A stretch of DNA of 43,838 bases from Ignavibacteria bacterium (GTDB lineage Bacteria; Bacteroidota; Ignavibacteria; Kapaibacteriales; UBA4661): contig JAAFIV010000037.1 of assembly GCA_013298775.1 (NCBI GenBank), forward strand, positions 1 to 43,838, given 5' to 3'. Positions 1-43,838 of this stretch are shown here, piece by piece. Both the position numbers and the translations under genes were made by a program. The notes below the pieces were generated by a model. It saw nothing but the letters and a program-made list of their open reading frames with translations, searched no databases and was not told the DNA's origin. Position 1 is the stretch's first letter. Each line of letters starts with the position of its first letter.

Positions 1-23
1 AGAATGATTTCTGTACAAGCCAT

Positions 24-55
24 GTCAGAAAACTACGCCGTTTTCCTGACTTTTT
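24..55 (+). terminator. Intrinsic terminator of a gene left of the window
   Basis: GTCAGAAAAC (24-33) pairs with GTTTTCCTGAC (40-50), with one bulged G, and five Ts follow (51-55). The T run lies only on the right, so it would end a plus-strand transcript that starts outside the window. Read on the other strand there is no T run, so it is unlikely to serve the minus-strand TPR gene ending at 145. Confidence 0.5.
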
Positions 56-144
56 ATGCTTTTTCTTCTTCTTATGCTTGGCAACAGGCTTCATTGCTAC
101 ATAGCAACTCTTTTAGGACACGACCCGCAAAACATTTATTCGTA

Positions 145-1527
145 TTACTGACCATACGGACGCTGCATCCATTGCCGTGCGTAGCGATGCGTTTCAAAAA
201 CATCGTCCCACGATAGCACTTTTTGATATTGCTTCACTGCGAGGTCGCGTTTGCCTTGTATGTCGTAGATATTACCGATATGATTATTCAACATGCACAT
301 CCAGCTTGAGGGCTTAGAATCAAGTTTGCGGGAGAATTCATCGCATTTGTAGAAGTATTGGAGCGCGTCGTCGTACTTGCCGCGCTGCTTGAGGGAATAA
401 CCGATGTAGTACATGGACTCGCGAGCCATGATATTATCATAGCCACGCCGTTTGTCAATGCAGTTCGTCAGCACATCGCGCCAGATTTCTTCCATTTTTT
501 CGTAATTGCCCAAATACGTATAGCTTCGTGCCAGATACGCCTTAAATACTGGGTTACGGGGATAATTTGTGTGCAAATCCTGTGCTACATTCAGTGCTTC
601 ACCGTAATTTTTTTCCAAACCAAAAAACAGCTGCAACAGCACAACTTTCGCCTCCGTTGCAGCGTATCGCGCCTGTTGTGAAGCCAAACGCAGCTCTGCA
701 ATACCCATTTGTTTATCACCCTGCGGGAGCATTGCCACAAAAGGCTTTGCGGCAGGATAACGTTCCGGAAGTGCTTCCACAAAATAATGATATAAGCCTG
801 TACCCAGCATCACATCTCGGTTTCCGGGTGCGAGTTGCTGACAGCGTTGGACAATATCGAATGCCGTTTTACCATCAATGGCAGCCTTGAGCCAGTTGTC
901 TCGCGTAACATAGTATCGCCCGCGAAAGCCGATAATACCGCCCTTGAAGAACAGTCCAACAATATCGTTTGGATTATTCCCCAAAATGCTGTCGCAGAGT
1001 GTGATGATACGGTCTATCTTGCGCAAGTAGCGTTCGTCAAGGCTTTTGTCGCGTTGGTTGGTGTAAATTGCCCACCAATCCACCATTGCATCAAGGAAAT
1101 ACCCTACTGGATGCTGCGGATATGCGGTCGTAACTTTCTGAAATTCTGCCGTCGCACTGTCAAACTCAAGATTGTAAATATGGCGAATACCAATACGCAC
1201 AGCTTGGTCGGCATCGGTGCGCATGAGTGCCCACTGCGCTTGCAGGGGCGCGGGCGCGAAGATGCTCCATTGCAGAAATAATACTACAACCAAAGCAAAG
1301 ATGCGTCCTGTGGCGCAGACAAGCGTGTCTGCGCTACTGGTCAATACTGGCTTCGGTAGCACAGACACTCTTGTCTGTGCCGCTTCAAACGTCTGCTTTT
1401 GTGCGCGTCCTGTGGCGCAGACAAGCGTGTCTGCGCTACTGGTCAATACTGGCTTCGGTAGCACAGACACTCTTGTCTGTGCCTCTTCAAACGTCTTTTC
1501 CAAAATACAATTCAAGGAAGCGTGCAT
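145..1527 (-). CDS. Secreted TPR-repeat protein with repeat-derived N-terminus
   Basis: 460 aa. From about residue 95 onward the protein looks like helical tetratricopeptide repeats (for example the DDALQYFYKC and DLAVKQYQKV segments near the C-terminus), so it is probably a periplasmic or exported scaffold. No enzymatic motif is visible and the specific function is unknown. A hydrophobic core (ALVVVLFLQWSIF) followed by APAPLQAQ looks like a signal peptide. It lies about 75 residues inside the frame, behind two in-frame copies of a 34-aa repeat (TRVSVLPKPVLTSSADTLVC) made by an interspersed DNA repeat. No ATG lies between the repeat and the hydrophobic core, and the ATG at 1527 has no clear ribosome binding site. 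Either the long start is used, or a TTG near 1288 is used, or the gene has been damaged. It ends 21 bases downstream of the amylase start side of the neighbour's stop and may be co-transcribed with the amylase gene. Confidence 0.7.
   Translation of the reverse strand: MHASLNCILEKTFEEAQTRVSVLPKPVLTSSADTLVCATGRAQKQTFEAAQTRVSVLPKPVLTSSADTLVCATGRIFALVVVLFLQWSIFAPAPLQAQWALMRTDADQAVRIGIRHIYNLEFDSATAEFQKVTTAYPQHPVGYFLDAMVDWWAIYTNQRDKSLDERYLRKIDRIITLCDSILGNNPNDIVGLFFKGGIIGFRGRYYVTRDNWLKAAIDGKTAFDIVQRCQQLAPGNRDVMLGTGLYHYFVEALPERYPAAKPFVAMLPQGDKQMGIAELRLASQQARYAATEAKVVLLQLFFGLEKNYGEALNVAQDLHTNYPRNPVFKAYLARSYTYLGNYEKMEEIWRDVLTNCIDKRRGYDNIMARESMYYIGYSLKQRGKYDDALQYFYKCDEFSRKLDSKPSSWMCMLNNHIGNIYDIQGKRDLAVKQYQKVLSWDDVFETHRYARQWMQRPYGQ
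1303..1498. repeat. Two tandem copies of a double-palindrome repeat inside a coding region
   Basis: Two nearly identical units start at 1303 and 1405, a 102-bp period. Each holds two hairpins: GCAGACAAGCGTGTCTGC, and GCACAGACACTCTTGTCTGTGC. A period of 102 bp is 34 codons, so the frame of the TPR gene is kept. Related units occur at 24110, 25562, 27147, 28001, 43403 and 43711. Confidence 0.85.
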
Positions 1528-1548
1528 AATAAAAAATCTATGTGGCGA

Positions 1549-3483
1549 TTATTTCTGCAAATCCAGCACTAATGCGCTTTTCGCAGGAATGGTAATGCGT
1601 AAAAGGTCGGAAACGCTCGCACCAGTGAGGACATTCTTTGCCGACATAAAACCGCGCAAACGCTCACCAAAACGCTCGGTGGAGATTGTTTTTTCGCTAT
1701 CGTTATTATTCAAAACGACCATCACGCTTTCAGTTTCATTGTGGCGGAAATACGTGTACGTGCCGTCGAAGGGAACAAAGTGCGTGAGCTTGCCGCTATG
1801 GACACACGACTTGGTTTTACGCCATGTTGCGAGTGTTTTTACATGATTAAAAACCTCGTTCTGAAGTGCATTGCGTCCTTGAGATGTGAAAGCATTGGCA
1901 GTGTCTTCTTTCCAGCCACCCGGGAAATCTCGGCGTACAAAGGGGTCTTGTTCTTTCCAGCCCGCCATCGCAATCTCTGTACCGTAGTACAGTTGCGGTG
2001 TTCCGCGTGTTGTAAGTAAAAATGCGAGCGCCATTTTATGCTTTTTGACATCTTCTTGTACTGCCGAGAAATAGCGCGAAACATCATGATTATCAAGGAA
2101 AACGACGTTTTTACCAGCATTTGGGTAGAGGAAATCCTGTGCAAGCGTGTTGTAGAGCCGTATTAAGCCCGAACCCCATTCTTCTTTTTCGTTGAATGCC
2201 GCTCCCAATGCGCTATTCATGGGGAAGTCCGTAATGGCGGGCAGATTCGAGTTAAAACCGTCGCTATTCCGCGCATTTGCTTGCCAGTACGCACTTACGC
2301 CAACGCTCTCGCTCACCCACACCTCACCAACCATGCTGAGTGTAGGGTATTCCTCTGCGATTGCCTTCGTCCATGCGGCGGTAAAGGTTTTGTTTGGATA
2401 TGGATAGGTATCAATCCGCAAGCCGTCCACACCAGCGTATTCCACCCACCACTTTATATTTTGAACAAGATACGTTGCGCAATGTGCATCGCGTCCATCA
2501 AAATCAGGCATCATCCAATCGAACCACCGCTCGGTTGTGGAACGCTTGTCGTACTCAGATGCGTAGGGGTCGGAGTGTGTTGTGGTGCGGTAGTTGGGCT
2601 TTTGAATATCTTTTTTGCGGTCGCTACTTTTGAGTAAGGCAATATCGTTCAACCATGATTCTGCGGGCGGGTCGAGCGCGAGATAATTTTGGTCGCCGAG
2701 ATGGTTCAGCACAACATCCATCACGACTTTCAAACCTTTGGCATGGCATGAATCCACGAAGCGGCAGTAATCAGCATTGGTACCGAAGCGGCGGTCAATT
2801 GCATAAAAATCGGTAAAAGCGTATCCGTGATAGGAATACTTCTGCATATTATTTTCAATAAGCGGCGTGTTCCAAATCGTCGTCATACCAAGGTCTTTGA
2901 TATAGTCCAGACGATTGATAATTCCTTGCAAATCGCCGCCATGACGCTCATTCAAGGAATCGCGGTGCATCGTGTCGGGAAAGCCAGGAACCATGTCATT
3001 GCTAGGGTCGCCGTTGGAAAAGCGGTCGGGCATGATGAGATACATTGCATCTTTCGCGCTAAAGCCTTGCGGAGCTTTCTGCGTGCGGGCGCGAAGTTCA
3101 TAATTACGAAGAACCGTTAAGCCTTTATTTTGGAAGGCAAGGGTAATCGCACCTGGCTTTGTGTTCGGAGCAATAGAAAGCGTTAGATACACATAATTCG
3201 GATTGCTCGCTTTTTCAATCTTCTCTACTTTGACTCCTTTGTAGGGCATAAGTTTAACCTGTGTCTCGCCAACATTCTTCCCATACACAAGCAATTCCAC
3301 ACGCGGCGATTTCATGCCAATCCACCAGTTGGGCGGGTCAATGCGCTGAATGGCTTGCGATGGCGAATTTCCTTGCCCAAAAGCAAAGGAAGGAAGGCTC
3401 ACAATACACATCAAGGACAAAAAAAGCGAACAGCAGAACCCCTGCACACAAGCAAGGAAGCCGAGAGGACGAAAGGTAGTCAT
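1549..3483 (-). CDS. Secreted GH13 alpha-amylase family enzyme (neopullulanase/cyclomaltodextrinase-like)
   Basis: 644 aa. It hydrolyses alpha-1,4 glucosidic bonds of starch-like glucans or cyclodextrins, probably outside the cytoplasm. A signal peptide covers residues 1-36 (ending in FAFGQ). Residues about 45-130 form a beta-rich N-terminal domain like that of cyclomaltodextrinases. The (beta/alpha)8 barrel follows with the four GH13 regions: DVVLNH at 256-261, GLRID at 354-358 (nucleophile D358), GEVW at 386-389 (acid/base E387) and FLDNHD at 462-467 (D467). The C-terminal ~100 residues form a beta domain. Length and domain order fit the SusA/neopullulanase group. It is divergent from a TonB-dependent receptor across 212 bp, which suggests, but does not prove, joint glucan use. 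Exact substrate specificity cannot be read from sequence. Confidence 0.9.
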   Translation of the reverse strand: MTTFRPLGFLACVQGFCCSLFLSLMCIVSLPSFAFGQGNSPSQAIQRIDPPNWWIGMKSPRVELLVYGKNVGETQVKLMPYKGVKVEKIEKASNPNYVYLTLSIAPNTKPGAITLAFQNKGLTVLRNYELRARTQKAPQGFSAKDAMYLIMPDRFSNGDPSNDMVPGFPDTMHRDSLNERHGGDLQGIINRLDYIKDLGMTTIWNTPLIENNMQKYSYHGYAFTDFYAIDRRFGTNADYCRFVDSCHAKGLKVVMDVVLNHLGDQNYLALDPPAESWLNDIALLKSSDRKKDIQKPNYRTTTHSDPYASEYDKRSTTERWFDWMMPDFDGRDAHCATYLVQNIKWWVEYAGVDGLRIDTYPYPNKTFTAAWTKAIAEEYPTLSMVGEVWVSESVGVSAYWQANARNSDGFNSNLPAITDFPMNSALGAAFNEKEEWGSGLIRLYNTLAQDFLYPNAGKNVVFLDNHDVSRYFSAVQEDVKKHKMALAFLLTTRGTPQLYYGTEIAMAGWKEQDPFVRRDFPGGWKEDTANAFTSQGRNALQNEVFNHVKTLATWRKTKSCVHSGKLTHFVPFDGTYTYFRHNETESVMVVLNNNDSEKTISTERFGERLRGFMSAKNVLTGASVSDLLRITIPAKSALVLDLQK

Positions 3484-3603
3484 AAAAAGAAGAAAAGAAA
3501 AACGAAAGAAGGATTTGCAAAAGAAGAGAAAAGCTAGAAAAAATGGAGCAAAAATCGCCTAAAAGCAAGATACAGACAGGCGTGTAACTACGCAAATTAT
3601 TAC

Positions 3604-3633
3604 TTGGCTTTCCAGAGAAAAACTGTAAGTTTG
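3604..3633 (+). promoter_or_regulatory. Candidate Bacteroidota-type promoter of the TonB receptor gene
   Basis: TAAGTTTG at 3626-3633 matches the Bacteroidota -7 consensus TAnnTTTG. A TTG at 3604-3606 lies 19 nt upstream, within the usual -33 spacing. Transcription would begin near 3640, about 55 nt before the receptor start codon. Confidence 0.4.
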
Positions 3634-3695
3634 TAAAAATCGCATTTGTCATAAATTTTTTTGTTCATGTGTGTAGATTTTTTGGAGTAAATACT

Positions 3696-6302
3696 ATGAA
3701 ATGTTTTTTACCGCTTCTTTGTGCCTTCGTGTGTAGCATCCTTCTTGGGCAAACTGCTTTTGCACAAACAAAAGCAGCCTCCACGCCACAAGATTCTACC
3801 AGCCTTGACATCCTTTCTTTGGAAGAACTGATGAATGTGGAAATTGTTACCGCAACAAAAACGGCAACAAAAATTACCGATGTACCTGCGGCGACATCCG
3901 TTATTACGCGGCAGGACATCCAACGCTACGGCTATCGCTCGCTTGCAGAAGCATTGGCGCGTGTTCCAGAGGCGTACACGCATTTCGAGGGACATAATTG
4001 GGGGACAGATTTTCGCGGCTTTTTTGTGAATAATCTTGCACGGCGCACACTCTACCTCATCAACGGACACCGCATTAATGACCGCTTTCACTTTGGCGAT
4101 TTTTATCCCGATGTCGTTGGCGATTTGCAAGACGTGGAGCAAATCGAGGTAATACGCGGTCCTGGAGCCGCTCTCTACGGCAGCGTTGCTATGACAGGCG
4201 TGGTGAACATCATCACGCGCTCGTGGAAGAATCTTGCCAAAGACAAAAATACGGAGTTCCAGTTTACCGCAACTGCCGATGAAATAGCAGCTGCATCGCT
4301 CACGCAGAAATATCAAATCAGTTTGTTTCAAAAATTCAGCGATAATGTTGGCTTGAGCGCGTCGCTGTATTGGTACGATGGGAATACGCGCTACGACACG
4401 AAAACCCAGAGTGCAAGCAATGTCGCGGCACAAAATCGCCGCGCTTGGAACAGCACGTTTACAAGCGCACCCGGCGTTGCCAATTTCCTCCAGCGCACCG
4501 ATGCGTACTTCGATGTTCCAAACAATACCTTTGCTGGCGGCGCGGCACTTCCGAACTTGAATCTGCGCTTCGATGCAGGTGATTTTACGCTCGGCGCACA
4601 GCTTCACACACGGCTTGTTTCGTGGATTCATCCGCAAGTGAACTCTACGTTTAATCATCCGAGTAATATCCGCTCATGGGGAACGGGTGCGGTCTTTGCG
4701 CAGTGGAATCCGACGGGCGAAGGCTTGAAGAACCTTGATATTATGGTGCGCCTCAGCTACAACATCAACACCAACCGCGAAATTGCGGACTTTAGTACCG
4801 CAGACCGCATCACAGCTGCAAATGGAATGGCAACCCAAACCAGCCTTGTTGCCAATCGTTGGAATGGTCTGGGGTTTGGAACAATCCTGCGCAATAGTAA
4901 TGGTGCGTATTTCAACCCAGGCGACCCCATAAACGCTTTATATCCAACGGCTGCTGCCCGCGATGCCGCAGCAAATGCCAATGGCGGTGGCATAAACCAA
5001 GTCTATGCTGGTATTGACAAGTCGTTTGGTGCGGAGTTCCAACTTGCGCCCTTCAAAAGCGATTTCTTAAACGTGCTGATTGGCGGCAACTACGAAAATG
5101 CGTACTACGAAAACCTGCAATGGGGCGAGTTCCGCAACAAAACGCTCATTGGCTACCGAAGCGGCATCATTGATGCAGGCTGGTACGCAGGCGGCTGGCT
5201 GCAAGCAATTATCACGCCTATCAAAAATTTGACCATTACCGCAGGTGCGCGGTACGACTTCCAAAATGTTACCGACGTGTATCGCCATTATGGGCGGCAG
5301 CTGCAATACGAGCGTGTTGCTCGCCGCGATGCCAGTGGTCGCTTGGTAACGAGCGCGAATGGTACGCAAGTGTTCGATACGCTTGAATTTGCTCGCAAAA
5401 ACTTCATTGCACAAGATTTTACGCCACGTATCGCGGTCAATTACCGCTTCGATGACCGCAACAATATTCGCGTTATTTACGCACAAGCCTTTCGCGCTGT
5501 GCCACCGCAAGAAATCATCCGCCTTCCACGTTTCGATGAAAACGGCATTGCACTCAGCAACCCAGAATCCGAGCGTATGCAAAGCATTGAGGCTATTTTC
5601 TCAACCCAATTGACAGATAATCTCAGCTTGACGGTGAATGGTTTCAGTATGACAAACAATATCGTGTACGACTTCAACCCAGCTATTACGGCGTTCTCAC
5701 GCGGAAGCGGTTGGAGCAATCTTGGCGGTTCGGTGGCAGCAAATTATATTACTATTTCTGGCTTAGAGTTGTGGGCAAATGCAACGCTCTACTCCTTGAA
5801 CCGCGCAACCGATGCCTTTGATTTTATGGTGAATTTTGCCGATACTGCTGGTAATGGTGGTCGTCCGAGAGCATTGGCAAATCAAAATCGTCCCTTGAAT
5901 TCGCCAACATTCCTTGCCAAAGCTGGTGGTTCGTATCGCTTTGAATCCGGCACTGCTATTAGCGCGGAAGCATATTACAACGGCTCAATTTTCATGGTAA
6001 CCCGCACCAACAATAACGTTGGCGACCCCGTGCCGAGCCTTGCAATGCCGATTCAATCCTACGCAGAATACAACATTCCGTCGAGCTTTTCCATGAACCT
6101 CAGTATTCGTCAGGACTTTGAGGTTATTGGCATAAAAGGCTTATTCTTGCAAGCGAAAGTGCGCAATCTTCTCGGCACCGATGTTTGGTACGTGCTGAAC
6201 GCAACAACGCAAAATTCGTGGAATGAAAATACCTTTGTTCGCCCAAATCAGCTTCCGGACTTCGGTCGTCAGTTCTACATTCAGCTTGGCTACACGTTTT
6301 AG
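3696..6302 (+). CDS. TonB-dependent outer membrane receptor
   Basis: 868 aa. It imports a ligand (siderophore, cobalamin, metal or sugar; not determinable here) across the outer membrane using TonB energy. The ATG at 3696 is chosen because TTTTGGAG lies just upstream and it opens a signal peptide (KCFLPLLCAFVCSILLG...AFAQ). A GTG at 3669 would add nine poorly fitting residues. After SLEELMNVEIVTATKTATK comes a plug domain with the typical VEQIEVIRGPGAALYG and GVVNIITR blocks. The remaining ~680 residues have alternating aromatic, beta-barrel-like sequence and end in F (LGYTF), as barrel proteins do. It lacks the N-terminal carboxypeptidase-like domain of SusC proteins and no SusD follows. A strong terminator follows at 6333. 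Confidence 0.93.
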   Translation: MKCFLPLLCAFVCSILLGQTAFAQTKAASTPQDSTSLDILSLEELMNVEIVTATKTATKITDVPAATSVITRQDIQRYGYRSLAEALARVPEAYTHFEGHNWGTDFRGFFVNNLARRTLYLINGHRINDRFHFGDFYPDVVGDLQDVEQIEVIRGPGAALYGSVAMTGVVNIITRSWKNLAKDKNTEFQFTATADEIAAASLTQKYQISLFQKFSDNVGLSASLYWYDGNTRYDTKTQSASNVAAQNRRAWNSTFTSAPGVANFLQRTDAYFDVPNNTFAGGAALPNLNLRFDAGDFTLGAQLHTRLVSWIHPQVNSTFNHPSNIRSWGTGAVFAQWNPTGEGLKNLDIMVRLSYNINTNREIADFSTADRITAANGMATQTSLVANRWNGLGFGTILRNSNGAYFNPGDPINALYPTAAARDAAANANGGGINQVYAGIDKSFGAEFQLAPFKSDFLNVLIGGNYENAYYENLQWGEFRNKTLIGYRSGIIDAGWYAGGWLQAIITPIKNLTITAGARYDFQNVTDVYRHYGRQLQYERVARRDASGRLVTSANGTQVFDTLEFARKNFIAQDFTPRIAVNYRFDDRNNIRVIYAQAFRAVPPQEIIRLPRFDENGIALSNPESERMQSIEAIFSTQLTDNLSLTVNGFSMTNNIVYDFNPAITAFSRGSGWSNLGGSVAANYITISGLELWANATLYSLNRATDAFDFMVNFADTAGNGGRPRALANQNRPLNSPTFLAKAGGSYRFESGTAISAEAYYNGSIFMVTRTNNNVGDPVPSLAMPIQSYAEYNIPSSFSMNLSIRQDFEVIGIKGLFLQAKVRNLLGTDVWYVLNATTQNSWNENTFVRPNQLPDFGRQFYIQLGYTF

Positions 6303-6332
6303 GGGACAACGATACTTTCCAAAAGAATACAA

Positions 6333-6373
6333 AAACGCCTCAAAGCATCAGAAATACTTGCTTTGAGGCGTTT
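6333..6373. terminator. Bidirectional intrinsic terminator
   Basis: A perfect 15-bp stem (AAACGCCTCAAAGCA, 6333-6347, with its complement at 6359-6373) closes an 11-nt loop between two convergent genes, the TonB receptor and the nuclease-like gene. A- and T-rich flanks on both sides allow termination from either direction. Confidence 0.85.
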
Positions 6374-6394
6374 GTATTTTACGGCAAAATTCCT

Positions 6395-7009
6395 TCAAAA
6401 GGCTTTCGGCAGAATCGTAAACGCCTCAAATGCTGCATCGGGCGGGGTAAATTCCAACATGTCGTCGGTAATAACTGCCACAAAAACACCTGCTCGCGCC
6501 GCTTCACGGCGTACTTCTGCTGAAATGCCATCCACTGCCGTAAACAAGCCCTGCAAGCGCAAGTGCGCAAACTCTGGATAGAACACAGGCAAATCTTCCA
6601 TCGTCTGGCGTAATTGCTTAATGTGCCGCACCTCAGCATCGCTCTTGATTTCCACCACTACACCAAGATTCCGTTCTCCATTGGAATACGCAAAAGCATC
6701 CGCCTCAAACTCGCGTCCCGCCTTACGCGAGCGGATGCGGGGAAGGAAATTTGTTGCACCAAAATATTCGGCAAGAATTTTCCCGACCGATGGCAAAAGT
6801 AAACCTTCAGTAAAGGAGCCGAATTTATTGCCTAAGCCGCCGATTTGCTTGCCAAGTTCTTTTACTTGTTTATCAAGCTCTTTTGCGCGTTTATCCGCTT
6901 CGGCAGCGCGTTTGTCCGCTTGCTCTTGCGAAGACGCTAGTTGTGCCTTGAAGGCTTGTGTATCAAGCGCGAGCTGGGCAACGAGGTCTCTGAGTTCTTG
7001 GTCGGTCAT
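6395..7009 (-). CDS. PD-(D/E)XK nuclease-like protein with N-terminal coiled coil
   Basis: 204 aa from the ATG at 7009 (MTDQELRD...). A start at 7081 would add an unlikely aromatic-rich leader. Residues ~15-70 are a charged coiled coil (repeats of ADKRAKELDKQVKELG). The C-terminal half carries a conserved block, EFEADAFAYSNGERNLGVVVEIKS, which matches the D...(E/V)xK core of the PD-(D/E)XK fold in the DUF3782-like family common in Bacteroidota and Cyanobacteria. The likely active-site residues are the D of EADAF and the E-I-K of VVVEIKS. Biological role is unknown and nuclease activity is inferred from the fold only. It is transcribed toward the shared terminator at 6333. Confidence 0.7.
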   Translation of the reverse strand: MTDQELRDLVAQLALDTQAFKAQLASSQEQADKRAAEADKRAKELDKQVKELGKQIGGLGNKFGSFTEGLLLPSVGKILAEYFGATNFLPRIRSRKAGREFEADAFAYSNGERNLGVVVEIKSDAEVRHIKQLRQTMEDLPVFYPEFAHLRLQGLFTAVDGISAEVRREAARAGVFVAVITDDMLEFTPPDAAFEAFTILPKAF

Positions 7010-7182
7010 GGTTGTCTGTCGGGAGTGAAGAAAATATTTTTTACAAAAATATCTCCACAAAAATACAAAGAATCGCCCCAAAAAATGCCTTTTTTTGACA
7101 AATAAAAAAAAACAACGAAAACCGAAAAAATATTTTCAGCCTAAAAACGACAAAAAACGCCCAAAAAACGCCTCTTTTTTAA

Positions 7183-7205
7183 ATGTAACGGAAAAACCGT
7201 TACAT
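7183..7205. promoter_or_regulatory. Perfect operator-like palindrome upstream of the NHL gene
   Basis: ATGTAACGG (7183-7191) and CCGTTACAT (7197-7205) form a perfect 9-bp inverted repeat around AAAAA. No T run follows, so it is not a terminator. It lies in the 410-bp divergent gap between the nuclease-like gene and the NHL protein gene, just upstream of a candidate promoter. The rest of this gap (7010-7419) is A/T-rich with no other gene seen. Confidence 0.5.
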
Positions 7206-7217
7206 ATGTCACTGTTT

Positions 7218-7243
7218 TTGCGTTTTCTTTTTGTGTAGGTTTG
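7218..7243 (+). promoter_or_regulatory. Weak candidate promoter of the NHL-repeat gene
   Basis: TAGGTTTG at 7236-7243 fits the Bacteroidota -7 consensus TAnnTTTG. The nearest TTG (7218-7220) is only 15 nt upstream, shorter than usual, so the call is tentative. It would leave a ~170-nt leader before the start codon at 7420. Confidence 0.3.
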
Positions 7244-7419
7244 TAGAAAATATTGGAGAAAAGAGCTACATTCGTCTCTTGGTGCTGTATTTGCGCTTGT
7301 CTTTGGTAAATGAAATGGTACATATTTCGTGGTGTGGTGGAAAGCCGTCGTTCTTGGTGATTGTCGCTCCCTTCTCCTGCTTTGTTCACTTTTATTTTTA
7401 TTTTGTAGGAATGTTCGTT

Positions 7420-10080
7420 ATGAACTACCAACACCTCTCTCGAACAATGCTGCGTTTGCACAAACAGTACATGGGGATACAGCGAAGACTCCTCACCGCT
7501 CTCGTGCTGCTGCTCACGCTCGTATCACTGCCCCGCACCGCTTACGCACAGATGGTAACGACGCTGGCAGGGAATACCAATGGCTTTGCAGATGGCACAG
7601 GTGCGGCAGCCCGGTTTGACAACCCTTATGGCGTGTGTAGCGACGGCGCGGGAAATCTGTTCGTAGCGGATTTTAACAACCACCGCATCCGGCGCATCAT
7701 CATGTCCACTGGGGTTGTAACGACGCTGGCAGGAAGTACACAAGGCTTTACAGATGGTACCAGCATGACGGCGCAGTTCGCCTTTCCTAGTGGCGTGTGC
7801 AGCGATGGCGCGGGGAATCTCTTTGTGGCAGATCAGGTGAACCACCGCATCCGGCGCATCGTGATAGCCACTGGGGTCGTAACAACGCTGGCAGGGAGTA
7901 CACAAGGCGTTGCAAATGGCACAGGTGCTGCAGCGCAGTTTAACTTTCCTACTGGCGTGTGCAGCGACGGCGCGGGGAATCTCTTTGTGGCGGATGCAGA
8001 GAACCATCGCATCCGGCGCATCGTGATAGCCACTGGGGTCGTAACGACGCTGGCAGGGAGTACATTGGGCTTTGCCGAGGGAACCGGTGCGGCAGCGCAG
8101 TTTGATAATCCCGTTGGCATATGCAACGGCGGCGCAGGGAATCTCTTTGTGGCGGATTATAACAACCACCGCATCCGGCAAATCGTTATAGCCACTGGGG
8201 TTGTAACAACGCTGGCAGGGAATACACAAGGCTTTGCCGAGGGCATAGGCGCGGCGGCGCGGTTTAATAGACCTTATGGTGTGTGCAGCGACGGCGCAGG
8301 GAATCTATTCGTGGCGGATTACGGCAACCACCGCATCCGACAGATAGCTCCACTCTCCATTGTTGTTATTCCACCACCTCCACCGCCACCAGCCGCACCA
8401 AGCCTTTCAGGTGGCACGTTTTCTGCTTCCATCGGCATTCCCTTCGGCACGACCTTGAGCCTCGGCGGTAACCCCGCACCCAGCGTCAGCCTCACGGGTG
8501 GTGCGCTCCCGCCTGGTATCAGCCTTGCTGGAAATAGCCTTTCAGGTATTCCGTCGGCACTTGGTTCGTACACGTTCACAATTACCGCCACCAACAGCGA
8601 AGGCACCACAACGGCGAATGCGACCATAACTGTTGGTCCAGCAGTACCGCAAATAACAGGTTTTTCGCCCCCAAACGGCGTGTTTGGTACAACGGTCATC
8701 ATTACGGGCTTTAATCTTGGTGGTGCGACGGCAGTAAGCGTGGGCGGCGTTCCCGTGCAGAGTTTTACGGCTTCTGGTAATAGCATCATCGCCGTCTTGG
8801 GCGCACCTGGCAATGGCGGCACGGTGAACGTTTCAACGCCGTTTGGCAACAGCGTCATTGGTGGATTTAGCTTTGAGCCGCCACCTGTGCCCGTGCTAGG
8901 TTTGACGTTCGGTTCAGTTGGGGGTGGCTCACCAAGACTGCTGATTCCCAATATTCCAACAGGCGACAGCAATGCAGGATTCTTCCTACCCGGACAGAAC
9001 ATTCCGAACTATGCCAGCATCAGCATCACACCCATTTCCAGCACAGGCGCGACAATAGGCTTTCCAACATCCTTGCAGATTGTTGGTGTTAGCTCGACAG
9101 GCGCGTCATTGCTTATTCCCGCCTACGCGCTTCTACCCGGTACGCAACTCCTGACCGTGCGGATTGGAGATGTCACTGTTTCGACGACTTTTGCGATTGT
9201 TCGTGCGCCCGCACCCACTATTACAGGGCTTTCGGTGAGTTCGACAACGGCAAACGGCGTAGGCTTTACAACGATAGTGACCGGCACAGGCTTCTTCCGC
9301 AACGGCTTAGCGCGTGTGTTTGTGAACGAGGAGGAAAGTTATTTTAGCCAAATTCTATCTACCAGTCAAGCGCAAGTGTATATTCCCGCCGCAATGAACG
9401 TGCGGCACGGCATAGCACGCATTCGCATTCAAAACTACGACGGACAAAGCACTGGCGCAAACGTGGTGATTATCGGACGCAATGCACCGCTCATTCTGAG
9501 CGTAACGCCAAAGCGAACGAATGGGAATTTATCGTTTATTGTGCGCGGCGGGGGCTTCGATCCTCGTCTAACGGCGATTCTGGGGCGTCAAAATGCGCAG
9601 GTGGTAAATGTCAGCATTACGGAATTTGAACTCTTGGTGCCGAGCGATTTCAATCTCGGCGGCTCGGCAACAGTGCTACTCTTTATCACGAATCCTGACG
9701 GACAACGCTACGGCTTTTTGATTTCAGGAGAGGCATTCCAAGCACCTGGCACGACGGTCATTGGCAATAGCACCAAAGGTGTGGAAAGCAGCACCGAAGC
9801 AGCATTTAGCGAGGTGAGCGACGAAACAAGCGTAGAAACGACATCGCCCCTTCGCGCATATCCGAACCCAGCAACGGAGACGGTTTCGGTGGAAATGCCG
9901 CAGAGCTTGAAAGCGCGTCGGTACTCGGTGGTCAATGCGCTCGGCGAAGAAGTGCTGCACGGCACAGTGCAGGGCGATGAAGCACTGACGCTGGATGTAC
10001 GGCGTTTGGTGAAGGGCTTGTACACGGTGCGCGTGGTGGGCGCGTCGCGGGTGCGGGCGGCACAGGTGATTGTTCGCTAA
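7420..10080 (+). CDS. Secreted NHL-repeat / Ig-like / IPT protein with T9SS sorting domain
   Basis: 886 aa. The ATG at 7420 has TAGGA nine bases upstream; ATGs at 7411 and 7471 are alternatives. A signal peptide ends at TAYAQ near residue 43. Residues ~46-308 are five NHL-type repeats of exactly 54 aa (LAGxTxGFxxGTGAAAxF...GVCSDGAGNLFVADxxNHRIRxI), predicted to form a beta-propeller. A proline run follows, then a putative Ig domain (LPPGISLAGNSLSGIPS) and IPT/TIG-like beta domains (ITGFSPPNGVFGTTVIITG and similar). The last ~70 residues match the type IX secretion C-terminal sorting domain (YPNPATETVSVEM ... GLYTVRVV). It is therefore a cell-surface or secreted adhesin-like protein; its ligand is unknown. 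It is a single-gene unit with its own terminator. Confidence 0.9.
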   Translation: MNYQHLSRTMLRLHKQYMGIQRRLLTALVLLLTLVSLPRTAYAQMVTTLAGNTNGFADGTGAAARFDNPYGVCSDGAGNLFVADFNNHRIRRIIMSTGVVTTLAGSTQGFTDGTSMTAQFAFPSGVCSDGAGNLFVADQVNHRIRRIVIATGVVTTLAGSTQGVANGTGAAAQFNFPTGVCSDGAGNLFVADAENHRIRRIVIATGVVTTLAGSTLGFAEGTGAAAQFDNPVGICNGGAGNLFVADYNNHRIRQIVIATGVVTTLAGNTQGFAEGIGAAARFNRPYGVCSDGAGNLFVADYGNHRIRQIAPLSIVVIPPPPPPPAAPSLSGGTFSASIGIPFGTTLSLGGNPAPSVSLTGGALPPGISLAGNSLSGIPSALGSYTFTITATNSEGTTTANATITVGPAVPQITGFSPPNGVFGTTVIITGFNLGGATAVSVGGVPVQSFTASGNSIIAVLGAPGNGGTVNVSTPFGNSVIGGFSFEPPPVPVLGLTFGSVGGGSPRLLIPNIPTGDSNAGFFLPGQNIPNYASISITPISSTGATIGFPTSLQIVGVSSTGASLLIPAYALLPGTQLLTVRIGDVTVSTTFAIVRAPAPTITGLSVSSTTANGVGFTTIVTGTGFFRNGLARVFVNEEESYFSQILSTSQAQVYIPAAMNVRHGIARIRIQNYDGQSTGANVVIIGRNAPLILSVTPKRTNGNLSFIVRGGGFDPRLTAILGRQNAQVVNVSITEFELLVPSDFNLGGSATVLLFITNPDGQRYGFLISGEAFQAPGTTVIGNSTKGVESSTEAAFSEVSDETSVETTSPLRAYPNPATETVSVEMPQSLKARRYSVVNALGEEVLHGTVQGDEALTLDVRRLVKGLYTVRVVGASRVRAAQVIVR
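7555..8345 (+). repeat. Five 162-bp direct repeats encoding the NHL propeller blades
   Basis: Units start at 7555, 7717, 7879, 8041 and 8203, exactly 162 bp (54 codons) apart, and are highly similar in DNA as well as protein. That indicates recent duplication or ongoing homogenisation. The fifth unit runs into the proline-rich linker. Confidence 0.9.
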
Positions 10081-10156
10081 ACAGCACGGTACATCTTAGA
10101 AATACTTGTGCGTAGAGGTATGCACAAGCGTACAGGGGAGTACGAACTTCCTACAA

Positions 10157-10205
10157 AAAAACCGCCTTAAAAGCAGCAGCAATGCTTGTTCTCAAGGCGG
10201 TTTTT
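10157..10205. terminator. Bidirectional intrinsic terminator
   Basis: AAAAACCGCCTT (10157-10168) pairs with AAGGCGGTTTTT (10194-10205) around a 25-nt loop. A/T-rich flanks suit both the NHL gene (plus) and dapD (minus). Confidence 0.75.
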
Positions 10206-10240
10206 GTTTTTACCTTACGGACTCTTGGTTTATCTTTTTC

Positions 10241-10292
10241 TAGCGCAACGTCCTAGCTCAACGCTTTAGCGCAATGCTTTAGCGTAACGCCT
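10241..10292. repeat. Four 13-bp tandem repeats across the 3' end of dapD
   Basis: The units TAGCGCAACGTCC, TAGCTCAACGCTT, TAGCGCAATGCTT and TAGCGTAACGCCT run consecutively. The last unit holds the final dapD codons; on the minus strand each unit repeats a GCG-(C/T)T(A/G)-stop-like ending. It looks like repeated slippage duplication of the gene's tail. Confidence 0.75.
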
Positions 10293-11106
10293 GTTCCAGT
10301 GCGGTTTTTGCATCCGTTTTATTATCGCGATATTTTACGATGATAGGTGAGTACACGCTTAATCCGTGCTGTTTGCCAAAATCCGTTTCAAGCGGACGCG
10401 AACCGCTCACTAGCACTGCTCCTTCGGGAATCTCCAACGGCGCATCCGAGCTTGCTTGCAGGACTTGTTCATTGACGGCATCATAGACTTTGGTGGAGGC
10501 ATTCAAAATCACCCCAGAGCTAAGAACGGAGCGGCTTTTCACAATCACGCCCTCGTAGATACCGCAATTGCCACCCACAAACACATCATCCTCAATAATC
10601 ACTGGACGCGCACCTGCTGGCTCCAACACACCGCCAATTTGCGCGGCTGCCGAGAGGTGAACGCGCTTGCCAATTTGCGCACACGTCCCCACAAGCGCGT
10701 GAGAATCCACCATTGTTCCTTCATCCACATACGCGCCGATATTGATGTACATTGGCGGCATACAAATCACACCCTTTGCCACAAACGCGCCCGAGCGAAT
10801 CGCAGAGCCACCCGGAACCACGCGCACACCGCTATCGAGCGACATTTGCTTCATGGGAATCGTGTGTTTGTCAAAGAAGCGAAATGCTCCCGTGGACATA
10901 TCGGCGACTTTACCATATCGAAAACAGAGTAAAATACCCTTTTTCACCCACGTATTTGCACGCCAAACACCATGTAAATCCTGCTCGGCGGCACGAACTT
11001 TTCCTAAATTCAACAAGTGAAGCAATTCACTGACAACCGGCATGATTTCTTGCTCTGAGGGGGCTGCCTCAGCACTGAGTAATTCAATTTGTTCTTGAAG
11101 CGTCAT
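10279..11106 (-). CDS. dapD: 2,3,4,5-tetrahydropyridine-2,6-dicarboxylate N-succinyltransferase
   Basis: 275 aa from the ATG at 11106 (MTLQEQIELL), the usual DapD length. An upstream start at 11136 would add ten residues. The enzyme transfers succinyl from succinyl-CoA to tetrahydrodipicolinate in the diaminopimelate/lysine pathway. The N-terminal ~100 residues are a helical domain. The middle is a left-handed beta-helix of hexapeptide repeats (GGSAIRSGAFVAKGVICMPPMYINIGAYVDEGTMVDSHA region), with the DapD-typical GTCAQIGK and HLSAAAQIGGVLEP segments. The C-terminus matches the family. It is cytoplasmic and monocistronic, with its end overlapping a 13-bp tandem repeat. Confidence 0.95.
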   Translation of the reverse strand: MTLQEQIELLSAEAAPSEQEIMPVVSELLHLLNLGKVRAAEQDLHGVWRANTWVKKGILLCFRYGKVADMSTGAFRFFDKHTIPMKQMSLDSGVRVVPGGSAIRSGAFVAKGVICMPPMYINIGAYVDEGTMVDSHALVGTCAQIGKRVHLSAAAQIGGVLEPAGARPVIIEDDVFVGGNCGIYEGVIVKSRSVLSSGVILNASTKVYDAVNEQVLQASSDAPLEIPEGAVLVSGSRPLETDFGKQHGLSVYSPIIVKYRDNKTDAKTALEQALR

Positions 11107-11459
11107 AATTTGGTATTGCAAAAGAACTTCACACAATAGCGCGAAAGATGGAACAATCGTAAAAGCATATTACAGCATATTTTTGACAAGGCAATAATAT
11201 AGCGGTTTTTTGTGCGGCAGACAATGTTTTTTTGCTGGGCTTTTTCGCTCTCCAGTAGCAGGAATGCCCTTATTCCGCCGCCTCCAAGCGCATTCTTTTT
11301 TCGTTGGACAGGATGTGAGAAAAGCGCATATTTGCTGTTTACGAATCTTCACTCCTCAAGGTACATCATAAACTCGTCAGGCACGACAATCTTCCCAAAG
11401 CAACGATAAGATTTTCGACGACAATTTTTGATTTTGACTATAACCCCGCTTCACACTTC
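11107..11459. other. Intergenic gap between divergent dapD and tilS
   Basis: 353 bases without a convincing gene. It must hold the promoters of both flanking genes, but no clear -7/-33 pair, riboswitch or terminator was recognised. Confidence 0.4.
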
Positions 11460-13880
11460 ATGGCACGACGCACCTTACAACGCACTCAACGCAGCATTCC
11501 ACCTCGTTTTCGGGGTAATCCACATGCTCCTGCTCATTCTCATCCGCCTCATCCGCATCCCGACGAGCATGACCACGGACAGCATCCGCCTCGTCCCAAT
11601 CCACGCGCTTCTCAAGCACCTCGCGGAGAACAATTTCCGCGGCAAGGCTCACCTCGTTCTGGTCCACCACAACGAGGTGGACAAACACGCAATTCAGCAC
11701 GTCCAGTGGGTAGTCGCACCAGTGCAAGCGTGTCCGCTCAAAGCAAAATTCCTGCAAAAAAGCCCACTGTGAGCAAAACACATTCAGGAAGAATTACTCC
11801 GCCCGTTCCTCAGCGAGAACCTAGTGTTCATGAGCTTTTTGCAGTGCAAGAACATCAGCGTTTGTATTTGAGCAATTCTTTGAATAATAGCTCTTTGAAT
11901 AATAGCTCTTCTGCGCTGACGACGGAACACTACTACGAGCAAGCATTGATGCAGCATATCGGCGTTGCAAGTTCGCCCGCGCTTGCATTGCCCTTTGTGT
12001 ATCTCCCCACTTTTGAGCAAACATCGGAAGAACCAGAAACGACAGAAGAAGATATTGAGGAAAACGTACCCGAAAGAACAAGTGTTAATGTGCCTTCGCG
12101 CCGCGTTAGCCAAGTCTTTCGCACGGAAGAATCGCCAGAAAATCGTAGCCCGTTTGGTGATGTTATCACGAGCGTTGATGAAATTATGCGGGCAAAAAAT
12201 GGCGGACGCTATATGCCACCGCCGAGAGAGCGCGTCCTGTCTGATGCCGACCGCGAACAAGCTCAAAAGCAGCAGCAACGCCGCGTGGTACTGCATCCAG
12301 CGATAACAGTGCGCTACTTTGTGCCGCCAAATCCGAATCTTGCCCACAACGACCGTAGGCACAATCGCAATAAGTCCACGAAAGAGTTTCCAGCCGCCAT
12401 TCCCAAAGTAGGCATTTTCGACGTGCTGCCCGCAGAAACACAGACTTTCTACGACAAAGTGCAATCGTACCTCAGCAATAATGCGCTCTTGGCGCGTGGC
12501 TCGACGATTATTGCGGCGGTGAGCGGTGGTGTAGATTCCATCACGCTTTTGGACATGCTCGTCAAGCTCCAGAAGACGCATAAATACAAGATTATCGTGC
12601 TGCATTTTAATCACCGTTTGCGTGGAAATGAATCCGAGGTGGATGAATATTTTGTCCGCGAAACGGCAAAACGCTACGGGTTACCCTGCTACGTAGCTGC
12701 GGCGGACATCGGCTTAGTTTCACGGCGTGAGCGTATTTCAATTGAACACGCTGCACGGGAATTGCGCTACAATGCAATGGAATTTCTTTCGCGCAAACTG
12801 AATGCTGATGCGGTCTGCACGGCACATACGCAGAATGACTCTGTTGAAACGCTTTTGCTGAATTTACTGCGCGGCTCAGGCTTGGCGGGGCTTTCAGGCA
12901 TTCCGAGCGAGCGGGCGTTTGGCGGACAAGGAAAAGTGATTCGCCCAATGTTGAACATGAAGAAAGCAGATGTGATGCGCTATGCAGAACTGCGTACACT
13001 TTCCTGGCGTGAAGATTCCTCTAACAACTTGACGCAATTTACACGGAATAAAATTCGCCATAATTTGCTGCCGCAGCTCGAAAGTGAGTATTCATCAGGT
13101 ATTGTAGATGTTTTAGCTCGCACGGCGCATATTCTCTCTGGCGCAGATGAAATGGTGAGCGAAACTGTTGAGCGACTTTTTGCGTATGTTCTTGTGCAGG
13201 ACGACACACAGCCCTACATCGCGCTTCGCGTCTCGGCTCTGCGCTTGCAAACACCCTTTTTGCAGAGTGAAATTCTTCGCCGCGCCGTGCAAAAGCGTTT
13301 TCATCTTGCCTTGCCGTTTGATGCCGTTGAGCGTTTACTTGCTTTGTGCAATGCTGAAACGGGCGCGAAAGCTGACCTTACACGGAATTACTTCGCCGTG
13401 CGCGACCGCGATTTGCTGCTTGTTTCCGAGCGCATTGCCGTTACTGATTTGAATGCACGCGTGGAGAAAAACAACCAGTACGATTTTGGCGGATGGCGCA
13501 TTTTTCTCGATGAAATTGACCGAAAAAATGTGAAATTTACTTCCGACCCCGCCGTAGAATTCTTCGATAGCGAGCGGCTTCCGTACCGTATGACGCTGCG
13601 CAAATGGCAAGCGGGCGACGTATTTACGCCACTGGGGATGAAAGGCACGATGAAAGTGAGCGATTTCCTCACCAATTCCAAAATCTCCTTCTTCAATCGT
13701 CAGCACATTCTCGCGCTTACGGCGATGCAGGAAGATGGTGAGAAACTCGTGTGGCTCTGCGGTCTGCGCTTGAATGAGGAATTTAAAGTGCAGCCTACCA
13801 CGCGGCGCGTTTTGCGCGTGGAATTCCGCCGCCCGAAACTACCCACCCCGCGCCTTATTGAAGCGGAAGATGAGGAATGA
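11460..13880 (+). CDS. tilS: tRNA(Ile)-lysidine synthetase with ~330-aa N-terminal extension
   Basis: 806 aa from the ATG at 11460. TilS uses ATP and lysine to turn C34 of the CAU-anticodon tRNA-Ile into lysidine. The catalytic domain begins near residue 335: PP-loop SGGVDS at 355-360, then CTAHTQNDSVET, LRGSGLAGLSGIP and WREDSSN...FTRNKIRHNLLPQLE, followed by the middle substrate-binding domain and a C-terminal TilS_C domain (KWQAGDVFTPLGMKGTMKVSDFL). Ordinary TilS proteins have the PP-loop within the first ~30 residues. Here it is preceded by a low-complexity region: Arg-rich at the start, His/Pro-rich (residues ~20-50), RGG-like (RGEQFPRQGSPRSGPPQRGG), then an acidic stretch. Later in-frame ATGs exist, so a shorter product is possible. 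A 15-bp tandem duplication (11877-11906) encodes LNNSSLNNSS. Confidence 0.93.
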   Translation: MARRTLQRTQRSIPPRFRGNPHAPAHSHPPHPHPDEHDHGQHPPRPNPRASQAPRGEQFPRQGSPRSGPPQRGGQTRNSARPVGSRTSASVSAQSKIPAKKPTVSKTHSGRITPPVPQREPSVHELFAVQEHQRLYLSNSLNNSSLNNSSSALTTEHYYEQALMQHIGVASSPALALPFVYLPTFEQTSEEPETTEEDIEENVPERTSVNVPSRRVSQVFRTEESPENRSPFGDVITSVDEIMRAKNGGRYMPPPRERVLSDADREQAQKQQQRRVVLHPAITVRYFVPPNPNLAHNDRRHNRNKSTKEFPAAIPKVGIFDVLPAETQTFYDKVQSYLSNNALLARGSTIIAAVSGGVDSITLLDMLVKLQKTHKYKIIVLHFNHRLRGNESEVDEYFVRETAKRYGLPCYVAAADIGLVSRRERISIEHAARELRYNAMEFLSRKLNADAVCTAHTQNDSVETLLLNLLRGSGLAGLSGIPSERAFGGQGKVIRPMLNMKKADVMRYAELRTLSWREDSSNNLTQFTRNKIRHNLLPQLESEYSSGIVDVLARTAHILSGADEMVSETVERLFAYVLVQDDTQPYIALRVSALRLQTPFLQSEILRRAVQKRFHLALPFDAVERLLALCNAETGAKADLTRNYFAVRDRDLLLVSERIAVTDLNARVEKNNQYDFGGWRIFLDEIDRKNVKFTSDPAVEFFDSERLPYRMTLRKWQAGDVFTPLGMKGTMKVSDFLTNSKISFFNRQHILALTAMQEDGEKLVWLCGLRLNEEFKVQPTTRRVLRVEFRRPKLPTPRLIEAEDEE
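11877..11906 (+). repeat. 15-bp tandem duplication inside the tilS extension
   Basis: TCTTTGAATAATAGC occurs twice in direct succession (11877-11891, 11892-11906). It adds five residues without shifting the frame. Confidence 0.85.
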
Positions 13881-13934
13881 AGCGGCTTGTAGAGCAATAC
13901 TATACTGAATTTTCTCATTGTTTAAGGATTCGAC

Positions 13935-14147
13935 ATGATTCATATAAGCGATTTATCCGAACCTTATGACCCGATTGCAGCGCAGATTGATGATTTGTTC
14001 AATAGTCCTGCGCCGTCGGATATGAAACTTGTCCCCATCAGCGACGAAGAAGTGAAAACACTGATGACGCTTTCTCCCGCAGAGCAAAAAACCATGATGC
14101 AAAGGATTTATGCAGAAGGAATCAAAAGTGAAGGAAATCGGAAATGA
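13935..14147 (+). CDS. Small conserved-looking hypothetical protein
   Basis: 70 aa, acidic N-terminus (MIHISDLSEPYDPIAAQIDDLF), no signal peptide or membrane segment. AAGGA lies 9 bases before the ATG. The C-terminal part (LTLSPAEQKTMMQRIYAEGIK-like helix) looks like a short helical adaptor or antitoxin. Its TGA overlaps the ATG of the next gene (ATGA), so the two are translationally coupled. I do not recognise a family. Confidence 0.6.
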   Translation: MIHISDLSEPYDPIAAQIDDLFNSPAPSDMKLVPISDEEVKTLMTLSPAEQKTMMQRIYAEGIKSEGNRK

Positions 14148-14416
14148 ACAATTCCGTGCGTGAAATGTTGATGCTCATAAATGCTTTCTCTAAAGAGGGA
14201 ATTATCCTTGTTTTTGGTGTGAATGCGATTGATTCAATCCAGCAAATCGCGAGCGATTATTCAGTCATGTTTGCAATGACGATTGTCGTAAAAGCATACA
14301 AATTTTTGCGTGATGAGCGCAGATTTGACCAGATTTATGTTGGAGATTACGAAGGATTTACGGTTACGTGCAGTTTATACAAGAATCGTATTTTTGAAAT
14401 CACGTTCATACGCTAA
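14144..14416 (+). CDS. Small hypothetical protein coupled to the preceding gene
   Basis: 90 aa, start overlapping the upstream stop by four bases. Helical N-terminus (MNNSVREMLMLINAFSKEG), then alternating beta-like stretches (RFDQIYVGDYEGFTVTCSLYKNRIFEITFI), suggesting a compact alpha/beta protein. No catalytic motif recognised. The two-gene overlap arrangement is like that of small toxin/antitoxin or immunity pairs, but nothing else supports that. Confidence 0.6.
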   Translation: MNNSVREMLMLINAFSKEGIILVFGVNAIDSIQQIASDYSVMFAMTIVVKAYKFLRDERRFDQIYVGDYEGFTVTCSLYKNRIFEITFIR

Positions 14417-14464
14417 TCTTCGCCGTTATTCCGTTCATAAACAAGACTTTCATAAGGAAATATA

Positions 14465-15010
14465 ATGACCGAACACATTCAATTACACGACAAACGCTTC
14501 AAAAAATTCATCAGCAAAGAAGAAATTGATGCAGTAAATAAGCGGCTTGGCGAGCAAATTACAAAAGATTACAATGGAAACGAGGTCGTCTTCGTCATAG
14601 TGCTTAAAGGCAGTGTCCTTTTTGCGACGGATGTCATTCGCCATGTGAATTTACACTGTACGCTGGAGTTTATTCGTGCCGAAAGCTACGGCGCGGAAAT
14701 GCACTCCTCTGGCAAGGTAAAAGTGGCGCATTACACAGGCATTGATATTCGCGGCAAACACGTCATTGTTTTGGAAGATATTGTCGATACGGGCTTAACT
14801 ATTAAGGAAATCCTTGCGCACTTAGAAACGATGCAGCCCGCCTCGCTCAAAATCGCAACACTCTTTTTAAAGCCCGAAGTCTGCAAAGGAACGGTCGAAA
14901 CGCATTATGTTGGTTTTGAAATTTCCCCCTTGTTTATTGTCGGCTACGGCTTGGATTACAACGAAATTGGGCGTAATCTCGCCGATGTGTATATTTTGGA
15001 CAATGAGTGA
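14465..15010 (+). CDS. hpt: Hypoxanthine phosphoribosyltransferase
   Basis: 181 aa, the usual length. It condenses hypoxanthine (and often guanine) with PRPP to IMP/GMP in purine salvage, in the cytoplasm. The PRPP-binding signature is clear at ~residues 99-112 (VIVLEDIVDTGLTI). Upstream VIVLKGSVLFATDVIRH and downstream FVGYGLDYNEIGRNL-like segments match the family. ATAAGGAAATATA precedes the ATG as ribosome binding site. Next to ftsH, a neighbourhood seen in many bacteria (tilS-hpt-ftsH), which supports all three calls. Confidence 0.94.
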   Translation: MTEHIQLHDKRFKKFISKEEIDAVNKRLGEQITKDYNGNEVVFVIVLKGSVLFATDVIRHVNLHCTLEFIRAESYGAEMHSSGKVKVAHYTGIDIRGKHVIVLEDIVDTGLTIKEILAHLETMQPASLKIATLFLKPEVCKGTVETHYVGFEISPLFIVGYGLDYNEIGRNLADVYILDNE

Positions 15011-15016
15011 AAGAAA

Positions 15017-15058
15017 GGATGAAATCTGAGGGATAAAATATGAAGGATGAAATATGAA
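15017..15058 (+). repeat. Three 14-bp tandem repeats after hpt
   Basis: GGATGAAATCTGAG, GGATAAAATATGAA and GGATGAAATATGAA run in series directly behind the hpt stop codon. The rest of the hpt-ftsH gap (to 15232) has a loosely complementary C/T-rich stretch (15085-15120) but no clear terminator. Confidence 0.7.
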
Positions 15059-15232
15059 GGCTTTTAGACCTCATTCTACATTCTTCACCTTTTAAGCCCT
15101 GATATTTCAGCCCTCATCCCTTACCTTGACTTTAATTTATTTCTCACGTTTTTTTATTTCACACCCCAAAGCAATTTTGTCTTGGAAACAAGATATGATG
15201 CGCTTTGCAGCGTGTCTCCAAAGGAGAACCTA

Positions 15233-17299
15233 ATGGCGGCAGATGAACGCAAAAACAACGCAAACAACAACGACCCGAAGAAGCCTTCGCGCCAACAAAA
15301 TCGCCCCAAAAACAACATGGGCGGCGGTTTCCGCAATGGTAACAACGGCGATGAATCTGGCGCAGGAAAAGTAATGCGCACGGCAATGATTTGGCTGTTT
15401 ATTTTCGGTTTTGTTGTGGTTATGTATATGCTCGTAAGCAACGGGCAGCAGTCTGAAATTGGTGTGTCCTACACCGAATACAAGCAATTCTTGGAAGCAG
15501 GGAAAATTGAATCGGCGACAGTAACAAAGTCGCAACTCAATGATTTCGTGTTTCATGGAACATTGCGCGAAAAAATCAGCATTTTGAAAAACAATAACCA
15601 AGTGGAAGTGCAGAAATTCTTCACACGCTTGGGCGTATTAGATTCCGATACCGAAAAAGCATGGGCGGAAAAAAATATCACATGGCGATACGAAGAAGGC
15701 GACAGCCCGTGGATGAGTTGGGCAATATCCTTACTTCCTTGGGTGGTACTGATTGGCGTGTATTTCTTTGTGATGCGCCGTATGCAAGGTGGCGGCGGAC
15801 CAGGCGGAACACGTGGCATCTTCTCGTTTGGACGCTCTCGCGCTCGGCTTGTCAATGAGAATGCAAAGAAAGTTACGTTTGAGGACGTAGCTGGCGCAGA
15901 TGAAGCAAAATATGAATTGGAAGAAATTATCGAATTCCTCCGCGACCCGCAGAAATTCGAGCGTTTGGGCGGTAAAATTCCGCATGGCGTTCTTATGCTC
16001 GGACCTCCAGGCACAGGGAAAACCTTGCTTGCACGCGCTGTGGCGGGCGAAGCAGATGTGCCGTTCTTCAGCATTTCTGGTGCGGATTTCGTAGAAATGT
16101 TCGTCGGCGTTGGTGCAAGCCGCGTCCGTGATTTGTTCGAGCAAGCAAAGCGCAATGCGCCGTGTATCATTTTCATTGATGAAATTGATGCGGTCGGTCG
16201 TCATCGCGGTGCAGGCTTGGGCGGCGGACACGATGAGCGCGAACAAACGCTCAATCAGTTGCTCGTGGAAATGGATGGATTCGAGCAAAACAGTGGTATC
16301 ATCGTGATTGCGGCAACAAACCGCGCCGATGTGCTTGACCCAGCACTCTTGCGTCCAGGACGCTTCGACCGCCAAGTGGTGGTGGACAGACCCGATGTAC
16401 GCGGACGTGCAGGTATTTTGCGAGTTCACTCACGCAACATTCCGCTCGCGCCCGATGTTGATTTGGAAATCATCGCTCGTGGTACGCCCGGACTTTCTGG
16501 CGCGGACTTGGCAAATCTTTTGAACGAAGCCGCTCTCTACGCCGCTCGGCGCAGCAGCGACGTGGTAACGATGGACGACATCGAAAGCGCGAAAGATAAA
16601 GTGCTGATGGGCGTTGAGCGCAAAAGTATGGTCATTTCCGACAAAGAAAAAGAAGTAACCGCGTATCACGAAATGGGACACGCACTTGCTGGAAAGCTGC
16701 TTCCGTACAGCGACCCCGTGCATAAAGTAACGATTATCCCGCGTGGTCGTGCGCTTGGCATTACCTCGTATGTTCCGTCGGAAGACGCGCACACCTATTC
16801 ACGGGAATATCTCGAAACACGGCTTGTTACCTTGCTTGCAGGACGCGCAGCAGAACTCATTGTCTTCAACCAGCTCACCACTGGCGCAGGCAATGACATT
16901 GAGCGAACAACGATGCTTGCTCGCAAAATGGTCTGCGAATGGGGTATGAGCGAGAAGGTTGGTCCGCTGAATTTTGCGAACAAAGATGAAGAGGTGTTTC
17001 TTGCCCGCGAAGTCTCGCACCCGCGTCATCACAGCGAGGAAACATCGCGTATGATTGATGAGGAAATTCGCCGCATTGTCACCGAATCCATGAAAAAAGC
17101 GGAGAATCTCTTGCGCGATAACGTGGATATGTTGCATAAAACCTCGAAGATTCTCCTTGAACGCGAAACCTTGGATGCAGCAGAATTGGATATGATTATG
17201 CGTGGTGAAGAATTGCCGCCGATGCCAGTGAAAATTGCGCCGAAAGACTATTCTTCTTCACAAAACGGTACAAATGCCAGCGAAACGCCAAGCGCGTAA
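15233..17299 (+). CDS. ftsH: ATP-dependent zinc metalloprotease FtsH
   Basis: 688 aa. A membrane-anchored AAA+ protease that degrades unassembled membrane proteins and regulators. The ATG at 15233 has AAGGAG upstream; a start at 15182 lacks one. An unusually Asn-rich basic head (residues 1-45) is followed by a first membrane helix ([18 protein letters not shown]), a ~100-residue periplasmic domain, and a second helix ([18 protein letters not shown]). Then come Walker A GPPGTGKT (257-264), Walker B IIFIDEID, the second region of homology ([20 protein letters not shown]), and the zinc motif HEMGH (479-483). The C-terminus is a helical protease domain. All key residues are present. Confidence 0.97.
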
Positions 17300-17408
17300 G
17301 TTGTTGTTTGAAAACAATTTGCGAAATCCATTTGCAAAACCTTGAAATTTTCAGCATATTTCAAAAACACAGTCATTCGTACAAGACATTGATTTTATCG
17401 TGATTTTT

Positions 17409-17513
17409 ATGCTTTCTTCCGTATCACACATCGTTCTCCGCACGGAAATTATTCGTGAAAGTGGCGCAGCTTCGCCCTTTTACGGTGCTTTCTTTTTTTA
17501 CGGCGTTACCTGA
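17409..17513 (+). CDS. Candidate Phe/Tyr-rich leader peptide of the aromatic operon
   Basis: 34 aa. Residues 24-31 read FYGAFFFY: four Phe and two Tyr in eight positions. The stop (TGA, 17511-17513) lies two bases before the strand that forms the antiterminator. This is how the E. coli pheL leader is organised: ribosome stalling at Phe/Tyr codons would decide which hairpin forms. No strong Shine-Dalgarno precedes the ATG at 17409, which is the main weakness. The downstream genes are an antitoxin-like gene and the fused prephenate dehydratase/DAHP synthase/chorismate mutase. The leader role is inferred from composition and position. Confidence 0.6.
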   Translation: MLSSVSHIVLRTEIIRESGAASPFYGAFFFYGVT

Positions 17514-17515
17514 CG

Positions 17516-17595
17516 GCGGGACGACGAGTGTGATATTTTTTCGATGAAAATTTCTCAACGTCCCGCAATCAAAGCGATTGCGGGACTTTTTTTTT
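17516..17595 (+). promoter_or_regulatory. Attenuator: mutually exclusive antiterminator and terminator hairpins
   Basis: Terminator: GTCCCGCAATC (17560-17570), loop AAAGC, GATTGCGGGAC (17576-17586), then nine Ts (17587-17595). It is an 11-bp perfect stem. Antiterminator: GCGGGACG (17516-17523) is exactly complementary to CGTCCCGC (17559-17566), with further GAG (17526-17528) to CTC (17554-17556) pairing. The second pairing uses the left arm of the terminator, so only one can form. A weaker pairing of TTCGCC (17471-17476, inside the leader ORF) with GGCGGG (17515-17520) could act as the protector hairpin. Confidence 0.65.
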
Positions 17596-17651
17596 CTATT
17601 CTTCGGTAGAACAGCAGAGCTACTGAAGAATGTATTTCCGAAAGTAACACC

Positions 17652-17906
17652 ATGACACAGTTACTCGAACAAGCAGTTGCAACGCTGAACACGCTCCCAG
17701 AGCGTGAGCAGGACGGCATTGCTCATCTCATTTTGGAAGAACTCGCGGATAACCAGCGTTGGGACGCATCGTTTGCTTCTACGCAAGATGCACTGGCGCG
17801 TGTAGCACAAAAAGTGCGAGCGGATATTGCTAGCCGTGAAACCCGTACTACGGCAGCGTTCACGCACTCCTCAGCCGTAGGACGGGAAGAGCGTCCAGGA
17901 ACATAA
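17652..17906 (+). CDS. Small antitoxin-like protein
   Basis: 84 aa. The N-terminal ~65 residues (MTQLLEQAVATLNTLPEREQ ... ILEELADNQRWDASFASTQD) match a widespread small helical family usually annotated as an addiction-module antitoxin or hypothetical protein. The last ~20 residues are Ser/Thr/Ala-rich and do not fit the family. No toxin gene follows, so it is an orphan. It lies between the attenuator and the aromatic-enzyme gene on the same strand, so it would be expressed with it unless it has its own promoter. Confidence 0.6.
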   Translation: MTQLLEQAVATLNTLPEREQDGIAHLILEELADNQRWDASFASTQDALARVAQKVRADIASRETRTTAAFTHSSAVGREERPGT

Positions 17907-18036
17907 TCATCCGCCCAGTCTGAAATCATCTTCATCATGGCAATCATGGAAATCTGCGTCCCAAAAAATCAGGACAGAACCGATTATTGACAAATACCAC
18001 CCTTCTTTTCCTCCATTTTTCAGAGAGAGTTACATT

Positions 18037-20040
18037 ATGGCTACACATAAAATCGCCATTCAAGGCGTAGCGGGCGCGTTCCACGACATAGCGGCGCGTC
18101 GGTATTTTGGTACAGGCGGCAACACGGTTGAAATCATTGAATGCGAGACCTTTGCTGACGTGTGCGATGCAGTGATGAAGAACGAAGCCACCGAAGGCAT
18201 GATGGCGATTGAAAACACGATTGCTGGCTCCATCCTGCCAAACTACGCGCTCTTGCAGGCGTACAATTTGTCCGTGATTGGCGAAACCTACGTGCGTATT
18301 CAGCACAATTTACTTGCCTTGCCCGGACAGAAAATTCAGGATATTCACACCGTGCAAGCGCATCCGATGGCACTTCTGCAATGCCGCGACTTTTTCCTCA
18401 TGTACCCGCATATTCGCGTCGAGGAGGCGTTTGATACGGCGGGTATTGCGCGGAAAATTCGTCAGGAAAATATCAAGGGCGTGGCGGCGATTGCGGGCTA
18501 TTTGGCGGCGGAATTATACGAATTGGAAACGCTTGCAGAGGGCTTGGAATCGAACAAGCAAAATTTTACTCGTTTTCTTGCTATTTCTCGCGTGGCGAAT
18601 CATCTTTCGCGCGAATTTGATAAAACCTCGCTTGGCTTCCGCGTCTCGCATACATCGGGTTCGCTTTCGGACGCGCTGGCGAATTTCAAACGCAATCGCA
18701 TCAATCTCACCAAAATCCAGTCTATTCCTGTGATTGGCGTTCCTTACGAATACACGATTCACGTGGATATGACGTGGGAAGACGTTACTGATTTCGAGCA
18801 AGCAATCAAGGAATTTCGCCCCGACGCGCTGGAACTGCGTATTTTCGGCATTTACAAAGAAGGTGAGAAAAACATCGACCTCACAACCAAGCACCACATC
18901 ACGGTTGGCGAGGATAATGCTGAGGAAGTCATTGATGCGAAAAAAGCTGAACCAAAAGTGATGATGGAAAAAGTGCAACCTTGGCAAAAATGGATTCAAC
19001 CCGCGCCCACAACCAAGCAGGAATACTTGATGATTGCCGGTCCGTGCAGCGCGGAAACCGAAGAACAAGTGCTGGAAACAGCGCGGCGCATCAAAGCAAC
19101 GGGCAAAGCAAGTGTCTATCGTGCGGGCGTGTGGAAGCCGCGCACACGGGCGGGCGGCTTCGAGGGACATGGAATCAAGGCGTTGCCGTGGTTGCAGCGT
19201 GCGAAGGAAGAGACGGGCTTGCTGATGGGCGTGGAAGTAGCAACGGCGCAGCACGTGGAAGATTGTTTGAAGTACGGCATTGATGTTCTCTGGGTGGGTG
19301 CGCGGACGACGGGCAATCCCTTTTCGGTGCAGGAAATCGCAGACGCGGTGCGGGGTACAGGCGTTGGGATGATGGTAAAAAATCCAATTAGCCCCGACCT
19401 CGAACTCTGGATTGGTGCGCTAGAACGCCTCTATTTGGCGGGCATTAGCAATCTTGTGGCAATTCATCGCGGATTCTCAACGGGCGAAAAAACAGCGTAC
19501 CGCAATAGCCCAAATTGGAGCTTGCCGATGCAGTTCCGAAGCCGCTTGCCGCACATTCCGCTTATCAACGACCCGAGCCACATTACGGGCAAACGTGCGC
19601 TTCTCTCGGAAGTGGCGCAAAAAGCACTCGACTTGGGCATGGACGGATTTATCATTGAATCGCACATTGACCCCGATGCCGCATGGACAGACGCTGCGCA
19701 GCAACTCACGCCCGAAGATTTGCGCGATATGCTGGATAATCTCACCTGGCAACCCGCACGGCACAATCACGACGACGTACAAAAACTCGACACACTCCGC
19801 AGCTCCATAGACCGCTTAGATGCTGAGTTTGTTGATTTGCTGGCAGCGCGGATGAACCTTGTGCGCGAAATCGGCGAATACAAACGCCACAATAACATCG
19901 AAATCAATCAGCCCGCTCGCTGGCAAGATGTGATGCAAAAACGCCTCGCACAAGGCGGCAAGCTGAAATTGCCCGATAGTTTTATTCAAGATATTTTCAA
20001 TCGTATTCATACCGAATCGGTGGATACGCAGGCGAAGTAG
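18037..20040 (+). CDS. Fused prephenate dehydratase - DAHP synthase - chorismate mutase
   Basis: 667 aa. Three enzymes of aromatic biosynthesis in one chain. Residues ~1-190: prephenate dehydratase (AIQGVAGAFHDIAA; AIENTIAGSI; catalytic TRF at 178-180 in KQNFTRFLAIS), making phenylpyruvate. Residues ~195-290: ACT domain (LTKIQSIPVIG...YEYTIHVD), the phenylalanine sensor; the usual ESRP reads QSIP, as in Bacteroidota. Residues ~325-590: class I-beta (KDO8PS-like) DAHP synthase (IAGPCSAETEEQ near 333, RAGVWKPRTR, VGARTTGNPF, HRGFSTGEK, DPSHITG). Residues ~600-667: AroQ-type chorismate mutase (LDTLRSSIDRLDAEFVDLLAARM). DAHP synthase-chorismate mutase fusions are known in Bacteroidota; the added dehydratase makes it a first-step plus branch-point enzyme. 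The frame is uninterrupted. It is probably controlled by the attenuator at 17409-17595. Confidence 0.93.
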   Translation: MATHKIAIQGVAGAFHDIAARRYFGTGGNTVEIIECETFADVCDAVMKNEATEGMMAIENTIAGSILPNYALLQAYNLSVIGETYVRIQHNLLALPGQKIQDIHTVQAHPMALLQCRDFFLMYPHIRVEEAFDTAGIARKIRQENIKGVAAIAGYLAAELYELETLAEGLESNKQNFTRFLAISRVANHLSREFDKTSLGFRVSHTSGSLSDALANFKRNRINLTKIQSIPVIGVPYEYTIHVDMTWEDVTDFEQAIKEFRPDALELRIFGIYKEGEKNIDLTTKHHITVGEDNAEEVIDAKKAEPKVMMEKVQPWQKWIQPAPTTKQEYLMIAGPCSAETEEQVLETARRIKATGKASVYRAGVWKPRTRAGGFEGHGIKALPWLQRAKEETGLLMGVEVATAQHVEDCLKYGIDVLWVGARTTGNPFSVQEIADAVRGTGVGMMVKNPISPDLELWIGALERLYLAGISNLVAIHRGFSTGEKTAYRNSPNWSLPMQFRSRLPHIPLINDPSHITGKRALLSEVAQKALDLGMDGFIIESHIDPDAAWTDAAQQLTPEDLRDMLDNLTWQPARHNHDDVQKLDTLRSSIDRLDAEFVDLLAARMNLVREIGEYKRHNNIEINQPARWQDVMQKRLAQGGKLKLPDSFIQDIFNRIHTESVDTQAK

Positions 20041-20077
20041 TATTTGTATAGCCTTAGAGCCACCCGACGCGGCGAAG

Positions 20078-20160
20078 AAGCCGCCGGATGGCGTAGCTAC
20101 CACTGCGTTGAACGCTTGGCAACTACGCCGTCGGGCGGTTTCCTAACCCGTCCGGCGGCT
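20078..20160. repeat. GC-rich imperfect inverted repeat after the aromatic fusion gene
   Basis: AAGCCGCCGGATGGCGTAG (about 20079-20097) is imperfectly complementary to CTACGCCGTCGGGCGGTTT (20123-20141). A further arm, CCGTCCGGCGGCTTGGCT, follows at 20149 onward. It can fold into a large hairpin and may act as transcript end or be an interspersed repeat. No T run closes it. Confidence 0.5.
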
Positions 20161-20200
20161 TGGCTTTTACGGCTTTTATTACCCCATTTCAAACAACATC

Positions 20201-20632
20201 ATGGAAACCATAGAAACCACACTCGACGCGCTCTACGCAAGCATTTCCTTCGCAAAAGGCACAACACCGCGCCTTGATTTGCTGCGCTCTTTATTCCTTT
20301 CACAAGGCTTGCTGATTAACAACAACACGCCTGAAACGCCCGTCGTTATGGGCGTGGAGGATTTTTGCGGCGTTGTGGAAGCGGCATTGGCGAGTGGAAA
20401 TCTGACCGAATTTCACGAGAAAGAAATTGCCCGCACGACGGAAGTGTTTGGGAATATTGCGCACGTCTTCAGTACCTACGAAGCGAGATTTGATGCGGCT
20501 TCCACAGAACCATTCAGCGTTGGGATTAACACGATTCAACTCATTCGCACACAAGGCGCGTGGAAAGTAAGCTCTATGGCGTGGAACGACCAAACCGCAC
20601 AAATACTGATTCCTGCGAAATACAAACAATGA
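20201..20632 (+). CDS. NTF2/SnoaL-like fold protein
   Basis: 143 aa, no signal peptide. The pattern of an N-terminal helix (TLDALYASISFAKGTTPRLDLLRSLF), a helix-strand middle and a C-terminal beta sheet (FSVGINTIQLIRTQGAWKVSSMAWNDQT) fits the NTF2-like/SnoaL superfamily. Members are small cone-shaped proteins that bind ligands or act as isomerases. No family-specific catalytic residue could be assigned, so the function is unknown. It stands alone on the plus strand; the 220-bp gap to nuoM shows no other gene. Confidence 0.6.
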   Translation: METIETTLDALYASISFAKGTTPRLDLLRSLFLSQGLLINNNTPETPVVMGVEDFCGVVEAALASGNLTEFHEKEIARTTEVFGNIAHVFSTYEARFDAASTEPFSVGINTIQLIRTQGAWKVSSMAWNDQTAQILIPAKYKQ

Positions 20633-20852
20633 AGTCTGGTATTCAGAAGAGCGATTTTCCAACGATAGCTCCGAAAAAGACGCGAAGAATAATTTGCAGG
20701 TCGCCGCGATTTTGCTAAATTGCGAAGTCAAAATGTGTGCGTAGAGAGAAAAGAGGATTCGTGAAAAGCCGCACAAAATCTTCTCTCCACGTTATTGACC
20801 ACTTTGCAGTCCTTTAAGTATTATTCATTCCTTTCAACCACAACCAAGCACT

Positions 20853-22445
20853 ATGCTTCTTGCAACCTTGATTACGCCGCTTGTGGGCGCACTCGCACTT
20901 TTGCTGGTGAGCCGCGATGCAAAAAAAGCTCTTCAAATTTCAGCCTTTGCTGTCTCGCTCGTTGCGTTTGCCTTTGGTTTAGCGACCTTCCTCTCCTTCG
21001 ATTACACTAACCCCGCTTTGCAAATGATAACCAACCAACGCTGGATTCCTTCGTTGGATGCGGGCTTTCGCGTGGGTGTGGATGGAATGTCGGTGCTGTT
21101 TTTCTTTCTCACGACGCTGACGATGCCCGTCGCTATTCTGCTTGGCTCCACGACGATTAAAGAACAAGAAAAAGAATTTTACTCGCTCATGTTGCTTTTG
21201 GAGTTTGGTATTTTGGGCATTTTTGCGGCAACCGACACGTTTCTTTTTTACGTGTTTTTCGAGTTGATTCTTATTCCGATGTATTTCCTCATCGGCGTTT
21301 GGGGCGGCGCAGGCAGGATTCATGCGGCATTGAAGTTCTTCATCTACACGATGTTTGGCTCAATGATTATGCTTGTCGGCTTGATTTGGCTGGGCTTGTA
21401 CGCGCAAGAAACGACGGGGCATTTTACGACGAACATGGCTCTGCTGCGCGAAATTGCACCCACAATTCCCTTCGATACGCAAAAGTGGATTTTCGCAGCG
21501 TTTATGCTGGCATTTTGTATCAAAGTGCCGCTTTTCCCCGTGCATACGTGGTTGCCAGAAGTGCAGTCGGAATCGCCCGTTGTGGGAACGGTGGTTGTGG
21601 GCGCGGTGCTGTTCAAGATTGGTATTTATGGCTTGATTCGTTTCGGCTTAGAACTCTTCCCCGCCGCCTCGTTTGAATACGCAAAGGTTATGTGCGCTTT
21701 GGGCGCGATTGCCGTCGTCTATGGCGCAATGGCAGCGATTGTGCAGACTGACATTCGCCGCATCGCTTCCTTCGCGCTCGTGAGCAGCCTTGGCACAATG
21801 GTCATGGGCGTATTTTCAATGACCGCAGAAGGCATTCAAGGCGCGATTATTCAAACCTTCAATCACGGACTTTCGGTAACAGGATTATTCCTCTGCTTGG
21901 GCATGATGACCGACCGTCGCGGCTCTACGTCGCTGGAGGATTTCGGTGGCGCAGCAAAGGTGATGCCTGTTTTTGCGGTGTTTTTTGCGATTTCGCTCTT
22001 TTCGCTTGTCGGGCTTCCAGGCTTGAATGGCTTCATTGGTGAGTATTTGCTGCTGCTTGGTACATTCCGCTCGCCCTTCCTCAATTCATGGGCATTCGCC
22101 ATCGTCGGCGCGACAACAGGGATGTTCGTGGCAATCTATATGCTGCGCTTGTACCAAAAAACGTGCTTGGGCGAACACAGCAGCCCCGATGCAGCAAGCC
22201 TTACCGACATTTCCGCTCGTGAAATTGCGATGCTGCTTCCCGTAACAATTCTCATCGTCTGGATTGGCATTTATCCTTCAACATTCATGCGGGTTTCAGA
22301 GGAATCTACTCGCGCACTTGTTGGGAAATTGGAACTCGCAAAATTTGGCAAAACAAGCTACGCCGCATCGGTGAATAAACTTCGCCAAGCAGAAGCAGAA
22401 CAAGCAACGGCGCGAAGCGAAGCGCATAAAGCCGCAGGACACTAA
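20853..22445 (+). CDS. nuoM: NADH-quinone oxidoreductase subunit M
   Basis: 530 aa, about 13-14 hydrophobic segments. One of the antiporter-like proton-pumping subunits of complex I in the inner membrane. Recognisable blocks: VDGMSVLFFFLTTLTMPVAIL, FFELILIPMYFLIGVWGG (conserved Glu in the proton channel), LFPVHTWLPEVQSESPVVGTVVVGAVLFKIGIYGLIRF and the conserved DIRRIASFALVSSLG. The C-terminal ~60 residues are charged. It is followed by nuoN after 138 bp. NuoL and the rest of the complex are not in the window. Confidence 0.95.
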   Translation: MLLATLITPLVGALALLLVSRDAKKALQISAFAVSLVAFAFGLATFLSFDYTNPALQMITNQRWIPSLDAGFRVGVDGMSVLFFFLTTLTMPVAILLGSTTIKEQEKEFYSLMLLLEFGILGIFAATDTFLFYVFFELILIPMYFLIGVWGGAGRIHAALKFFIYTMFGSMIMLVGLIWLGLYAQETTGHFTTNMALLREIAPTIPFDTQKWIFAAFMLAFCIKVPLFPVHTWLPEVQSESPVVGTVVVGAVLFKIGIYGLIRFGLELFPAASFEYAKVMCALGAIAVVYGAMAAIVQTDIRRIASFALVSSLGTMVMGVFSMTAEGIQGAIIQTFNHGLSVTGLFLCLGMMTDRRGSTSLEDFGGAAKVMPVFAVFFAISLFSLVGLPGLNGFIGEYLLLLGTFRSPFLNSWAFAIVGATTGMFVAIYMLRLYQKTCLGEHSSPDAASLTDISAREIAMLLPVTILIVWIGIYPSTFMRVSEESTRALVGKLELAKFGKTSYAASVNKLRQAEAEQATARSEAHKAAGH

Positions 22446-22583
22446 AAAATTTGATGAATTTCTTCGGCAACACTCACAGACAAGAAGTCTCAAGCCACTG
22501 AAGCCAGATTTTGTCTGCTGTTTAAGATATTTTTCATGTGTTCATTTAAACACTTTGCACTCAAAACTTAGCACCTAAAACTT

Positions 22584-24020
22584 ATGATGCTCGATGTTTA
22601 CTACACATTACCAATCGCTCTTAGTTCCTTCTTTGGCATTAGCGCAATGGTCTTAGGTGCGCTCTTGCCGCGCAATCGGAGCAATTTCGTGTTGCCGTAC
22701 TCGGTTGGGGGCTTGGGAATTGTCTTTCTCTGGGCGGCTCTGCTTTGGGGGCGCAATGGCACTGCCTTCAACGGCATGGTGCTGACGGGAATGTTTCCGT
22801 CTTTTTTCGATATGCTCTTCTCGGCAGCAGGAATTTTGGTAATGCTCGCAGCGCGTCCGTATTTGCAGCGCATGAATTGGGAATTTGATGAATTTTACGT
22901 GCTGGTGCAATTCGCTGTAAGCGGCATGATTCTTATGGCGCACGCCAATCACTTGCTGATTGTGTTTATTGGCATTGAGATTATGTCCATCAGCTTTTAC
23001 GTGCTGGCGGCGTATATGCGGAATCAGATTTTATCGGTCGAATCAGGCTTTAAGTATTTTCTCTTAGGCGCGTTTTCGACGGGATTTTTGCTCTACGGCA
23101 TGGCACTCATTTACGGCGCGACGGGCAGCATGGAATACACGAGCATCCGTGCGGCAGTCAGCTATGGTTCAAAAATGCCAATGTTGTTGCTTGCCGGAAC
23201 AGGCTTGATTATCGTAGGCTTGTGCTTCAAAGTGGCAGCGTTTCCTTTCCACGTCTGGGCACCAGATGTGTATCAAGGCGCACCAACAGTGGTTTCGGCG
23301 TTCATGAGTACAGGCGGGAAAGCGGCTGCGTTTGCCGCGTTTATCCAACTCGGTAGCGCAATTATTCCCAATGGCGGACCCGACGGCGCGAAAATGACCA
23401 TGCTACTAGCGTGTATTTCTGCGGCTTCCATGCTTGTTGGTAATATCTCTGCGTGTGCGCAGCGCAACGTGAAGCGGATGCTGGCATATTCATCGGTCGC
23501 GCAGGCTGGCTATATGCTGATGGGCATTATTTCTGGTTCGGGACGCGGCACAAGCGGACTGATGTTCTACCTCGCGGCGTATATGTTCACGCAAATTGGC
23601 GCATTCGTACTGGCTTCCACACTCGAAAGTGAGTATGGCAAAAACCTTGAATTCGCCGACTACGGCGGCTTGGCGAAGCGTCATCCACTGTTGGCGGGCG
23701 TTATGGCGTTGTTTATGTTCACATTGGTCGGTTTGCCGCCCTTTGCAGTCTTTTTTGGTAAATACTATCTCTTCACCGCCGCGATTGAAGCGGGCTTTAC
23801 GTGGCTGGCAATCGTTGGCGCAATCGCTTCGGTCATTTCCGCCTATTTCTACTTGGGCTTGATTGTCGCAATGTACTTCCGCCCCTACGAAGGTGCAGAT
23901 ACGCCGTCTGTGGCGCAACCCGGAATGTCGGGCGTTACCTTGACGATTGCCGTCCTAGGTATTCTCCTTCTTGGATTTTTGCCAAATGTTGTGATGCGCC
24001 TGACAGGAAGCGGAATGTAG
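22584..24020 (+). CDS. nuoN: NADH-quinone oxidoreductase subunit N
   Basis: 478 aa, about 14 membrane segments. The third antiporter-like subunit of complex I. Family blocks: FIGIEIMSISFYVLAAYMR, FKYFLLGAFSTGFLLYGMAL, FKVAAFPFHVWAPDVYQGAPT, NVKRMLAYSSVAQAGYMLMG, LVGLPPFAVFFGKYYLF. Two adjacent ATGs (22584, 22587) are both possible starts. Follows nuoM in the usual M-N order. The next gene (Uma2-like) is unrelated. Confidence 0.95.
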   Translation: MMLDVYYTLPIALSSFFGISAMVLGALLPRNRSNFVLPYSVGGLGIVFLWAALLWGRNGTAFNGMVLTGMFPSFFDMLFSAAGILVMLAARPYLQRMNWEFDEFYVLVQFAVSGMILMAHANHLLIVFIGIEIMSISFYVLAAYMRNQILSVESGFKYFLLGAFSTGFLLYGMALIYGATGSMEYTSIRAAVSYGSKMPMLLLAGTGLIIVGLCFKVAAFPFHVWAPDVYQGAPTVVSAFMSTGGKAAAFAAFIQLGSAIIPNGGPDGAKMTMLLACISAASMLVGNISACAQRNVKRMLAYSSVAQAGYMLMGIISGSGRGTSGLMFYLAAYMFTQIGAFVLASTLESEYGKNLEFADYGGLAKRHPLLAGVMALFMFTLVGLPPFAVFFGKYYLFTAAIEAGFTWLAIVGAIASVISAYFYLGLIVAMYFRPYEGADTPSVAQPGMSGVTLTIAVLGILLLGFLPNVVMRLTGSGM

Positions 24021-24109
24021 AACGTGCAAGGGAATCTCAATTTTGAACAGCAGGCAATGACCAATATCGGTGATTGTCTGCTTTGTTTTTATGATGGATG
24101 TTGTATAAT

Positions 24110-24140
24110 TGGCGCAGACAGGAGTGTCCGCGCTACCAAA
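24110..24140. repeat. Single-palindrome member of the CAGACA repeat family
   Basis: GGCGCAGACAGGAGTGTCCGCGCTACC resembles the half unit at 1311-1336 and 43711. It lies in the nuoN-Uma2 gap. Confidence 0.6.
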
Positions 24141-24176
24141 GTCGAATAAAGACCAAGCACCAAGTAACCAATTTCT

Positions 24177-24791
24177 ATGAGCGCAGCACACAAACTTGCC
24201 CAACTGCACTATCTCACCGAAGATGAATATCTTGCGCGTGAAATTGAAGCATTGGAAAAAACGGAATACATCGCAGGCGTTTTGCATCCGCGTTGGCAGA
24301 TGATGGCTGGCGGGCGCATTCGACACAATGCGCTTTCGGTGAATGTTAGCGCAGCTTTGCGCAATAAGCTCGGAGGCAGCAAATGCCGCACACTTTCTAG
24401 CGATACGCGCTTGTACAATCCCCAAACATCGGCGTATTTGTATCCTGATGTTGTCGTTGTCTGCGGTAAGCCCGATGTTCGCAAGCATCATTCGCTGGTC
24501 AATCCGACGTTGGTAGTGGAAATTACCTCGCCATCATCGGAGGAGTACGACCGCACAACGAAACTGCTCATTTACAGCGCAATGCCGTCGGTGCAGGAAT
24601 ACATGATTGTTCGTCAAGAAGCGCGTGAAATCATGCTTTTCCGCCGCAACGAACACGACAAACTAGATTTCGTTGAAATTGCGACCGAGCAAGTAGAATT
24701 GCGCTCTGTGGGCTGTACACTGGAAGTGGATGAAATCTACGACGACACCGATTTTGATGATGTTGAGGACAACACAAACGACGACGAATGA
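24177..24791 (+). CDS. Uma2 family (DUF820) putative endonuclease
   Basis: 204 aa, common in Cyanobacteria and Bacteroidota and thought to have a restriction-endonuclease-like fold. The core is present: H-N-A-L-S-V region, SDTRLYNPQTSAYLYPDVVVVCG (catalytic D), NPTLVVEITSPSSEEYDRTTKL (E in VVEI), and KLLIYSAMPSVQEYMIV. The C-terminus is very acidic (DDTDFDDVEDNTNDDE). Start ATG at 24177 is preceded by CCAAGTAACCAA, the same sequence as the 15-bp repeat that follows the gene. The TGA stop overlaps an ATG (ATGA). Biological role unknown. Confidence 0.85.
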   Translation: MSAAHKLAQLHYLTEDEYLAREIEALEKTEYIAGVLHPRWQMMAGGRIRHNALSVNVSAALRNKLGGSKCRTLSSDTRLYNPQTSAYLYPDVVVVCGKPDVRKHHSLVNPTLVVEITSPSSEEYDRTTKLLIYSAMPSVQEYMIVRQEAREIMLFRRNEHDKLDFVEIATEQVELRSVGCTLEVDEIYDDTDFDDVEDNTNDDE

Positions 24792-24831
24792 CCAAGTAAC
24801 CAATGACCAAGTAACTAATGACCAAGTAACC
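24787..24831 (+). repeat. Three 15-bp tandem repeats between two genes, each with an ATG-ACC-AAG-TAA mini-ORF
   Basis: AATGACCAAGTAACC, AATGACCAAGTAACT and AATGACCAAGTAACC run from 24787 to 24831, and the real start codon of the next gene follows at 24833. The first unit contains the stop codon of the Uma2 gene. Each unit spells a three-codon ORF (M-T-K-stop). Confidence 0.85.
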
Positions 24832-24832
24832 A

Positions 24833-25540
24833 ATGAAAGCAGTAATTCTCGCAGGCGGCTTAGGTACGCGCCTTCGCCCTTTTACGAATGTCATTCCAAA
24901 ACCGCTTTTGCCACTTGGCGAGGGCGAGCCGGCAATGATGGAAGTTCAAATCCAAATGCTGAAATCGCACGGAGTTGATGAAATCTACGTTGCAACCAAT
25001 TACAAGTCCGAGATGGTGGAAGCCTTCTTGGGCGACGGCTCGAAATACGGCGTACAACTCACCTTCAGCCAAGAAGACAAGCCGCTCGGCACCTGCGGAC
25101 CCGTTACGCTGCTCAAAGACCGCCTCACCGAACCGTTTCTGCTCATGAATGGCGACATCCTCACGGCACTTGATTTTACCAAAGCGTTCGACTTCGCCAT
25201 GAAGTCCGACGCGCCGTTTGTGGTTGTTACGAAGGAAATTATTACGCCGTTTGCCTTTGGAAAAATCACCACCGAAAATGATTACATCGTGAACGTCGAG
25301 GAAAAGCCAGACTTCAAGTTCGAGATTTTATCGGGCATCTACATCTTGAAGCCCGCGCTGTTCGACATTATTCCTGACGACACGTACTACGGAATTGACA
25401 CGCTCATCAAGGATTTGCTGGCGCGAAAAATGAAAGTTGGGCGATACTTGATGCAAGAATACTGGCTCGACATCGGGCGCGTGAACGATTACGAAGCCGC
25501 GCAAGCCGCATACAAAGAGCATTTCAAGCAAACCGAGTAA
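24833..25540 (+). CDS. Sugar-nucleotide nucleotidyltransferase (NTP_transferase family)
   Basis: 235 aa. It activates a sugar phosphate with an NTP to a nucleotide sugar for cell-surface polysaccharide. The N-terminal signature LAGGLGTRLRPFTNVIPKPLLPL binds the nucleotide. MNGDIL (metal-binding Asp), VEEKPDFKFEILSGIYILKP and EYWLDIGRVNDYEAAQAAY are typical of glucose-1-phosphate/mannose-1-phosphate type enzymes. At 235 aa it is a bare catalytic domain without the C-terminal beta-helix. Substrate cannot be told. An epimerase downstream (26141) may be in the same pathway. Confidence 0.88.
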   Translation: MKAVILAGGLGTRLRPFTNVIPKPLLPLGEGEPAMMEVQIQMLKSHGVDEIYVATNYKSEMVEAFLGDGSKYGVQLTFSQEDKPLGTCGPVTLLKDRLTEPFLLMNGDILTALDFTKAFDFAMKSDAPFVVVTKEIITPFAFGKITTENDYIVNVEEKPDFKFEILSGIYILKPALFDIIPDDTYYGIDTLIKDLLARKMKVGRYLMQEYWLDIGRVNDYEAAQAAYKEHFKQTE

Positions 25541-25561
25541 GAACTCACAATGCTTGCTTTC

Positions 25562-25645
25562 TGGCACAGACAAGAGTGCCTGTGCTACCGAAGGCGCGTA
25601 CATCTGGGTCAGACAGTAGCGCAGAAACTCCTGTCTGCGCCATAT
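25562..25645. repeat. Diverged copy of the double-palindrome repeat
   Basis: GGCACAGACAAGAGTGCCTGTGC (25563-25585) and GCGCAGAAACTCCTGTCTGCGC (25620-25641) are the two hairpins, separated by ~34 bp. It lies in the gap between the nucleotidyltransferase and VOC genes. Confidence 0.75.
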
Positions 25646-25700
25646 ACGAAAGTCATCATCAATCAATATTTTTTCAAACAATATTTGCGAGGAGCAAGCT

Positions 25701-26087
25701 ATGAAGCGCGTTACAGGCATTGGCGGCGTATTTTTCAAAGCAGAAAATCCCGCCGAGCTAAAAAATTGGTACGAGAAACACTTGGATATTCCACAATCCG
25801 AGTACGGAACGACGTTTGAATGGCGCGACGACGCAAACCCCGAAAAGCGCGGAACAACGGCGTGGTCGCCCTTCAAGGCGGACTCAAAATACTTTGCGCC
25901 AAGCCAAAAAGAGTGGATGATAAATTATCGCGTTGAAAATTTAGTGGAACTGCTCAACGTCTTGCGGGCAGAAGGCGTGCAGGTTGTTGGCGACATGGAA
26001 GAATACGACTACGGCAAATTTGCATGGATTCTCGACCCCGAAGGCAACAAAATAGAGCTGTGGGAGCCGATAGAGGCTCGTGTATAG
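25701..26087 (+). CDS. VOC (glyoxalase/bleomycin resistance) superfamily protein
   Basis: 128 aa. GAGGAGC precedes the ATG. Two beta-alpha-beta-beta-beta halves are visible (RVTGIGGVFFKAENPAELKNWYEKHLDI; MINYRVENLVELLNVLRAEGVQV), ending in the family's DPEGNKIELWEP metal-site segment. Members are metal-dependent lyases, dioxygenases or drug-binding proteins; substrate unknown. Cytoplasmic. Confidence 0.88.
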   Translation: MKRVTGIGGVFFKAENPAELKNWYEKHLDIPQSEYGTTFEWRDDANPEKRGTTAWSPFKADSKYFAPSQKEWMINYRVENLVELLNVLRAEGVQVVGDMEEYDYGKFAWILDPEGNKIELWEPIEARV

Positions 26088-26140
26088 AGTATTTGCGGTG
26101 TTATTTTTCTATCAGCTTTTTTCTTTTTTTCAATAACTGC

Positions 26141-27091
26141 ATGAAAACAGCACTTATCCTCGGCGGAGCAGGTTTTATCGGCTCGCACATTGTTGAACGC
26201 TTTGCGCGGGAAGGCTGGCGCGTGATTGCGATTGACGGCATGAATCCTCGCACAAGCGCACGAAGCGAGAATTTATCGGGCATTCAGAGCGTTACGGTCA
26301 TTGAACAACGAGTGGAAGATGTTGCAAACCTTGACGAATACCTGTCCGCATCCGACATCGTGATTGACACAATGGCGTGGACAGCGCATAGATTGGCACT
26401 CTACGAGCCAGAATTTGACCACGCGCTGAACCAAGCCTCGCACTTGCACATTGCAACGACACTCGCAAAACATCCCGCAAAGCGGCTTGTGTACTTGTCT
26501 TCACGCGGGGTGTATGGTGCATTTGCGGGAAAAGAAATCACAGAGGATACGCCACTTCTGGCAGAAGATATTCAAGGCGTGCATAAATTAGCGGCGGAAT
26601 CGTATTATCGCATTTACGCAAAGCTGCATAAATACTCGGTTGTGAGCCTTCGCTTTGGAAATTGTTTCGGTGAGCGAATGCCCACACGCGGCGAGGATAT
26701 TGGCTTGATAGGCGGTTTTATTCGTGATGTGCTGGAAGGTCGCCCGATTGAAATTTTCGGTACACACCGCACCCGCCCTGTGGTGTACGTGCAAGATGTT
26801 GTCGAATACGTCTGGCGCATTGCCACAAACCATAGCTTTTACGCTCCTTTTGAGGCATTCAACCTCAACGGTCAAAATATCGGCATTCACACCATTGCCC
26901 AGCAAATTGTGGATTCATGCGGCGAGGGAACGTGTATCGTCAAACCATTACCACACGAAATCCAAACGATTGACATTGGCTCAACACCCGTGAATGCTGA
27001 TAAAATCAAGGTTCTGACAAACTTTACTCCGTCGGATGATTGGTCGGAGGCTTTGAGGCACACCATTGCTTATTTTCGGCAGAATTTGTAA
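26141..27091 (+). CDS. NAD-dependent epimerase/dehydratase family protein (active-site Tyr missing)
   Basis: 316 aa from the ATG at 26141 (MKTALILGG); an in-frame start at 26024 overlaps the VOC gene and is not credible. Extended SDR with NAD-binding GGAGFIGSH (8-16) and RFGNCFGERMPTRGED-type substrate region. The usual active-site YxxxK reads QGVHK: residue 145 is Gln (CAA) where Tyr is expected, while Lys149 is kept. It may be inactive as an epimerase or use another acid/base. Substrate is probably a nucleotide sugar. Confidence 0.85.
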   Translation: MKTALILGGAGFIGSHIVERFAREGWRVIAIDGMNPRTSARSENLSGIQSVTVIEQRVEDVANLDEYLSASDIVIDTMAWTAHRLALYEPEFDHALNQASHLHIATTLAKHPAKRLVYLSSRGVYGAFAGKEITEDTPLLAEDIQGVHKLAAESYYRIYAKLHKYSVVSLRFGNCFGERMPTRGEDIGLIGGFIRDVLEGRPIEIFGTHRTRPVVYVQDVVEYVWRIATNHSFYAPFEAFNLNGQNIGIHTIAQQIVDSCGEGTCIVKPLPHEIQTIDIGSTPVNADKIKVLTNFTPSDDWSEALRHTIAYFRQNL

Positions 27092-27142
27092 GAATTGCTC
27101 TTAACACGATACAAAACTCTTACAAGACGCATAAAATCAGGC

Positions 27143-27238
27143 TTCAGTAGTGGCACAGACATTCCTGTCTGTGTTTTTGCCTGAACCCCGCACCAACACT
27201 CACAGACAAAAATGTCTGTGCCACTACTTGATGTTTTT
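27143..27238. repeat. Full-length REPIN-like element
   Basis: GTAGTGGCACAGACATTCC at the left is inverted at the right as ATGTCTGTGCCACTAC, giving terminal inverted repeats around two hairpins and a ~40-bp middle. Read on the minus strand it is nearly identical to the element at 43403-43493. Confidence 0.85.
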
Positions 27239-27248
27239 GTACGGTATT

Positions 27249-27430
27249 CAGAGATTGAAGTTTAGATAAAATTTTGTGAGCCGCATAAAACCTCACCTTA
27301 CACTAAGCCCTCACCCAACCCTCTCCCAGAGGGAGAGGGCTTCAGAACCCGCATAGAATCTTGCCCTTCTCCCTCTGGGAGAAGGGTTGGGATGAGGGAG
27401 TGCAAGAGTTTATCTAAACTTCAACAGAGA
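27249..27430. mobile_element. MITE-like element with perfect terminal inverted repeats and target duplication
   Basis: TTGAAGTTTAGATAAA (27255-27270) and its exact complement TTTATCTAAACTTCAA (27409-27424) bound a 170-bp element. CAGAGA directly flanks it on both sides (27249-27254, 27425-27430), as a 6-bp target-site duplication. Inside are two hairpins, CCCTCTCCC-AGA-GGGAGAGGG (27319-27339) and CTTCTCCC-TCT-GGGAGAAG (27367-27385). No transposase is encoded, so it would depend on one elsewhere. Intergenic between the epimerase and heme-lipoprotein genes. Confidence 0.75.
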
Positions 27431-27480
27431 ATTAGTCAAAAAACTCTCTCCCCTGCACACCACCAATCGCGCAAAACCGC

Positions 27481-27918
27481 ATGAATACAGCATCGTTCAT
27501 TCGCAATGCTCATACAACCATTCTTCGCTTGGCAATATGCTTCGGAGGCGTGATTCTATGCGCTCTCCAAGCCTGTTCCGACACAGAAATCATCACGCGC
27601 CCAGAACAGGTCGTCTTTCCAACGTCGCAAGTAACGTACCAACGCCACGTGAAGAATTTTATGGCAGTTACCTGCGCTTTCGCGGGCTGTCATAGCAACG
27701 GCTCACGGGCAGGCGGCGTGGTGCTTGATGCGTATTTTGATATGCTCTACTTTTCGCCCGGCGTTGTCGCGCCGCGTATGCCCGACCAAAGCCGCCTCCT
27801 ACAAGTCATGGACTCACGCTTTCGGCTCTACGCCTTGCATCCGATTAGCTTTCAAGGAAGAATCACCCAAAACCACGTAAACGGCATCCGCACGTGGATT
27901 CAGGAAGGAGCAGAATGA
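27481..27918 (+). CDS. Lipoprotein with a CX4CH heme-binding-like motif
   Basis: 145 aa. The signal peptide ends in lipobox LQAC (residues 29-32). The mature part holds VTCAFAGCHSNG, a CX4CH motif as in a Bacteroidota family of c-type-cytochrome-like domains, and ends in HVNGIRTWIQEGAE, the typical closing helix. Met residues in PRMPDQSRLLQVMDS could be a distal heme ligand. Probably an outer-membrane or periplasmic electron carrier, or a structural protein that only looks like one. Its TGA overlaps the next start (ATGATG at 27915-27920), so the two genes are coupled. Confidence 0.75.
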   Translation: MNTASFIRNAHTTILRLAICFGGVILCALQACSDTEIITRPEQVVFPTSQVTYQRHVKNFMAVTCAFAGCHSNGSRAGGVVLDAYFDMLYFSPGVVAPRMPDQSRLLQVMDSRFRLYALHPISFQGRITQNHVNGIRTWIQEGAE

Positions 27919-27977
27919 TGAATAGTGAAAACATGAATATTGAAAATATGAATAGTGAAAACATGAATATTGAAAAC
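27918..27977 (+). repeat. Four 15-bp tandem repeats at a start codon
   Basis: ATGAATAGTGAAAAC and ATGAATATTGAAAA(T/C) alternate, two each. Each unit begins with ATG, so the gene has four consecutive in-frame start candidates. Confidence 0.9.
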
Positions 27978-28853
27978 ATACACGATTTTCTCCGACAATT
28001 AGTGGCACAGACATTCTTGTCTGTGAGTATTGGTGAGGTGTTCAGGCATAGTAGTATTCTTCAATTATTGTGCGGCTGTGCTGTTTTACTATTCAACATC
28101 TCCCCGTGTGACGCACAAACAGACACTTCGCAAACAGACGCTTCGCAAACAATTACTCCACAAAAAACTCAACAAAACACGCCCCGCGTTTGGCTGACGG
28201 TCGAAGTGCTAGAACGCAAGCCATCTCTGGGCAATTCTGCCAATGCGTTGAACGAATACATCCCCGTCGTGATTGTTGATAGCGCGTCCAACGGCTATCT
28301 GTACGCTCTTTCGGGGGAAATGGTTGAAATCGCGCCAGAGCGGACGTATTGGGTGAGCGTAGTTTCTGGTGAGGACAAGCGTTTTTACGTGCAAGGTGCG
28401 CCCGTACAGGTCGTGCGCACAGGACTTCCCACGAAACTTGATTTGGTTTATCAGCGCGAATTTATCATCAAAGATGTTGTTCCCGCCGATACAGCGTTTG
28501 CCCTGCCAGAGCGCATCAGTTCTGACGCACAGCCCGCAAAGCCAAGTTTGAAGCCCGAAGCAGCAACAATTTCCTACAATGCCAATAAACTCGCCGAATG
28601 CCCGTACATTGTGCAGTTCTGCGCTTTGTCGTTAGAATCGGATGCAACCACAATTCGCAATGCCTTAAAAGGCGCGTCAATACAGGATGCTCGTGTGGAG
28701 TCGTTTCGGGATGTGCAACGTAATATCCAGTATTTTCGTGTTCGAGCAGGCTGTTTTACCGAACTTGCGCCCGCAAAAGCCGCGCAAGATAATTACTTCA
28801 AGACCGCACAAAAGCTCAAGTTGGGCGTTGTGCCGATTGTTGTGAAGCAATGA
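27918..28853 (+). CDS. Secreted protein with C-terminal SPOR-like domain and repeat-built N-terminus
   Basis: 311 aa. ATG at 27918 has AGGAG seven bases upstream; ATG at 27915 is an alternative. Residues 1-20 are four copies of MN(S/I)EN made by a 15-bp tandem repeat. Residues ~29-45 (VAQTFLSVSIGEVFRH) are encoded by a half copy of the CAGACA repeat. Only then comes a signal-like hydrophobic core (ILQLLCGCAVLLFNISP). The middle (~75-190) has a beta-rich domain with a surface-protein look (YIPVVIVDSASNGYLYALSG), and the last ~80 residues (YIVQFCALSLESDATTIRNA...YFRVRAGCFTELAPAKAAQ) fit the peptidoglycan-binding SPOR fold. Role unknown. Confidence 0.7.
   Translation: MNSENMNIENMNSENMNIENIHDFLRQLVAQTFLSVSIGEVFRHSSILQLLCGCAVLLFNISPCDAQTDTSQTDASQTITPQKTQQNTPRVWLTVEVLERKPSLGNSANALNEYIPVVIVDSASNGYLYALSGEMVEIAPERTYWVSVVSGEDKRFYVQGAPVQVVRTGLPTKLDLVYQREFIIKDVVPADTAFALPERISSDAQPAKPSLKPEAATISYNANKLAECPYIVQFCALSLESDATTIRNALKGASIQDARVESFRDVQRNIQYFRVRAGCFTELAPAKAAQDNYFKTAQKLKLGVVPIVVKQ
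28001..28050. repeat. Half REPIN-like element inside a coding region
   Basis: AGTGGCACAGACATTCTTGT and the following CTGTGAGTATTGGTGAGGTGTTCAGG match the left half of the element at 43403-43450. It is read through in frame as VAQTFLSVSIGEVFR. Confidence 0.85.
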
Positions 28854-28887
28854 TGTCAAGCAATAATTCACTTTACGCACCGCTCGT

Positions 28888-29002
28888 GTTGCCCTCACCC
28901 CTCGCCCCGAAGACGGTGCGAGACCCTCTCCCAAAGGGCGAGGGTGGGGAGGCAAAGACTCTGAAGCCCTCTCCCTCTGGGAGAAGGTTAGGTGAGGGCA
29001 AC
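28888..29002. repeat. CCCTCACC-type interspersed element with 12-bp terminal inverted repeats
   Basis: GTTGCCCTCACC (28888-28899) is exactly inverted at 28991-29002. Internal arms CCCTCTCCC-AAA-GGGCGAGGG and CCCTCTCCCTCTGGGAGAAG can form hairpins. It resembles the core of the MITE at 27255-27424. It fills most of the gap before tsaD. No target duplication is visible. Confidence 0.8.
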
Positions 29003-29049
29003 ATTGCTTGGTTTGCGTAAGGCAAAGCAATAAAATTTCTCATTCAACT

Positions 29050-30090
29050 ATGCCCTTCACCCCTGATTCTATCTTGCTTGCCATCGAAAGCTCGTGCGAC
29101 GAAACTTCTGCCGCCGTGTACGAAGGCGCGACGCTACGCAGCAACATTATTTCCTCCCAACTTGTGCATATCAATTTTGGTGGAATTGTGCCAGAACTGG
29201 CTTCCAGAGCGCATATTCAGAACATTGCGCCCGTTGTGCAGGCTGCTTTGCAGGAGGCGGGGCTGGGAATGCGCGATGTTGCTGCCCTTGCTGTTACGCA
29301 GCAGCCTGGCTTGGCGGGTGCGCTGACGGTGGGTTCAAACTTCGCAAAGGGCTTGGCGGTGCGCTACGGGCTGCCGATTGTGCCGGTGAATCACATTGAA
29401 GGACACATTTTTTCAGCGTTTATTGAAAATGCGAGCATTCAGTTTCCTTTTCTCGCGCTGGTCGTGAGCGGCGGGCATACGTCGTTGTTTTTGGTGGAAT
29501 CATTTGAGAAATACAGCGTTATCGGCTCAACGAGGGATGATGCGGCGGGCGAGGCGTTTGATAAAATTGCAAAACTCTTAGGACTCGGCTATCCAGGCGG
29601 GATTCAGGTGGATAAACTCGCTCAGGAAGGCAATCCGAAAGCAATCGCGTTTCCGCGAGGAATGATGCGGGAAGAACACTTCGATTTTAGCTTTAGCGGC
29701 TTGAAAACGGCTGTGCGCCTACACGTACAGCAAACCTTGCAAAACAACGTTTCCCCAGAAGCCTTACGCGATATTTGCGCCTCTGCGCAGGAAGCCATTG
29801 CCGACGTGCTGGTGCATAAAACCATGAAAGCCGTGAAGCAATTTCAGGTGCGCGATATTGTGGTAGCGGGCGGCGTGGCAGCAAATTCGCGCCTTCGCAG
29901 CCTCCTCAGCGAACACGCAGCACGTCAGAGCGTAAACGTTTTTATTCCTTCCATGAAATTCTGTACCGACAATGCCGCAATGATTGCCTGCATCGGACGC
30001 GAAAAACTCCTTCGCAACCCTCATCATTCCTACGATTCGCTTACCTTTGGCATTGGAAGCACGGCAATTCGAGCGAAGTATCGTCCGTGA
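29050..30090 (+). CDS. tsaD: tRNA N6-threonylcarbamoyladenosine transferase
   Basis: 346 aa from the ATG at 29050 (MPFTPDSILLAIESSCDETS). Transfers threonylcarbamoyl to A37 of ANN-decoding tRNAs with TsaB/TsaE. ASKHA fold with metal ligands H115 and H119 in NHIEGH and the late Asp of CTDNAAMIA. Also ALVVSGGHTSL, DDAAGEAFDKIAKLLGL, FSFSGLKTAV and VVAGGVAANSRLR. Universal gene of normal length, cytoplasmic. Confidence 0.97.
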   Translation: MPFTPDSILLAIESSCDETSAAVYEGATLRSNIISSQLVHINFGGIVPELASRAHIQNIAPVVQAALQEAGLGMRDVAALAVTQQPGLAGALTVGSNFAKGLAVRYGLPIVPVNHIEGHIFSAFIENASIQFPFLALVVSGGHTSLFLVESFEKYSVIGSTRDDAAGEAFDKIAKLLGLGYPGGIQVDKLAQEGNPKAIAFPRGMMREEHFDFSFSGLKTAVRLHVQQTLQNNVSPEALRDICASAQEAIADVLVHKTMKAVKQFQVRDIVVAGGVAANSRLRSLLSEHAARQSVNVFIPSMKFCTDNAAMIACIGREKLLRNPHHSYDSLTFGIGSTAIRAKYRP

Positions 30091-30126
30091 GTACATGACT
30101 CTTGGAAGAAGCAATGATTATTGGAA

Positions 30127-30180
30127 CGCAGATGAAGCCCAGACTCTCAGGATTTCAAGGACTTTTTTCCATCCTCTCAA
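30127..30180. repeat. Second interspersed repeat, copy 1
   Basis: GCAGATGAAGCCCAGACTCTCAGGAT...GACTTTTTTCCATCCTC matches the sequence at 43550-43607 (GCGGATAAAGCCCAGACTATCAGGAT...AACTTTTTTCCATCCTC). It lies in the tsaD-photolyase gap. Confidence 0.7.
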
Positions 30181-30196
30181 TCTCAAATTCTTCTCT

Positions 30197-31531
30197 TTAT
30201 CCTTTCTCTAGCCACCTGCGCACATAGTCGCCATGCGGGTCGTACATGGAGGCTTGCTTGGGAATGTTGAAATAGCGGTCTTCGCGTGGGTCGTTGCCAA
30301 TCCCTGCCGCATAGTTCCAATTCCCGTAGTTCGAGCAAACATCGTAATCTACTAACTGCGACTCAAACCACTCCGCGCCCATGAGCCAGTGCAGTTTCAT
30401 GTCTTTCACAAGATAACTCGCCACATTTTGCCGCCCGCGATTCGACATAAAGCCTGTCAGCAAGAGTTCGCGCATATTTGCATCCACAAAGGGAACGCCT
30501 GTCGTGCCAGTTTTCCAGCATTCAAATGCCTTCCAGTCCAGATTCCATGAGCGTTTCACGTTCATAATGCCAGAAACTCGAAAGAGCGCGGTGTCATATT
30601 TTCGTGCTGTAAAGCGAAAAAAATCGCGCCAGAGCAGCTCAAACACAAGCCAGTACGTGGAATCATTCGCAACACGCTCTTGCTCATATCGCTGCACTTC
30701 GGCAAAAATAAAGCGCGGCGACACACAGCCGAGCGCAAGCCACGCCGAGAACTTTGAGGAATAATCCGCGCCAATCAAGCCATTGCGGGTTTCTTTGTAC
30801 GTTTTCAAGCAATCGCGTTCCCAGAAATATTCTGCAAGCCTCTTCAATGCTTGCGTCTCGCCGCCCTTGAAGGGCAAAACGGCGCGGGCATCCGGTGTGG
30901 GAATATCGCTTGTTGGACAAAGTTCTTTCAAGGACGGAAGTTCTTGTTTGGGTAGATTTGAAAAAGCTGGAGGCATCGTCATTACTGGCGGCACGGGAAA
31001 AACGGTACGCACTTTCGACTTCTTCTCAACGTCCTTGCGAAATTGCGTAAACACGTCGGGCAACTGCTCGGTATTGAAGGGGATATCGTCCAGATGGTGC
31101 AGCGTACTTCCCCAAAAGGAGACATCCTGCACAGGAGTATTATTGACAAGCGTTTTGCTCAGAGCCTCGACCAATGCTTGCTCGACGAGTAATTCCTCAT
31201 CAGCAACTTCTTCGTGGAAATAGACGGCTTGTGCGCCAATGTCGCGGGCAAGTTGTGGTAAAATTACTTCTGGCAAACCGCGCCGAATGAGCAAATCCGC
31301 GCCTCGTGAGCGTAAGGCGGCTTGTGTATCTTCAACGCTTTCTCGCAAAAACTGCGCCCTGAACGCGCCTGTTTTCGGGAAGCCCAAAGAAGTGGTCGTA
31401 AAATGGCGGTCGTCGAAGCAATAGACGGGCAAAACATAGTCGGCATCGCGTACAGCGCGGGCAAGAGCTTCGTTATCGTGCAAGCGCAAATCGTTTCTAA
31501 ACCAAACAAGAACGGTGGTAAATTTTTTCAT
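30197..31531 (-). CDS. DASH-type cryptochrome/photolyase
   Basis: 444 aa. Flavoprotein that uses blue light to split cyclobutane pyrimidine dimers (DASH members often prefer single-stranded DNA). N-terminal photolyase alpha/beta domain (TVLVWFRNDLRLHDNEALARA). FAD domain with the family-typical YKETRNGLIGADYSSKFSAWLALGCVSPR, WRDFFRFTARKY, MRELLLTGFMSNRGRQNVASYL, and WNYAAGIGNDPREDRYFNI. It lies 27 bp after the methyl-accepting protein gene on the same strand, so probably co-transcribed. Confidence 0.93.
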   Translation of the reverse strand: MKKFTTVLVWFRNDLRLHDNEALARAVRDADYVLPVYCFDDRHFTTTSLGFPKTGAFRAQFLRESVEDTQAALRSRGADLLIRRGLPEVILPQLARDIGAQAVYFHEEVADEELLVEQALVEALSKTLVNNTPVQDVSFWGSTLHHLDDIPFNTEQLPDVFTQFRKDVEKKSKVRTVFPVPPVMTMPPAFSNLPKQELPSLKELCPTSDIPTPDARAVLPFKGGETQALKRLAEYFWERDCLKTYKETRNGLIGADYSSKFSAWLALGCVSPRFIFAEVQRYEQERVANDSTYWLVFELLWRDFFRFTARKYDTALFRVSGIMNVKRSWNLDWKAFECWKTGTTGVPFVDANMRELLLTGFMSNRGRQNVASYLVKDMKLHWLMGAEWFESQLVDYDVCSNYGNWNYAAGIGNDPREDRYFNIPKQASMYDPHGDYVRRWLEKG

Positions 31532-31558
31532 GGAAGAGGATTAGGTACACTGATTAAA

Positions 31559-33319
31559 TTACGCCAAATACCGCGTCGTTTCTAGGTCTCCGCCGCCGCC
31601 GAGTATTTGCGCTTTGATATTCGATTCATCCAATTCAAAACGTCCCAAAAGGTGCTGCAATTCCCGTGCTTGTGCCGCCAGCGACTCCAGCGAATGCTCG
31701 ATTTCATGCGTCATTTCAACACCATCGGCAATCATGCTCGTAATGTGTTCTACTGAATTGGCAAGTTCCGTCATTTCGCGGGCGTGGCGTTCGCGGGTGT
31801 CGGCAATTTGTCCGTATGCTTCTACGCCGCGCATTGCGTTTTCGGACGTTACGCGGAAGGCTTGTCCAGCCTCGCTGACAAGATCTACGCCTTTTTCCAC
31901 TTCCGACGTACCGCGCTCAATCGTAACCACCGCTTGCTTGGTGTCGTTTTGAATGCGCGAAATCATGGCAGCAATTTCCTTCGTCGCTTTCGTGGTGCGC
32001 TCGGCGAGTTTGCGCACTTCATCGGCAACCACCGCGAAGCCGCGCCCTTGCTCGCCTGCGCGGGCTGCTTCGATAGCAGCATTCAGCGCAAGCAGGTTTG
32101 TTTGGTCGGCAATTTCATTGATAACCTGCACAATTTCACCAATCTGATGGCTGCTGTCGCCCAGCGTGCGAATGGTTTCGGCGGCTTGTGTAACGATGAG
32201 CGAAATCGCGCCCATGCCCTCTACTGCTTGCTGCACACGTTTCGCACCATCTTGCGAGCTTTTCACCGTGCCTTGCGCTACTTCGGCGTAACCACGAGCA
32301 TCTTTCGCACCCTGACGAATTTGCTCGGCAAGGTCAGACATCACGCCGTTTGCATCGGTGGCTTTGCGCGATTGCTCTGCTGCACTAAAGGTCATGCGCT
32401 CGGTGCCAGACAGGATGGACGCGCCCGAACCCGCAACGGCATCAGCAGTGGCGCGGACTTTGTGCATGAGTGCGCCAATGTTTACAATTGCCATGTTAAT
32501 TCCTTCGGCGAGGCGAGCGATATTATCCTTGCCCATACCAGCATTGATGCGGGTTGTGAGGTCGCCTTGTGAAAAACGTTCTACGCCTACCAAAATCTGC
32601 TCCACGCTATTTTCCAAGTACCGCTCCTGCTGTTGGCTTTGCTCCAGCATGATGCTGTCTTTCTTGCGCATGGTTTCTTGCTCGTGGCGCAATGCGGCAC
32701 GGGTTTCATCAACTTTGCGCTGTGTGCCAGCTTGCTCTTCCTGCAAGCGTGATAGAACCTGTTCTTTGCCGTTTTCAAAGACATTGATAATGACGAACAG
32801 AATAATAAAAAAGCTAAGAATGGCGAGAACGAGCGATAGTGTGCGGCGTTCAGGTGGCACAGCATGAGGAAGCTCAATGCCGTTCAGCAGCAATCCCGAC
32901 AACACCACAAGCACAACCAAACACACATAAAACCACACTTTGCCGATACTTTTCCCACCAACGAGCATAGAAAGCGTCGGTGCGAAGGCAAGCCACGCAA
33001 TGGCTTGTGATTTCATGCCGCCAGTGGTCAAAATCGTGGTGATGAGGATGATAAAAGCGTTTGCACCTAACAAATGCCCCGCAAGCGAAAGTGATGCTGT
33101 ACGCTTGAGCAAATACGCAATCAGAGGATAGGTGAGAATTCCAATTGCCGAACTTACCGCGCTGATATAATTCGGATGCGAAAGATGAATCGGCACATAC
33201 ACAATGCTGACGATAATCCCCAAAAAGCAAATCTGCAAAGCAAGCCGCGCTCGACGCTGAATATCGCCATCGGAGCCACGAAGCAACAGCGGAAAAAAGA
33301 ATTCAACAAAAGCATTCAT
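31559..33319 (-). CDS. Methyl-accepting chemotaxis-type signalling protein
   Basis: 586 aa from the ATG at 33319 ([13 protein letters not shown]). Six membrane helices in the first ~195 residues with short loops and no large periplasmic domain, so it probably senses through the membrane or from the cytoplasm. Then a HAMP-like or linker coiled coil and the signalling domain with the conserved hairpin ([40 protein letters not shown]). No CheA, CheW or motility gene is nearby. Next gene is the photolyase. Confidence 0.93.
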
Positions 33320-33461
33320 AAGGGCGCGTGGAAGATGTGAAAAATGAAGCGTTAGAGAGACACACAAACGAGATTAACGATACGCAATCTCAACGATACG
33401 GAAAGCAGGAAAATACAAGAAATCTACTACTTCGGCAAACAATATGTATGGGCAATGTATT

Positions 33462-33494
33462 TTGGATATTTTTTGAATATTTTTTGAATATTAC
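33462..33494 (+). repeat. Three 11-bp A/T-rich tandem repeats
   Basis: TTGGATATTTT, TTGAATATTTT and TTGAATATTAC follow each other. The 11-bp period is close to one DNA turn. Confidence 0.7.
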
Positions 33495-33560
33495 CCATAA
33501 TTCTTGAATTCACGTTGGGGGCGCGAAAAATTTCCACGTGAGGCTTCAAGATGTTACACC

Positions 33561-33593
33561 AAGCTCTTTGTAAGCTCTTTGTAAGCTCTTTGT
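33561..33593 (+). repeat. Three exact 11-bp tandem repeats
   Basis: AAGCTCTTTGT occurs three times without gap, about 65 bp after the A/T-rich 11-bp set and 350 bp before sdhA. Confidence 0.85.
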
Positions 33594-33941
33594 AAGGCGT
33601 TTTTTTCGTTACGATGCGATAAAAATAAGGGCAAATTTTCAGTTCTTTGCGAATTCTCTCACAGGTGCAGGAACTTTGCCCCAAAATCCGTGTTTTTATT
33701 TGTGTATATCTTGTGTGCATCGTCAGCGCAATTTCGCCCATCACCACAAGAAATTATACACAAGAAATATGCGCGGATTTTTTGTGCGAATCCTCTGAAA
33801 GATGTATTTTACGCTCGGTCAAAATGGCAGTGAGTTTAAAATTGCTCCAAAGCGCGTAACATCTCGTGTTCAGCCAATAACAGCTACGCGCTACCTCCTT
33901 GATAATTCCTTCATTCTTTTTCAACGTCAATTTTCTTCACT

Positions 33942-35857
33942 ATGGCAACAGTTCTCGACTCCAAAGTTCCAAGCGGACCGCTTGGCGAGAAGTGGGAAAA
34001 ACACAAGTTTGAATCCAAACTCGTGAACCCCGCAAATCGTCGTAAATTCTCGGTGATTGTCGTCGGAACGGGCTTGGCGGGCGCATCGGCGGCTGCTTCG
34101 CTCGGCGACATGGGCTACAAAGTCAAAGCCTTCTGCTTCCAAGATTCTCCGCGCCGAGCGCATAGTATTGCGGCGCAAGGCGGCATCAATGCTGCAAAGA
34201 ATTACCGCAACGACGGCGATAGCATTTATCGCCTTTTCTACGATACCATCAAAGGCGGCGATTACCGCGCACGCGAAGCAAACGTCCACCGTTTGGCGCA
34301 AGTGAGCGTGAACATTATTGACCAATGCGTGGCGCAAGGTGTTCCTTTCGCCCGCGAATACGGCGGACTTTTGGATAACCGCTCCTTCGGTGGAGCGCAG
34401 GTTTCGCGCACTTTCTACGCTCGTGGGCAAACCGGACAGCAGCTTTTGCTGGGCGCGTATTCCGCACTCACGCGCCAAATTCACCTCAAAAATGTGGAAA
34501 TGCACACCCGCTCGGAAATGCTCGACCTCGTTGTCGTGAACGGCAAAGCGCGTGGCATCATCACACGCGACCTCACCACAGGCAAGGTAGAACGCCATTC
34601 CGCAGACGCAGTGCTGCTTTGCACGGGCGGTTACGGCAACGTATTCTTCCTTTCCACCAATGCGCAAGGCTGCAACGTTACCGCAACGTGGCGTGCGCAC
34701 CGCAAAGGCGCGTTCATGGCGAATCCGTGCTACACGCAGATTCACCCGACGTGTATTCCCGTGCATGGCGAAGACCAATCCAAACTAACGCTTATGAGCG
34801 AGAGTTTGCGCAACGACGGGCGCGTTTGGGTTCCCCTCAAGGCTGACGACAAACGTGCTGCTGTGGACATTCCCGAAGCAGAGCGCGATTACTTCTTGGA
34901 GCGCAAATATCCCGCGTTTGGGAATCTTGTGCCACGCGATATTGCCTCGCGCAATGCCAAAGAAGTCTGCGACGAAGGACGCGGCGTGGGCGAAGGACAA
35001 GCAGTCTATCTTGATTTTGCCGCATCCATCAAGCGCGTCGGCGAAGACGTTATCCGCGACCGCTACGGCAATTTGTTCGATATGTATGCAAAAATTACCG
35101 CCGAAAATCCGTACAAAACCCCGATGCAAATTTACCCCGCCGTACACTACACCATGGGCGGCTTGTGGGTGGATTACAATCTCCAAAGCACCATTCCGGG
35201 CTTGTTCGTGCTAGGCGAAGCGAATTTCTCCGACCACGGCGCGAACCGCTTGGGCGCATCAGCACTCATGCAGGGCTTGGCGGACGGTTATTTCGTTGTG
35301 CCGTACACACTTGGTAATTACTTGGGCGGCACAAAACTTGACCCCGTTGATGCAAACGCTCCCGAATTTGCGGCAGCAGAAAACGACGTAAACGAGCGCG
35401 TAAACAAACTTCTCAGCGTCAATGGCAACAAAACACCGCTTCAATTCCACAAAGAATTGGGTAAAATCATGTGGAACGAATGCGGCATGGCGCGGAGCAA
35501 AGAAGGCTTGGAGAAGGCTCTGAAAGTTATTCCTGCTTTGCGGGAAGAGTTCTGGAGTACGGTAAAAGTTTCGGGCGAAGCGGGCGAATTTAACCAACAA
35601 CTCGAACGCGCCGGACGTGTGGCGGATTTCCTTGAGTTTGGTGAATTATTTGCCAAAGATGCCCTCATCCGCGAGGAAAGCTGCGGCGGACACTTCCGCA
35701 CCGAGCATCAAACCGAAGAAGGCGAAGCAAAACGCGATGATGAAAACTTCGCGCACGTGGCGGCATACGAATGGACAGGTAAAAGCGGTGAGCAAATCCG
35801 CAACGTGGAGCAACTGGTTTTTGAAAACGTAAAACTCACGCAAAGGAGCTACAAATA

Positions 35858-35858
<1 letters not shown>
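33942..35858 (+). CDS. sdhA: Succinate dehydrogenase/fumarate reductase flavoprotein subunit
   Basis: 638 aa. Oxidises succinate to fumarate (or the reverse) and passes electrons to the iron-sulphur subunit. FAD-binding [16 protein letters not shown] near residue 28, then the covalent-FAD histidine in [12 protein letters not shown]; capping-domain and active-site blocks ([25 protein letters not shown], the MGGLWVDYN region). The length and the long C-terminal domain fit the type-B/Bacteroidota-epsilon form. The stop overlaps the sdhB start (TAATG). No sdhC membrane anchor gene is upstream. Confidence 0.96.
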
Positions 35859-36634
<776 letters not shown>

Positions 36635-36659
36635 GTTTTTCTTCTTGAAGCAAGTAAAT

Positions 36660-36691
36660 AAGCGGCTGTGCGAGATTTCGTACAGCCGCTT
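36660..36691 (+). terminator. Intrinsic terminator of sdhAB
   Basis: AAGCGGCTGTGCGA (36660-36673) pairs with TCGTACAGCCGCTT (36678-36691), one G-U pair, followed by TTTATTTT. The same arm sequence reappears at 37700-37731. Confidence 0.8.
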
Positions 36692-36745
36692 TTATTTTCG
36701 TTGGAATTGTAACAATAAAGCAATAGATTCGTTTCTCAAAAAATA

Positions 36746-36757
36746 AACATATATGTT
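36746..36757. promoter_or_regulatory. Palindromic operator candidate of the toxin-antitoxin-like pair
   Basis: AACATATATGTT is a perfect 12-bp palindrome directly in front of the GTG start at 36763. Autorepression by the downstream XRE protein through such a site is usual in these modules, and is inferred here. Confidence 0.4.
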
Positions 36758-36762
36758 AATTT

Positions 36763-37269
36763 GTGAAAAAGTCGTTTGAACTTATACCCTTCATGCCTCC
36801 AAGTGGAGCAGTAAACCGAAGAGCTTCGTTATACACGGTCAAGTATCTTGATGCAAAAAGCAGCTTCACTGCGCAGTTTTTCCAACGCCCTGAGATATAT
36901 CAAGGTCAGCGTGCTGAAGCGGAGTATTTAGCGAAACGCTTGCAGGAATACCTGCGTGTAGGGTGCATAGAATCAGACTTTCGCCAAGAACTGACCCCAA
37001 AAGATAGCGTAGCATCACTTTTTCGCGGTGGCAGTTTTGCGAAACCTAAAGTTCGCTTATGTTGTTGTCGGTATGGTCGTATTCTCCTTATCTTAGGGAA
37101 TGGTTGCTTGAAAAAATCTCGTTCATCGCAAGAAGACCCTGAATATCATGGAATGTTATTGGAAATGCAAGTTGTCGATAAATTATTGCTTGAACGACTT
37201 CAGAGCAAAGAAATAATTATGCTCGACAATGGTGAACTCATTGGAAATTTGATATTTACCTTCGTTTAA
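36763..37269 (+). CDS. HigB/RelE-like toxin candidate
   Basis: 168 aa from a GTG start. The segment KPKVRLCCCRYGRILLILGNGCLKKSRSSQEDPEYHG resembles the core of phage Gp49/HigB-type RelE-fold toxins (K-V-R...I-L-L-...F-x-K-K-s). The N-terminal ~80 residues and C-terminal tail (LLLERLQSKEIIMLDNGELIGNLI) are extra compared with ~100-aa HigB proteins. The next gene, 24 bp on, is an XRE helix-turn-helix protein, the usual HigA partner and order. Toxicity is inferred from this arrangement. Confidence 0.55.
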   Translation: MKKSFELIPFMPPSGAVNRRASLYTVKYLDAKSSFTAQFFQRPEIYQGQRAEAEYLAKRLQEYLRVGCIESDFRQELTPKDSVASLFRGGSFAKPKVRLCCCRYGRILLILGNGCLKKSRSSQEDPEYHGMLLEMQVVDKLLLERLQSKEIIMLDNGELIGNLIFTFV

Positions 37270-37293
37270 CTCTATACTTACTTGAGAAGCACT

Positions 37294-37674
37294 ATGAATG
37301 AATTTGAAGCAGTCATGGCATTGTTTCCCCGCGATGAACTTGCTAACGAGATTTCAGATGCAGTTCGTGATGATGTTGATTTCGCTATTTTTGTCCGCGA
37401 TTGGCTTGAAATCAAGGGCTGGACACAGAAAGAGTTTGCGCAAAAACTCGGTATGAAGCCTTCACAACTCAATCTTATTTTAAGCGGAAATACAAATCTA
37501 ACCTTGAAGACCATACGCCGCTTTGAGCGTGCTTTGGGCGAGAAATTTTTGAGTTGTGCGCCAAGTCCACTTGCGCAGGGAAACAATTATTCATCGGCAC
37601 TGCACGTAAAAGCACGTCGTGAACAACACAAAACTGTACCAAGACAACGCAAACGTTTGAAAGATCTAGCGTAG
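37294..37674 (+). CDS. XRE-family DNA-binding protein (antitoxin-like)
   Basis: 126 aa from the ATG at 37294. Helix-turn-helix in residues ~30-75 (FVRDWLEIKGWTQKEFAQKLGMKPSQLNLILSG), as in HigA/HipB-type antitoxins. The C-terminus is basic (KARREQHKTVPRQRKRLKD). It probably neutralises the upstream protein and represses the operon at the palindrome at 36746. Confidence 0.75.
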   Translation: MNEFEAVMALFPRDELANEISDAVRDDVDFAIFVRDWLEIKGWTQKEFAQKLGMKPSQLNLILSGNTNLTLKTIRRFERALGEKFLSCAPSPLAQGNNYSSALHVKARREQHKTVPRQRKRLKDLA

Positions 37675-37699
37675 GCAATTCTTTCCCAAGCACATAAAA

Positions 37700-37731
37700 A
37701 AGCGGCTACACGAAGTTTCGTACAGCCGCTT
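37700..37731. terminator. Intrinsic terminator
   Basis: AAGCGGCTACACGA (37700-37713) and TCGTACAGCCGCTT (37718-37731) pair with a two-base mismatch. T/A-rich flanks on both sides. It ends the antitoxin-like gene and the remnant plus serine hydrolase from the other side. Confidence 0.75.
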
Positions 37732-37742
37732 TTGTCGTTTAT

Positions 37743-37843
37743 TTACTTCTCCTCAATCAAACTCACCGCCCTCGCCAACGCATCTTTTTCATCAGCGAAA
37801 ACATCAGGTTTGATGCCGATTCCTTCCCAATTCGATTTGGTGA
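37743..37843 (-). pseudogene. C-terminal remnant of an S41-family peptidase
   Basis: On the minus strand this reads ITKSNWEGIGIKPDV, then FADEKDALARAVSLIEEK and a TAA stop (37743-37745). ITK(S/T)NWEG(I/V)G(I/V)KPD is the characteristic C-terminus of S41 (C-terminal-processing/tail-specific-like) peptidases of Bacteroidota. Upstream the frame meets a stop within about a dozen codons, so the catalytic part is gone. The serine hydrolase gene ends (37844) where the remnant begins, suggesting it replaced the rest of the old gene. Confidence 0.65.
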
Positions 37844-39001
37844 TTATTTCTGCGTGAGAATTTCTTTAATCATGTTCATCACAGGCATTGTCGCTCGGTC
37901 GTAGTTGGATAACGCAATGACCGTATATCCTAAATCAGGATAGATTTCGGTCTGAGCATCTACGCCAGGTGCGCCGCCATTATGTCCGATAACTCTGACC
38001 TTATTTTTGAATAATTCCGAGAAGCCGTAACCATATTTTACTTCCGGCAAGTTGGCTGCTTCGATTGCAGGGAGCAAGGTTACTTTGCCCTTTGTCATCG
38101 TTGCTAGAGTTTGCGCCGAAACGAGTTTTCCTGCTAATAATGCTTGTGAAAATTTGTGCATATCAATCGCCGTAGAATAGCCGCCGCCTGCAGAATTACC
38201 TTTTACTTCCAACATTTTTGTATTTGCTTCGCGTTCTTTTCCACCCATTGGCGGAGGTGCTTGTGGACCGCCCATTGGCGGCGGACCTGATGTATAGCCA
38301 ATCGCCAAGTTATCGTTGGTTTTGTCTCGCTCATAGCTGTCGGTGTTGTTCATGCCCGCTACTGCGAAAATATTTTGCTTCACATAGTCGAAATAGCTCA
38401 TCTTCGAGACAGATTCAATCACCGCTCCGAGCAGAACATACCCGTAATTGCTGTACTTCAGCTTTGCTCCCGGCTTGAAAAGGAGCGGCTCCTGAAGACC
38501 GATATTGACGTAGGTGGTGATTGTTTTTGCGGTATCGGCAACGCTTTCAAATGTGGGAAATTCAAAGAAATCTCCCGTTCCGGCAGTGTGCGTGAGAAGC
38601 TGTTCAATAGTGATGTCGCCAAAGGTTTTCTTGGGAAGATTGGGCAAATATTGGCAGACTTTATCTTTGAAACTGAGCTTGTTTTTTTCTACAAGTTGAG
38701 CAATAGCAACGCCTGTAAACATCTTATTCATCGAACCAAGATTAAACTTTGTGTTGATGTCGTTTTTAAGACTCCTTGCTTTATCGGCTGTGCCGACCGC
38801 CTTTTGATAGAGGATTTCATCACCTTTGGCAATCAGCACAGTTCCTGAAAACGCATCTCTGTTAGATAAATCCTCAATGAGATTGTTGATGTCCACAAGG
38901 TGCTGTTTATTGATTTTTTCGGGTTGTTGTGCCAACAATTGAGCATTGATGCCGATGACAAAAGCGGCTGCAAGAGCGAGTGTTATGATGGTGTTTTTCA
39001 T
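37844..39001 (-). CDS. Secreted beta-lactamase-fold serine hydrolase
   Basis: 385 aa. Signal peptide 1-25 (LAAAFVIGINAQLLAQ). Class C beta-lactamase/DD-peptidase fold with S90-x-x-K93 (SMNK), Y183-S-N185 (YSNYGY) and a late HNGGAPG. Such proteins are esterases, D-aminopeptidases or carboxypeptidases; antibiotic hydrolysis is not implied. A Pro/Gly insert (GPPPMGGPQAPPPMGG) lies near residue 240. Next to a MarR gene on the same strand, 47 bp apart, so probably one operon. More A/T-rich than the neighbours. Confidence 0.9.
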   Translation of the reverse strand: MKNTIITLALAAAFVIGINAQLLAQQPEKINKQHLVDINNLIEDLSNRDAFSGTVLIAKGDEILYQKAVGTADKARSLKNDINTKFNLGSMNKMFTGVAIAQLVEKNKLSFKDKVCQYLPNLPKKTFGDITIEQLLTHTAGTGDFFEFPTFESVADTAKTITTYVNIGLQEPLLFKPGAKLKYSNYGYVLLGAVIESVSKMSYFDYVKQNIFAVAGMNNTDSYERDKTNDNLAIGYTSGPPPMGGPQAPPPMGGKEREANTKMLEVKGNSAGGGYSTAIDMHKFSQALLAGKLVSAQTLATMTKGKVTLLPAIEAANLPEVKYGYGFSELFKNKVRVIGHNGGAPGVDAQTEIYPDLGYTVIALSNYDRATMPVMNMIKEILTQK

Positions 39002-39005
39002 GGTA

Positions 39006-39050
39006 GTTGTGTTTGGAATGGTTGTGTTTAGAATGGTTGTGTTTAGAGTT
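39006..39050 (-). repeat. Three 15-bp tandem repeats between marR and the serine hydrolase
   Basis: GTTGTGTTTGGAATG, GTTGTGTTTAGAATG and GTTGTGTTTAGAGTT, ending at the marR stop. Confidence 0.85.
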
Positions 39051-39492
39051 ATTCTGTACAGTTGGTGATGAGCTTTTCCAATTGTGTTTTCAAATGCTGT
39101 ACGTCATCGGGGCTAATGTTTTTCAGTGCTTGCTTTCTGTTGTTGATGACAATCGGGTAAATCGCTTCAATGATCTTGTCGCCTGCGTCGGTGATTTCCA
39201 ATGCAAATGTTCGCCTATCGCCTGTGCTGAGGTGCCGGACGACGTACTCTTTTTGGACAAGTATTTCAATAATTCTGGTAATGGAAGCGAAATCTTTGAA
39301 CAAGACCTCCGCAATTTGCTTTTGCGACAGCTGCTTGTTTTCTTGCAATGCCCGTAGAACCAGCCATTGGTCTATGGTGAGGTCGTAGCCTTGTTTGTTG
39401 ATTTCCTGCTGGGCAAATCTCCTGTATGCTTTGATGGATTTTTCGAGGGTAAAAAAAATCACCTCGTTTACTTTTTCGTTTCCTTTTTTCAT
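39049..39492 (-). CDS. MarR-family transcription regulator
   Basis: 147 aa from the ATG at 39492 (MKKGNEKVNEVIFF). Winged helix-turn-helix: LTIDQWLVLRALQENKQLSQKQIAEVLFKDFASITRIIEILVQKEYVVR, then the wing STGDRRTFALEITDAG. It binds DNA as a dimer and is usually released by small ligands. The first gene of a likely operon with the serine hydrolase. A 24-bp perfect palindrome 46 bp upstream is the probable operator. Confidence 0.92.
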   Translation of the reverse strand: MKKGNEKVNEVIFFTLEKSIKAYRRFAQQEINKQGYDLTIDQWLVLRALQENKQLSQKQIAEVLFKDFASITRIIEILVQKEYVVRHLSTGDRRTFALEITDAGDKIIEAIYPIVINNRKQALKNISPDDVQHLKTQLEKLITNCTE

Positions 39493-39537
39493 AGAGATTG
39501 GTGTGTGATAAATGTTGATGTATTTTACTTGATACAA

Positions 39538-39561
39538 ATATAATTGATATATCAATTATAT
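39538..39561. promoter_or_regulatory. 24-bp perfect palindrome, probable MarR operator
   Basis: Core AATTGATATATCAATT, extended by four complementary bases on each side (39538-39561). MarR proteins bind such A/T-rich palindromes near their own promoter. Confidence 0.6.
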
Positions 39562-39569
39562 CTATATCA

Positions 39570-39606
39570 TTAACATTTCTTTAACATGCTTAACGTTTCT
39601 TTAACA
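39570..39606 (+). repeat. Four phased TTAAC(A/G) repeats
   Basis: TTAACA at 39570 and 39581, TTAACG at 39590, TTAACA at 39601. Regulator-site-like. The remaining gap to 39969 shows no gene. Confidence 0.5.
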
Positions 39607-39969
39607 GATTTGCTGTATTTCATAGCGGAATGTTAGGACGGTGCTTCAGGATAGGAATTGTCCCACTTTGGAATCATCAATATTTCACGGCATTGCCTCA
39701 GCACTCTCTCTTGGATGCACATTCCGTAAAAACACACCATATTCTACGAACAACCCCACGCCCTAGGCAAGCAATGGAAATAGTTTGGGGGAATAGTTTG
39801 ACTTTCTTATATTCCAATTCTTCAGTAACTTTTTTATGAAAAAACGTAATAACACTCGTTTTTTACCTCGTATGTATTGCTTCAACAATAGCATAAACAA
39901 CACTGTCTCAAACATTTATCATCTTCAACTTCTCTTCAGAGATACAACGATTTTCATGGAGGTTTTATT

Positions 39970-40311
39970 ATGAATACTCGACCACTTCTTGCCAGAACGT
40001 GTCTTGCTGTAAGCGCGGTAGCTGTGGCTCTATCGCTGAGTTCCTGCGGTGCGACAAAAATCACCGAAGAACAAAAAACACAACTGAGCGAACTACGCCG
40101 TCAGCAGGCTTCGTTGGGTGAGAAAATTCGTCTCAAAGCAAGTGAAATTGCGCGTTTGGAGGGTGAAATTGCCGAGCGCGAGCGTGCTGTTGCAAAATGT
40201 ACCGAAGAAAAGCTCGCACTGGAACAACGTTTGGCGAAATGGCCCAACGCTTGGCCCGACTACACCGAGCCAGCAAAGGATACAACCACAGCAAAAAAGA
40301 AAAGCAAATAA
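39970..40311 (+). CDS. Small coiled-coil lipoprotein
   Basis: 113 aa. GGAGG precedes the ATG. Signal peptide with lipobox LSSC (Cys26). The mature part is a single long helix with a coiled-coil pattern (LSELRRQQASLGEKIRLKAS...AERERAVAKCTEEK), then a Lys/Thr tail ending in KKKSK. Like Lpp-type proteins it could tether the outer membrane. Neighbour of a coiled-coil LysM protein. Confidence 0.78.
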   Translation: MNTRPLLARTCLAVSAVAVALSLSSCGATKITEEQKTQLSELRRQQASLGEKIRLKASEIARLEGEIAERERAVAKCTEEKLALEQRLAKWPNAWPDYTEPAKDTTTAKKKSK

Positions 40312-40470
40312 TTCACAGGTGGAAGAAAGTAGAAGCACCGTACATCACGCTGCTTGTGAAGTGTATTGATACAGCCTTGCCCTGAAGCGGCATAGAGCTT
40401 CACACTTCATCCTTTCTCTCTTTTTCATCCTTTTCAGTTCACTTTTCGTTTGATATTTGAGGAGCAACGA

Positions 40471-41298
40471 ATGAGCGATTCACGGACATTTTTCCGACGA
40501 CTAGGCGTACCTGTGCTTATTTTGGCAATGACTTCTTCTGCCGCTTTTGCACAGCAAACAACCGCGCCACCAGACCCCAACAAACCCGATGCCGAACTGA
40601 CCAAAGACGAGGCAGACATCCGCATTAAACAGTTTCGCGAAACAGTTACGGGTTTGGAGAATCAAGTAAAACAAAACGATGATAAATTCACAAATCTTAC
40701 GCAAAAGCTGGCACAAATCCAAAAGCAAGCCAGCGACTGCGATAGTGCATTCTACGCCCTTGTAAACGCCTCCAAAGCCGATGTCGAAGGCTTCCGTCAG
40801 CGTTTGGGGGTAATTGAAGGCAAAATTCGCGAATTAAAGCAGCTTTCCGACGATGCACTTGTTGAAAAGCAAGACCAAGTAAAAGCATTGGAAAATGATT
40901 TGAACGCCTTGCGCAAAGAAAAAATTGCACTTCTGCCGGAATTCTACGAGCGCATTATGGCAGCAGCACGAGATATTAAGGGGCTGTATCGCGAGAAAAA
41001 AATCCGCAGTTACACCGTTGGAACATGGGCTGAAAATCGCGAGTGTTTGTGGAATATCTCGGCGCGAAATGAAATTTACGACGATGCGTTTCTGTGGCCC
41101 AAAATCTGGGTTGCTAATAGTAATATCATCCGCAACCCTGATATTATCTATCCAGGACAGCAATTCCAGATCCCGCCCAAAGCAGATAAAACCTCTGAAG
41201 AAATGAAAGCAGAACGCCGCTACTGGCGCACCAAGCGTGCCAGCGCAGACCGCCCCGTTCCTAGCGCACAACCTTTGAAAACTGGTGCGAATAACTAA
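40471..41298 (+). CDS. Secreted coiled-coil protein with LysM-like domain
   Basis: 275 aa from the ATG at 40471 with GAGGAG upstream. Signal peptide ~1-28 (SSAAFAQ). Residues ~45-165 are a coiled coil. The LysM-like region (RSYTVGTWAENRECLWNISA...WPKIWVANSNIIRNPDIIYPGQQFQIP) ends in the usual YPGQ-x-x-IP and should bind peptidoglycan. Follows the lipoprotein gene by 160 bp. Terminator at 41348. Confidence 0.85.
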   Translation: MSDSRTFFRRLGVPVLILAMTSSAAFAQQTTAPPDPNKPDAELTKDEADIRIKQFRETVTGLENQVKQNDDKFTNLTQKLAQIQKQASDCDSAFYALVNASKADVEGFRQRLGVIEGKIRELKQLSDDALVEKQDQVKALENDLNALRKEKIALLPEFYERIMAAARDIKGLYREKKIRSYTVGTWAENRECLWNISARNEIYDDAFLWPKIWVANSNIIRNPDIIYPGQQFQIPPKADKTSEEMKAERRYWRTKRASADRPVPSAQPLKTGANN

Positions 41299-41347
41299 AG
41301 AGAAGGTTGAAGTATGAGGGCTGAAGGCTGAAATATTGTCGAAAATA

Positions 41348-41390
41348 AAAAAAGCTCCTTTCAAGTATTGTTCTTGAAAGGAGCTTTTTT
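41348..41390. terminator. Bidirectional intrinsic terminator
   Basis: An 18-bp perfect stem, AAAAAAGCTCCTTTCAAG (41348-41365) with its complement (41373-41390), closes a 7-nt loop between the convergent LysM-protein and gapA genes. Confidence 0.9.
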
Positions 41391-41430
41391 ATTGCGTCAT
41401 TATCGAAACAACTGCGTATTTGCTCAATCC

Positions 41431-42594
<1,164 letters not shown>

Positions 42595-42624
42595 CTATCC
42601 GCTCAAACGCTATCCGCTCAAACG
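42595..42624 (+). repeat. 15-bp tandem duplication before a start codon
   Basis: CTATCCGCTCAAACG occurs twice in succession, two bases before the ATG at 42627. Confidence 0.85.
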
Positions 42625-42626
42625 AT

Positions 42627-43289
42627 ATGTCTCCTTTCCAAATACTCGTCCAATCACGCTTTGTGCAGCGCATCTGCACTCTTCTTCTGCTTTTACATGT
42701 GATAGCACTAGAAATACTCTTGTCCGCGCCAGTTCATGCCGCCGAGCCAGTTATTATCAGCGCGACCGTCCGCGCTGATGGGCTGACGTGTTCGCTATGT
42801 CATAGGAGCGTGTACAAGGCATTGAAGAAATTACCATTTGTAGAAAAGCTCTCGCCAAACCTTGATGAAACCTCGCTTGATATTCAATTTGTGCGCGGCT
42901 CGACGATTGTGCTGGAGCGCATTGAAGAGGCAATTCAGGATGCAGGTTTTTCGCTGGGAATGATGAACGTGGTGGTAGAATTTCCCGCGCCAGCCACACT
43001 CCCGACGACACTTCGCACGAATGAGTATTTTCCTCTGGGAGGCGCACAGATACACGTGTTGCAGGAACGCTCGGTGTCTGGGCGTGTAGAACTACACCTT
43101 GTGCCTGAAAAAATTCACACTGTCGTAAACACCAGCGTAAACACCAGCATAAACATGAGCGAAGCGGGCGCAGAAGGCACTGCACGCGAAACTATTTCTC
43201 AACACAAAACAGGAGCGGAAAGCTCACCAACAGTGAGTTCTGAAGCGGCACGCATTGGCGGCAAGCGCGTGTATGCGTGGAAGATATAA
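42627..43289 (+). CDS. Secreted protein with heavy-metal-associated (HMA) domain
   Basis: 220 aa from the ATG at 42627; an in-frame start at 42537 would run through the tandem repeat. Signal peptide ~1-39 (LLLLLHVIALEILLSAPVHAAE). HMA fold at ~43-110 with the metal site GLTCSLCHRSVYKAL (C55, C58) and the later IEEAIQDAGFSLG. Ferredoxin-like, binds Cu(I) or a similar soft metal, here outside the cytoplasm. The C-terminal half is low-complexity, with a 12-bp repeat (43125-43160) encoding VNTSVNTSINMS. No metal ATPase neighbours. Confidence 0.8.
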   Translation: MSPFQILVQSRFVQRICTLLLLLHVIALEILLSAPVHAAEPVIISATVRADGLTCSLCHRSVYKALKKLPFVEKLSPNLDETSLDIQFVRGSTIVLERIEEAIQDAGFSLGMMNVVVEFPAPATLPTTLRTNEYFPLGGAQIHVLQERSVSGRVELHLVPEKIHTVVNTSVNTSINMSEAGAEGTARETISQHKTGAESSPTVSSEAARIGGKRVYAWKI

Positions 43290-43391
43290 ATGCAGAAAAC
43301 ATACGTACATCCAGCACCAGAAGCTGGTTTGCAACGTCGTACAGGATTCGTAAATGAAGCAACGATTATTAGACATTATATGGATGAGTAG
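43290..43391 (+). CDS. Possible 33-aa ORF directly after the HMA gene
   Basis: ATG follows the TAA of the HMA gene with no gap and reads MQKTYVHPAPEAGLQRRTGF...IIRHYMDE. No family recognised. It could be a translated short peptide or chance. Confidence 0.25.
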   Translation: MQKTYVHPAPEAGLQRRTGFVNEATIIRHYMDE

Positions 43392-43402
43392 TTTTCGTTC
43401 TT

Positions 43403-43493
43403 CAGTAATGGCACAGACATTCTTGTCTGTGAGTATTGGTGCGGGATTCAGGCAACAAACACAGACAGGAATGTCTGTGCCACCGAAGCCAGT
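43403..43493. repeat. Full-length REPIN-like element
   Basis: AATGGCACAGACATTCTTGT...GGAATGTCTGTGCCACC: outer inverted repeats and two hairpins. It is the same element as the minus-strand reading of 27143-27238. The reading frame across it (AQTFLSVSIG...TGMSVPPKPV) is not taken as a gene. Confidence 0.85.
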
Positions 43494-43549
43494 ATTTATA
43501 CTATTTCTAGCCTTTCAGAGCCTAATCTGTATAATGTCTATTGAACATG

Positions 43550-43607
43550 CGATGCGGATAAAGCCCAGACTATCAGGATGTTGAGAACTTTTTTCCATCC
43601 TCAACAT
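43550..43607. repeat. Second interspersed repeat, copy 2
   Basis: Same sequence as 30127-30180. Here AGGATGTTGAG (43575-43585) pairs with CTCAACATCCT (about 43599-43609), forming a hairpin. Confidence 0.7.
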
Positions 43608-43710
43608 CCTTCTCATCCTCATATCTGCGTTTCTTGCTCACATCGTCCATTATCACGACATAATTTACGAATCAGGTAATTAAGGTTGTGGACACAATAC
43701 ATTGGCATCT

Positions 43711-43743
43711 CGTGGCGCAGACAAGAGTGTTACGCGCTGTGGA
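43711..43743. repeat. Half CAGACA repeat
   Basis: CGTGGCGCAGACAAGAGTGT followed by TACGCGCTGTGG is a single-palindrome relative of the unit at 1311. Confidence 0.55.
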
Positions 43744-43756
43744 GTAGATACCTTAT

Positions 43757-43768
43757 TGTTCTTTGACA
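43757..43768 (+). promoter_or_regulatory. boxA-like antitermination element, possible rRNA leader
   Basis: TGTTCTTTGACA is close to the boxA consensus of rRNA leaders (TGCTCTTTAACA) and to the sequence found ahead of 16S genes in Bacteroidota. The window ends 70 bases later, so the rRNA gene cannot be seen. Confidence 0.45.
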
Positions 43769-43838
43769 GTGGAAGTTTTAGTAGTTTAGCAGAAAAGAGA
43801 ATCACATCAATTTTTCATCTTTTCTTTGTCTTGTTATG

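Follow-up and report, generated by a model that had tools for sequence, protein, structure and literature searches.

A Candidate Phe/Tyr Leader-Peptide Attenuator Upstream of a Fused Prephenate Dehydratase–DAHP Synthase–Chorismate Mutase Gene

The window analyzed here (the whole stretch of 43,838 nt) carries an element that is very probably a ribosome-mediated transcription attenuator of the pheL/trpL kind, serving the gene for a fused prephenate dehydratase (PDT)–DAHP synthase (DAHPS)–chorismate mutase (CM) enzyme. The ORF, the terminator, the alternative pairing, the conservation and the compensatory changes are read directly from the sequence, and the register of codons and RNA strands is supplied by a model.

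Results

The features of the window that bear on this proposal are as follows.

17331–17362, plus strand: putative Bacteroidota-type promoter, TTTG and then TATTTC, one letter off the pattern, with a 22-nt spacer
17409–17513, plus strand: leader peptide ORF of 34 codons (ATG 17409, TGA 17511–17513), peptide MLSSVSHIVLRTEIIRESGAASPFYGAFFFYGVT
17421–17439, plus strand: strand-1-like stretch, predicted from the fold to pair with about 17518–17536 and to compete with the antiterminator
17478–17501, plus strand: control codons F Y G A F F F Y, read from the sequence
17516–17523, plus strand: strand 2, the antiterminator 5' arm GCGGGACG, starting 2 nt after the leader stop codon and complementary to strand 3
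17559–17566, plus strand: strand 3, CGTCCCGC, common to antiterminator and terminator
17560–17595, plus strand: intrinsic terminator (strand 3, loop and strand 4; hairpin 17560–17586) plus nine T
17652–17906, plus strand: 84-aa ORF between attenuator and enzyme, its position not conserved in relatives
18037–20040, plus strand: fused prephenate dehydratase–DAHP synthase–chorismate mutase of 667 aa (PF00800 6–185, PF00793 329–565, PF01817 587–665)

The C-terminal part of the leader peptide reads SPFYGAFFFYGVT up to the stop codon, the last residues being FYGAFFFYGVT, and GTG at 17400 is an alternative start. Six of its last 25 codons are F/Y, a number that is modest taken alone (binomial P about 0.008), and a search of the whole genome for F/Y runs was uninformative, with 98 matches versus 143 for the reversed pattern. 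The RNA 17400–17600 folds better than its shuffles (z −6.1, 0/200). The terminator hairpin (17560–17586) has 11 bp and −20.7 kcal/mol, is followed by nine T, and ranks first of 25 terminator-like sites at 10–25 kb, where shuffles average 22.4 sites; its arm has an 8-nt complement that is equalled by 18 of 2000 shuffles. A preliminary description of this DNA had located the ORF, the antiterminator strands, the terminator and the nine T, and all of these coordinates proved exact on rechecking. Its suggestion that TTCGCC (17471–17476) inside the ORF masks 17515–17520 (GGCGGG) was dropped. This pairing would need two G-U pairs, and the fold shows the stretch 17421–17439 as the competitor.

The family of the window's own genome (f1, in which that genome is G000) has 10 genomes in the genome set searched, and the enzyme is matched in eight of them at E 1e-40 or below. 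The six with a full-length fusion and upstream DNA were compared (G000, G005, G007, G006, G003 and G009); G002, whose copy is cut by a contig end, and G008, which has an unfused PDT with no leader visible upstream, were left out. An F/Y leader, an antiterminator arm and a terminator are found upstream of the enzyme in all six. The leader peptides end in FYGAFFFYGVT (G000 and G005), FFFYGFFVFYFYGKSAGLLMP (G007), FFFYSFFVFYFYGKSAGLLIY (G006), SFMYSAACLYLFYSTSAGLLRR (G003) and GYFFYFFFYGFRVGK (G009). All are rich in the product codons, with 5–13 F/Y in the last 25; those of G006 (13/25) and G007 (11/25) are the richest, and the window leader is among the poorest, as is that of G003 (5, P 0.03). 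Six codons differ between the leaders of G000 and G005 (three synonymous changes, one stop-codon swap and two nonsynonymous changes), and within the SGAASPFYGAFFFYGVT block the differences are confined to two synonymous codons. The leaders of G007 and G006 show 6 synonymous and 18 nonsynonymous codon differences, while from the aromatic block to SAGLL one residue is changed and three codon changes are silent. The parts of the peptide other than F/Y that G007, G006 and G003 have in common are MK--INIF-KKA and SAGLL.

Terminators of −15.3 to −27.1 kcal/mol lie between the ORF and the biosynthetic gene in all six genomes. In each, counting from the first base of the cluster's last aromatic codon, an exact 8–9 nt complement of the terminator left arm starts after 10–17 nt, and the length of this complement is equalled by 18 (window), 0, 1, 0, 7 and 20 of 2000 shuffles in the six leaders. 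Base pairs were counted on the six rows of alignment A4, with G246, a genome from outside the family, excluded; alignments A2 and A3 misplace G009 or G246. For the antiterminator, 45 of 46 cells are paired (97.8%) and three pairs carry double changes. As the six sequences are related, the shuffle counts for covariation are not probabilities: the double changes are reached by 8/500 shuffles, the pair types by 2/500 and the covariation score by 0/500. This score is 0.283, against at most 0.025 for slid registers. For the terminator, 95.2% of 42 cells are paired, with three doubly changed pairs (10/500 shuffles); its covariation score is reached by 1/500 shuffles and its pair types by 133/500, which is not above chance. 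The joint change of strands 2, 3 and 4 (GCGGGA, GCGCGGGT, GGTCGGGA) is what an attenuator model would predict. It had been proposed at the outset that relatives be compared for aromatic codons and for compensatory changes in both stems, and this comparison came out in favor of the attenuator, with the codons kept in 6/6 genomes and double changes in both helices.

Upstream of the leader, five of the six family genomes contain TTG-N18-22-TAnnTT, a pattern that we take to be the promoter consensus of Bacteroidota; the spacer is 20 in four of them and 22 in G005, and the window has no exact match. With a spacer of 19–21, there are 30 occurrences of the pattern on the two strands of the window together (87,676 nt). 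The ftsH gene lies upstream of the leader in the window and in G005, and tblastn in the five other family loci found FtsH in G005 only.

In the ribosome-position model, the ribosome is treated as a block that extends, from the first base of the A-site codon, up to 11 nt downstream, and only the RNA beyond it is folded. With this block, all six leaders (last 24 codons shown) have a predicted nascent antiterminator of 0.71–1.00 while the ribosome is on the F/Y cluster and of 0 once it is on the stop codon. E. coli pheL, run alongside, shows the same behavior. Isolated F/Y codons past the cluster (F1163 of G009 and Y4871 of G006) lie beyond the switch point. The complete RNA switches too in G007, G006 and G003. 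Over the control codons, it gives the terminator at least 0.94 in G000 and G009 and at least 0.75 in G005; therefore, in these three the choice would have to be kinetic, made during transcription.

When upstream RNA is allowed to pair, the values for the nascent antiterminator over the F/Y codons lie at 0.00–0.69 in the window and 0.00–0.07 in G005, because the stretch 17421–17439 pairs with about 17518–17536, and the register no longer holds for G000 and G005. The complete RNA of G003 under this setting retains the terminator (0.85–0.95) at the first clustered codons and switches at later ones only. The early isolated F codons of G003 (1205 and 1208) give 0.05–0.31 antiterminator. A competing helix of the 17421–17439 type is, by eye, also present in G005 and was not seen in the other four leaders; a possible protector (1:2) helix, of the type that restores termination in the absence of translation, is thus present in G000 and G005 only, and the ribosome-free RNA of G006 favors the antiterminator (0.98). 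The 5' helix of G000 and G005 may be a protector, keeping the enzyme gene untranscribed until it is covered by a second ribosome. By the model, the window has one of the weaker copies: at equilibrium its terminator prevails, and its 5' helix competes with the antiterminator.

The window enzyme is 99% identical to an enzyme on contig RDXM01000099.1 of Candidatus Kapaibacterium sp., and Kapaibacterium is placed in Bacteroidota by NCBI. The distance from the end of the T-run to the enzyme is 163 nt in G007, 63 nt in G006, 92 nt in G003 and 252 nt in G009. It amounts to 442 nt in the window, with the 84-aa ORF in between, and to 1327 nt in G005, with a methylase gene in between:

L031 3852–4775 (G005): C5 cytosine methylase gene (PF00145) between attenuator and enzyme

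Because what lies in between differs (the 84-aa ORF in the window, the methylase in G005) while the enzyme always follows, the enzyme is the constant target. The preliminary description had the attenuator feeding this enzyme, and the separation of just 163, 63 and 92 nt in G007, G006 and G003 agrees with this. It had also placed the 84-aa antitoxin-like gene under the same control, a part that finds no support, as there is no room for that ORF in G007, G006 and G003, and the methylase gene occupies its place in G005. Judged from the sequences, the ORF is a local insertion and not a conserved target.

An antitoxin identity for the 84-aa ORF was considered and rejected, since it has no significant match in four databases (Pfam, NCBIfam, PHROGs and PADLOC). 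At its 3' end, 17834–17895 is a dispersed repeat of about 60 nt with an internal inverted repeat, REP- or MITE-like. A DNA search with 17300–17930 gave 46 matches in G000 (self included), 41 in G002, 41 in G004, 31 in G005 and 16 in G007, and nearly all of the matches listed fall on this repeat. In G005, the methylase gene together with an inverted repeat, seen by eye, separates the attenuator from the enzyme (L031 3675–4949). A tRNA gene lies just 3' of the fused enzyme in G003 (L005 1269–1342, reverse strand).

Within the order, PDT was found at E 1e-20 in 7 of 123 genomes, all in the family f1. At this threshold, the other 116 genomes have none, G002 being counted among them solely for its cut-off copy, and the PDT-less genomes possibly reflect phenylalanine auxotrophy or an unknown route. 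The phylum of the genome set surveyed, which we infer to be Bacteroidota, was sampled through 158 genomes, 138 of them with PDT; 138 loci lie outside f1, one genome having two. We scored an F/Y-rich ORF (at least 6 of 10 codons) with its end no more than 110 nt away from a terminator, a scan that misses the G003 leader. Such a leader and terminator precede PDT in 35/138 loci, versus 0/138 reverse strands and 0–1/138 per shuffle (ten dinucleotide shuffles). Lowering the threshold from 6 to 5 gave 36/138, with 2 reverse strands and 0–2 per shuffle. Control DNA contained no leader (0/30 downstream regions and 0/78 strands of other loci).

The leaders are present throughout three families (f19 5/5, f22 5/5 and f27 15/15, together 25/25), and 103/138 PDT loci have none, including f23 (33/33) and f29 (18/18). 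Other residue pairs, scored in 90 of the loci, gave 16 for L/I, 5 for S/T, 4 for A/G and 2 for K/R; in a different reading frame F/Y runs can give L/I, which may account for the first of these counts. The ribosome model was applied to 26 of the 35 leaders, without use of the G000 row, for which the wrong ORF and hairpin had been chosen. By the cut-offs set, 21 of them switch; 19 are reached by at most 2/30 shuffles and 7 by at least 3/30, so not each leader is proven.

Outside f1, the full-length PDT-DAHPS-CM fusion was found only in G246 and G326 (98 genomes of one order, 395 of the phylum). The G246 fusion (60% identity over 670 aa) is preceded by an F/Y leader, a CGGTCGGGA complement and a terminator; no leader is visible at the G326 fusion (65% identity), the assembly of which is 13% contaminated. 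In G216 and G235, the PDT match is preceded by an F/Y leader, and a match to a separate gene for DAHPS-CM is on the same strand at a distance of 0.5 and 0.36 kb, respectively. The simplest history suggested by these arrangements would be a fusion of operon neighbors that already had the attenuator. The loci L036 and L037, with DAHPS-CM only, were left out of the analysis, and no leader was seen at L036. A second kind of PDT-DAHP synthase fusion, apparently headed by chorismate mutase, occurs at L151–L161 and L163, in families f12, f17 and f30. The fusions in f12, f17 and G150 match no more than PDT and DAHPS, at about 30% identity, and by eye their front looks like the end of a chorismate mutase.

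Leaders of other amino acid pathways were sought in f1. A W-rich leader and a terminator stand directly before trpE in six of eight loci (G007, G009, G002, G003, G006 and G001), and SWLWWW occurs in four of the six leaders.

L164, L165 (reverse), L167, L168 (reverse), L170 (reverse) and L171 (reverse): W-rich leaders upstream of trpE, such as HSWLWWWNYSHSDLAA

From their sequences, these are likely Trp attenuators. The trpE of G000 and G005 has no Trp leader. No acceptable His leader was found within 1500 nt upstream of hisG, perhaps short of the operon start (9 f1 loci), nor an acceptable Leu leader at leuA (8 f1 loci).

Discussion

We propose that RNA polymerase would start near 17370 and that the leader would be translated by a ribosome. 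With ample charged tRNA-Phe and tRNA-Tyr, the ribosome would reach the stop codon at 17511 and cover 17516–17523, so that the terminator 17560–17586 would form and the enzyme would not be transcribed. With scarce charged tRNA, it would stall at the F/Y codons 17478–17501, and 17516–17523 would pair with 17559–17566, allowing read-through into the PDT-DAHPS-CM enzyme. In the window copy, the 17421–17439 helix would favor termination when free of a ribosome. We infer the promoter, the stalling, the read-through and the relevant amino acid of Phe and Tyr, codons for both of which are present. The reading of the region as a leader peptide, antiterminator and terminator set, made in the preliminary description, gains support from the six family genomes, the covariation and the register model.

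It is very unlikely that a plain ftsH terminator lies beside a chance F/Y-rich ORF, with the enzyme driven by its own downstream promoter. The position could suggest this, since in the window 261 nt separate the ftsH end from the start of the terminator and 450 nt separate the end of the terminator from the enzyme, another ORF intervening. However, FtsH was found upstream in G005 alone of the five other family loci, yet a leader and terminator precede the enzyme in all five, and a plain terminator does not need antiterminator covariation. Moreover, 17596–18040 contains no TTG-N18-22-TAnnTT pattern and no plus-strand sigma-70-type site, so that nothing promoter-like was detected there. A riboswitch, T-box or protein-bound attenuator acting on the same terminator and antiterminator, with the ORF incidental, would fit the unusually well folded leader RNA (z −6.1). 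We consider it quite improbable, as the aromatic codons are kept with synonymous changes (G007 versus G006) and the antiterminator is in register with the point where they end. In addition, the gathering score is not attained by any Rfam family in the window, and the seven matches up to E 10 in the leader include neither a T-box nor a riboswitch.

More generally, Rfam gave nothing above threshold except tRNA, and no T-box was recognized in the window. Phe_leader (RF01859) was found neither in the window, nor among those seven leader matches, nor in L003–L006 at E 0.5; its one match, at L142, is below threshold (30.7 bits versus 55). TnaC is a leader peptide that arrests the ribosome as a sensor of free amino acid, and a similar arrest, sensing free Phe/Tyr and not uncharged tRNA, would be consistent with the conserved peptide parts beyond F/Y in G007, G006 and G003. 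What the six leaders keep, however, is an abundance of F/Y placed at a fixed distance from strand 2, and the leader sequences found elsewhere in the phylum are different, which makes such a sensor extremely unlikely here. Ribosome-mediated attenuation in response to tRNA charging remains our preferred reading.

A broader scenario is put forward tentatively. Phe/Tyr attenuation may be old and widespread in the Phe branch of Bacteroidota, may have acted on a PDT and DAHPS-CM operon before the fusion, and may have been kept despite scarce Shine-Dalgarno use; a 5' helix newly arisen in the lineage of the window would then make read-through depend on a trailing as well as a stalled ribosome. Translation initiation in Bacteroidota hardly uses Shine-Dalgarno sites, and ribosome-mediated attenuation requires the leading ribosome to be near RNA polymerase. 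If Phe/Tyr attenuation is indeed old and widespread, leading ribosomes in Bacteroidota would follow RNA polymerase closely enough to control termination. Because of this requirement for proximity, the leaders make transcription-translation coupling directly testable in Bacteroidota. They point as well to the way in which the fused enzyme is regulated, and they are an aid in annotating short ORFs that are otherwise overlooked.

The mechanism is a textbook one, unlike its distribution; for Bacteroidota, we found just brief earlier mentions. A literature search, with subscription papers mostly beyond its reach, found no description of Phe/Tyr attenuators in this phylum. The comparisons that follow draw on parts of the articles cited. 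In Flavobacterium psychrophilum, one sentence reports clues to leader-peptide attenuation from transcriptome data (PMC9723704). Those leaders resemble the window's in belonging to the same phylum and in lying upstream of amino acid biosynthesis operons, and the main text of that article does not contain the word "phenylalanine". For B. thetaiotaomicron, short ORFs that resemble leader peptides are remarked upon (PMC7366714). The preliminary description had regarded such attenuation as known mainly from Proteobacteria and notable here; this is correct in part, given the published flavobacterial clues (PMC9723704) and the leaders in several families of the phylum.

Outside the phylum, the Acholeplasma uORFC-13-1 motif likewise has a short ORF and a terminator before aroF, but it belongs to another phylum and has another gene structure (PMC8632094). 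Attenuators of the classical kind have also been predicted outside Proteobacteria in Actinobacteria, again another phylum, where they concern trp, ilv, leu and cys genes (PMC1262725). The window differs from E. coli pheL-pheA (L053) in having Phe and Tyr codons and not Phe alone, in an enzyme that also contains DAHP synthase, in lacking an Rfam Phe_leader match, and in phylum. The two have in common an aromatic-rich leader, a strand 2 starting 2 nt past the stop codon, an overlap of antiterminator and terminator, a downstream enzyme of the same branch, and similar behavior in the model.
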